Source of the DNA: an uncultured Eisenbergiella sp.
GTDB lineage: Bacteria > Bacillota > Clostridia > Lachnospirales > Lachnospiraceae
NCBI GenBank assembly: GCA_947627215.1
Contig: CANQVD010000036.1
Coordinates: 1-39,728 of the forward strand
Reading direction: 5' to 3'
Length of the DNA stretch: 39,728 nt
Shown here: positions 1 through 39,728 of the stretch, piece after piece
Layout: the number at the start of each line of letters is the position of its first letter
Numbering within the stretch: the stretch's first letter is position 1
Notes under the pieces: model-generated
Database searches by the model: none
What the model saw: only the letters and a program-made list of their open reading frames with translations
Told to the model about the DNA's origin: nothing
Translations under genes and position numbers: made by a program

Positions 1-221
1 TGGGCTGGCGGTCTCCTGCTCAGGCACTGAAGGATTACAGGGCGGGACAGTGTAACACATGATTGACAAACCTACAGGAATTCGATCTGCAGCCTCTGCA
101 GCCTGTTCTGTGTCTCATTGCAAACAACCCGTCAGTAATAACACCATTCTGCAGTCCAGGCAAAACTGAAATAACTGTGAATGCAGAACGGGACGCCACT
201 GCCTGTTCTCCACTGTCCTTT
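1..221. other. left edge, no gene recognised
   Basis: No convincing reading frame was found on either strand in this stretch. The only structure seen is an AT-rich perfect inverted repeat, CTTTTTAAAG at 218-227 and CTTTAAAAAG at 231-240 with a 3-nt loop, which overlaps the stop codon of the hydrolase gene. It lacks a GC-rich stem, so it is at best a weak terminator. Confidence 0.4.
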
Positions 222-1271
222 TTAAAGATTCTTTAAAAAGAAATCAAAGCCCTTATCTCCATCAGAAACTCTATGGTCATTTTCCCCGATATGAAAGGCC
301 AGAAGTCCATCTGCCCCGGCCGCATGATAAAAAGGTTTTAAACGGTCAAACTCCGCCTGCGACTGATTTATGGGAAAAAACTCGTCATTGATACCGTTTT
401 CAATAAAAAGCGCACGGGGGGCAATCAGCGCAGCAACCTCGGCATCAAAAAATGTATTCGCCGAGTCCTGCCAAAGCCAGTCAGGCTTACAGCCGGCCGC
501 CGCTGTGTCTGAACAAAAGCGATTGCAGAAAAAGCAGGATGCGAACGTTGTCCTTATTCTGGGCTCCGCAGCGGAGATGTAAAGCGCATAAAAGGCTCCG
601 TAGGAAAGCCCCATTATGCCGATATGATCCGGATTTATCGGTTCACAGGCTACCAGATAATCGATGGCTCTGCAGACACTGAAAATCTCCAAAGCCGCAA
701 TACTGCTCCCCAGCGCTTTCAGTCTGGCGTCCAGAAATTGCCGCGTCCCCGGTTCCATACCGTCACACTTCCACAGGAGAAACTGAGGCATATAAACGGT
801 ACATCCCCGTTCCAAAAAGCGTCCCGCCATATTGCAGTATTGCTCACATTTATAATCGCCGTGGGCGATCAAATCCTCAACACAATATCCCCCGCCCGGA
901 TTCACAATGACCAACGATTTCTTTTCGTCCCGTTCCTGCGGTTCAAAAAGAAGTCCCGGGAACCATAAATCGGGCAGTGTTTCAAGACACAGGCGATATA
1001 TTTTCAAAGCACCGGTATTTTCCACCAATCGTTTACGAAAACTGGGAAAACTGTGGACAGCATGATCCAGGGGCCACCCCAGCATGGCAAGATACTTCGC
1101 ACGATAACTTTCGCGGTTCATGCTCAGATTCTCAGGTGAAAGAAACAAATCCCGGATATGCTTGGCTTCTTCACTTTTCCGGCAAATAAGGCTGACAATG
1201 CCATTATAATACGTCCGTCTTTCCTCTGCTCCATCCGCATTGCTGAGGCTGATTTTGCTGTAGGGAATCAT
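222..1271 (-). CDS. alpha/beta hydrolase (dienelactone hydrolase / prolyl-oligopeptidase-like)
   Basis: Predicted 349-aa cytoplasmic serine hydrolase; no signal peptide or membrane segment. The nucleophile elbow is GLSYG with Ser223. Asp297 (in GINDEFFP) and His333 (in NDHRV) are placed correctly to complete a catalytic triad, and an oxyanion-type NPGGGY stretch lies near residues 124-129. The first ~110 residues form an extra N-terminal segment, as in several esterases and acetyl-xylan-esterase-like enzymes. The ATG is preceded by GGAGATGGTGAC. The gene is divergent from the LacI-type regulator gene, which suggests that regulator controls it. Beside a glycan locus, de-esterification of a carbohydrate is a reasonable guess, but the substrate cannot be read from sequence. 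Confidence 0.8.
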   Translation of the reverse strand: MIPYSKISLSNADGAEERRTYYNGIVSLICRKSEEAKHIRDLFLSPENLSMNRESYRAKYLAMLGWPLDHAVHSFPSFRKRLVENTGALKIYRLCLETLPDLWFPGLLFEPQERDEKKSLVIVNPGGGYCVEDLIAHGDYKCEQYCNMAGRFLERGCTVYMPQFLLWKCDGMEPGTRQFLDARLKALGSSIAALEIFSVCRAIDYLVACEPINPDHIGIMGLSYGAFYALYISAAEPRIRTTFASCFFCNRFCSDTAAAGCKPDWLWQDSANTFFDAEVAALIAPRALFIENGINDEFFPINQSQAEFDRLKPFYHAAGADGLLAFHIGENDHRVSDGDKGFDFFLKNL

Positions 1272-1326
1272 AAGTCACCATCTCCTTTTCTTTTTCATTG
1301 GTTTCTTTTTCGTTCAATGACGTCTA

Positions 1327-1355
1327 TTGATGATACTATAAATAAATGCTATAAT
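1327..1355 (+). promoter_or_regulatory. sigma-70-type promoter of the LacI/SBP regulator
   Basis: TTGATG at 1327-1332 and TATAAT at 1350-1355 are separated by exactly 17 nt. The expected start of transcription is about 30 nt before the GGGAGG ribosome site of the regulator gene. A TCATTG...CAATGA inverted repeat with a 14-nt spacer lies just upstream (about 1296-1321) and might be an operator shared with the divergent hydrolase gene. Confidence 0.6.
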
Positions 1356-1392
1356 AACTTCAGATTAAATCAGCATATCCGGGAGGAAACCA

Positions 1393-3651
1393 ATGGCAAC
1401 CATAAAAGATGTGGCAAAAAAAGCGGGAGTCTCCATTGCCACCGTTTCCTATTATATTAACCATAAACCCGTTTCAGAGGAAAAATCCGTCCGGATTGCG
1501 GCTGCTATTCGGGACCTGAATTACGTTATCCAGAGCCCGGGGAGGGATCTTCGCACCCGAAAAAATCGTATGATTGGAATCGTCTTTCCGAACATTTCCG
1601 ATCCCTATTATGAAAAAATTATTCAGAGCATAAAGGTTTATCTGGCACAGCACAACCGGCTGTTCAGTTTGATTTTCTCCGATAACGATCCTGATTATGA
1701 AACCCAAATCCTACAGGATTTCATCGGGCGCAAATATGCCGGTATTCTTCTGTACTCCTGCCAGCCGGATCACCCGCAGGTCTTTTCCATGCTTCAACAC
1801 AGCGGAATCCCTTTTGTTCTGATCGACCGAAAACCGGAGGGCTCTCATTATAACTATGTCAGTTGTGATAATTATTCGCTCTTTCATGAACTGACAATTA
1901 CCAGCCTCCGTAGAATACATGTGGATCCGATATTGATCTGCGGCCCCACCAGCTATTCTGAAAACCAGGCTGCCTGTGAAGGATTTACGGATGCTTCCGG
2001 TTCCGTAAAACATACCGAACCGCGTATCATTGTCGCCGACGCGCAAAGTCGGGAAGAAGGTTTTCGCATCGGTATGGAGCTCTGCCATATCCAACAGCCT
2101 CCATATATCCTGTTCAGTACTTCCTTTCTCCTGGCGGAGGGCCTTCTTTACGCCATGCGTCTCAACCATATAAATCTTGACAAAGATCTTTTTCTCACTA
2201 CAGCGGGCGACTGCGAAGATGATGTTTTCTACAACGATCCTCTGATTCACAAAACTTCTCGCCCTACCTTCCGCATCGGTGAAACTGCCGCACGTATTCT
2301 GCTGGAAAACATCCAGTCGTCACAGGATTTTGTTCCCAAGAGTCTCACCATTCTGGGGAAAACCGACTCATGCAATATTACGGAAAGCTCTTTTCAGCCA
2401 GTCCCCGTCCTGCCATCCTGCATACAACTTCACATGCTGGCGGAAGAAGGATATGACTTACGGACGCTGACCGCTGACTTCTACGCCAGAGAACATATTA
2501 CCGTCAAAATCACCTGTGTTCCACCAGAACAACTCTATCAGGCCATCGACAGCGAACTGGCGCACAAGAGTGCTTCCTTTGATATTCTCTCCTTCGATAT
2601 GCCCTATATCGCGGACTTCGCCAAACGAGAATATCTGTTGCCTCTGGATTCTTTGGGCAACTCTTTTCATATCGCCGGCGAAAAATACGTGCCCGGCACT
2701 CTGGATCCTTCATGCCGTTATGGGGGCCATTATTATGCGCTGCCTCATATGTCAAGCACACAGCTTTTATTTTACCGCAAGGATTTCTTTGCAGATGAAA
2801 GCGCGCGCCATCATTTTGAAAAACAATACCAGGTTCCCCTCACAATACCGGTCAACTGGCAACAATACAATCGGATATCTTCTTTTTTCACGCGTGCTTT
2901 CAATCCTCATTCTCCGTCCTCCTACGGAAACGCTACAGATTTTTACTATTCCTCGTTGTCCGTATGCGCCTTCTGGAACCGGCTCTTCGCCAGTCCCAAT
3001 CATCCGGTCCATCCGGTCACCAGGCAGTTGGAACTGACTTCTCCTACCGCTGTAAAATCTCTTCGAATCCTTTTGGACAGCATTCGCTCTGCTTTTCCGG
3101 ATATTCATCTCCATCCCATGGATTGCATCCGCAAGCTGATCGACGGAGAAGTATGTATGGTCATTACCTTTTTTAACCATGCCAGAGAAATACGGCATCC
3201 TTCTTTGTTCGGTAAAATCGGCTGCGCCCATATCCCCGGCGGGGCCCCGGTTCTGGGCGGCTGGGTCCACGGGATCAATCGCTACTCCCGGCATCCGGAA
3301 GAAGCACTGCGCTATATTCAATGGGCGTCATCCGATCATCTCGCTGTCCCGCAGGCCATTTTAAGCGGCCAATCCCCACATTTAAATGCGTATCATGACT
3401 ACAATCTGCTTTCCCAATATCCCTGGCTTTCTGTAGCGCTGCAAGCCTATAATCTTGCAAAAACCAGGCAGTTCGTCATAAATTCCCACGGCAGAAATAT
3501 TTCCGCCAGAAATGTAGAATATAATCTTGCCAGTGAAATCACCCGTCTGGCAGACAAAACAGTTGCCGGTCACATCCCTGATGATACGGAAATTCTTCAG
3601 GCGCTGACACGTATAAAAAACGGACTGTCTGTTCCCACCTTCAGCATGTGA
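1393..3651 (+). CDS. LacI-family regulator fused to a type-2 solute-binding-protein domain
   Basis: A 752-aa protein, about twice the usual LacI length (~340 aa). Residues 1-50 are a clear LacI helix-turn-helix (TIKDVAKKAGVSIATVSYYI). Residues ~58-330 are the periplasmic-binding-protein-type-1 sensor fold. Residues ~345-740 resemble a MalE/UgpB-type extracellular solute-binding protein, for example FDILSFDMPYIADFA, GGHYYALPHMSSTQLLFYRKDFF and HPEEALRYIQWAS. There is no signal peptide, so the binding domain should work in the cytoplasm as a second sugar sensor. The start follows GGGAGGAAACCA. It faces the response regulator gene tail to tail with 14 nt between stops. Likely targets are the flanking hydrolase and glycan genes. 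The three-part architecture is seen directly; the two-ligand sensing is inference. Confidence 0.85.
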   Translation: MATIKDVAKKAGVSIATVSYYINHKPVSEEKSVRIAAAIRDLNYVIQSPGRDLRTRKNRMIGIVFPNISDPYYEKIIQSIKVYLAQHNRLFSLIFSDNDPDYETQILQDFIGRKYAGILLYSCQPDHPQVFSMLQHSGIPFVLIDRKPEGSHYNYVSCDNYSLFHELTITSLRRIHVDPILICGPTSYSENQAACEGFTDASGSVKHTEPRIIVADAQSREEGFRIGMELCHIQQPPYILFSTSFLLAEGLLYAMRLNHINLDKDLFLTTAGDCEDDVFYNDPLIHKTSRPTFRIGETAARILLENIQSSQDFVPKSLTILGKTDSCNITESSFQPVPVLPSCIQLHMLAEEGYDLRTLTADFYAREHITVKITCVPPEQLYQAIDSELAHKSASFDILSFDMPYIADFAKREYLLPLDSLGNSFHIAGEKYVPGTLDPSCRYGGHYYALPHMSSTQLLFYRKDFFADESARHHFEKQYQVPLTIPVNWQQYNRISSFFTRAFNPHSPSSYGNATDFYYSSLSVCAFWNRLFASPNHPVHPVTRQLELTSPTAVKSLRILLDSIRSAFPDIHLHPMDCIRKLIDGEVCMVITFFNHAREIRHPSLFGKIGCAHIPGGAPVLGGWVHGINRYSRHPEEALRYIQWASSDHLAVPQAILSGQSPHLNAYHDYNLLSQYPWLSVALQAYNLAKTRQFVINSHGRNISARNVEYNLASEITRLADKTVAGHIPDDTEILQALTRIKNGLSVPTFSM

Positions 3652-3665
3652 TGATCCCGTCCGCT

Positions 3666-4433
3666 TTAATAATAGCGCTGAAATAATTGCGTAGGTGTCA
3701 TATCCAGTTTATCCTTGAAAATTCGAAACAATTGCCTTTCTGAACGGTATCCCACCTGTGAAGCAATTTCACTTACTGTAAATTTCCGTTCATCCAGCAA
3801 AAGCTCCACCGATTTCTGGAGACGCAGCGTACAGATATAATCAAGATAGGTTATTCCGAGGCCCTTCTTGAACAAATTGCATATAGAATTCTCACTCATT
3901 CTGCTATATTCCGAAAGCAGTGCCAGAGAGATTTCATGTGTATAATTACATTTTACATACCGTATCAATTTTCTCAGAGGATCTGAGAAATCATCCCTGT
4001 TCAGCACGCTGAAAACCTCTTCATATTCATTTAGGAATCGATTGATTTTCGTCTTTTTTTTTGGTTTCAATGCCAAACGTCTGATATTCTCCTCCAGGGC
4101 CAGCCATGCGGAAGACGGTGATTTTATCAGATAATCCATAACCTGGCATTTCAGGGCACGATAAACACATTCAAAACTTTCCGAAGCAGTCAGAATAATA
4201 AAGTTTTCACATAGATTCTTTTTCTTCGCGTTGGCAATCAGAGCAAAGCCATCCATAGATAACAGGCGTATCTCTGTAATCAGGAGATCCGGCACAAAAT
4301 ATTCCATCACCTCCATAGCTTCCTCTGCCGAATACACGCCTACTAACTGAGTCGGTATATCTTTCATTCCCCGAATCCGACCCAGATTATCCCGAACAAA
4401 CTCTTTTTCGGTATCCACCATCAGAATGTTCAT
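3666..4433 (-). CDS. YesN-like AraC-family response regulator with atypical receiver
   Basis: A 255-aa protein with an N-terminal CheY-like receiver (1-~115) and a C-terminal AraC double helix-turn-helix (~155-255). In the receiver the expected phospho-acceptor Asp is Glu54 (ITEIRLLSMDG; the family norm is ITDIRMPGMDG). One of the acidic-pocket pair is also lost (MVDTE instead of VDDE), while the switch Thr (ILTAS) and Lys (YLIKS) remain. It may therefore be locked in an active-like state or be regulated without phosphorylation. No histidine kinase gene lies in the window. I chose the ATG at 4433, not the in-frame one at 4454, because GGGGGAG sits 6 nt upstream of it. The gene has its own strong promoter. 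Confidence 0.85.
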   Translation of the reverse strand: MNILMVDTEKEFVRDNLGRIRGMKDIPTQLVGVYSAEEAMEVMEYFVPDLLITEIRLLSMDGFALIANAKKKNLCENFIILTASESFECVYRALKCQVMDYLIKSPSSAWLALEENIRRLALKPKKKTKINRFLNEYEEVFSVLNRDDFSDPLRKLIRYVKCNYTHEISLALLSEYSRMSENSICNLFKKGLGITYLDYICTLRLQKSVELLLDERKFTVSEIASQVGYRSERQLFRIFKDKLDMTPTQLFQRYY

Positions 4434-4466
4434 AACAGGCTCCCCCGATTTCATATGTTTGTTTTT

Positions 4467-4495
4467 ATTATAAAAATCGTATTTTTACCTGTCAA
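4467..4495 (-). promoter_or_regulatory. consensus sigma-70 promoter of the response regulator gene
   Basis: On the minus strand TTGACA (4490-4495) and TATAAT (4467-4472) are both perfect consensus hexamers with a 17-nt spacer. Such a strong promoter normally needs a repressor; the palindrome at 4504-4521 lies 8 nt upstream of the -35. Confidence 0.8.
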
Positions 4496-4503
4496 TGAAT
4501 TAT

Positions 4504-4521
4504 TATCTAAACGTTTAGATA
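4504..4521. promoter_or_regulatory. 18-bp perfect palindrome, LacI-family-like operator
   Basis: TATCTAAACGTTTAGATA is fully symmetric and centred on CG, the usual centre of LacI-family operators (AACGTT core). It is just upstream of the response regulator promoter. The LacI-type regulator encoded at 1393-3651 is the obvious candidate to bind it, but that link is inference. Confidence 0.6.
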
Positions 4522-4595
4522 TTGGCTATATTGACAATATTATTATTTTTTCTTTCAGTATATTCAGATTATTTATCGCCTTTTCGCAAAAAACG

Positions 4596-4621
4596 GCCGT
4601 CGATTTAGAAAAATCGACGGC
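4596..4621 (-). terminator. rho-independent terminator of the glycan ABC/glycosidase operon
   Basis: An 11-bp perfect stem (GCCGTCGATTT / AAATCGACGGC) with a 4-nt loop is followed on the minus strand by CGTTTTTTGCG. It lies 13 nt past the stop of the GH95-like gene and ends the operon before the response regulator. Confidence 0.85.
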
Positions 4622-4633
4622 ATCCCGTTTTTC

Positions 4634-7279
4634 TCATTCGAATCGGTCTACACTATAGCTGTGTCCCTTTTCCGCTTGAAAAATAATACATTCTCCATTT
4701 GAATTATCCATTCTCACAGACACCTTTTGTCCCGATTCCAGGTCTGTCACTTCCACATTTTCTCCTTTCCAGGGATTCATCAGAAAACAGGGAATGGATC
4801 TGGCTGCCCTGACCGCGACGGCCTTCACACCGGTTTTATCTCTTGCCGCACTGACTGCGAACCCTCCCCTCGCCAAGAAATCATGAAATGCCACGCAGGT
4901 CCAGTCCGGCACTGCCGGAAACAGATGAATCCTGCCGCTGCGACTGTTCATCAGCCGCTCCGGGGCCTCCGTCAGCTCCCTTGCGAGCATCTCATAATTT
5001 TCAATCCTGACAGCTCCTTTTCCATATGAGCGCGGTATTTCATCTTTGGACGCCCCTGTGAGTACATAAGGTTCCCAGTTTCGCGCAGATCCCAGCGCGT
5101 CACCTGTCCGGGTCATCATATCCTTAATCTCCTGCGCGCTGTCCAGATTGTACTCATCCGCCAGATTCACCGGATAATAACCTGTAAACATAAAATGATC
5201 CCCTCTGGTGAATCTCGGAAATGCCATTTCGTTGCCGCCGATCACAGTCCCGGAACCAACTCTGAAAGTAGGATACGGAGCCAGGTGAGAAGCCACTTCC
5301 AGCCAGCCTGCGGCCTTTTCTGCATCCACTCCCAGAAGCTTTGCCGCTTCCGCCGCTGTCTTCAGCGTCCATTTAAACATGGCAAGCGCCCCTGTAGTAT
5401 TTCTCGTATATTTCAGCTTATAAGATATTCCATAGCTCTCCGTTTCTACCACTGGTTCCAGATTAAACTGTTTTCCATCCCATCCCCGTCTGGCAAATGC
5501 CTCATAAAAGATAGCCAGATCACGAAGCAGAGGATATACCGTTTTCCGCAGACAGTCCTCATCTCCGGTATAATCCCAGAAATTCCAAACAACCTTCATG
5601 ATCTGCGCCGGCACTTCCATAGTAAAATCCAGACAATTATTCTCCATATACCAGGGGCTTTGATATGCAGCGGGCAAATAGCCGTGAGCTGCGCACATGC
5701 CGGGAAGGCCAAATTTCAGTCGTGCCTTCTCCCTGAGAGTATCATGCCATAAAGTCAGCAGCTTCGGCCATTGTCGCTTCGGCTCATACCGATTGCGCAT
5801 GAAATAAGTCCCCTCTGTAAAAAGTTCATTATAGCAGGGAAGAGAGTGCCAGGATTGCGTATCTACGTCGTAGCAGGCATAACTGGCGCTGCCCTCATAT
5901 TTCCCGGGATCCGGATCACAATAACCCATATGTCCGCTTGTCCAGCTCTGATAATCCTCCCCCAAAAAAATCTCCTGTCCCTCTCTTCTCTCCCCTTCTG
6001 TTTGTCCCAATAATATCCGTCCCGCTTCACGCTTTTCGTACAGCGCATTATACCATCCTTCGTTTTCCGCTGTCAGACCTTCAAAGCCCTCCTGCTCAGC
6101 CTCCAACAGCATTTTTTTTGCTCTTTCTTTATAATCGGACGTCTCATTGACCGTCACGATGGCTGTATAGATTCTGACTTTTCCGTTTTCCCCGCCGGAG
6201 ATCTTCGCCTCCGCCGCAACTCCCGGCGCTCCCGCTACATAAGAATAGTTCTGCGCCATCATCTCAAACATTTCCGGATGAGTCGTTGTCCGAATACCCG
6301 GAATCTTTAATACCCCCTGACCATCCCGAGGAATATACGGTGCCGAGCCCAGATTGGTGGCCATATCATAGCATACCGGCCTCTCGCATTCTCCTGAAAC
6401 CAAACTCATCATGACATAGCGAAAGCCCCGCGGGAATGTCGGTTCTGCCGGGAACACCTGCTCTACCCAAAAAAATCTTCCTTCTGCGCCGCATACAGGC
6501 GGCTCAAAATGCCCGTTGATCTCCTTATCCGCCTCAAAATCATAATATTCCACCGGTTCATTCCCATCTGCCGGAGTATATACCACGAATTTCTTATAAC
6601 TGCCATCCTCGTTCTCATAGCGGCGATGTCCCTGGTCCAGACCTCTGTACAACCGAAAAGCCAGTTCTCCCTTCAGGTTTTTCCTGTCAATCTCCATGGC
6701 CGTGATATTCTTCTCCATGCACATCAGATAACGGACATCCAGCTTCTGTCCTTCTTGCTCCAGACTGACACTGACCATTCCATTTTTCATATGCTGTACT
6801 GCTTCCGGCTGTTCTGCTCCTTTCATGCTGGGAGCACGCAAAATCATCTGTCCAACCGGTTTCTGACACGGGAAAGGATATACCTCCGACCAGAGCGCAT
6901 GGTTATATCTCCCTCCTCTTTTATCTAACGCGGCAAACGGCGGACGGGTCATTCCGGCCAGCGGCATATCATCCAATTCCTTATTTTTATCGGAATAGGC
7001 TCCCTCTATGAGATCTTGCATTGTAAAATGATCTTTGTCCACATAACGTCTGTCGATCACATCGGTCTTCAGTAAGCTCAGCGTCAGATTTTCCCCGCCT
7101 CCCCAAAGTGCCGCTTTCGTGGTTCGGGATGTAAGACGCGGATACTCACCCATAATAGAGCCGCCCATACCGCCCGGATGTTCCTTGCAGATCTTTCTCA
7201 CAAATACCGCATCCTTTGCCAACGTTTTCAGAGACGGCGCTTCCTTGAACATATTCTCCAGAATTTGATTTGATTTCAT
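4634..7279 (-). CDS. divergent GH95-like (alpha/alpha)6-barrel glycoside hydrolase
   Basis: An 881-aa protein with no signal peptide, so likely cytoplasmic. The mid region (about 500-700) has the helical-barrel pattern of GH95 enzymes (DYTGDEDCLRKTVYPLLRDL, then a loop PVVETESYGISY where GH95 has its catalytic SPEN). The C-terminus (RIHLFPAVPD... FLARGGFAVSA) copies the GH95 ending (LLPALPPEW...LCARGGYTV). The hallmark NxN-E-MNYW motif is absent, so the catalytic set or substrate may differ. The ATG at 7279 is preferred over the GTG at 7300 because AGGAGAATTCGG precedes it. It lies 24 nt behind the 412-aa gene, ending the importer operon. Function is probably intracellular trimming of the imported glycan; the specificity is unknown. 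Confidence 0.6.
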   Translation of the reverse strand: MKSNQILENMFKEAPSLKTLAKDAVFVRKICKEHPGGMGGSIMGEYPRLTSRTTKAALWGGGENLTLSLLKTDVIDRRYVDKDHFTMQDLIEGAYSDKNKELDDMPLAGMTRPPFAALDKRGGRYNHALWSEVYPFPCQKPVGQMILRAPSMKGAEQPEAVQHMKNGMVSVSLEQEGQKLDVRYLMCMEKNITAMEIDRKNLKGELAFRLYRGLDQGHRRYENEDGSYKKFVVYTPADGNEPVEYYDFEADKEINGHFEPPVCGAEGRFFWVEQVFPAEPTFPRGFRYVMMSLVSGECERPVCYDMATNLGSAPYIPRDGQGVLKIPGIRTTTHPEMFEMMAQNYSYVAGAPGVAAEAKISGGENGKVRIYTAIVTVNETSDYKERAKKMLLEAEQEGFEGLTAENEGWYNALYEKREAGRILLGQTEGERREGQEIFLGEDYQSWTSGHMGYCDPDPGKYEGSASYACYDVDTQSWHSLPCYNELFTEGTYFMRNRYEPKRQWPKLLTLWHDTLREKARLKFGLPGMCAAHGYLPAAYQSPWYMENNCLDFTMEVPAQIMKVVWNFWDYTGDEDCLRKTVYPLLRDLAIFYEAFARRGWDGKQFNLEPVVETESYGISYKLKYTRNTTGALAMFKWTLKTAAEAAKLLGVDAEKAAGWLEVASHLAPYPTFRVGSGTVIGGNEMAFPRFTRGDHFMFTGYYPVNLADEYNLDSAQEIKDMMTRTGDALGSARNWEPYVLTGASKDEIPRSYGKGAVRIENYEMLARELTEAPERLMNSRSGRIHLFPAVPDWTCVAFHDFLARGGFAVSAARDKTGVKAVAVRAARSIPCFLMNPWKGENVEVTDLESGQKVSVRMDNSNGECIIFQAEKGHSYSVDRFE

Positions 7280-7303
7280 CCGAATTCTCCTGTTATCCAC
7301 AGC

Positions 7304-8542
7304 TTATGGATTCGCAAAACATTCTTTTATCACTTCCTCATCCCCATAACCAAAAGGGCATGCATTGCTTCTTTGATTTCCGCTATAGTAACTGCGCCAT
7401 AAAATCGCTCTGTTGTCTTTCGTCAGTTCATACCGCAGAAATTCATCCTTTTTAACCGCTTCCAGCCAGTTCACATTGGGATTATCCCAGATAAAAGGAA
7501 TTTCCTCAGTCAGGCAGCGTCTGGACGGCATCTGCACCCATCCCTCCGGATACCGATCTCTGACCCATCTCCACAAATACTTTAAGAACTGATGCCTGTA
7601 CTCATCACTCTGCAGACTGAACCAGGTAATTTCATCATATCCCCAGGCGTAATGGCTGTAATGATCCGCCACTCCGCGGAACCCGCTGCGTCCAAAATTA
7701 TCCAGCTCCACAATAAAAGGCATACTTTCCGCAGTCCAGCCAGAGGGTGATTTCCCGCCTTTGCTTCTGCCGAAAATGCTGTCATAATACCCCTCTTCCA
7801 CCACGCATTCCATGGGGCGATCCAGGATCTCCTTCAGGCGGATAGGCCATGCATTGTAATCAAAAAGCATCTCCCCATCAACCTCAATACCATGGGTATG
7901 AGCATCACAGAGTACATAATGCCGTCTGGCATATTTTGCCGCGAAATCCCGAATCATCTTCAGCGTCCGCTTCCAATAATAAAAGCCTTCATCCGCTCCG
8001 CCAATCAAATGCACCTGGCCGAAATGGATTCCCTCATAACCGGCCCGTATATAGGCACATGCCCTGTAATAAATCCACATGCGGCTCTCCATCTGCGTAA
8101 TATCCTGTACGGAACAGTCTTTTCCCCAGTGATTTACATATTTTCCCTGCGGATTCAACATTTTTTCATAGGAAAAGCACCTCTTTTCTATCGGCTCGCC
8201 AAACGCCTCAAATACCCATGGCGGAATCGGAACGGTATCAATAAATGACTTTTTAATACACTCAAAAACGCAGGCTTGTAAAACAAAATCCGGGTCTATT
8301 TCATGCGCGCGCAGGGCTCTCTTTTCCGCCACCTTAAAATGTTCCTCTTCATTTGTCTCACTCCAGGCAAACGCCGCGCGTCCGATCAGCTTCGCTCCTT
8401 CATTTTTCAGCATTCTCAGATCATCTTCAAATGTTGCACTGGAAGAAAAGCAATCCTGTCCAAGCCCAGTATGGGTCACCGCATGGGACAGATAGTGATT
8501 CAATACTTCTCTGGAAACAAATCCGTCAAAATAATAATCCAT
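7304..8542 (-). CDS. conserved protein of unrecognised family, possibly glycosidase-like barrel
   Basis: 412 aa, with no signal peptide or membrane helix. I do not recognise the family with certainty. It is rich in Trp, Tyr, His and acidic residues, with stretches such as LCDAHTHGIEVDGEMLFDYNAWP, IHFGQVHLIGGADEG and FIVELDNFGRSG that look like loops at the end of beta strands, in the style of a (beta/alpha)8 enzyme. It starts just after the hairpin that follows the binding-protein gene and ends 24 nt before the GH95-like gene, so it belongs to the glycan operon. A glycan-modifying or glycan-binding enzyme is a guess from context and composition only. Confidence 0.5.
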   Translation of the reverse strand: MDYYFDGFVSREVLNHYLSHAVTHTGLGQDCFSSSATFEDDLRMLKNEGAKLIGRAAFAWSETNEEEHFKVAEKRALRAHEIDPDFVLQACVFECIKKSFIDTVPIPPWVFEAFGEPIEKRCFSYEKMLNPQGKYVNHWGKDCSVQDITQMESRMWIYYRACAYIRAGYEGIHFGQVHLIGGADEGFYYWKRTLKMIRDFAAKYARRHYVLCDAHTHGIEVDGEMLFDYNAWPIRLKEILDRPMECVVEEGYYDSIFGRSKGGKSPSGWTAESMPFIVELDNFGRSGFRGVADHYSHYAWGYDEITWFSLQSDEYRHQFLKYLWRWVRDRYPEGWVQMPSRRCLTEEIPFIWDNPNVNWLEAVKKDEFLRYELTKDNRAILWRSYYSGNQRSNACPFGYGDEEVIKECFANP

Positions 8543-8571
8543 TTTCCCTTATCCCCTTTTTTTATCTCCTT

Positions 8572-8602
8572 AAAAGACGTGCCCAATGCGGGCACGTCTT
8601 TT
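8572..8602 (-). terminator. intra-operon hairpin / terminator after the binding-protein gene
   Basis: A 13-bp perfect stem, AAAAGACGTGCCC at 8572-8584 and GGGCACGTCTTTT at 8590-8602, with a 5-nt loop and a 3' T run on both strands. It sits 5 nt after the stop of the solute-binding protein and 29 nt before the next start. It probably acts as a partial terminator or 3' stabiliser, so that the binding protein is made in excess over the downstream enzymes. Confidence 0.8.
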
Positions 8603-8607
8603 CATCT

Positions 8608-10236
8608 TTACTGATACATGGGCATCAATTCCGCCACCCGTTGTGTCACATAGGCTTCCACATCAGCCAAACCGCTCTTTTCCGCATTCGTAATAAGTTC
8701 ATCGTATAAAGCTGCGGCTTCTTCCTGAGAGGAAGCCTGAATAATTCTCTGCTCATAAGGCATTATAAGTTCTGTGACCTTATCCTCCGCTATTTTCTCG
8801 TCTGTCTCACCGATGGGTCTTGCTGCCTCGATCCAGGGAAGATTTTCATAGCGTTTCCGAATTTCCGGATAGGCATCCTTATACCAGTCTTCCTCCATCT
8901 GCGCCACACGTCCATCTGCTTCAATGATTGTGGAACCACCCAGATAAAACCAGGTATTGTAATCCTTGACATTGGTATCCGCCTTCACGCTGGCCATCCA
9001 TTCATCAGAATACACCGGGAAACCTTTGTCATCAAAAGTAAAATCTATTCCTTCTCTTCCCATCTGACTCAACTGCTGCATCTCTGGTGTGAACATCTTC
9101 TGCACGAATTTGATGGCAGCCTCCGGATCTTTACAGTTCTTACTGATAAAAACGCCGGACCATCCCAGTGAACTCTGTCCATAATAAGCTGTGTCGAAGG
9201 GTTTCATCTCCCATCGCACATAGGAGGGATCAATAGCTGCAAGCTCTGCATTCGTCCCTGTGATACCGTTCTGCGTACAGCCGCAGCTAAAGAAATAACC
9301 GTCTGCGTTGAAGCCCTGACTGGCATCGGAGAAAAACTGATCATCCGGACTGATATAACCGCTGGCATAGCATTTATTCAGCCAAAGCAGAACCTCCTTA
9401 TATCGCTCATCCCTGATGTAACATTGATACGAACCATCCTCCTGCTCGATATAACGCAGTGCACCTACTCCTACTAAATCCTTAAACACCTCCGTATTCC
9501 AATTCTGGCCTAACAACTGGAGCGGGACCATGTCGGGATGCTTTTCCTTTACCTGTCCCATTACTGCATACAGATCATCCAGACTGTTCATAGGTGGACA
9601 TCCGATCTCTTCATAAATATCTCTGCGATAAGATAATGATCCTACCATTGGCACACTGTTGCTGTTTTCCCAATCACTGGTATCCGCAAACATATTCAAT
9701 ACCGTATAGGCCTTACCATCCTGGGAATAACCACGCGCGATTCCGAGCTGCTTTGCCGGTATCTCCCAGTCTACATTATATTCGCTGAGCAGATCCTCAT
9801 AAGAATAACATATGTTTGGATTAGACAATGTATCCAGAAGTCTCTGCGTATACACCAGGTCCGGCAATTCACCGGAGCTGATCATCGTGCCCAACTGATT
9901 CGTATCTACCGCCACGGTCACATCCAGCGTAATTCCTGTTCTTTTGGTAATCTCATCCGGGATCGCACCGGTAAAACTGTCAACGGGGTACCAGGTGTGA
10001 TCAATAAAGATACTCAACGTCTTTACTTCGCCGGAATCTGCTTCGTCTCCACCTGTTTCTCCGGACTTCTGTTCTGTCTTCTGCGCTTCCTCTGATGCGC
10101 TGCCGTTCTGACCCCCGGCCGAAGAGGTTTCGGCTCTCGTCCCATTGCCGCACGCGCTCAAAACCCCCGCAAGCAGTCCTGTAACCAACAGGATTGCCAG
10201 CCAACGTTTCCGCTTTTCACTGCTTTTCGTCTTCAT
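8608..10236 (-). CDS. ABC transporter substrate-binding lipoprotein (LplA-like)
   Basis: 542-aa extracellular binding protein of a CUT1-type carbohydrate importer. It has a lipoprotein signal peptide: basic KTKSSEKRKRW, hydrophobic stretch, then lipobox LSAC with Cys29 as the lipid site. A Ser/Glu/Gly-rich linker (about 30-70) tethers the mature domain. The body has family-1 solute-binding features such as EIGCPPMNSLDDLYAVM and DPEAAIKFVQKMFTPEM. The start follows AAAGGAGTATAGG. It is the third gene after the two permeases, the usual LplB-LplC-LplA order in Clostridia. No ATP-binding subunit is encoded nearby, so a shared MsmX-type ATPase elsewhere is expected. The ligand is unknown; neighbours suggest a mannose/fucose/xylose-containing oligosaccharide. 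Confidence 0.9.
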   Translation of the reverse strand: MKTKSSEKRKRWLAILLVTGLLAGVLSACGNGTRAETSSAGGQNGSASEEAQKTEQKSGETGGDEADSGEVKTLSIFIDHTWYPVDSFTGAIPDEITKRTGITLDVTVAVDTNQLGTMISSGELPDLVYTQRLLDTLSNPNICYSYEDLLSEYNVDWEIPAKQLGIARGYSQDGKAYTVLNMFADTSDWENSNSVPMVGSLSYRRDIYEEIGCPPMNSLDDLYAVMGQVKEKHPDMVPLQLLGQNWNTEVFKDLVGVGALRYIEQEDGSYQCYIRDERYKEVLLWLNKCYASGYISPDDQFFSDASQGFNADGYFFSCGCTQNGITGTNAELAAIDPSYVRWEMKPFDTAYYGQSSLGWSGVFISKNCKDPEAAIKFVQKMFTPEMQQLSQMGREGIDFTFDDKGFPVYSDEWMASVKADTNVKDYNTWFYLGGSTIIEADGRVAQMEEDWYKDAYPEIRKRYENLPWIEAARPIGETDEKIAEDKVTELIMPYEQRIIQASSQEEAAALYDELITNAEKSGLADVEAYVTQRVAELMPMYQ

Positions 10237-10296
10237 CCTATACTCCTTTCCCTTTTCAAAATATGGATTGTGACGACGGGCCCTGCCCTGACGGAT

Positions 10297-11208
10297 TTAC
10301 CCTTTTACTGCGCCAATCGTGATCCCGCTGACAATATATCTCTGAAAGAAAGGATATATCAGCAGAATCGGTCCTACCGCTACGATCATCGCTGCCAACT
10401 GAACAGACATCGTAGTCACGGTAGAAGACGCTGCAGATGCGGCATAAGCGTCCATACTCTGATTTGCCAGACTCGCCTTATTGATAATGGCCATCAACAG
10501 ATAGCCCATCGTCCTTAGATTTTTGTTCTGCGTAAAGAATGCGCAGTCATACCAACTGTTCCACTGCCCAACTGCCGTAAAAATAGCGATAGTAGCCAGC
10601 ATTGGCTTGGAAATCGGCAAAATGATTTTGGCAAAGATCGTCAGTTCTGCCGCACCGTCCAGCCTTGCCGATTCTCCCAGTTCAGGCGGTATACCCTGAA
10701 ATGAACTGATCGCTACCATGCAATAAAAAATATTGAGCATGCTTGGAATAACATAGACCAGAAAATTATTTATCAGATGCAGTGTACGCAACACCATAAA
10801 ATACGGAATAATTCCTCCGGAAAAATACATGGCAATGATCATCACAGACATATATACCTTGCGTCCCACAAGATTCACAAAAGACAGACCATAGGCCACC
10901 GTCGTTGTAAACAACACGATCAGAGTTGTACCCAAAACCGTTCTAAAAAAAGTAATCAAAAGGGCCTTCGCCCAGGCAGGATCATCTATCAGATTTTTAA
11001 AATTATCCAAAGTGAATTTTCTTGGCCAGAAATATATACCTCCTGTTCTCGCATCAGTTCCCTCATTAAACGCAAGGATGATGGACAGCCAGAACGGATA
11101 AAGGCAAATTGCAAAAATGATCGCGGCCAACAAATATACCGCTGTATCAATGATCCAGTCCTCCCGGCTTCTTTTTCTTCGCCTCCCTGTTGCTAAATAA
11201 TTTGCCAT
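10297..11208 (-). CDS. carbohydrate ABC transporter permease (LplC/MalG type)
   Basis: 303-aa inner-membrane permease with six predicted helices. The cytoplasmic EAA loop that docks the ATPase is visible (ELGESARLDGAAELTIFAKIILPISKPML), and the C-terminus FQRYIVSGITIGAVKG is typical of this family. The start is supported by AAGGGTGG 7 nt upstream. It follows the first permease gene by 39 nt and precedes the binding lipoprotein, forming one transport operon. It should move the bound oligosaccharide inward together with the partner permease. Confidence 0.92.
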   Translation of the reverse strand: MANYLATGRRRKRSREDWIIDTAVYLLAAIIFAICLYPFWLSIILAFNEGTDARTGGIYFWPRKFTLDNFKNLIDDPAWAKALLITFFRTVLGTTLIVLFTTTVAYGLSFVNLVGRKVYMSVMIIAMYFSGGIIPYFMVLRTLHLINNFLVYVIPSMLNIFYCMVAISSFQGIPPELGESARLDGAAELTIFAKIILPISKPMLATIAIFTAVGQWNSWYDCAFFTQNKNLRTMGYLLMAIINKASLANQSMDAYAASAASSTVTTMSVQLAAMIVAVGPILLIYPFFQRYIVSGITIGAVKG

Positions 11209-11247
11209 ATTGATTCCACCCTTTCTTTTGATCCTTGCGGACTTCCT

Positions 11248-12198
11248 CTAAAAAAGACTGTCCCCGCTCACTTTTTTTGAGAAAAAATTACTCGTAAATA
11301 CCAATACCACTGAAATAATGGACTGGCAGAGCCCAATAGCCGCCGCATAAGCGTAGCGTCCTTTTGAAAGACCGATTTTCATGACATATGTCTGAATGAT
11401 TTCCGATACCTCGCTGTTGCCGCCATTACCAAGCAGCCATGCCTGATCAAAATTGGATCCGCCCAAACCTCCTCCCAGCAAGTTCCCCAGAGAAAGGATC
11501 AGTACCACTGTAATTGTGCTTTTAATCCCTGGCAGGGTAATATGCCAGATCCGCTTCAGCCTGCTGCAGCCATCCATCTCCGCCGCCTCATACAGATTGG
11601 GATCAATGCCGGCTATCGCAGAAAGAAAAAGAATTGCCCACCATCCCATATCCTTCCAGCATGCAGTAAATATGGCAATCGGCAGAAAGTATTGTTTCCC
11701 TGTCATAAAAGCGATCGGCTGCTCAATGGACCCTATGCTGATCAGCATATTATTCACAATTCCATTGGACTTCAAAAATAACTGGCAGAACCCCGCAACG
11801 ATGACCCACGATATAAAATAAGGCAGATAACTGACCGTCTGAACGATCCTCTTCACAAGACGTGAGCGGATCTCATTGATGATCAGTGCCAAAAGGATAG
11901 GAAGCGGTAAGGTAAACACCATTTTAGACAGGCTCAGCACCAGCGTGTTGCGAATCAAACTGAAAAAATTATAGTCATTCACAAATTCCCGAAAATACTT
12001 TAATCCTACCCATTCGCTGGTAAACAATCCTTTGACCCCGTCCGCTATGCTGTAATTCTCAAAAGCCATTATGATACCAAACATGGGAACGAAATTAAAG
12101 ACAAAAAGAAACAACAATCCCGCCCAGACAAATGTCTGTATTTGTTTCTGCTTCCCTATTCGTTTCCAGACTGATTTTTTCCTTTCATCCACCGCCAT
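11248..12198 (-). CDS. carbohydrate ABC transporter permease (LplB/UgpA type)
   Basis: 316-aa permease, first gene of the importer operon. It has six predicted membrane helices and an EAA loop (NLYEAAEMDGCSRLKRIWHITLPGIKSTI). The basic N-terminus DERKKSVWKRIGKQKQIQ is usual for LplB. I chose the ATG at 12198 because AAGGGAGAGG lies a few bases upstream; the longer frame beginning at 12282 would start at or before the predicted transcription start. The family ends with conserved RYAYAAAIGLCQSIISVVLVF, present here. Confidence 0.92.
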   Translation of the reverse strand: MAVDERKKSVWKRIGKQKQIQTFVWAGLLFLFVFNFVPMFGIIMAFENYSIADGVKGLFTSEWVGLKYFREFVNDYNFFSLIRNTLVLSLSKMVFTLPLPILLALIINEIRSRLVKRIVQTVSYLPYFISWVIVAGFCQLFLKSNGIVNNMLISIGSIEQPIAFMTGKQYFLPIAIFTACWKDMGWWAILFLSAIAGIDPNLYEAAEMDGCSRLKRIWHITLPGIKSTITVVLILSLGNLLGGGLGGSNFDQAWLLGNGGNSEVSEIIQTYVMKIGLSKGRYAYAAAIGLCQSIISVVLVFTSNFFSKKVSGDSLF

Positions 12199-12265
12199 CA
12201 GCCTCTCCCTTCTTTCACAGCTCCCGCCGGCTCTTTCATACGATTTCGGTTCCACATTATTTATA

Positions 12266-12304
12266 ATCATAGCAAAGCGCATTTTATGTGTAAACTGTCA
12301 TAAA
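12266..12304 (-). promoter_or_regulatory. promoter of the importer operon with overlapping inverted repeat
   Basis: On the minus strand TTTACA (12289-12294), a 17-nt spacer and TATGAT (12266-12271) with an extended TGC before the -10. An inverted repeat TTTATG-N10-CATAAA (12283-12304) overlaps the -35 and could be an operator. The 5' leader to the permease start is about 60 nt. Confidence 0.6.
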
Positions 12305-12395
12305 TTATGTTTTCCGTCATATATCACTTATGCATTTTTTCATATTATTCATACCCAATTCCGCTTTCACACTTTCTCCGTGCATCATTTTGACT

Positions 12396-15300
12396 TTAGT
12401 ATGTCACTTTCAGCGTTTTGATCTCAAACGGCCGGAACGAGAGCGAAATGGTCCTACTGCTTCCCAGACTGTTTTCAATTTCTTCCAGCATATTCGTCTC
12501 CTCAATCTCTCTTACCGTTAGCTCTGGGAACGTCAGTTTCGCTGCAGTATAAGTACCTTCCGCCTCGTATAGACGTATTACAAAACAATTCCCGGCATCC
12601 TCCGCAGGCTTTATTGTCTCCGCAATCACATTGGGCGCATCTATGAAAAGCAGACTCGACATCTGCATACGTCCCCGCACGATGAGCGGTTTTTCATTAA
12701 GCTGATACGCAGGACGTATAACATTTTCCGCATCCATGCTTCCCATATGTGGCAGAAGCGCATAAGTACAGAAATGAATTCCCTTGTCACCCCTGTAGTC
12801 CGGTCTGTTTCCTCCCTTATGCAAAGACAGATGCAGATTTCCACCCTGCAGGCTGATTCCATATTTACAGTCATTCAGCATCGCAATTCCATAACGGGTC
12901 TCAGAAAGATCCGTATATTTATGATTGGATACCTCAAACTTCGCCTTTTCAACAGAGGTATTGCGATTTACGGGCCTGCGGATATATCCGAACTGAATTT
13001 CCTGATTTGCATAATCCGCATGGATCGATGTATCAAACGCCGCTTTCAGGAAACGATGCTCCTCCTGCCAGTCCATTCTTGTCTCAAACACGATCTCCGG
13101 ACTTTTCGCATAAAAAACCATATCCTGCATCAGTACGGATTTCGGCGTCAACCGATATATACTCCGAATCCGATACTCTACAACTCCTTCCGACACCACC
13201 TGACGAGAAAGCAATTCTGCCGTGTCCGCATATCTGCATTCACTGTCTGCATCCACATCCCAATTATCGTACGCCAGCGAAACCTCCTCCGCCATCAGGA
13301 AGGTATTCAGGGCATATCCCTCTCCCCGGATCTGACGTCCGTTTCTTTTATCCATCAAAGCTTCCAGATATCCTTTTTTATCAAATACTGCCAGATAAAA
13401 CGGAGTTTCCAGCGTATTCCCTTCCACTCGAAACGCCGATTTTCCATCTCCGGCCCCGGCTGTCTTTCGGAAAGTCAGGCTCCCGAATGCTGGTATTTTT
13501 ACATCCGCCACCGCGAGTAGCTGAACGCCCTGCATATCCTTGATCACCTGCTGCTCATATGCCCCTTCTACAAAGGTTCCGTCAAAGGGCAAATAAATCA
13601 CGCCTGTTCTCTCAAAGGACAAACTGTTTACCGCTGTGATGCTGTCCGTGTCCCCATCAGAAAGAGCCGTCATAATATTCTCTGTCCTTCTTTGCGCTGC
13701 GGCAATGATACCGGATACATCTCTCAACGCGTCATCATGCGCTTCCGGAATACAGGTCCCCGGCAAAATATCATGGAACTGATTGACCAGCAGCAATTCA
13801 GTCAGCGGCTCGATTCCGGATGCATCCGCAGGCCGTCCGCACGTCACGGCCTGCCGTACAGTCATGTACTCCAGATCCCGCAGCGCAATTTCCGCTTTTC
13901 GGTTATTCCTTTTGATTTCATGCTGGTTGGTCAGCGTCCCCCGGTGCAGTTCCAGATACAATTCTCCTGTATAAGTAGAAGGGCGATATAATCGTTTTTC
14001 CAGCTCTTTCATAAATCGGCTCACCGTGGTGTGTGAAGTTCTGGGCAAACCGTTTATATCTTTGACACGATTTGCAATTTCCACCATTCCCAGTTCCGGT
14101 CCGCCTCCGCCGTCACCGAACCCATAAGAGATCAACCGCATATCGGCGGTAACTTTCTCCTTAAGTCCGAACCGGTCTCCCCTGCTGGAACGGGAAATCG
14201 TGGCAGGATCCGGCCATGCATGGCTGATATTGAAATGCACCAATACCCGAGATCCGTCTATGCCTTTCCAGTAAAAGGTATCGTATGGGAACTCATTGGT
14301 ATCATTCCAGCTTATCTTGGTGGTCAAAAAGTACCGTATCCCACACCCCCGCATAATCTGAGGCAGCGCGGCTGAATAACCAAATGTATCCGGCAGCCAG
14401 AATGTATCAGAAACGTAATCGAAATATTTTTTCGTGAAACGCTGCCCTTTTACAAACTGACGAATCATATATTCTCCTGAAGGGATATTGCAGTCACACT
14501 CGATCCAAACGCCTCCGTTCGGCTCATAACGTCCCTGTGCCACACGTTTTCTGATCTCCTCAAATAACTCCGGATACTGTTTTCTGACAGTCTCGCTGTG
14601 ATAAGCTGAACTTTGCATAAACGTATATTCCGGATACTGATCCATGAGATTTATCTGATTGGCATAAGTTCTGGCGCACTTTTTCTCCGTTTCCCTTCTG
14701 GTCCAAAGCCAGGCCGTGTCCATATGGGAATGACCGATCAGTCCCACATAAGGTGCCGAGTTCCCGTTGGGTTCCGACAGAAACTCCCTTAGAAGCACAT
14801 CCGCACGCCGTATGCTTTCCATAAAGACTTCCGGTTCCACGTGCTCGAAATCATAATAAATGAAAGAATGAATCTCCAACAAAGTCCGCACTGCTTCCGC
14901 CCGCCGGAACGGCTCCAATCCTTCCACACTCTGTCTTCCATACAACCCCGACCCTTCCGGAGCCGCCATTTGATTCACAATCTTCAGATCAAAATAGAAC
15001 GCTGCCAGTTCTTCCCGTTTCAGGCAGATATCCACACCGTCATAAACGATCTTAAAATCCTGACGCTCACCTTTTTCAAACGGAGCGGTACCAATCACAT
15101 AACGGCCGGAATAATATTCCAACGCTATATCAATCTGTTCTCCCCCTGCTACATTCTTTCGCAGCAGATCACAATAATGGCTTCCCGCAAATTTGGACGC
15201 GAAATTCCCGTAAGGTACCCCGTTTACCCAGAGCATTCCCTCGTACCCCTGTATTCTCGGCCATATGAACAGACTGTTCCCCGCCAGTTTGTCCGGCACC

Positions 15301-15524
15301 TGATATTTGCCCCGAAACCAAGCGTAAATTCCTTCTCCCTGATAAACAGTTCCCTTTCTGCAAACTGAAAAGCAATCTTCCTCCGGTATACTGTACTGAT
15401 CCGCAGCAGTCTGGAACCCTTTCATTTCCACCTCGTCCACTTTCTCAAATAAATGAGGTTCGATCATTCTTTCAAGGCGTTTCAATTTTTCCAATGTCTG
15501 TTCCGTCTGTTTTTGCGTATACAT
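12396..15524 (-). CDS. alpha-mannosidase, glycoside hydrolase family 38
   Basis: 1042-aa zinc-dependent retaining alpha-mannosidase; length is normal for bacterial GH38. The metal-site motif GHSHMDTAW gives His265, His267 and Asp269, and the nucleophile is Asp379 in WLPDTFGYSAALPQI. The middle and C-terminal beta domains follow (e.g. NGRQIRGEGYALNTF; HFCTYALLPH). There is no signal peptide, so it acts on imported mannosides in the cytoplasm. The start at ATG 15524 is fixed by AAAGGAGG six nt upstream; the longer frame to 15668 would run through its promoter. It is divergent from the MFS-GH3-GH95 genes and upstream of, but apparently separate from, the importer operon. Confidence 0.93.
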   Translation of the reverse strand: MYTQKQTEQTLEKLKRLERMIEPHLFEKVDEVEMKGFQTAADQYSIPEEDCFSVCRKGTVYQGEGIYAWFRGKYQVPDKLAGNSLFIWPRIQGYEGMLWVNGVPYGNFASKFAGSHYCDLLRKNVAGGEQIDIALEYYSGRYVIGTAPFEKGERQDFKIVYDGVDICLKREELAAFYFDLKIVNQMAAPEGSGLYGRQSVEGLEPFRRAEAVRTLLEIHSFIYYDFEHVEPEVFMESIRRADVLLREFLSEPNGNSAPYVGLIGHSHMDTAWLWTRRETEKKCARTYANQINLMDQYPEYTFMQSSAYHSETVRKQYPELFEEIRKRVAQGRYEPNGGVWIECDCNIPSGEYMIRQFVKGQRFTKKYFDYVSDTFWLPDTFGYSAALPQIMRGCGIRYFLTTKISWNDTNEFPYDTFYWKGIDGSRVLVHFNISHAWPDPATISRSSRGDRFGLKEKVTADMRLISYGFGDGGGGPELGMVEIANRVKDINGLPRTSHTTVSRFMKELEKRLYRPSTYTGELYLELHRGTLTNQHEIKRNNRKAEIALRDLEYMTVRQAVTCGRPADASGIEPLTELLLVNQFHDILPGTCIPEAHDDALRDVSGIIAAAQRRTENIMTALSDGDTDSITAVNSLSFERTGVIYLPFDGTFVEGAYEQQVIKDMQGVQLLAVADVKIPAFGSLTFRKTAGAGDGKSAFRVEGNTLETPFYLAVFDKKGYLEALMDKRNGRQIRGEGYALNTFLMAEEVSLAYDNWDVDADSECRYADTAELLSRQVVSEGVVEYRIRSIYRLTPKSVLMQDMVFYAKSPEIVFETRMDWQEEHRFLKAAFDTSIHADYANQEIQFGYIRRPVNRNTSVEKAKFEVSNHKYTDLSETRYGIAMLNDCKYGISLQGGNLHLSLHKGGNRPDYRGDKGIHFCTYALLPHMGSMDAENVIRPAYQLNEKPLIVRGRMQMSSLLFIDAPNVIAETIKPAEDAGNCFVIRLYEAEGTYTAAKLTFPELTVREIEETNMLEEIENSLGSSRTISLSFRPFEIKTLKVTY

Positions 15525-15567
15525 GATAATCCTCCTTTTCCTCAGCCTCCACTCAGGCAGGGCCATT

Positions 15568-15596
15568 ATTATAACATGCTGTTTTCTAGATGTATA
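15568..15596 (-). promoter_or_regulatory. promoter of the GH38 gene
   Basis: On the minus strand TATAAT (15568-15573) is preceded by a 17-nt spacer and TATACA (15591-15596, 4 of 6 consensus). The expected transcription start is about 35 nt before the GH38 start codon. Confidence 0.5.
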
Positions 15597-15641
15597 TAAG
15601 ACTTTTCCCGCTTTTGGGTTATGTGTCGGTGATATGAATTT

Positions 15642-15655
15642 TTGACAATTGTAAA
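15642..15655. promoter_or_regulatory. ACAATTGT-centred palindrome in the divergent intergenic region
   Basis: TTGACAATTGTAAA contains the 8-bp palindrome ACAATTGT with further symmetric TT/AA flanks. It overlaps the -35 of the MFS promoter, so a bound repressor would block that promoter. Which protein binds it is unknown. Confidence 0.35.
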
Positions 15656-15677
15656 TCCGAACTATCACTCCTATGAT
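15649..15677 (+). promoter_or_regulatory. promoter of the MFS-GH3-GH95 operon
   Basis: TTGTAA (15649-15654), 17-nt spacer, TATGAT (15672-15677). The start codon at 15707 follows after a short leader containing TGAGGAG. Confidence 0.5.
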
Positions 15678-15706
15678 AAAATCACAACAGCATGAGGAGT
15701 CTGATT

Positions 15707-17011
15707 ATGTATAAAACTCAAAAGGCCTGCTTTTCCGAATCCAGCACGATAAACACAACGAATTATTATTGTATTCTTTTTGAAGGATTATTCAACACGC
15801 TTGGCACGGATATTCTTGGAATGACCACCATCGTTCCGCTTTTTCTTGCGGAGCTCGGCGCAAGCCTGACATTGATCGGGTCTCTTTCCAGTGTACAAAG
15901 CATCCTGCAGGCAATTACCCCCTTGCTGACAGGCGGTTTTATTGCCGCTGCATCCAACAAACGGTCCATGTCTCTGCTTTTAAACGGAATTTCCCGCAGT
16001 TCCATTCTGTTGGTCCCGCTGTTCCTTCTGCTGCACTTTCCGAATTCCCTGATCATAAAAGTTTTTTTTCTTATCATAATGATGTATTCCTGTCTGCAAT
16101 CCATGAGCGGCATCATCTGGAATCATCTGTTGGGGGATTGCGTCAGCGGCCAAATGCGCGGCCGTCTGGTAGGAACTCTTTTTTCCGTATCTGGCTTTAT
16201 CACCTTTCTCTCAAGCAATCTGGTTAAAATTGTGCGGGATAACCCTGCCATGGACTACCGGACAAAATATGCCATCATTTTCCTGCTGGCGGGCGCTCTT
16301 CTCAGCATTTCTGTGCTGTGTTTTATCCCGCTCAGGGAGCCCGGTCATCTGTCCAGTTCCAAAGAATCCAGAAATGTCACAGCATATCTCAAAGAACTGC
16401 TGCACAGCTTTCGAAACCGAAGCTTCAACTGGCTTTTGCTGACAAACTGTCTTTCTTATTCCTCTGTCATGATCAACGGCTTTATTTACCTATACGCACA
16501 GACCTTTCTACGCTTGCCTTCTTCGCAAATATCCACTCTTCTGGTCATTCAGACTTTGGGAATCATCGCAGGCGGATTCTCCACCGGACATATTTCGTCC
16601 CGATTTGGAAGCAAGCGGATGCTGATCTTCGCTGAATCTTTGGGACTGTGTGTACCCATCTGCAGCCTGATTGCAGCACATTCCGCCTTTCCCTTTTTTT
16701 TGATATGCGTAGCCGTATTTTTTGTCGGTTTTTCCAAAAGCGGCTATATGGGTTACCAGACACATCTTTTGGAAATCGTACCGCCTGATAAGAAGGTATA
16801 TCACATTGTATGTAAAAGCATTGCCCTGCTGCCTTTTTCTCTGGTCAGCACCCTGATAGGGCATATCCTGCAGCAAATCGCTGATAAGGGCGCATCTGCT
16901 GCATGGCCTGTTTATACCGTCCAGGTGTTTATCATTGTCCTGACAATCATTTCCGCTTCCCGGTTGAAGCTGATCATTTATTACCAAAATCGTACACGGG
17001 AAAATATCTGA
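15707..17011 (+). CDS. MFS transporter
   Basis: 434-aa membrane protein with about twelve hydrophobic segments and the MFS loop between helices 2 and 3 (GGFIAAASNKRSMSLL). A long central cytoplasmic loop (IPLREPGHLSSSKESRNVTAYLKELLHSFRNR) separates the two halves. The ATG at 15707 is chosen because TGAGGAG lies 7 nt upstream and overlaps the alternative ATG at 15692. It is the first gene of a plus-strand operon with GH3 and GH95 glycosidases, so sugar or glycoside transport is likely (import of short glycosides or export of end products), but the substrate is not visible. Confidence 0.85.
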   Translation: MYKTQKACFSESSTINTTNYYCILFEGLFNTLGTDILGMTTIVPLFLAELGASLTLIGSLSSVQSILQAITPLLTGGFIAAASNKRSMSLLLNGISRSSILLVPLFLLLHFPNSLIIKVFFLIIMMYSCLQSMSGIIWNHLLGDCVSGQMRGRLVGTLFSVSGFITFLSSNLVKIVRDNPAMDYRTKYAIIFLLAGALLSISVLCFIPLREPGHLSSSKESRNVTAYLKELLHSFRNRSFNWLLLTNCLSYSSVMINGFIYLYAQTFLRLPSSQISTLLVIQTLGIIAGGFSTGHISSRFGSKRMLIFAESLGLCVPICSLIAAHSAFPFFLICVAVFFVGFSKSGYMGYQTHLLEIVPPDKKVYHIVCKSIALLPFSLVSTLIGHILQQIADKGASAAWPVYTVQVFIIVLTIISASRLKLIIYYQNRTRENI

Positions 17012-17064
17012 TTTCTGAAACTTCAGCCCAGAATATTTTCAACTTATATATCAGGAGGATACCT

Positions 17065-19083
17065 ATGAAATCAACCAGACTTCTCATCCACGCGGAACGG
17101 GCAAAAGCTCTCGTTTCTCAAATGACATTGGCGGAAAAATGTACGCAAATGAAATATGACGCACCGGCTATTCCACGCTTAAACGTACCGGAATATAACT
17201 GGTGGAATGAAGCCCTGCACGGCGTGGCCCGTTCGGGTGCGGCAACCGTTTTCCCGCAGGCCATCGGTATGGCGGCGAGCTTTGACACGGATCTTATGCA
17301 CAAAGTGGCGGCAGCTATTTCCGATGAAATGCGGGCCAAATACAACGAATACCGCAAATTTGGCGGAACACAGATTTATCAGGGCCTGACCGCCTGGTCC
17401 CCTAATATCAACATCTTCCGCGACCCCCGCTGGGGTCGGGGACACGAAACATACGGAGAAGATCCTTACCTGACAGGAACCATGGGTACCGCTTTTATTA
17501 CAGGCATGCAGGGCGATGATCCCTGCTATCACAAAACGGATGCCACCTTAAAACACTATGCAGTTCACAGCGGCCCGGAGGACCTCCGTCACAGTTTTGA
17601 CGCCAAAACCAACGACACTGATCTATATGAAACTTATCTGTGGGCTTTTCGCTACTGTATTGACCACGCTCATCCCGCCGCAGTTATGGGAGCATACAAC
17701 CGAATCAACGGCGAGCCTTCCTGCGCAAGCCCCCGCTTCCTGCAAGAAATTTTATATCAGGAATTTCAGTTTAGGGGCTATGTTCTGTCGGACTGCGGCG
17801 CCATCTGCGACATCAACCGCTCCCACCATGTGACAGCAAACGAAGCGGAAAGCGCTGCTCTAGCGGTCAACAACGGCTGTATCCTAAATTGCGGAGATGC
17901 TTATAAATGGCTGATGACATCTGTCGCGGCCGGCCTGATTTCCGAAAAAACCATCACCGCTGCCGTAGAGAAACTTTTTGAGACCCGATTCCGGCTTGGC
18001 ATGTTTGATGAAGACTGTCCTTATAATTCCATTTCCGATGATATCGTAGAATGTGATGCGCATCTGAAACTAAGCCGAAAAATGGCTCAGGAAAGCATTG
18101 TCCTTCTGAAAAATGATGGTATTCTGCCGCTTCGGTTAGATCTGAATCTAGCCGTAATCGGTCCCAATGCTGATGATCTCTCTGTGCTGCTCGGCAATTA
18201 CAATGGCACACCCACAAGACATACTACCATCCTGCAGGGTATCCTGAAGGCAGCAAAAGGAAAAGTCCGCTACTCCATAGGCTGCGACATACGCAATGCC
18301 CATCCGGGCCGTTGGGATGAACACCCTCTGCGGGAGGCTATCATCGCCGCCAGGAAAAGTGATGTCATTCTTTTATGCATGGGACTGAATCCGCACCTGG
18401 AAGGAGAACAGGCAGACGAATTCAACGGCGCATTAAGCGGTGACAAATCCACTCTGGATCTGCCGGTCTCACAGTCTGCACTGATCAACGAAATCCTGCA
18501 GGTTGGAAAACCGACCATATTTCTTAATATCAGTGGAAGTTGTATCAATTTAAGCCTCGCTGACCGGGAATGTAATGCCGTATTGCAGGTCTTCTATCCC
18601 GGCGCAGAAGGCGGGGATGCGGTAGCAGACATTCTGTTCGGCAAAGTATCCCCCAGCGGTAGATTGCCTGTCACTTTTTACAGATCCGATGACGATTTGC
18701 CAGATTTTACAGATTATTCCATGCAAAACCGCACCTATAAATATTTCCGGGGCACTCCTCTCTACTCTTTTGCACATGGGTTGTCCTATACATCATTTTC
18801 TTATGAGGATCTTCATTTTGACGGACAAAGCATAACAGGGATTTTAAGGAATACCGGTTCCATGAACGGCAGCCATGTGATTCCTGTCTTTCTGCAGGAC
18901 CCTGAGGATAATACGGTCAACTGCCGTCTGGCAGGCTATACACGCCTGGAAATACACGCGGGAGATGCAGTCCGCTTTCGCGTTCCGCTGTCTCCGGAAA
19001 TCGTCAGCCGGTTCAGCGCGCCACAGCGTCTGACAGCATTAATCGGCGGTTTGAACGGTATTTCCGTCGCTTTGTGCAGATAG
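17065..19083 (+). CDS. glycoside hydrolase family 3, beta-xylosidase / beta-glucosidase type
   Basis: 672-aa enzyme without signal peptide. Domains in order: (beta/alpha)8 barrel (1-~300) with RDPRWGRGHETYGEDPYL and the nucleophile Asp243 in GYVLSDCGAICD; an alpha/beta sandwich with VLLKNDGILPL and LEGEQADEFNG, the region that carries the acid/base; and a C-terminal FnIII-like domain (~590-672). The SDCGA nucleophile motif and the ELPxxQ-like LDLPVSQ pattern are closer to beta-xylosidases than to beta-N-acetylglucosaminidases. ATG 17065 follows TCAGGAGGATACCT; the longer frame begins inside the MFS gene. It removes terminal beta-linked xylose or glucose from imported oligosaccharides, in operon with the fucosidase. 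Confidence 0.9.
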   Translation: MKSTRLLIHAERAKALVSQMTLAEKCTQMKYDAPAIPRLNVPEYNWWNEALHGVARSGAATVFPQAIGMAASFDTDLMHKVAAAISDEMRAKYNEYRKFGGTQIYQGLTAWSPNINIFRDPRWGRGHETYGEDPYLTGTMGTAFITGMQGDDPCYHKTDATLKHYAVHSGPEDLRHSFDAKTNDTDLYETYLWAFRYCIDHAHPAAVMGAYNRINGEPSCASPRFLQEILYQEFQFRGYVLSDCGAICDINRSHHVTANEAESAALAVNNGCILNCGDAYKWLMTSVAAGLISEKTITAAVEKLFETRFRLGMFDEDCPYNSISDDIVECDAHLKLSRKMAQESIVLLKNDGILPLRLDLNLAVIGPNADDLSVLLGNYNGTPTRHTTILQGILKAAKGKVRYSIGCDIRNAHPGRWDEHPLREAIIAARKSDVILLCMGLNPHLEGEQADEFNGALSGDKSTLDLPVSQSALINEILQVGKPTIFLNISGSCINLSLADRECNAVLQVFYPGAEGGDAVADILFGKVSPSGRLPVTFYRSDDDLPDFTDYSMQNRTYKYFRGTPLYSFAHGLSYTSFSYEDLHFDGQSITGILRNTGSMNGSHVIPVFLQDPEDNTVNCRLAGYTRLEIHAGDAVRFRVPLSPEIVSRFSAPQRLTALIGGLNGISVALCR

Positions 19084-19137
19084 TTGCTTTTTACTGTTTT
19101 GATCACGAAATGTTATGAAGAATAAAAGGAGAGATTT

Positions 19138-21510
19138 ATGAGAACAAGAACTTGGACCATGGAATATGATACCCCTGCGGATGTGTGGGAGGAGGCCCTC
19201 CCTCTTGGCAATGGCCGTCTGGGAGCCATGGTATACGGACACACCGCCATAGAACGTATCCAACTCAACGAGGACAGTCTCTGGTATGGAGAATTTGTAA
19301 ATCGAAACAATCCGACCGTCAAGGAAATTCTCCCCCGAATTCAGGAAAAGATACTCTCCGGGCAAATGCAAGAGGCCGAAGATCTGATTGCTCAATATAT
19401 GGTTGGAGCACCAAATACCATGCGGCACTACGAGCCCCTGGGTGAACTGGATATCGCCCTGAACCAGCACACTCCATTTATACAGGGATGGATTCCAAAC
19501 AGTGAGGACTCTGCAGATTATCATTCCTGCCTGGATTTGATGACAGGTGTCTACACCCTGACCCACAGACAGAACGGCATCCATTACACCCGTCAGATGT
19601 TCATCAGTCATCCCGCACAGGTTCTGTGCATCCGCATCATGGCCGACAAACCAGGCACTCTGAACGCAGATATTCAAATGGATCGGTGTCAAATCTTCGA
19701 TGAGAAAATACCAGATCATCGCAGACCTGGCAAATTTCAGAGAGGCGGCGGCTGGGCTGGCATGCTGCTAGACGAAAATCATGCCGTTGATGACCATACC
19801 CTGCTGATCAAAGGACATGCCTCCACTTTGGAATTTGCCTCTGCCGCCCGGGTTGTTTCAGACGGAAAAATGCTTAATCCCTATAGTCAGCTTTTGGTCC
19901 GAAACGCTACTCAGGTCTGTATTTATCTGGCTGGTGCCACCTCAAACAGGGAAAAGGCACCTGACAAAGCTGTTATCGACCTGGTGGAAAAATCTCAAAG
20001 AATCGGATTTGATGCTCTGCTGCAGGAGCATACGGAAGATTTTTCTTCTCAGATGCGGCGCTGCAGACTGGACTTGGGCGACGCGCCGAGCCTCCCTCTT
20101 GACAAAAGACTCCGAGCCTATACGGAAGGAATCCCGGATCCCGACCTCAGCGCCCTTTACTTTACCTTTGGCAGATATCTTCTGCTTTCCGGCGGACGGG
20201 AGGGTTCCGCAGCCATGAATCTGCAAGGGATCTGGAATCAGATGTTCGTTCCTGCCTGGGACAGCAAATATACCATCAATATCAACACAGAAATGAACTA
20301 CTGGCCTGCCGAAGTGACCAACCTATCCGCATTGCACGAATCCCTGTTTGATCTGATCGCCCATATGGCGGAACACGGAAGAGAAACAGCCTCCGTCATG
20401 TATGGCTGCAGGGGAGCCGTATGTCACCATAATACAGATTATTACGGCGACTGTGCCCCTCAGGACTGTTACATGGCTTCTACTGCCTGGACGATGGGCG
20501 GAGCGTGGATGTGCCTGCATTTATGGGAACATTACCGATTCACGTGCGATACCGCCTTTCTGAAAAAATGGTATCCCGTCATGCGGGAATTCGCTTTGTT
20601 CTTTCTTGATTTCCTGATAGAAGATCACGGCGAACTGGTCACCTGCCCTTCCCTGTCCCCCGAAAACCGCTATCTCTGCCCGGACGGATTTGATACTCCC
20701 ATCTGTGCCGGTCCTGCCATGGATAATCAGATCCTGCGGGCGCTGTTTTCTGCCTGTATTGAAAGCGCAGACATTTTGAACCTTGACGATCCTCTATACA
20801 TGGAATTTAAAAAAGCCTCGCAGAAGTTACCTCAAAATCGGATCGGCTCCAAGGGGCAAATTCTGGAATGGAGAACTGAGGTGCCGGAGCTGACTCCTGG
20901 AATGGGACATATTTCTCATTTGTGGGGTGCTTATCCCGGAGATGAAATCAATTGGAAGGATACCCCAGACCTCTGGAATGCCGTAGGAGTATCCCTGCGT
21001 CTGCGGACAGACCATGGTGCCGGAAGAGGCGGCTGGCCGTTGGCCTGGTTCATCTGTCAGCAGGCCCGTCTGCAAAACGGTGAAATGACAGGCAGGAACG
21101 TCCATCAGATGCTTGCCCACTCCACCTCCCGCAATTTCTTCAATTCTGGAAAACCCTTTCAGATTGACGGCAATATGGGGACCGTTGCCGGAATGGCAGA
21201 AGCGCTTTTACAAAGTCACACCGGCATTCTTCAGTTGCTGCCTGCTCTGCCTCCGGAATGGAAGAAAAACGGCTGTGTAAACGGTCTGTGTGCCCGGGGC
21301 GGCTACACTGTAAACATAGAATGGAAGGACGGAAGTCTGACCGGAGCAGATTTGACTGCTTCCCGAGACGCGGTGGTAGAAATCGCGGGTGCGCCTATGG
21401 CAGTAACCGAAAACGGAAGAGCCATTTCCGTATCCATCACCCGCTACGGTTTCTCCTTCCCCGTTCAAAAAGATTATTATTATCACATGGTACCGGTCAC
21501 TGTCAGATAA
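19138..21510 (+). CDS. alpha-L-fucosidase, glycoside hydrolase family 95
   Basis: 790-aa inverting glycosidase with no signal peptide. The N-terminal beta domain (1-~270) carries WEEALPLGNGRLGAMVYG; the (alpha/alpha)6 barrel carries the GH95 catalytic set: Asn381 and Asn383 in NINTEMNYWPAE, Glu509 in SLSPEN, and Asp677 in FQIDGNMG. It ends with the small C-terminal beta domain. All residues matching those known from the Bifidobacterium AfcA fucosidase are kept, so activity on alpha-1,2-fucosides (or alpha-L-galactosides) is expected. It lies 54 nt after the GH3 gene with AAAGGAGAG before the ATG. No clear terminator follows; only a 5-bp ATCAT/ATGAT hairpin with a short T run is seen near 21514-21534. 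Confidence 0.94.
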   Translation: MRTRTWTMEYDTPADVWEEALPLGNGRLGAMVYGHTAIERIQLNEDSLWYGEFVNRNNPTVKEILPRIQEKILSGQMQEAEDLIAQYMVGAPNTMRHYEPLGELDIALNQHTPFIQGWIPNSEDSADYHSCLDLMTGVYTLTHRQNGIHYTRQMFISHPAQVLCIRIMADKPGTLNADIQMDRCQIFDEKIPDHRRPGKFQRGGGWAGMLLDENHAVDDHTLLIKGHASTLEFASAARVVSDGKMLNPYSQLLVRNATQVCIYLAGATSNREKAPDKAVIDLVEKSQRIGFDALLQEHTEDFSSQMRRCRLDLGDAPSLPLDKRLRAYTEGIPDPDLSALYFTFGRYLLLSGGREGSAAMNLQGIWNQMFVPAWDSKYTININTEMNYWPAEVTNLSALHESLFDLIAHMAEHGRETASVMYGCRGAVCHHNTDYYGDCAPQDCYMASTAWTMGGAWMCLHLWEHYRFTCDTAFLKKWYPVMREFALFFLDFLIEDHGELVTCPSLSPENRYLCPDGFDTPICAGPAMDNQILRALFSACIESADILNLDDPLYMEFKKASQKLPQNRIGSKGQILEWRTEVPELTPGMGHISHLWGAYPGDEINWKDTPDLWNAVGVSLRLRTDHGAGRGGWPLAWFICQQARLQNGEMTGRNVHQMLAHSTSRNFFNSGKPFQIDGNMGTVAGMAEALLQSHTGILQLLPALPPEWKKNGCVNGLCARGGYTVNIEWKDGSLTGADLTASRDAVVEIAGAPMAVTENGRAISVSITRYGFSFPVQKDYYYHMVPVTVR

Positions 21511-21685
21511 CATCATAAAGCGATGATTTTTCTCTGTATATCTCTGCAGAAGAAATCTGATCGCATAGGATTGCAGCCGCATCCAGTTCTCCCGCCCTGC
21601 CGCATAGACCACTGCTGTGATCCCCATGCCTAGGATTTGCGTTTGCCCCTTTTTGCCTGCCGCCTGCACCCCCAGCCCGAAGCTT

Positions 21686-23077
21686 TTATTCCTCCCGTGC
21701 CCGTTTCCCTTTTTTTGCCGCGATGGCCTCGATATCTTTCCGCTTCTCCTCCTCGCTCAGCTCCGCGAAGGGGATCAGGCAGTTGTGCAGACGTCTGCTT
21801 TTGTCCGTCTCCGGCGCGTATTTCCAGTTGTTCAGGTAATGGTACCGGCACCACCGGATATGCTCCAGCTCCGCCAGTTTTTCCTCCGACATGCCTTCCG
21901 CTATCAGCCGGTCCGTCACATACATATAATCCGCTGAGCTGACGTTGGAGCCGCGCGTAAACCCGTTCAGTTCCTCCCAGGGCATACCGCCGTACCGGTT
22001 CACGTAATCCTCATGCTGCCTGCGGGCCGCCTCCATGGATCTCTGGTTCAGGATCATATCCGCGGACGCCATCTCCTGCGCCATGCCGAAACAGATCACC
22101 CGTTCCTTCCCGAACAGGTCGGAGACGATATCCCCATTAGGAGCATAGACATACACCGGGTGCCGCAGCGGCGCGGCAGCCAGCAGCCTGCTCAGCGTGC
22201 GGATATTCTCTTCGGCTCCCTCTTCCTCGCAAAGGATGATCCTGTCATATTCCGCCATTGTCCCATATTCCAAAATCCCGCCGTCATGAAACACGAGCTC
22301 GTCCGGCCCCATCCTGTCCAGCTCCGTATGCTCTCCCCTGAATCCGCTGCCGTCTCCGAAGATGTGATATTCCATATGCTGAGCCGGATCGATCAGGTTG
22401 ACCTGCAGCCCGTAGAGCAGCAGATTGCTCCCGATATCTCCGAACCCGATGATCGCGATCCTTTCATCGCTTTTCACCGGGTGCTCCCTCCAGTACTGGC
22501 GCGCGCAGTTCTCCGCAATGCTGAACACCGTGACCCGCGGGTTCCCGATGCTCAGCCCGGAGACGCCGTTGAGCATGATGTATACCTCCGCACCCTTCAT
22601 CCTGGCGTAGTGCGCATGGAAAAAGGCGAGGTTTTTCTCATCCTCCGAAAACATCAGCAGGTACCTGGACGCACCGCCGATGAACTTATCCGCGCCGCGG
22701 ATGCGCTGCCGCGCAGACAGGCTCCCATACAGATAGCCGGCGTATTCGGAATCCCCGTATACTGCCGTGGAATCCGCCGTGCAGAGCTTCAGCCGGTTGA
22801 TGACATCCGCCGTACGGTTGAACACCTCGACCAGAATGCGCAGCATGGCAGCCAGCGCCAGGTATCTGGCGATCTGCAGCAGCCAGCCGATCTCCACCCC
22901 GCTCGCCGTAGATCCTGAATAAAGCTTCAGCGAATCATAAATGGCATCCAGCAGGGGATATCTGCGGTCCGCCTGTTCCAGATAGACCGGATAATAGCAG
23001 TATATTCCCAGGAAGAACGGCGCGATCATGTAGAAAACTCTTATAAATCCGCCGAACTTCTTCAAAAGCTTTTTCAT
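21686..23077 (-). CDS. channel-like two-helix membrane protein with RCK-like Rossmann domains and C-terminal RyR-like domain
   Basis: 463 aa. Visible order: helix 1 (~11-32), a loop YPLLDAIYDSLKLYSG (40-55) resembling a pore helix but lacking the K+ filter TVGYG, helix 2 (~64-86), a first nucleotide-binding-like region (~103-200), a second Rossmann fold with GFGDIGS (Gly211-Ser217, TrkA-N/RCK type), then a RyR-like domain (~402-451: E405, H406, R408, W409, W418, Y420, H431, P436, EEEK, D448). This looks like an ion-channel-type membrane effector gated by a nucleotide or another small ligand (inference). Its start lies 1 nt after the stop of the RHH gene (TGACATG), so translation is coupled. 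Function is not established for bacterial RyR domains. Confidence 0.75.
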   Translation of the reverse strand: MKKLLKKFGGFIRVFYMIAPFFLGIYCYYPVYLEQADRRYPLLDAIYDSLKLYSGSTASGVEIGWLLQIARYLALAAMLRILVEVFNRTADVINRLKLCTADSTAVYGDSEYAGYLYGSLSARQRIRGADKFIGGASRYLLMFSEDEKNLAFFHAHYARMKGAEVYIMLNGVSGLSIGNPRVTVFSIAENCARQYWREHPVKSDERIAIIGFGDIGSNLLLYGLQVNLIDPAQHMEYHIFGDGSGFRGEHTELDRMGPDELVFHDGGILEYGTMAEYDRIILCEEEGAEENIRTLSRLLAAAPLRHPVYVYAPNGDIVSDLFGKERVICFGMAQEMASADMILNQRSMEAARRQHEDYVNRYGGMPWEELNGFTRGSNVSSADYMYVTDRLIAEGMSEEKLAELEHIRWCRYHYLNNWKYAPETDKSRRLHNCLIPFAELSEEEKRKDIEAIAAKKGKRAREE

Positions 23078-23078
23078 G

Positions 23079-23258
23079 TCATTCCTTCCGCTCTTTCGCC
23101 GCTTCCTCGGCTTTCAGGGCCTCCAGTCCCCGGATGATCAGATCCCGGACCATGGTATTCCGGGTGTCCTTATAGTAAAGCCTCTGCTTTAACTGGTCCA
23201 TTTCCCTTTCCATTTCCGGTGTGATGGAAATGGTGAACCGTTTTAAATTCGTAGCCAT
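23079..23258 (-). CDS. ribbon-helix-helix (CopG/Arc-type) repressor
   Basis: 59-aa DNA-binding protein: the strand KRFTISITPEM is followed by helices EREMDQLKQRLYY and TRNTMVRDLIIRGLEAL, the classic RHH layout, and a charged tail. The ATG at 23258 is preferred to the one at 23279 because AAGGAG lies about 8 nt upstream. It is first in a two-gene unit with the RyR-domain membrane protein, 1 nt apart. The promoter in front is consensus and is overlapped by three CAGTGAA repeats, so it most likely represses its own operon, in the manner of antitoxin-type RHH proteins. Confidence 0.8.
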   Translation of the reverse strand: MATNLKRFTISITPEMEREMDQLKQRLYYKDTRNTMVRDLIIRGLEALKAEEAAKERKE

Positions 23259-23286
23259 TTTTGTGTCTCCTTTCCTCATCTTGGTG

Positions 23287-23334
23287 GTTCACTGAATCAA
23301 TACAAATTATAGTAATTCACTGGTTCACTGTCAA
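23287..23334 (-). promoter_or_regulatory. consensus promoter with CAGTGAA operator repeats for the RHH-RyR operon
   Basis: On the minus strand TTGACA (23329-23334), 17-nt spacer, TATAAT (23306-23311): both hexamers perfect. Three CAGTGAA copies lie here: 23324-23330 and 23316-23322 (8-nt period, between -35 and -10), and 23288-23294 (just past the expected transcription start). Short direct repeats at one-turn-or-less spacing are the usual target of RHH dimers. Confidence 0.8.
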
Positions 23335-23381
23335 GAAATTTTTTTACAGTCTGCGGACAGCCCGCCCGCATCCGGCTCTCT

Positions 23382-23864
23382 TTACGCTCTCTCGCTCTGC
23401 CCCGGGATGTTCCTGTTCGGCGACAGCTTTTTCTGCATACGGACGCAGCGAAACGTTTCTCCGTCAATGTACGGTTCGCCGGACTCCCTGTAGCCCAATC
23501 GCCTGTAGAAGTCCACCTTGTTATCACGGCTGTCGAGAACGGTTTTTTCAAAGCCCAGCTCCGCCGCCCACTTCTCACATTCCGCCACCACGGCCGATCC
23601 GATCCCCTGATGCCGGTACTCCGGCAAAACAACGATCCTTCCGATCATCATGCCTTCCTGCCCCAGCTCATACATTCTCGCCGTGGCGACCGGGAAGTCC
23701 GAATCCAACGCGACAATGTACTTTGTCTGCGGCGTATCGTGCCCGTCGAACTCCTGCCGGAGCGTGATGTGGTGCTTTTTCGCCATGGCCTGTATCCGTA
23801 CATAATAGGCCCCGGCCTGCTGCCAGGTCTCGGTCGCTCTGATAATCTGTATCGTATCAATCAT
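23382..23864 (-). CDS. GNAT-family N-acetyltransferase
   Basis: 160-aa acetyl-CoA-dependent acetyltransferase. The acetyl-CoA motif A is plain (GRIVVLPEYRHQGIGSAVV), followed by the CEKWAAELGF helix and the LDSRDNKVDFYRRLGYRESG segment of motif B. The ATG at 23864 is chosen over 23909 because AAGGAG lies 8 nt upstream. It is a stand-alone gene; the RHH promoter starts just beyond its stop codon. The substrate (small amine or protein N-terminus) cannot be told. Confidence 0.88.
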   Translation of the reverse strand: MIDTIQIIRATETWQQAGAYYVRIQAMAKKHHITLRQEFDGHDTPQTKYIVALDSDFPVATARMYELGQEGMMIGRIVVLPEYRHQGIGSAVVAECEKWAAELGFEKTVLDSRDNKVDFYRRLGYRESGEPYIDGETFRCVRMQKKLSPNRNIPGQSERA

Positions 23865-23954
23865 TGGCGTTTCTCCTTTTTCAGTCTCTGGGAAAGCAGA
23901 AATCCCCAATTTTGTTCCTCAGCGCCGTTTTTCGCGCTGCTCTGCCAAACACAA

Positions 23955-23990
23955 GGGCCGGGAACCCGTATAAATACCGGATCCCGGCCC
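23955..23990 (-). terminator. GC-rich hairpin after the HIT gene
   Basis: A 9-bp perfect outer stem (GGGCCGGGA / TCCCGGCCC) with an inner GTAT/ATAC stem, followed on the minus strand by TTGTGTTT. Placed between the HIT gene stop (24043) and the GNAT start, it probably ends the HIT transcript. Confidence 0.6.
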
Positions 23991-24042
23991 CGAAAATCCG
24001 CGTTCTGAGCTCTGCTGTCCCAGGGGAACGCCGCCCGGCCGC

Positions 24043-24465
24043 TTACTCCAGACAGTCTCTGATCTTCCCGATCATCTCCGCATACTCCGCTTCGCTCAGA
24101 TACTTCTGCTCCGGATTCATCGCGAACACGCCGCCCCACTCGAACCCGTCCCGATACTTGGGCACCAGATGGACGTGCAGATGGCAGCCCGTGTCCCCGT
24201 ATGCGCCGTAATTGACCTTATCCGGCGAAAAAGCCCTGTGGATCGCCTTCGCCGCCCGGTTCACATCCGCGAAAAAACGGTTTCTCTCGTCATCGGAAAT
24301 ATCCACGATCTCGCTGACATGATCCCGATACGCCACAATACACCTTCCCGGATGGCTCTGCTCCTTAAACAGAATCAACTGACTCACATCCAGATCACAG
24401 ATTTTGATTCCGAACTTGTCCAGCAGTTCTCCGCCCTGACAGTATCCGCACTGATTGTCCTTCAC
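24043..24465 (-). CDS. HIT-family nucleotide hydrolase/transferase
   Basis: 140-aa protein with the histidine-triad motif CHLHVHL (His95, His97, His99), in which the middle or last His makes a nucleotidyl intermediate. An N-terminal CGYC pair may bind zinc together with later residues. It should hydrolyse or transfer nucleoside monophosphates from dinucleotides or phosphoramidates. The start is GTG, 9 nt after GGAGG. It follows atpC by 65 nt in the same direction and may be partly co-transcribed, but a possible promoter overlaps the atpC stop. Confidence 0.9.
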   Translation of the reverse strand: MKDNQCGYCQGGELLDKFGIKICDLDVSQLILFKEQSHPGRCIVAYRDHVSEIVDISDDERNRFFADVNRAAKAIHRAFSPDKVNYGAYGDTGCHLHVHLVPKYRDGFEWGGVFAMNPEQKYLSEAEYAEMIGKIRDCLE

Positions 24466-24505
24466 AACGAAATACCTCCTTCGCCTGATCGAATTTGTTA
24501 ATTAC

Positions 24506-24534
24506 AGTATGCGCCCCGGCGCGCGTCCTGTCAA
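24506..24534 (-). promoter_or_regulatory. possible promoter of the HIT gene
   Basis: On the minus strand a perfect TTGACA (24529-24534) overlaps the atpC stop; 17 nt on is CATACT (24506-24511), 4 of 6 consensus. The GC-rich spacer (GCGCGCCGGGGCGC) can also fold as a short hairpin and might instead be part of the atp operon end. Confidence 0.35.
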
Positions 24535-24851
24535 ATGGCTTTTGCGCGCGGCGCCGGCACCGGCTTTCCGTCGGATACGCAAAAAGTCTCCACCACCGCC
24601 GTCACCACATCCCGCTCCACGGTGGCAAAGCCCCTGCCGTTTTGGCCCGCAAACACGGCTTTTCCCGACAAAAACGCACGGATTTCCCCCACATCCAGGG
24701 AAAACAGCGCTTTTGTATGTCCCTTCCGGATCCCGTAACTGCCGCCGCCCTTTCCCTTCCTGCCGTCGTGGACCGTCAGGCGGACGGAATCGCAGGAAAC
24801 GGGCGAAAGCGCGCCCTTCGGCGTAACGATCTGCAATCTGAGTCCATCCAT
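24531..24851 (-). CDS. atpC: F-type ATP synthase epsilon subunit, lacking the C-terminal helical domain
   Basis: 106 aa; usual epsilon is ~130-140. Only the N-terminal beta-sandwich is present (LRLQIVTPKGALSPVSCDSVRLTV ... GHTKALFSLDVGEIRA). The two C-terminal helices, which block rotation in many bacteria, are missing. The ATG at 24851 has AGAGGAGG six nt upstream; the longer frame to 24953 only adds a low-complexity basic N-terminus. It is the last gene of the atp operon, 98 nt behind beta. It links gamma to the c-ring; without the helical domain the usual epsilon inhibition should be absent (inference). Confidence 0.85.
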   Translation of the reverse strand: MDGLRLQIVTPKGALSPVSCDSVRLTVHDGRKGKGGGSYGIRKGHTKALFSLDVGEIRAFLSGKAVFAGQNGRGFATVERDVVTAVVETFCVSDGKPVPAPRAKAI

Positions 24852-24949
24852 GAAAAGCCTCCTCTCTCCGTCTCCTGCGCGCCGGCGCCGCGGTCCTGTT
24901 TCCGGTTCCGCCGCGCCGCAGGCCTGCGGCAAAATCTTTTCCCCATCCC

Positions 24950-26365
<1,416 letters not shown>

Positions 26366-26411
26366 TCAGTCCCGTCGGGCCATGCGGCCCGCCGTTTTTC
26401 CGCCCCGCCGC

Positions 26412-27257
26412 TCATGCCTGTCCCTGCTGGGACGCCTCGCCGGCGGACGTCTCGATCACGTCCGCCGTAACCGCGCTCTGCCGCTTCCGGTTGATCTCCC
26501 CTTCCAGCCGCTCGCAGAACTCCGTGGCGGCATCATAGGCCGACCGCATCGTCATCAGCGTAGCGGCCTGGGCGCCCAGCGCCGCCTCCAGCACCAGCTC
26601 ATAAAACATCGCCCCGAACACCATGTCCGCCGTTTCCCCGATCATCGCCCGCCGGTCCGGTACGAACAGCGCCGACCGGTCCTCATCCCGGTCCTTTTCC
26701 GCCCTCGCGGGAGGAAACAGCTCACAGACGGCGGGCGTCTGTTCCAGCATATTGACATATGCCGGATAGACCACATAAACGCCGGAGGCCCTTCCGTCTC
26801 TGCGCAGCGCAAGAAGCGACTCCAGCAGCGCGCCGCTCTCCTCAAAGGCCGGCACGTCCGCCAGCACCCATTCCCCCGCCAGCGGAACGTCTCTTCCCTT
26901 AAAATACCGGATCGCCTTTTTTCCGCAGGCCACCAGCAGAAAACGGTCCCGGCCGCCGAGCGTCTCCTCCGCGAATTTCAAAAGCTCCGCGTTGAAGCTC
27001 CCGCAAAGGCCCTTATTGGAGGATATCACGAGAAAAACCGGGGGCGCGGACGGATCCGGCGCGCGGACCGCATCCAGAAAGCTGTCCTGATACGCGTCGA
27101 AACAGGCTCTGCACTGCCTCCCGTACTCGGCGTACTGCCCGAACATCGCATTCAGTTTTGAAAATTTGGCGGCAGAAACCGTCCGCATGGCTCTGGTGAG
27201 CTTCTGCGTAGAACGGATGCCGCGCAGCTCTTTTTTTAAACTCTGAATGGAAGGCAT
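26412..27257 (-). CDS. atpG: F-type ATP synthase gamma subunit
   Basis: 281-aa central-stalk subunit. The N-terminal helix (SLKKELRGIRSTQKLTRAMRTVSAAKF) and C-terminal helix (AATLMTMRSAYDAATEFCERLEGEINRKRQ) that make the rotating coiled coil are well conserved, as is SSNKGLCGSFN. It starts 2 nt after the stop of the b-delta-alpha gene and is followed by beta. A short tandem duplication of AGTCCCGTCGG lies in the 73-nt gap before beta. Confidence 0.95.
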   Translation of the reverse strand: MPSIQSLKKELRGIRSTQKLTRAMRTVSAAKFSKLNAMFGQYAEYGRQCRACFDAYQDSFLDAVRAPDPSAPPVFLVISSNKGLCGSFNAELLKFAEETLGGRDRFLLVACGKKAIRYFKGRDVPLAGEWVLADVPAFEESGALLESLLALRRDGRASGVYVVYPAYVNMLEQTPAVCELFPPARAEKDRDEDRSALFVPDRRAMIGETADMVFGAMFYELVLEAALGAQAATLMTMRSAYDAATEFCERLEGEINRKRQSAVTADVIETSAGEASQQGQA

Positions 27258-27259
27258 GC

Positions 27260-29491
27260 TCAGGACCTCTTCTGATATGCGCCGAGCGCCGACCGGATCT
27301 GCTCCAGCAGAGCCGCGTCAGCCTTTTCCCCGGTCTTCAGCGCCTCCACAAGGGAAGCGTGCTTTTCTTCAAAAAACAGGAACAGCCCTTTTTCGACCCC
27401 GCTCATTTCCTCCAGCGGGACCTCCTGCGCGAAACCCTCCGAGACCGCGAACAGCAAAAGTCCCTGCTGCCAGTCCTCCAGCGGCTGGAACCTGCCCTGC
27501 TTCAGCGCCTCCATCAGATGCGCGCCCGCGTCCAGCGTCCGCCGGGTGACCTCGTCGATATCCGCGCCCAGTTGGGTGAAATCCGCCAGCTCCCGGTACT
27601 GGGCGAGCCCGGTGCGCAAACTGGCCGACATCTGCTTCATCAGCTTCGTCTGAGCGGCGCCGCCCACACGGGAAACGGAAAGGCCCACATTGATGGCGGG
27701 CCGCTGCCCTTCCCGGAACAGCTCGCTTTCCAGAAAGATCTGGCCGTCCGTGATGGAGATCACATTGGTCGGAATATAGGCCGATATATCCCCGGCCAGC
27801 GTTTCGATGATGGGCAGGGCCGTGATGGAGCCGCCGCCCAGCTCGGCGGAGAGCTGTGCCGAACGCTCCAGCAGCCTGGAGTGCAGATAGAAAATATCCC
27901 CCGGATAAGCCTCCCGGCCCGAAGGGCGGTGCAGCAGCAGGGAAAGCTCCCGGTACGCCACCGCATGCTTGGAAAGATCGTCGTAGATGATGAGCACATC
28001 CTTTCCGGCATACATGAAATATTCCGCCATGGCCGTGCCGGAGAAGGGCGCGATATACTGGGTCGCGGCGGAGCCGGAAGCGTTGGCCGCCACGATCGTG
28101 GTGTATTCCATGGCCCCGTACTGCGTCAGCCGGTCCTTGATCTCGGCGATGGTGGTATCCTTCTGCCCGATAGCCACATAAATACACACCGTGTCCTTGC
28201 CCTTCTGGTTGATGATCGCATCCAGGGCCAGAGCCGTCTTGCCGGTCTGCCGGTCGCCGATGATCAGCTCCCTCTGACCTCTGCCGATGGGAACCAGCGC
28301 GTCGATCGCCTTCACGCCGGTGTGCAGCGGCCTGCTGACGGAAGCCCGGTCCAGAATGCCCGGGGCTCTGCACTCGATGGGCCGCTTCGCTTCCGCATAG
28401 ATATAGCCTTCCCCGTCTATGGGGTTGCCGATGGCGTCCACCACCCGGCCCAGAAGCGCCTTCCCAACAGGAACCGAAGCGATCCTGCCCACACGGCGGA
28501 CCCGGCTGCCGCTCTCGATGTTCGCATATTCCCCGAACACGACGCAGCCGATCCGTTCCGGCTGGATGTCCAGGATCATGCCCCGCTCGCCGCAGTCGAA
28601 CTCCACGACCTCTCCGTACATGATGTCCGCCAGGCCGTCCATCCAGCAGATGCCGTCCGAGATCTGCAGGACCCTGCCCAACTGGTAAATATGGATCTTC
28701 GGCGCAAAGGACTCCGCCTTCTGTTCGAACTCCTCCAGGACCTCCCGGACAGGCTCATCCGTGGTGATGGGCTCCCGGCTGATGCCCTTTTCATAATGGT
28801 ACAGTTCCTCCGCCACAGTATAATCATATACGGTGTCGCCGATGCGCAGCCGAAGGCCGCCGATGAGCCCGGGATCCTCCCGCACCCACAGGGACGTCTT
28901 GCCGTTCACTTCCTGCAGGAGCCTTGTGGTAGCCTCGTCCACCTTTTTTACAAGAGCGGGATCCAGCGGATAGGCGGAGGTCAGCGTCACATAGAGCACA
29001 TCATGATATTTCAGATACGCCATATCCCCCGGCGTCAGCTTGATCTGACCCAGAATCTCGTCGATCTGTCCGGCCTCCTTTTCCCGCATCCTGCCAAGAT
29101 AGGGCTCTCTGGAAAAGAGATCCGCCACCTTTTCCTGCATGATCTGAAAAAAGCGGCGCTTCGTCTTGCCGATCATGATCCGGTAGATTTCCCGGCATTC
29201 ACGCTCCCCGAATGCCTCGATCTGGGAAATCCGCCCCTCCGCCTGTATTTTTTCCTGTTCCAGCGCGCTGCTGATCTGCGGATCCTCTCCCTTTTGGACC
29301 TGTCCGTCCGACACAGGCTCCGGCCCGGGCCCCGCGGGCGGAAGGCTTTTTTCGATCCGCTCCGCCTCGTCCAGCTCCGCCAGGATCCGCCTGCGGCGGT
29401 CGGAAAACAGACGGAGGACGAACTTCCGGCAGCACACGAACAGGATTCCCGCGAGTATGAGAAAATTAGCGATCACATATAAAATCTTCAT
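27260..29491 (-). CDS. atpA: F-type ATP synthase b-delta-alpha fusion subunit
   Basis: 743 aa, against ~500 for a normal alpha. Residues ~4-27 are a membrane helix followed by a charged stretch (FSDRRRRILAELDEAERI), as in subunit b. Residues ~165-235 match the C-terminal part of delta/OSCP (VTLTSAYPLDPALVKKVDE; DPGLIGGLRLRIGDTVYD). From ~245 on it is a complete alpha: GRVLQISDGI, Walker A GDRQTGKT (412-419), and the arginine-finger region SVSRVGGAAQ (Arg608). No separate delta gene exists in the operon, while a separate b gene lies 3 nt upstream. I saw no good internal start for free alpha. Mycobacteria are known to have b-delta fusions; the addition of alpha raises a stoichiometry problem (three alpha, one delta). 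Confidence 0.88.
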   Translation of the reverse strand: MKILYVIANFLILAGILFVCCRKFVLRLFSDRRRRILAELDEAERIEKSLPPAGPGPEPVSDGQVQKGEDPQISSALEQEKIQAEGRISQIEAFGERECREIYRIMIGKTKRRFFQIMQEKVADLFSREPYLGRMREKEAGQIDEILGQIKLTPGDMAYLKYHDVLYVTLTSAYPLDPALVKKVDEATTRLLQEVNGKTSLWVREDPGLIGGLRLRIGDTVYDYTVAEELYHYEKGISREPITTDEPVREVLEEFEQKAESFAPKIHIYQLGRVLQISDGICWMDGLADIMYGEVVEFDCGERGMILDIQPERIGCVVFGEYANIESGSRVRRVGRIASVPVGKALLGRVVDAIGNPIDGEGYIYAEAKRPIECRAPGILDRASVSRPLHTGVKAIDALVPIGRGQRELIIGDRQTGKTALALDAIINQKGKDTVCIYVAIGQKDTTIAEIKDRLTQYGAMEYTTIVAANASGSAATQYIAPFSGTAMAEYFMYAGKDVLIIYDDLSKHAVAYRELSLLLHRPSGREAYPGDIFYLHSRLLERSAQLSAELGGGSITALPIIETLAGDISAYIPTNVISITDGQIFLESELFREGQRPAINVGLSVSRVGGAAQTKLMKQMSASLRTGLAQYRELADFTQLGADIDEVTRRTLDAGAHLMEALKQGRFQPLEDWQQGLLLFAVSEGFAQEVPLEEMSGVEKGLFLFFEEKHASLVEALKTGEKADAALLEQIRSALGAYQKRS

Positions 29492-29494
29492 GCC

Positions 29495-29914
29495 TTAAAC
29501 CCTTACCAGACTTTCCGCGAAAGACGCAGCCAGACCATCCGCGTGTTCGCTCAGCAGGGAAAGAAGCTCGTCGCACTCCTCCTCTGCCTTCACACGATAG
29601 CCGTCCACCCGGTTCAGCCGTTCCTCATTGGCCTGCTCCATCCGCCGCCGTCCGTCCGCCCGGATCTTCTCGATCTCCGCCTTCATCTGCCTCTGCTGCT
29701 GCGCCAGCAGGGCGGCCTTTTTCTCTTCCAGCATGGACGCGTACGCCGCCTCCCGCTTTTCCTGCTCCGCTTTTCTGGCCGCGGCGTTTTGCACGCGCTC
29801 CCTGCGCGCATCCAGCAGGGCGAGCACAGGCCGAAACAGCAGAAAATGCAGGATCAGCATCAGCAGAAGGAAGCACAGAACGGTCCATATCACAACCGAT
29901 ATCTGAATCGTCAT
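29495..29914 (-). CDS. atpF: F-type ATP synthase subunit b
   Basis: 139 aa. One N-terminal membrane helix (~5-27, VVIWTVLCFLLLMLILHFLLF) then RPVLALLDARRERV and a long charged helix rich in Ala, Glu, Lys and Arg, as expected for the peripheral stalk. It is 13 nt behind the c subunit and 3 nt before the fusion subunit, whose own N-terminus is also b-like, so the stalk may be a b/b' heterodimer as in photosynthetic and mycobacterial enzymes. Confidence 0.9.
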   Translation of the reverse strand: MTIQISVVIWTVLCFLLLMLILHFLLFRPVLALLDARRERVQNAAARKAEQEKREAAYASMLEEKKAALLAQQQRQMKAEIEKIRADGRRRMEQANEERLNRVDGYRVKAEEECDELLSLLSEHADGLAASFAESLVRV

Positions 29915-29927
29915 GACTTCTCTCCCG

Positions 29928-30155
29928 TCAAATCTTTGCCACCAGCATGAAAGCGATCAGAAGCCCGTAGATCGTCAGGGCCTCCATCAGCGCCAGCGAA
30001 ATGATCAGCGTGGAACGGATGTCCTTGGCGGCATCCGGCTGGCGTGCGATGCTTTCCATGGCGCTTTTTGCCGTCAGCCCCTGCCCGATGGCGGGTCCCA
30101 GCGTGCTGACCGAGATGGCGATTGCCGCTGCGAGTGCGATGATTTCTGTTTTCAT
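29928..30155 (-). CDS. atpE: F-type ATP synthase subunit c
   Basis: 75-aa hairpin of two membrane helices joined by the polar loop ARQPDA. The ion-binding Glu is in [16 protein letters not shown] is kept in helix 1, but the Ser/Thr that follows the Glu in Na+-binding rings (EST) is Ala-Leu here, and the stretch closely matches the proton-type chloroplast/cyanobacterial c. H+ coupling is therefore more likely than Na+. The ATG at 30155 has AAGGAGGAG upstream; the longer frame runs through the intergenic spacer. Confidence 0.93.
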
Positions 30156-30234
30156 GATTCTCCTCCTTATTTTCTTTTCCCGGATTTTCCGATTTTTTCT
30201 TCCATAGCCCGTATTGCCGATGCAGCGCTCCGGC

Positions 30235-30909
30235 TCATTCCGCTTCCGTTTCCTCATCCAGATAGATCGAAACGAGCATGGTGAACACCATGGCCTGCAG
30301 CGCGCAGAACAAAAGCGACAGCGCCATCATCACGACGGGCACCCCGATGGGGAAAATACTGTAAAGCTCCTCCGTCACCATTTCCTCCCCGAAAACATTT
30401 CCGAAAAGACGCAGCGCCAGAGAAGCGGGCTTGATGAACTCGTCCAGCAAAAGCAGCGGCAGCATGAAAAACATGGGGCTCACAAAGCGTTTGAAATAAT
30501 GCTTCACGCCGGCCCGCAGTCCCGCGATCTGCAGAAACACAAAGGACACGATCCCCAGCCCTGCCGTCACCGAGAGGGACGATGTCGGCGCCTTCACATA
30601 ATCCGTCTGTCCCACTCCGGGAAACAGTCCCGAATAGTTGGCGAAGATGATGAAAATGAACAGCGCCGCCAGAAATGAAAAATACCGGCGGGATTTTTCC
30701 CGGCCCAGGAGATCCCCGAAGAAATTGTCCAGGTATTCCACCCCGGTTTCGATCACATTCTGAAAAATGCCCGGCCGTTCCTTCAGATTGTGCCGGACGA
30801 TCAGGGAAATGACCGTTATGACCGCCAGAATGATCCACATCATGACCACCTCCCCCGTCACGTCCAGTATCCCGAACAGGGGAAAGATCACCTTTGACTC
30901 CTCACCCAT
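30235..30909 (-). CDS. atpB: F-type ATP synthase subunit a
   Basis: 224-aa Fo stator subunit with several membrane helices. The essential Arg is Arg167 in [17 protein letters not shown]; the helix before it contains [10 protein letters not shown], and [13 protein letters not shown] matches the conserved APT-T region. It forms the ion half-channels facing the c-ring. Its ATG overlaps the atpI stop by one base (TGATG), showing translational coupling. An 80-nt spacer with a strong ribosome site separates it from c. Confidence 0.94.
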
Positions 30910-31226
30910 CAGCCAAGATCCTCCTTTCGATGCAGCGAATCGTTGAGCTTTACCAGCCGATACGTGAACCAGAGCATCGGCAGCGTGAGCCCCAGACAGC
31001 CTCCGGCCAGAAGCCAGATCCGATCCCAGGGCGTACGGCCGCCGAGCAGATACAGCAGCACCAGGAAGGCGATCTGCACCGGCTGCTTCACCATCTGGAC
31101 CATCAGATATTTCGATTCGTGTTTTTTGAGGACATACCGCGAAACCGCATAACCGACCGAAGCGACGGCCGCGCCCGCGAGGAATGCAAGAAATGCGCCT
31201 GAAAAATTGTTTCCGATTGCAATCAC
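30909..31226 (-). CDS. atpI: ATP synthase I-like small membrane protein
   Basis: About 105 aa with four hydrophobic segments, placed as the first gene of the atp operon, where AtpI (c-ring assembly / Mg2+ related) normally sits. Sequence identity to AtpI is not strong by eye, so the call rests mainly on size, topology and position; an AtpR-like role is an alternative. The start is uncertain: the frame begins at GTG 31226, but GAAGGTGAT around it looks like the ribosome site itself, so a start at a non-ATG codon a few bases later (ATT/ATC) is possible. Confidence 0.65.
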   Translation of the reverse strand: MIAIGNNFSGAFLAFLAGAAVASVGYAVSRYVLKKHESKYLMVQMVKQPVQIAFLVLLYLLGGRTPWDRIWLLAGGCLGLTLPMLWFTYRLVKLNDSLHRKEDLG

Positions 31227-31243
31227 CTTCTTTTCAGCCTTTT

Positions 31244-31268
31244 ATTATATCACGCCGCGCGAATTATA
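31244..31268 (-). promoter_or_regulatory. candidate -10 boxes of the atp operon
   Basis: Two perfect TATAAT boxes on the minus strand lie ahead of atpI: 31244-31249, preceded by TGA (an extended -10, TGATATAAT), and 31263-31268. No good -35 is seen 17 nt upstream of either, so the extended one is the better candidate. Confidence 0.45.
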
Positions 31269-31337
31269 CAAGCTCGTTCACAAACTTTTTAGGCATTTTC
31301 AGGTATTTTGCACAGACCGTTCGCCATAGAAAACCCC

Positions 31338-31528
31338 CGTCAGAAAGCGCCGCCCGCCTGCCGCTCATATGCATTCCTTTTCCGGACACGCTCGCGCTCG
31401 AGAAAAACGCAGCGGTGCTAAACTCAGCTTCGCCCAAAGGGCTCGCTTCATTAAGCACCGGCGTTTTTCTAACGGTCCGGGAAAATGGAATGCATATGAG
31501 CGGCAGGCTGGCGGCGCTTTCTGCCGGA
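31338..31528. repeat. ~190-bp long-hairpin repeat element
   Basis: The outer arms 31338-31378 and 31488-31528 pair over 41 nt with two mismatches, including CGCTCATATGCATTCC. Inside, GAGAAAAACGC-CGGTGCT (from 31401) pairs with AGCACCG-GCGTTTTTCT (to ~31471), and the tip is CGCCC-AAA-GGGC (31432-31443). The whole element can fold into one cruciform or RNA hairpin. It fills the gap between the atp operon promoter and the LURP-one gene stop. No transposase and no clear target duplication were seen. The short frames inside it look spurious. A MITE-like or other intergenic repeat is the likely class. Confidence 0.85.
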
Positions 31529-31552
31529 GATACTCTGCAGCGAACAACTGCG

Positions 31553-32023
31553 CTAATTACGGGAACATTTCTCCGCGTCGATGGCGAGCACCAGCATCAG
31601 CGCGCCGAGGGCGTCCTGCGGATCCTCCACGTCGATCACATAGGTATCGGTCCAGTGAAGGAGCTCCTTCGAGACGACGGCGATACGCTGCCCGGCGGAG
31701 TTCAGGATGGTATAGTCCCATTCCATGAAATCTCCCTCTACATGCCAGCCGTTATAGTCGATATCGAACTTTGGCCGCAGAAACGTGAATTCTTTGGCAA
31801 TACAGCCCAGATACCGGTCTCCCAGCCAGATCTCAAATTTGGGGAGCCAGGTGAGAACGCGTTCCTTCACCGTTCCGATCTCGTTGTCATATCTGTCAAA
31901 TATTTTCAGACAGTGTCCCCAGGAGAGCTGACCTTTCACAGTATAAACCGTCTCCCCGGCTTCATCGTAGATATCGTAGCTGTCAAACCAGGAAAAAAGG
32001 CGCTGTTTGAATAATAATTTCAT
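31553..32023 (-). CDS. LURP-one-related / tubby C-terminal-like protein
   Basis: 156 aa, length typical of the bacterial LURP-one-related family (DUF567, e.g. YxjI). It is built of repeated beta strands with family-like phrases: YDIYDEAGETVYTVKGQLSWGHCLKIFD, then EIGTVKERVLTWLPKFEIW and GWHVEGDFMEWDYTILN. A single central helix (DALGALMLVLAIDAEKC) at the end closes the tubby-like barrel. No catalytic residues are known; the fold is thought to bind lipids or act as a scaffold. It starts 33 nt after metY ends, with GGGGAGGAACGGGAG before the ATG, so co-transcription with metY is likely. Confidence 0.85.
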   Translation of the reverse strand: MKLLFKQRLFSWFDSYDIYDEAGETVYTVKGQLSWGHCLKIFDRYDNEIGTVKERVLTWLPKFEIWLGDRYLGCIAKEFTFLRPKFDIDYNGWHVEGDFMEWDYTILNSAGQRIAVVSKELLHWTDTYVIDVEDPQDALGALMLVLAIDAEKCSRN

Positions 32024-32056
32024 CTCCCGTTCCTCCCCCGCGGTCTCTGCCCTCTG

Positions 32057-33346
32057 TCATTCCGCAGCCGCATCCAGCGCCTGCGCCAGATCCGCGATCA
32101 GATCCGCCTTATCCTCCAGGCCGCAGGAAATGCGGATCAGCCCGGCCGGCACTCCGGCTTCCTTTAACTGCTGCTCGTTCATCTGCCTGTGGGTGGAGGT
32201 GGCCGGATTCAGGCAGCAGGTCCTGGCATCCGCCACATGGGTCTCGATCGCCGCCAGCTTCAGATGCTTCATGAAGCTCTCCGCAGCGGCCTTTCCCCCT
32301 TTGAGCTCGAAGGACACCACGCCGCACCCGCCCTTCGGCAGGTATTTCTGTGCCCGTTCATAATATCGATCGGTTTTCAGCCCGGAATAGTTCACGCACT
32401 TCACCTTCGGATGGGCGGCCAGGAATTCCGCCACGGCCTGCCCGTTTTCCACATGGCGGGGCATCCGCACATGCAGGGACTCCAGCCCCAGATTCAGATA
32501 AAAGGCATGCTGCGGCGACTGGATGCAGCCCAGGTCACGCATCAACTGCGAAGTCGCCTTGGTGATAAAAGCGCCCTCCATGCCGAATTTCTCCGCATAG
32601 GTGATCCCGTGATAGGACTCGTCCGGCGTACACAGTCCCGGAAATTTATCCGCATGCGCCATCCAGTCGAATTTCCCGGAGTCCACGATCGCGCCGCCCA
32701 CGGCCACGCCGTGACCGTCCATGTATTTCGTGGTGGAATGGGTCACGATATCCGCTCCCCACTCGATGGGCCGGCAGTTCACCGGCGTCGGAAACGTGTT
32801 GTCCACAATCAGCGGCACGCCGTGGGCATGGGCCGCCTTCGCGAACCGCTCGATGTCCAGCACGGTCAGCGCGGGATTGGCGATGGTCTCCCCAAACACC
32901 GCCCGGGTATTCTCCTGAAACGCCGCATTCAGCTCCTCCTCCGTGCAGTCCGGCGACACGAATGTGGCAGAGATTCCCATCTTCGCCATGGTCACCGAGA
33001 TCAGATTGAAGGTCCCGCCATAGATCGAAGAAGAGGATACGATATGGCTCCCCGCCTCGCAGATGTTGAACAGCGCCATGAAATTGGCTGCCTGCCCGGA
33101 CGAGGTGAGCATGGCCGCCGTGCCGCCCTCCAGCGCCGCGATCTTGGCCGCCACCATATCGTTGGTGGGATTCTGCAGCCTGGTATAAAAATATCCGGAA
33201 GCCTCCAGATCAAACAGCTTCCCCATGTCCTCGCTGGTCTCATAGCGGAATGTGGTGGACTGCACGATGGGGATCTGCCTCGGCTCCCCGTTGCCCGGCG
33301 TATAGCCTCCCTGTACACATTCCGTTCCGATTTGATAATTACGCAT
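32057..33346 (-). CDS. metY: O-acetylhomoserine aminocarboxypropyltransferase (sulfhydrylase)
   Basis: 429-aa PLP enzyme of the Cys/Met metabolism family, which makes homocysteine from O-acetylhomoserine and sulfide (cytoplasm). The PLP lysine is Lys207 in HSTTKYMDGHG; the phosphate-binding LTSSGQAAN, the YTRLQNPTND motif and VDNTFPTPVNCRP are present. The length and the extended segment near residues 230-260 fit MetY rather than MetB/MetC. The ATG follows AGGAGAGAAATACG. No SAM or S-box riboswitch is visible in the 96-nt leader region before it. Confidence 0.92.
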   Translation of the reverse strand: MRNYQIGTECVQGGYTPGNGEPRQIPIVQSTTFRYETSEDMGKLFDLEASGYFYTRLQNPTNDMVAAKIAALEGGTAAMLTSSGQAANFMALFNICEAGSHIVSSSSIYGGTFNLISVTMAKMGISATFVSPDCTEEELNAAFQENTRAVFGETIANPALTVLDIERFAKAAHAHGVPLIVDNTFPTPVNCRPIEWGADIVTHSTTKYMDGHGVAVGGAIVDSGKFDWMAHADKFPGLCTPDESYHGITYAEKFGMEGAFITKATSQLMRDLGCIQSPQHAFYLNLGLESLHVRMPRHVENGQAVAEFLAAHPKVKCVNYSGLKTDRYYERAQKYLPKGGCGVVSFELKGGKAAAESFMKHLKLAAIETHVADARTCCLNPATSTHRQMNEQQLKEAGVPAGLIRISCGLEDKADLIADLAQALDAAAE

Positions 33347-33442
33347 CGTATTTCTCTCCTGTCATCTTTTTTCTGTCAAACTCTCCCGCGCAGCACGGCT
33401 GCCGCGACGCCCGCCGTACGGCCCTTCCTTCTCCCGCGCGGC

Positions 33443-35074
33443 TTATCCTTCCCTCGTCCAGACGATCTTTTCCGCGATCATTTCATCGATATCCATGCCG
33501 ATAACGGCGGAGGCTCTGGCCTTGACCGCGGCGTCGTCCGGTGTCCCCAGATATTTGTACATCTCAAATGCCTGCTTGCGGTTCCCGTTCACATCCTTCA
33601 GCCCCAGATCCAGCTTGCTCTGCATCTCCTGCGCGTGATCCGTCATCCGGAACAGCATGAAGGCATCCACATCCGGCAGAGAGGCCGCCTTCAGATACCC
33701 GTACGCGATCGACGCGGCCTGGTTTTCCTCCCCGAAAGCGGACGTATAGCCCACCTCTGCCAGGGAAATGCTTCTGACCTCCCCTTCCGGGTTTAAAAGC
33801 TCGGGCCAGTGCATGTAATCGATCAGAATATCCAGATTCTGCATGGTGATATAGGGCGTGGAAAGCGTGCTCCCCACCCACCGCGCGGGACCGTTCCAGG
33901 CGTAGGGATCCGTCAGCGGAGAATTGTAGGGATGATAGGAAAGTCCCCAGTCGATGTTCCCCTCCCGCCGGATCCAGTAGTTAAACCGGTCCAGATAATC
34001 CCGGGCGAGAAAGCTCCCCGGATTGGATTTGCGGTTCCATTCCTGGTCGATGGAATTGTAGATCCGCAGGCTGGCGTTGGCCGCCTTCATCTCATTGTAG
34101 ATGATGCGGAATGCCTTCACATAAATGTTGCTGTTAAAATCCAGCGAGTCGGAATCCGTGTACCACCATTCCGTCCGCGCGTTGACTTCATTTCCCAAAA
34201 TCCAGTTATCGATCTGGCCGTGCTCCTCCGGATCGCAGTAGCGCCGTCCGAGGAAAGCGCCGATCGCCTTTAAATGCGCCGTCCCATAGGGCTGCGCCAC
34301 GTTCAGCGCATACCCCGGGCACTCCGCCCCAAAGGCCCTGGGATGCACCAGATCCCGGGAATATTCCCCTTCTCCCCGGTTCAGCAGCACCATGGTGACC
34401 TGCACGTCCATGGCGTTGTAGGTGCGGATCATATCGTCATAATACGAAATTTTGTCCCCGTTAAAATACCAGGTCTGACCGTTGTAATCAAAGGAAATGG
34501 CGCCCGGCACCGATTCGTCCGAGCAGATATCATCCAGATACAGATTATAGATGACCTGCTGTATGCCGAGCTCCTCCAGCTCTCCCGCCACTACGTCCTC
34601 CAGAGTCGGCAAAATTCCCTTGATTCCGCCGTCCATGCGTTCCGCGGCGACGGGGGCCAGAGCCTCCGGGTTCGTAATGTAATGCTCGTCGCTGACCTGC
34701 TCCATCCGACCGCCCCGCTTCACGGAAACCAGGAATTTGCGGGACAAATTGGACGCCTCCGTGTCATACTCCAGCGGAAAACGCACGGTGACCGACCCTC
34801 CCGCGTCGGTCCTGCCCACCACTTCCCCGGCAGGGCCGTCCTCGTAGACCTCGTCCGCATAAAGATAAAACATGCCGTCGTCGCTGGAAGGGACCGGATC
34901 CGCCTCGATCTCGCAGACCACCTCCGTTCCTTCCACCAGGCAGGAAACGATCCGCACCGTCCGGCCTGCGGCCTGTACCGTGCGCGCGCTGCCGCTCAGA
35001 AATGCGGCACACAAACCCAGCAGCAGGGCCGCCGCTCCTCCGGCCGCCCGCATCAACCTCTTTTTTTCCATCAT
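33443..35074 (-). CDS. secreted DUF5722 protein, glycosidase-like barrel
   Basis: 543 aa. Signal peptide: EKKRLMR, hydrophobic GGAAALLLGLCAAFLSG, cleavage near VQAA (~residue 35). A beta-rich N-terminal domain (~36-135) is followed by a (beta/alpha)8-like domain. Glu296 in WILGNEVNAR and Glu440 in SLAEVGYTS stand where clan GH-A glycosidases keep acid/base and nucleophile, so a retaining glycosidase activity is plausible though not shown for this family to my knowledge. Two adjacent ATGs (35074, 35071) follow GAGAGG; the second has better spacing. The frame upstream to 35206 lies inside the transposase remnant. It is upstream of metY, 96 nt apart, with no obvious functional link. Confidence 0.8.
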   Translation of the reverse strand: MMEKKRLMRAAGGAAALLLGLCAAFLSGSARTVQAAGRTVRIVSCLVEGTEVVCEIEADPVPSSDDGMFYLYADEVYEDGPAGEVVGRTDAGGSVTVRFPLEYDTEASNLSRKFLVSVKRGGRMEQVSDEHYITNPEALAPVAAERMDGGIKGILPTLEDVVAGELEELGIQQVIYNLYLDDICSDESVPGAISFDYNGQTWYFNGDKISYYDDMIRTYNAMDVQVTMVLLNRGEGEYSRDLVHPRAFGAECPGYALNVAQPYGTAHLKAIGAFLGRRYCDPEEHGQIDNWILGNEVNARTEWWYTDSDSLDFNSNIYVKAFRIIYNEMKAANASLRIYNSIDQEWNRKSNPGSFLARDYLDRFNYWIRREGNIDWGLSYHPYNSPLTDPYAWNGPARWVGSTLSTPYITMQNLDILIDYMHWPELLNPEGEVRSISLAEVGYTSAFGEENQAASIAYGYLKAASLPDVDAFMLFRMTDHAQEMQSKLDLGLKDVNGNRKQAFEMYKYLGTPDDAAVKARASAVIGMDIDEMIAEKIVWTREG

Positions 35075-35081
35075 TCGCCTC

Positions 35082-35558
35082 TCATATTTTTGTATGTTCG
35101 GCCCTGTCGTGCTTCTTTCCCAGCCAGACCTCCGCCGCCTTTCCTTCGTGCATGACCAGTCCCCTCTCCGCAAGCCGGCATCCGATGTCCGCCTCGATCT
35201 TCTCATCGAAGCGATGGGATCTCAGCAGCCGGCGAAAGCGCAGCAGCGTACTGGCGTCCGGCGCCTGCTCATGAAGGAAATCCAAATGCAGGAAGGAACG
35301 CATGGAATAGCTGTCATAAACGGCATCCTCCATACCCTCGCCGGAAAGCCGGAACCAGTTCTGCATCAGATACATGCGCAGCATCGTCTCGATCCCGCGG
35401 GGCTTTCGTCCCCGCCTGCCCTTCGGATAGAAGGGTTCGATCATTTCCGTCCACTCTGCCCACGGAAGGATCCGATCCATCTCGTTGAGAAACGTCTCCC
35501 GCTTCGTGATCCGCTTTCGATTGGAATATTCAATATCGGAAAAGGTCTGCTGCATCAT
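35082..35558 (-). pseudogene. truncated IS5-family transposase
   Basis: 158 aa matching only the N-terminal half of an IS5-type transposase (~320 aa): TFSDIEYSNRKRITKRETFL, EMDRILPWAEWTEMIEPFYPK, IETMLRMYLMQNWFRLSGEGMEDAVYDSYSMRSF, PDASTLLRFRRLL. Similarity ends near residue 145 (RGLVMHEGK) and most of the DDE catalytic core is gone, so it cannot transpose. It has a good ribosome site (GAGGAGG) overlapping the larC stop and ends 8 nt before the DUF5722 start. No inverted ends were recognised. It may still be translated as part of the lar transcript. Confidence 0.8.
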
Positions 35559-35571
35559 CGGTATGTCCTCC

Positions 35572-36849
35572 TCAGGCGTTCCCCTCCGCCAGTCTGCGCA
35601 CCTCCTCCAGGCTCATCCCCTGTTCCCGCGCGATCCGGGCCAGGTCCTCATATTCCAGCTTGGAGCGCGTGACACCGTACCCGGAGGAATCCTTGCGGTG
35701 CACCGTGCCGTAGGGCGTTTCCAGCGCGACGGTTTTCCGGTCCAGCACATAACGGCGCGTTTTTGTCTCCCGGATGCCGATGGTGGTCGTATGCCGGTAA
35801 AGGAGCTCCACCATCTTTTCCCTGTCGCTCTCCGGACACATCACGCGGATCAGGGTGCCCGGCCTGGATTTCTTCATGCCGATGGGTACGGTATAAACCT
35901 CCAGCGCACCGCCCTCCAGCAGCCGCTCCATCGCGAACCCGACGGCCTCCGCCGTCATGTCGTCCACGTTGCAGGACAGCTCTGTCACCTCATCGGTATG
36001 CTCCTGCGCCGTTCCGAGCATGGCGCGGACACAGTTGGCCGCTTCAAAATCCTTTTTCCCCATCCCGTATCCGATGCTCTGCACCCGCATGACAGGCATA
36101 TCGCCGAACCGCGCCGCAAAATACTTCAGCAGCGCCGCGCCGGTGGGCGTACAGAGCTCGCCCCGGATGCTCCCTCCGTAGATCGGCACATCCCGCAGGA
36201 GCCAGGCTGCAGCGGGCGCCGGCACCGGCAGGATCCCGTGGGCGCAGCGCACTGTCCCGCTTCCCACATGGACCGGGGAAACCACCACCGCATCCGGCGC
36301 AATCCGGTCCATCAGAAGACAGACCGCCGTCACATCCATCACGGCATCCAGCGTTCCCACTTCATGAAAATGGATCTCCGATACCGGTACGCCGTGCGCA
36401 TGGCTTTCCGCCTCGGCGATCAGACCGTACACCGCCAGGATATCGTTCCGCACCTTCTCCGCATCCTTCACATCAGCCGGAAGGTTCAGATGATCCCGCA
36501 CGATATGCTCTACATCGTGGAGGCCGGTATGATGATGCGCATGGCCGCCGTGGTCATGGGTATGATCGTGGCCGCCGTGGCCGTCCATATCGTGCACATG
36601 GTCGTGATCTTCGTGCCCGTGACCGTCCCGGTCCAGGCTTTCTTCCTCTTCCCCATCCACCGTCACGCGAAAATGCGTGCCCCGGATCCCGCATTTTACG
36701 GAAGGCTCTGCCGTCACGCGGACGCCGGGCAGCCCCAGCGCGTTTAGCTGCACCAGAAACGCATCGGGATCCGGCAGCAGCTCCAGCAATGCGGCCGCGA
36801 GCATATCACCGGCCGCCCCCATCCCGCAGTCCAGATACAGTGTTTTCAT
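35572..36849 (-). CDS. larC: nickel-pincer cofactor nickel insertase
   Basis: 425-aa LarC, which inserts nickel into the pyridinium bis-thiocarboxylate mononucleotide made by LarB and LarE, using CTP. The N-terminus MKTLYLDCGMGAAGDMLAAAL is the family signature. Residues 77-111 hold fifteen histidines (e.g. HGHEDHDHVHD) for metal binding or storage. SEIHFHEVGTLDAVMDV and GRPGTLIRVMCPE-like segments follow. In Lactobacillus the gene needs a programmed frameshift; here it is one frame. Last of the larE-larB-larC set; 15 nt after larB. Confidence 0.93.
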   Translation of the reverse strand: MKTLYLDCGMGAAGDMLAAALLELLPDPDAFLVQLNALGLPGVRVTAEPSVKCGIRGTHFRVTVDGEEEESLDRDGHGHEDHDHVHDMDGHGGHDHTHDHGGHAHHHTGLHDVEHIVRDHLNLPADVKDAEKVRNDILAVYGLIAEAESHAHGVPVSEIHFHEVGTLDAVMDVTAVCLLMDRIAPDAVVVSPVHVGSGTVRCAHGILPVPAPAAAWLLRDVPIYGGSIRGELCTPTGAALLKYFAARFGDMPVMRVQSIGYGMGKKDFEAANCVRAMLGTAQEHTDEVTELSCNVDDMTAEAVGFAMERLLEGGALEVYTVPIGMKKSRPGTLIRVMCPESDREKMVELLYRHTTTIGIRETKTRRYVLDRKTVALETPYGTVHRKDSSGYGVTRSKLEYEDLARIAREQGMSLEEVRRLAEGNA

Positions 36850-36864
36850 CTTTTTCTCCCAAAT

Positions 36865-37611
36865 CTATCGGATATGATTGATCATACTGGCAAGATACCC
36901 GGCCCCGAAGCCGTTGTCGATGTTGACCACCGACACGCCGCTGGCACAGGAATTGAGCATGGACAGCAGCGCGGACAGACCGCCAAAGGACGCTCCATAG
37001 CCCACGCTGGTGGGCACAGCGATCACGGGGCAGTCCGCCAGACCGCCGATGACGCTGGCCAGCGCCCCTTCCATTCCCGCGATGGCGATGATCACGCTGG
37101 CCGACATGATATCATCCAGATGGGCCAGCACCCGGTGCAGGCCCGCCACGCCCACATCATAGAGCCGCGTCACCTCGTTGCCCAGGATCCGGGCGGTCAG
37201 CGCGGCCTCCTCTGCCACCGGGATATCGCTGGTCCCTCCGGTAGCCACCACGATGGTCCCCAGCCCGTCCGGCTTCGGCAGTCCGCCGATGATACCCACT
37301 CTTGCCTCCCGGTGATATTCCATCGGGTGTACCTCCGAAACGGCCGTAGCTGCCTGTTCCGAAAGCCTGGTGATCAGGATATTTCCCTGCCCGTGTTTTT
37401 TCATGGTATCCGCGATACCGATGATCTGCTCCGGCGTCTTGCCCGCACCGTAAATCACCTCGGCCGCCCCCTGGCGCACCTTTCTGTGCAGATCCACCTT
37501 GGCATATCCGATATCCTCAAAGGGCTGGCTCTTGATCCGCAAGAGCGCCTCATCCACAGAGGTCTCCCCGGATCTCACCGCCTCCAGGATCTGTCTGATT
37601 TCGTTATTCAT
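36865..37611 (-). CDS. larB: nickel-pincer cofactor biosynthesis carboxylase
   Basis: 248-aa LarB, which carboxylates nicotinic acid adenine dinucleotide and releases AMP to give the dicarboxylated pyridinium mononucleotide. The N-terminal region (ILEAVRSGETSVDEALLRI; AKVDLHRKVRQGAAEVIYGAGKTPEQI) and the C-terminal PurE-like half (GGTSDIPVAEEAALTARILG; GMEGALASVIGGLADCPVIAVPTSVGYGASFGG) are both clear. ATG follows GGGAGGTGCGGC. It lies between larE and larC. Confidence 0.94.
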   Translation of the reverse strand: MNNEIRQILEAVRSGETSVDEALLRIKSQPFEDIGYAKVDLHRKVRQGAAEVIYGAGKTPEQIIGIADTMKKHGQGNILITRLSEQAATAVSEVHPMEYHREARVGIIGGLPKPDGLGTIVVATGGTSDIPVAEEAALTARILGNEVTRLYDVGVAGLHRVLAHLDDIMSASVIIAIAGMEGALASVIGGLADCPVIAVPTSVGYGASFGGLSALLSMLNSCASGVSVVNIDNGFGAGYLASMINHIR

Positions 37612-37670
37612 GCCGCACCTCCCTGTTCGCTGACCCCAAAACGCACTCCCGCTCCCGCATCCTTTTGCCG

Positions 37671-38420
37671 CTATTTTCCCCGCGCCTCCAGATCCAGCAG
37701 GACCGCTCCGTACGCTTTCTTCAATTCCCTCACGATTTCCTCTCTGGCCGCCAGGAACCGCTCCATCTGCCCCTCCGGGATCTGGATCCTGGCGCAGTCA
37801 TGAAACAGCCGCACCCGAAAATCGGTAAAGCCCAGGGAGAACAGATAATCCTCCGCCGCCTCCGTGCGCACCAGCTTCTCCTCCGTGATCTCCTCTCCCG
37901 CGGGGATCCGCGTCGCCAGACAGGCATAGGCCGGCTTATCCCAGGTGAAAAGCCTGCCCTCCTTCGACAGCCTGCGCACCTCCGCCTTGGTCAGTCCGCA
38001 TTCCCGCAGCGGGGAACGGACGGCCATTTCCCGCAGGGCCCGCATTCCCGGCCGGTCAGCGGCATCATCGGAAGCGTTGGTTCCGTCCATCAGCACAAAA
38101 AAGCCGTCTTTTTCCGCCGCCTCCAGTATGCTGCCGAAAATGGCCCGCTTGCAGAAATAGCAGCGGTCCGCCGGATTCTCCCGCACCCCCGGCGCAGCCA
38201 GCACATCCGGCGTCAGCACCCGCATATCCGCGCCCAGCTCCCGCGCCAGGCGCAGGGCGTCCTCATATTCAAATTCCGGCTGAAACGCGGACTTCACATA
38301 ATACGCCCGCACAACCGCCCCTTCCCGGAGCGCCGCATACAGCAGATACGATGAATCCACGCCGCCGGAAAAGGCCAGCGCGATCCTCCGGTTCTCCCGA
38401 AAGAAATCCTGAAGCGTCAT
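37671..38420 (-). CDS. larE: nickel-pincer cofactor sulfur transferase
   Basis: 249-aa PP-loop ATPase; ALAFSGGVDSSYLL (15-26) binds ATP to adenylate the carboxylate before sulfur is added. Cys167 in AYACLATRIP is at the site of the sulfur-donating Cys176 of Lactobacillus LarE. A further pair, Cys87 and Cys90 (RCYFCK), is present; three-cysteine LarE proteins, such as one from Thermotoga as I recall, hold a [4Fe-4S] cluster and act catalytically rather than by sacrificing the cysteine. The ATG at 38420 follows GGAAAGGGGAAAAGAG; the longer frame to 38672 overlaps the acetyltransferase gene. No larA lies in the window. Confidence 0.92.
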   Translation of the reverse strand: MTLQDFFRENRRIALAFSGGVDSSYLLYAALREGAVVRAYYVKSAFQPEFEYEDALRLARELGADMRVLTPDVLAAPGVRENPADRCYFCKRAIFGSILEAAEKDGFFVLMDGTNASDDAADRPGMRALREMAVRSPLRECGLTKAEVRRLSKEGRLFTWDKPAYACLATRIPAGEEITEEKLVRTEAAEDYLFSLGFTDFRVRLFHDCARIQIPEGQMERFLAAREEIVRELKKAYGAVLLDLEARGK

Positions 38421-38497
38421 CTCTTTTCCCCTTTCCTGACGGTCATCCCGCGGCCCGCCGATACAACCCGCTGACCCTTTCCAAAGCCGGCCGGGTA

Positions 38498-39130
38498 TCA
38501 CGGAAGCTGTGCCGCGACGGTCTGAAAAATGTCCTGCATCCGGTCCTTCTCCGTGATCGGACGGATAACTCTGCACGGATTTCCGACAGCAAGGCTTCCC
38601 GGCGGGATGTCTTTCGTCACAACACTGCCCGCGCCGATCACGCTGCCCGCGCCGATCGTCACGCCGCCGCACACGACCACGTTAGAGGCCAGCCAGCAAC
38701 TGTCCCCGATCACCACAGGCCTCGCGTATTCCAGGTTATAAAAGCTGCCGTCCTTACGCTGCCGGATATTCCGCTCTTCCGCGAGCATCGGGTGCAGGGG
38801 CGTCGCAATGGTGACGTTCGGCCCGATCATCACGTTATCGCCGATATACACAGGACAGACATCCAGACAGGTGAAATTGAAATTGGCTCCGCTGAATTTT
38901 CCGAAATGCGTATTGCAGCCGTAATCGAAATAGATCGGGGCCTGAAGCAGGGGCGTTTCTGCCGAGCTGGAAAGCAACTGCCGCAGAATCTCCGCCTGAA
39001 GCTCCGGCTCGTCCTCATCCGTCAGATTGTAACGCCTGGCGAGCTTCCTCGCCTTCAGGCGCAGACGGCTCAGCTCCGGATCCGAAGGATCATAAAGCTG
39101 TCCCGCAAGCATTTTTTCTTTTTCCGTCAT
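38498..39130 (-). CDS. sugar O-acetyltransferase (maltose/galactoside acetyltransferase type)
   Basis: 210-aa left-handed beta-helix acetyltransferase. N-terminal TEKEKMLAGQLYDPSDPEL is the maltose-acetyltransferase domain; hexapeptide repeats (IGDNVMIGPNVTI, IGDSCWLASNVVVCGGVTIGAGSVIGAGSVV) build the helix, and His113 in ATPLHPM is the catalytic base. The C-terminus KDIPPGSLAVGNPCRVIR is standard. ATG 39130 matches the family start; the frame upstream to 39163 begins at the predicted transcription start. It precedes larE by 77 nt in the same direction. Confidence 0.92.
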   Translation of the reverse strand: MTEKEKMLAGQLYDPSDPELSRLRLKARKLARRYNLTDEDEPELQAEILRQLLSSSAETPLLQAPIYFDYGCNTHFGKFSGANFNFTCLDVCPVYIGDNVMIGPNVTIATPLHPMLAEERNIRQRKDGSFYNLEYARPVVIGDSCWLASNVVVCGGVTIGAGSVIGAGSVVTKDIPPGSLAVGNPCRVIRPITEKDRMQDIFQTVAAQLP

Positions 39131-39169
39131 CTCCCCCGATGCCTTTCCCCTTTGTATTTTCATTCAATT

Positions 39170-39198
39170 ATTATACAAAAGCTGAAAACAAAATACAA
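39170..39198 (-). promoter_or_regulatory. promoter of the acetyltransferase gene
   Basis: On the minus strand TTGTAT (39193-39198), 17-nt spacer, TATAAT (39170-39175). The transcription start would be near 39163, which supports the ATG at 39130. The same transcript may read on into larE-larB-larC. Confidence 0.6.
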
Positions 39199-39437
39199 TT
39201 CCTTTTTCGCCGAAGACTGAACTGCCGGGGAGTTGATATAATCTCCGGCAGCGCTGTTCCTGTCTGCGGCTCCGGGAGAGGCCTTTCCCATACCTCTCCC
39301 CCAGGTTGACCGCACGCATTCCGGTCCTTCCGGAATCCGGATTTCCCGTCGGTTTATCACCCGCCGCCGTCATCGGCACATACATAAAACCCACAATCTT
39401 TTTCCTGAAAATCATATTCATTTTTCCGGAAGTCTGC
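39199..39437. other. intergenic region with several GC-rich hairpins
   Basis: No gene is seen here. It holds CTGCCGGGGAG / CTCCGGCAG (39223-39251, one bulge), GGGAGAGG (39274-39281) / CCTCTCCC (39293-39300), and ATTCCGG-TCCTT-CCGGAAT (about 39319-39337). They lie between two divergent genes, so they are not simple terminators; a small RNA or structured leader is possible but not shown. Confidence 0.4.
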
Positions 39438-39443
39438 TATACT
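39438..39443 (+). promoter_or_regulatory. extended -10 of the MATE gene promoter
   Basis: TGC-TATACT, an extended -10, lies 47 nt before the MATE start codon. The -35 (TATTCA, 39415-39420) is poor, as is usual for extended -10 promoters. Confidence 0.5.
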
Positions 39444-39489
39444 GAAACAGGCAGTTCATATTTTCAGACAGCAGGAGGAAACAAAAGCC

Positions 39490-39728
39490 ATGGCACAGGC
39501 GAAACAGGATATGGGAAGCGGCAGCATCAAAAAGCTCCTGGCGCAGTTGGCGATTCCCGCCGTTGTGGCGCAGATCATCAATCTCCTTTATAATATCGTA
39601 GACCGTATTTATATCGGCCACATCCCTGACATCGGCGCCTCCGCACTGACCGGCGTGGGCCTGTTCGCGCCGATCCTGATGCTCATCGGCGCCTTCGCCA
39701 TGATGGTAGGCTCCGGCGGCGCGCCCCG
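39490..39728 (+). CDS. MATE-family efflux transporter, 5' part only
   Basis: The first 79 residues of a multidrug and toxin extrusion protein, cut by the window end. MGSGSIKKLLAQLAIPAVVAQIINLLYNIVDRIYIGHI is the typical first helix with the family NLLYNIVD motif, followed by the second helix and MVGSGGAP. The ATG is preceded by AGGAGG, 11 nt upstream, slightly long spacing. Sodium- or proton-driven export of drugs or metabolites is expected; the substrate is unknown. Confidence 0.88.
   Translation, partial: MAQAKQDMGSGSIKKLLAQLAIPAVVAQIINLLYNIVDRIYIGHIPDIGASALTGVGLFAPILMLIGAFAMMVGSGGAP

Follow-up and report, generated by a model that had tools for sequence, protein, structure and literature searches.

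A single open reading frame in the 39,728-nucleotide stretch of Eisenbergiella DNA analyzed here (the window) joins a b-like membrane part, a delta/OSCP C-terminal domain [delta(CTD)], and a complete alpha subunit in one chain. F1 requires three alphas, and three copies of the fusion would therefore be needed per enzyme. How, then, is such a chain used: whole, with up to three peripheral stalks; cut after synthesis; or bypassed by a source of free alpha?

Architecture of the fused gene and its operon

The fusion gene starts at ATG and runs for 743 aa without interruption; its Pfam and TIGR00962 matches bear out the first-pass annotation, which had seen b-like, delta C-terminal, and full alpha parts in one frame. 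It lies within a minus-strand operon ordered I-like, a, c, b (139 aa), fusion, gamma, beta, and epsilon:

30909..31226, minus: AtpI-like protein (PF03899 22.6 bits, below the 25.1 cut-off)
30235..30909, minus: a subunit (PF00119 151.1 bits)
29928..30155, minus: c subunit, 75 aa, with its conserved start inside ORF 29928-30257 (Pfam, motif MEALTIY)
29495..29914, minus: separate b subunit, 139 aa (PF00430 26.1 bits, below the 28-bit cut-off)
27260..29491, minus: b'-delta(CTD)-alpha fusion gene, 743 aa (ORF, Pfam and NCBIfam matches, relatives, structure model)
29348..29488, minus: two b'-type helices, one in the membrane and one close to it, residues 2-48 (Pfam, model)
29282..29347, minus: Pro/Glu-rich flexible hinge, residues 49-70, of differing length among relatives (alignment, model)
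29042..29281, minus: b'-type stalk helices, residues 71-150 (model, alignment)
28778..29041, minus: C-terminal domain of delta/OSCP without the N-terminal one, residues 151-238 (PF00213, model, 9jc1 match)
28754..28777, minus: short linker, residues 239-246, joining delta(CTD) and the N-terminal helix of alpha (model, alignment)
27263..28753, minus: complete alpha subunit (TIGR00962, presumed P-loop GDRQTGKT, SVSRVGG region)
26412..27257, minus: gamma subunit (PF00231 163.1 bits)
24950..26350, minus: beta subunit (TIGR01039 768 bits, cut-off 462.85)
24531..24953, minus: epsilon subunit, beta-sandwich domain only (PF02823 match)

Helices are predicted at residues 2-20 and 22-48 of the membrane region, where N9 and K23 do not vary across 65 rows and the Pfam ATP-synt_B match (residues 3-49, 25.4 bits) falls below its 28-bit cut-off. 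The b-like character seen in the first pass holds, but the part is more than the membrane helix then described: residues 2-122 align to separate b subunits in profile comparison (hhalign 97.8), and two relatives (G762 and G763) show Pfam b matches inside the fused frame, at positions 2-122 and 2-123 of 132, as expected of a full b-type stalk. The stalk is modeled as helices 71-126, 131-137, and 139-147. Between membrane and stalk, the hinge segment 47-74 (P 13%, E 19%) spans 18-74 aa in relatives, and model pLDDT drops below 50 at residues 52-70; such a hinge is unlike the expected rigid stator and counts against a multi-stalk enzyme.

The OSCP match (PF00213, residues 161-234) scores 39.2 bits against a cut-off of 22.3 and spans profile positions 98-169 of 172, that is, the C-terminal domain alone; a chance match was rejected on its score, its conservation, and the delta(CTD) fold in the model. 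NCBIfam atpA (TIGR00962) matches residues 249-742 at 704.8 bits (cut-off 484.45), and Pfam alpha domains begin at residue 272. The Walker A and arginine-finger regions reported in the first pass are present as GDRQTGKT and SVSRVGG, which we take to be the P-loop and the arginine-finger region, and R608 is invariant in the 65 rows.

From its genes, the operon is predicted to encode an F-type ATP synthase: Alpha and beta exceed curated cut-offs, and a, b, c, gamma, and epsilon are co-operonic. The identity of the separate b is confirmed by a profile match to the separate b of other operons (hhalign 99.5). Pfam and NCBIfam searches of the operon ORFs found neither a separate delta, in line with the first pass, nor a separate alpha gene; in place of the usual two-domain delta there is only the CTD, within the alpha frame. 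The epsilon C-terminal helical domain gave no PF00401 match in the window and is missing from 8 of 8 window-type proteins tested. The AtpI-like gene occupies the same position in most relatives.

Assignment to the N-ATPases was rejected, as the alpha reaches only 585.7 bits against the TIGR03324 cut-off of 750.5 and the gene order differs. In excerpted accounts, N-ATPases are likewise F-type without a separate delta gene and usually second in their genome, whereas their operon runs beta-epsilon-...-a-c-b-alpha-gamma rather than I-a-c-b-fusion-gamma-beta-epsilon; unlike theirs, the window operon has a delta(CTD), as part of the fusion.

Spread of the fusion and the other atp genes of its hosts

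A search of the genome collection gave 215 pattern matches, 198 of them encoding a relative, and the best 80 of these 198 loci were kept; all 80 records bear MAG titles, which weighs against a multi-stalk reading. The frame stays open beyond 700 aa in 77 of the best 80 loci, with 55-89% identity to the window's fusion across the 80, and the remaining 3 end at contig ends; the fusion is therefore beyond chance. The 81 aligned rows represent 80 distinct ones, L090 and L095 apparently being the same locus fetched twice. The structure alignment holds 65 of 78 rows (contig-end rows L157, L171, and L173 excluded), and thinning of near-copies retained 43 + 64 + 16 rows after L090, L157, L171, and L173 had been dropped.

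Chain length from stalk to alpha is nearly fixed: The b' segment 76-150 measures 75 aa in 81/81 rows, segment 151-234 measures 84 aa in 80/81, and the linker 38 aa in 77/81, while 71 of the 73 rows scored have 54 aa between VYD and SDGICW, motifs included in the span. The linker sequence is less conserved than its flanks, with none of residues 232-269 conserved in at least 90% of the 65 rows.

Among 43 host genomes selected out of the 80, the fusion is the sole OSCP match in 29, at Pfam sensitivity, and in all 29 of these the sole alpha above the atpA cut-off sits in the fused frame, MAG completeness permitting. Another 11 of the 43 carry a full-length separate delta, as does the window's genome, which points to a normal operon with free alpha in them, and this counts against a multi-stalk reading. 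In one genome (G080), the sole b above cut-off is itself joined to delta(CTD)-alpha.

The search for a separate atpH or atpA proposed in the first pass found both, in a normal atp operon on another contig of the window's genome (delta 181 aa, alpha 500 aa). This delta has the N-terminal domain that is absent from the fusion, and this alpha shares only 50% identity with its fused counterpart. A second, normal operon had been named as a ground for doubt should it be the expressed one; this ground is half borne out, in that the operon exists. Certain normal operons within the genus carry delta and alpha in one frame, separated by a single stop.

How the fused chain may be used

The first-pass annotation had set out three options—cleavage of the chain, an internal start, or up to three stalks—and these proved the right ones to weigh. 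The delta N-terminal domain, located on the threefold axis, allows an enzyme only one stalk; because the fusion lacks it, two to three stalks become possible. Our preferred reading, to which we assign a probability of roughly 0.58 on sequence evidence, is that the fusion works uncut, as a subunit of an enzyme that naturally has several stalks. The gene would yield one b'-delta(CTD)-alpha chain that escapes proteolysis, each copy supplying a delta(CTD) atop alpha together with a b' stalk and a membrane anchor of its own, and the separate b pairing with b'. Two to three stalks, perhaps with as many a-subunits, would surround one c-ring in what would be a second F1Fo ATP synthase, probably H+-driven. 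By analogy with an engineered enzyme of Bacillus PS3, its physiological role may be a higher H+/ATP ratio and operation at low proton motive force. The missing delta N-terminal domain, the near-fixed linker, and that engineered counterpart, PDB 9JC1, together favor the multi-stalk option.

PDB 9JC1 is a PS3 FoF1 engineered to join delta(CTD) to alpha; it carries as many as three stalks and a-subunits, at an H+/ATP of 5.8 vs 3.0 (Ueno et al. 2025, PMC12229609). The entry contains three fused chains, and its chains I, J, and K rank 1-3 in a Foldseek search of the PDB with our fusion model; aligned at the junction, the two linkers differ by one residue. Two features of the Ueno-type design are found at gene level: The window's delta(CTD) is fused to the alpha N-terminus, and the delta N-terminal domain is gone from the fusion. 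Linker length is near-equal, and both systems lack the epsilon C-terminal domain. They differ in that 9JC1 is man-made, whereas the window fusion evolved and is spread through many genomes, and in that the b2 of 9JC1 is bound non-covalently and lost on grids, whereas b' is covalent in the window chain.

Other evidence weighs against the multi-stalk reading. Three stalks were seen in only 8% of engineered particles and one in 51%, with a cryo-EM mean of 1.26 (PMC12229609), and our structure model has low confidence in places, including stretches of the alpha core. In another lineage of fusions, the delta N-terminal domain is retained in 22/59 cases, which counts against the reading because three copies should clash. 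OSCP was re-searched in 140 genomes, as the family-wide search gave the strongest rows; the fusions found there are a lower bound, and more may exist. In favor of the multi-stalk reading, by contrast, after delta-alpha fusion the state of the N-terminal domain changed 11 times among the 60 fused rows of this lineage, in a tree that excluded the window type, L073, L074, L006, L007, and the long-branch rows L044 and L072. At least 5 changes are forced by well-supported branches in the full 74-row tree. A further row set, also without L044 and L072, took 13 of the 43 window-type rows and, from the other fused rows, 10 chosen and 22 random ones.

A fuller form of the multi-stalk reading is more tentative, and we lean against it: three covalently locked stalks with up to three a-subunits, and an H+/ATP nearing the c number. 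This would be a low-gear enzyme that evolved repeatedly in gut Clostridia when delta(CTD), in the present case along with b', became joined to alpha, and it would cure the stalk dissociation of the engineered enzyme.

Intact fusions might instead be present three times in F1 with one arm pairing with b and a as the single working stalk and the other two left idle as membrane tethers. The single a and b genes per operon, the long and variable hinge, and the predominance of one-stalk particles on engineered grids agree with this doubtful but serious alternative; conservation of delta(CTD), membrane helix, and stalk length, with no signs of decay, speaks against it, as does the ability of the engineered stalks to bind all three alphas (PMC12229609).

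A protease cutting between delta(CTD) and alpha would release three free alphas, leave one b'-delta in place, and send the surplus to degradation, restoring the classical 3:1 stoichiometry. This is unlikely: Although the linker sequence is the less conserved part and N-terminal domains persist in the other lineage, a linker destined for cutting does not need a near-invariant length, and two-thirds of the b'-delta chains would go to waste. Since no residue in 232-269 reaches 90% conservation, there is also no fixed cleavage motif in that stretch. The engineered fusion gives a single separate band above alpha, and the alpha band is absent (PMC12229609). The first-pass concern that such fusions might be already described and processed is partly borne out: Natural delta(CTD)-alpha fusions are in print in the same paper, whereas its engineered version shows no freed alpha.

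Translation from an internal start at the junction, yielding free alpha, is disfavored on sequence grounds and very unlikely. As the first pass had found, the window junction (residues 225-283) has no in-frame ATG/GTG/TTG with a Shine-Dalgarno-like core; over the scanned stretch 225-300, the only start codon with a core is residue 296, inside alpha. A start with a core is never common to more than 7/81 rows at one junction position, and start codons are as dense at the junction as in the alpha body (4.9% each). At residue 275, 44/81 rows have a potential start codon (with a core in 1), but in the model this residue lies in the first alpha strand, beyond the alpha N-terminal helix; methionines 284 (79/81) and 291 (81/81) lie inside the alpha barrel, none with a core. 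The test itself is weak because just 35/80 of the fusion genes have a core at their own first start (19/59 in the other lineage), so that a missing core proves little. Some in-frame start with a core does occur within 225-300 in 25/81 window-type rows, and at least one in the scanned stretch in 31/59 rows of the other lineage; cores are slightly commoner at the junction (31/235 starts) than in alpha (142/1590).

A hybrid F1 of one fused chain and two free alphas from the normal operon could draw on that operon in the window's genome and on the hosts with a full-length delta, but it is highly improbable given the 50% identity of the two alphas, and as a general answer it is rejected, within MAG completeness, for the 29 genomes with neither another OSCP match nor another alpha above cut-off. 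That the junction is an artifact of sequencing or assembly, or the gene a pseudogene, is barely credible: Within the genus, a lone stop does divide delta from alpha in certain normal operons, but the same open architecture in 77 of the best 80 loci, down to 55% identity, disposes of both, the sequencing error having been a first-pass worry.

Known relatives and significance

As a kind, the delta(CTD)-alpha fusion is already in print, with natural delta(deltaN)-alpha fusions listed in the consulted part of the source for Acidaminococcus fermentans and others (UniProt G4Q3K6, A0A1I2C5T3) (PMC12229609). Compared by description only, the A. fermentans fusion also joins delta and alpha in the atp operon without the delta N-terminal domain, and that part mentions no b' segment. 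The mycobacterial b-delta likewise places b and delta in one chain; in the portion of its description available, it is present once per enzyme, with alpha separate, a whole delta, and b set off from delta by an additional helical domain (PMC8617483). A b-delta of that type was rejected for the window, whose delta lacks the N-terminal domain and whose alpha is fused. V-ATPases (three stalks) and V/A-ATPases (two) also have several peripheral stalks, in partial accounts at most a functional likeness, as they belong to another family with other stalk subunits.

Searches of the open-licence literature found neither the tripartite b'-delta-alpha chain, its spread, or its history, nor a demonstrated natural multi-stalk case; multi-stalk enzymes in nature had been inferred as possible from a few gene fusions, pending experimental verification (PMC12229609). 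Our results suggest that in many gut bacteria one chain combines anchor, stalk, and alpha, in a motor with up to three stalks. The number of stalks and a-subunits can determine the ion cost of each ATP that an ATP synthase makes. The tripartite form, with its stalk covalently held, is conserved in gut Clostridia and is the only F-ATPase found in 29/43 genomes searched; the multi-stalk question therefore becomes directly testable, and this form may be a stable natural enzyme on which to pursue it, with relevance to the life of fermenting gut bacteria at low proton motive force.

The Fused Gene and Its Conservation

Domain searches place parts of three ATP synthase subunits within one frame of the window:

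27260-29491, minus strand: b'-delta(CTD)-alpha fusion, a single open reading frame of 743 aa

Pfam matches assign a b-type N-terminus to residues 3–49 (just under the cut-off), OSCP/delta to residues 161–234, and alpha domains from residue 272 onward; the atpA model spans residues 249–742 (704.8 bits). Because the OSCP match is limited to profile positions 98–169 of 172, the delta portion corresponds to the C-terminal domain alone. Genes for I-like, a, c, and b subunits lie upstream and those for gamma, beta, and epsilon downstream; neither delta nor alpha has a gene of its own in the operon. The domain search around the fusion thus bears out two features of the first-pass annotation, one frame running from b through delta to alpha and an operon without its own delta gene, and the existence of the fusion is as good as certain.

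We scanned the whole 743-aa protein against the genome collection and kept the best 80 of 198 related stretches. The fused frame runs uninterrupted for more than 700 aa in 77 of these 80 loci, and in the remaining three (L157, L171, and L173) it is cut by contig ends. Identity to the window protein is 55–89% over the best segment of these loci and 54–93% across a 65-row alignment. All 80 record titles start with MAG, and the taxa they name include Eisenbergiella, Acetatifactor, Oscillospiraceae, Christensenellaceae, Ruminococcus, unplaced Clostridia, and one Prevotella. The order I-a-c-b-fusion-gamma-beta-epsilon recurs in most of the 80 loci with a sufficiently long contig; an AtpI-like match is missing in L149, L161, and L164, and spacing is irregular or genes overlap around a, c, and b in L163, L166, and L167. 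L165 lacks an epsilon match, and a second, normal atp operon comes after its window-type operon within about 1 kb on the same contig; this record is the one labelled Prevotella (Bacteroidota), which may be a binning error. Within the window's genus the type occurs in 2 of 13 genomes (the window's own and G012), and a third, G006, has a fusion of delta to alpha that belongs to the other type. Among the 70 matches listed for a class-wide sample of 245 genomes, no frame but the window's own was of such size.

Delta-Alpha Fusions Across the Family

OSCP was detected in 325 of 397 genomes of the window's family. Among 140 genomes re-examined as a selected set (weak or multiple matches, or same genus), the match lay within a frame of at least 576 aa in 66 (36/60 plus 30/80). 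We took loci from 58 of the 66 together with G006 and G012, leaving out five with stops in the match and including two others with stops; the window represents its own genome. With G012 assigned to the window type, length and N-terminus class the other 59 as 22 whole delta-alpha fusions (669–701 aa), 36 delta(CTD)-alpha fusions (579–642 aa), and one b-delta(CTD)-alpha fusion. Five more fusions were found in two other families of the order and ten more in seven other families of the class. Three variants were noted: in two genomes, long b proteins with an OSCP C-terminal match and a separate alpha of 505 aa (L199:2105, 227 aa; L200:2150, 250 aa), a 638-aa fusion in which a unit of about 21 residues is repeated three times at the N-terminus, before delta(CTD) (L206:2026), and a very divergent, long-branched delta(CTD)-alpha with the c-subunit motif SESTAIY (L044, genome G232).

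In alpha trees the window type forms one clade (support 100), whose sister is a pair of delta(CTD)-alpha rows lacking b'. Fused and separate states require 6 changes on a 74-row tree (bootstrap range 6–7; starred branches force 5), which may be gains or losses. Judged by protein length, presence of the delta N-terminal domain changes 11 times among 60 other-lineage fused rows on a tree whose bootstrap is unsettled, most simply through repeated losses. Such losses are expected if linking delta to each alpha makes the domain dispensable or detrimental; the 22 fusions that retain it count against this simple picture.

Uncut Chain or Free Alpha

The window's genome (108 contigs, 97% complete) does hold a delta (181 aa) and an alpha (500 aa) elsewhere, in a second, normal atp operon on another contig. 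An OSCP search of the host genomes for 43 of the 80 loci found the fusion as sole match in 29, a full-length delta in addition in 11, and further matches in 586-aa frames beside the fusion in 3. These last delta(CTD) matches (G736:C32, G737:C59, G737:C127, and G752:C36) have stops in the matched stretch in 3 of 4 cases. All 29 fusion-only genomes contain exactly one alpha above the atpA cut-off, within the fused frame (737–793 aa), and 13 of them return two matches only, the fused alpha and a beta. Lack of a second alpha depends on MAG completeness, yet gaps would hardly account for all 29 of 29 cases. G080 is a single assembly of its genus, from another lineage and 96% complete. There a b-delta(CTD)-alpha protein of 778 aa occupies the place of b, delta, and alpha, and the only b above the Pfam cut-off lies inside that frame; two weak b matches (E 0.004 and 0.009) share a contig with a 458-aa distant ATPase match that is perhaps flagellar.

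Our best reading, with a probability of roughly 0.6, is that the fusion functions as an uncut chain in an enzyme with two or three stalks. That the arms are idle is the next alternative, an unlikely one. Proteolysis, raised in the first-pass annotation, is less probable still: A chain to be cut could do without a fixed linker, which would be needed where a chain bridges a fixed distance, and the span 235–272 measures exactly 38 aa in 77 of the 81 window-type rows aligned (80 of them distinct). The stalk segment is likewise 75 aa in 81/81 and delta(CTD) 84 aa in 80/81, whereas the hinge at 47–74 varies from 18 to 74 aa; in L095:1841-4207 the hinge that follows the membrane helix exceeds the window's by 46 residues and consists of Gly/Ser/Glu/Pro-rich near-repeats. 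In the other lineage the delta motif-to-alpha span is 47–64 aa (51/59 rows scorable).

Internal starts are very improbable: A start with a Shine-Dalgarno-like core occurs at least once somewhere in the scanned stretch in 25/81 window-type rows (31/59 in the other lineage), but no junction position (residues 225–283) combines the two in more than 7/81. At residue 275 a potential start codon is present in 44/81 rows, with a core in 1; methionines 284 (79/81) and 291 (81/81), both within the alpha barrel, have none. Start codons are equally frequent at the junction and in the alpha body (4.9% each), and cores precede 31/235 starts at the junction, 142/1590 in alpha, and 84/688 in the stalk. This test of the junction is weak, since a core precedes the first start of the fusion genes themselves in just 35/80 (window type) and 19/59 (other lineage).

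Comparison with an Engineered Multistalk Enzyme

PMC12229609 describes a Bacillus PS3 enzyme (PDB 9JC1) engineered on an epsilon(deltaC) background to lack the delta N-terminal domain and to carry delta(CTD) fused to alpha. The fused chain gave a band higher than the alpha position, the a and b stoichiometries increased 2.2- and 1.8-fold, H+/ATP was 5.8 vs. 3.0, and cryo-EM particles with 0, 1, 2, and 3 stalks made up 15, 51, 26, and 8%. From these results the authors infer that it is the delta N-terminal domain that limits the enzyme to one stalk; they call for a version whose stalks stay stably bound and point to delta(deltaN)-alpha fusions that occur naturally in Acidaminococcus fermentans, among other species. 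At the gene level, the window protein has the features of this design, with the b' stalk added as part of the same chain. As to the first-pass question of prior description, the delta-alpha kind is in print (PMC12229609); the open-licence literature searched yielded no natural tripartite b'-delta-alpha chain, nor any account of its spread or history.

An AlphaFold2 model built on 65 rows (mean pLDDT 76.9, pTM 0.71) shows helices at 2–20 and 22–48, disorder at 52–70, helices between 71 and 147, the delta(CTD) fold at 154–238, an eight-residue link, the alpha N-terminal helix at 247–260, and the alpha barrel from 267; pLDDT falls below 50 in several segments of the alpha nucleotide domain. In a Foldseek search of the PDB the top three matches are chains I, J, and K of 9jc1, in that order. 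Aligned by sequence, the 9jc1 and window junctions differ by one residue of linker; by sequence score alone, 9nvl (hybrid F1 alpha) outranks 9jc1.

The c-subunit carboxylate site reads EA in 74/76 and ET in 2/76 window-type proteins, and four normal operons read AETTGLY; judging by these motifs, the fusion enzyme would presumably use H+ and the normal-operon enzyme Na+. The epsilon C-terminal helix inhibits ATP hydrolysis in other enzymes. All 8 window-type epsilon proteins tested match the beta-sandwich model alone (two under its cut-off), with no match to the C-terminal helix, and the window-type epsilon ORF has a median length of 96 aa (72 loci); L053, the only other-lineage epsilon tested, has both domains. 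With epsilon genes of this kind in the window (24531-24953) and in L095–L170, the enzyme may run both ways.
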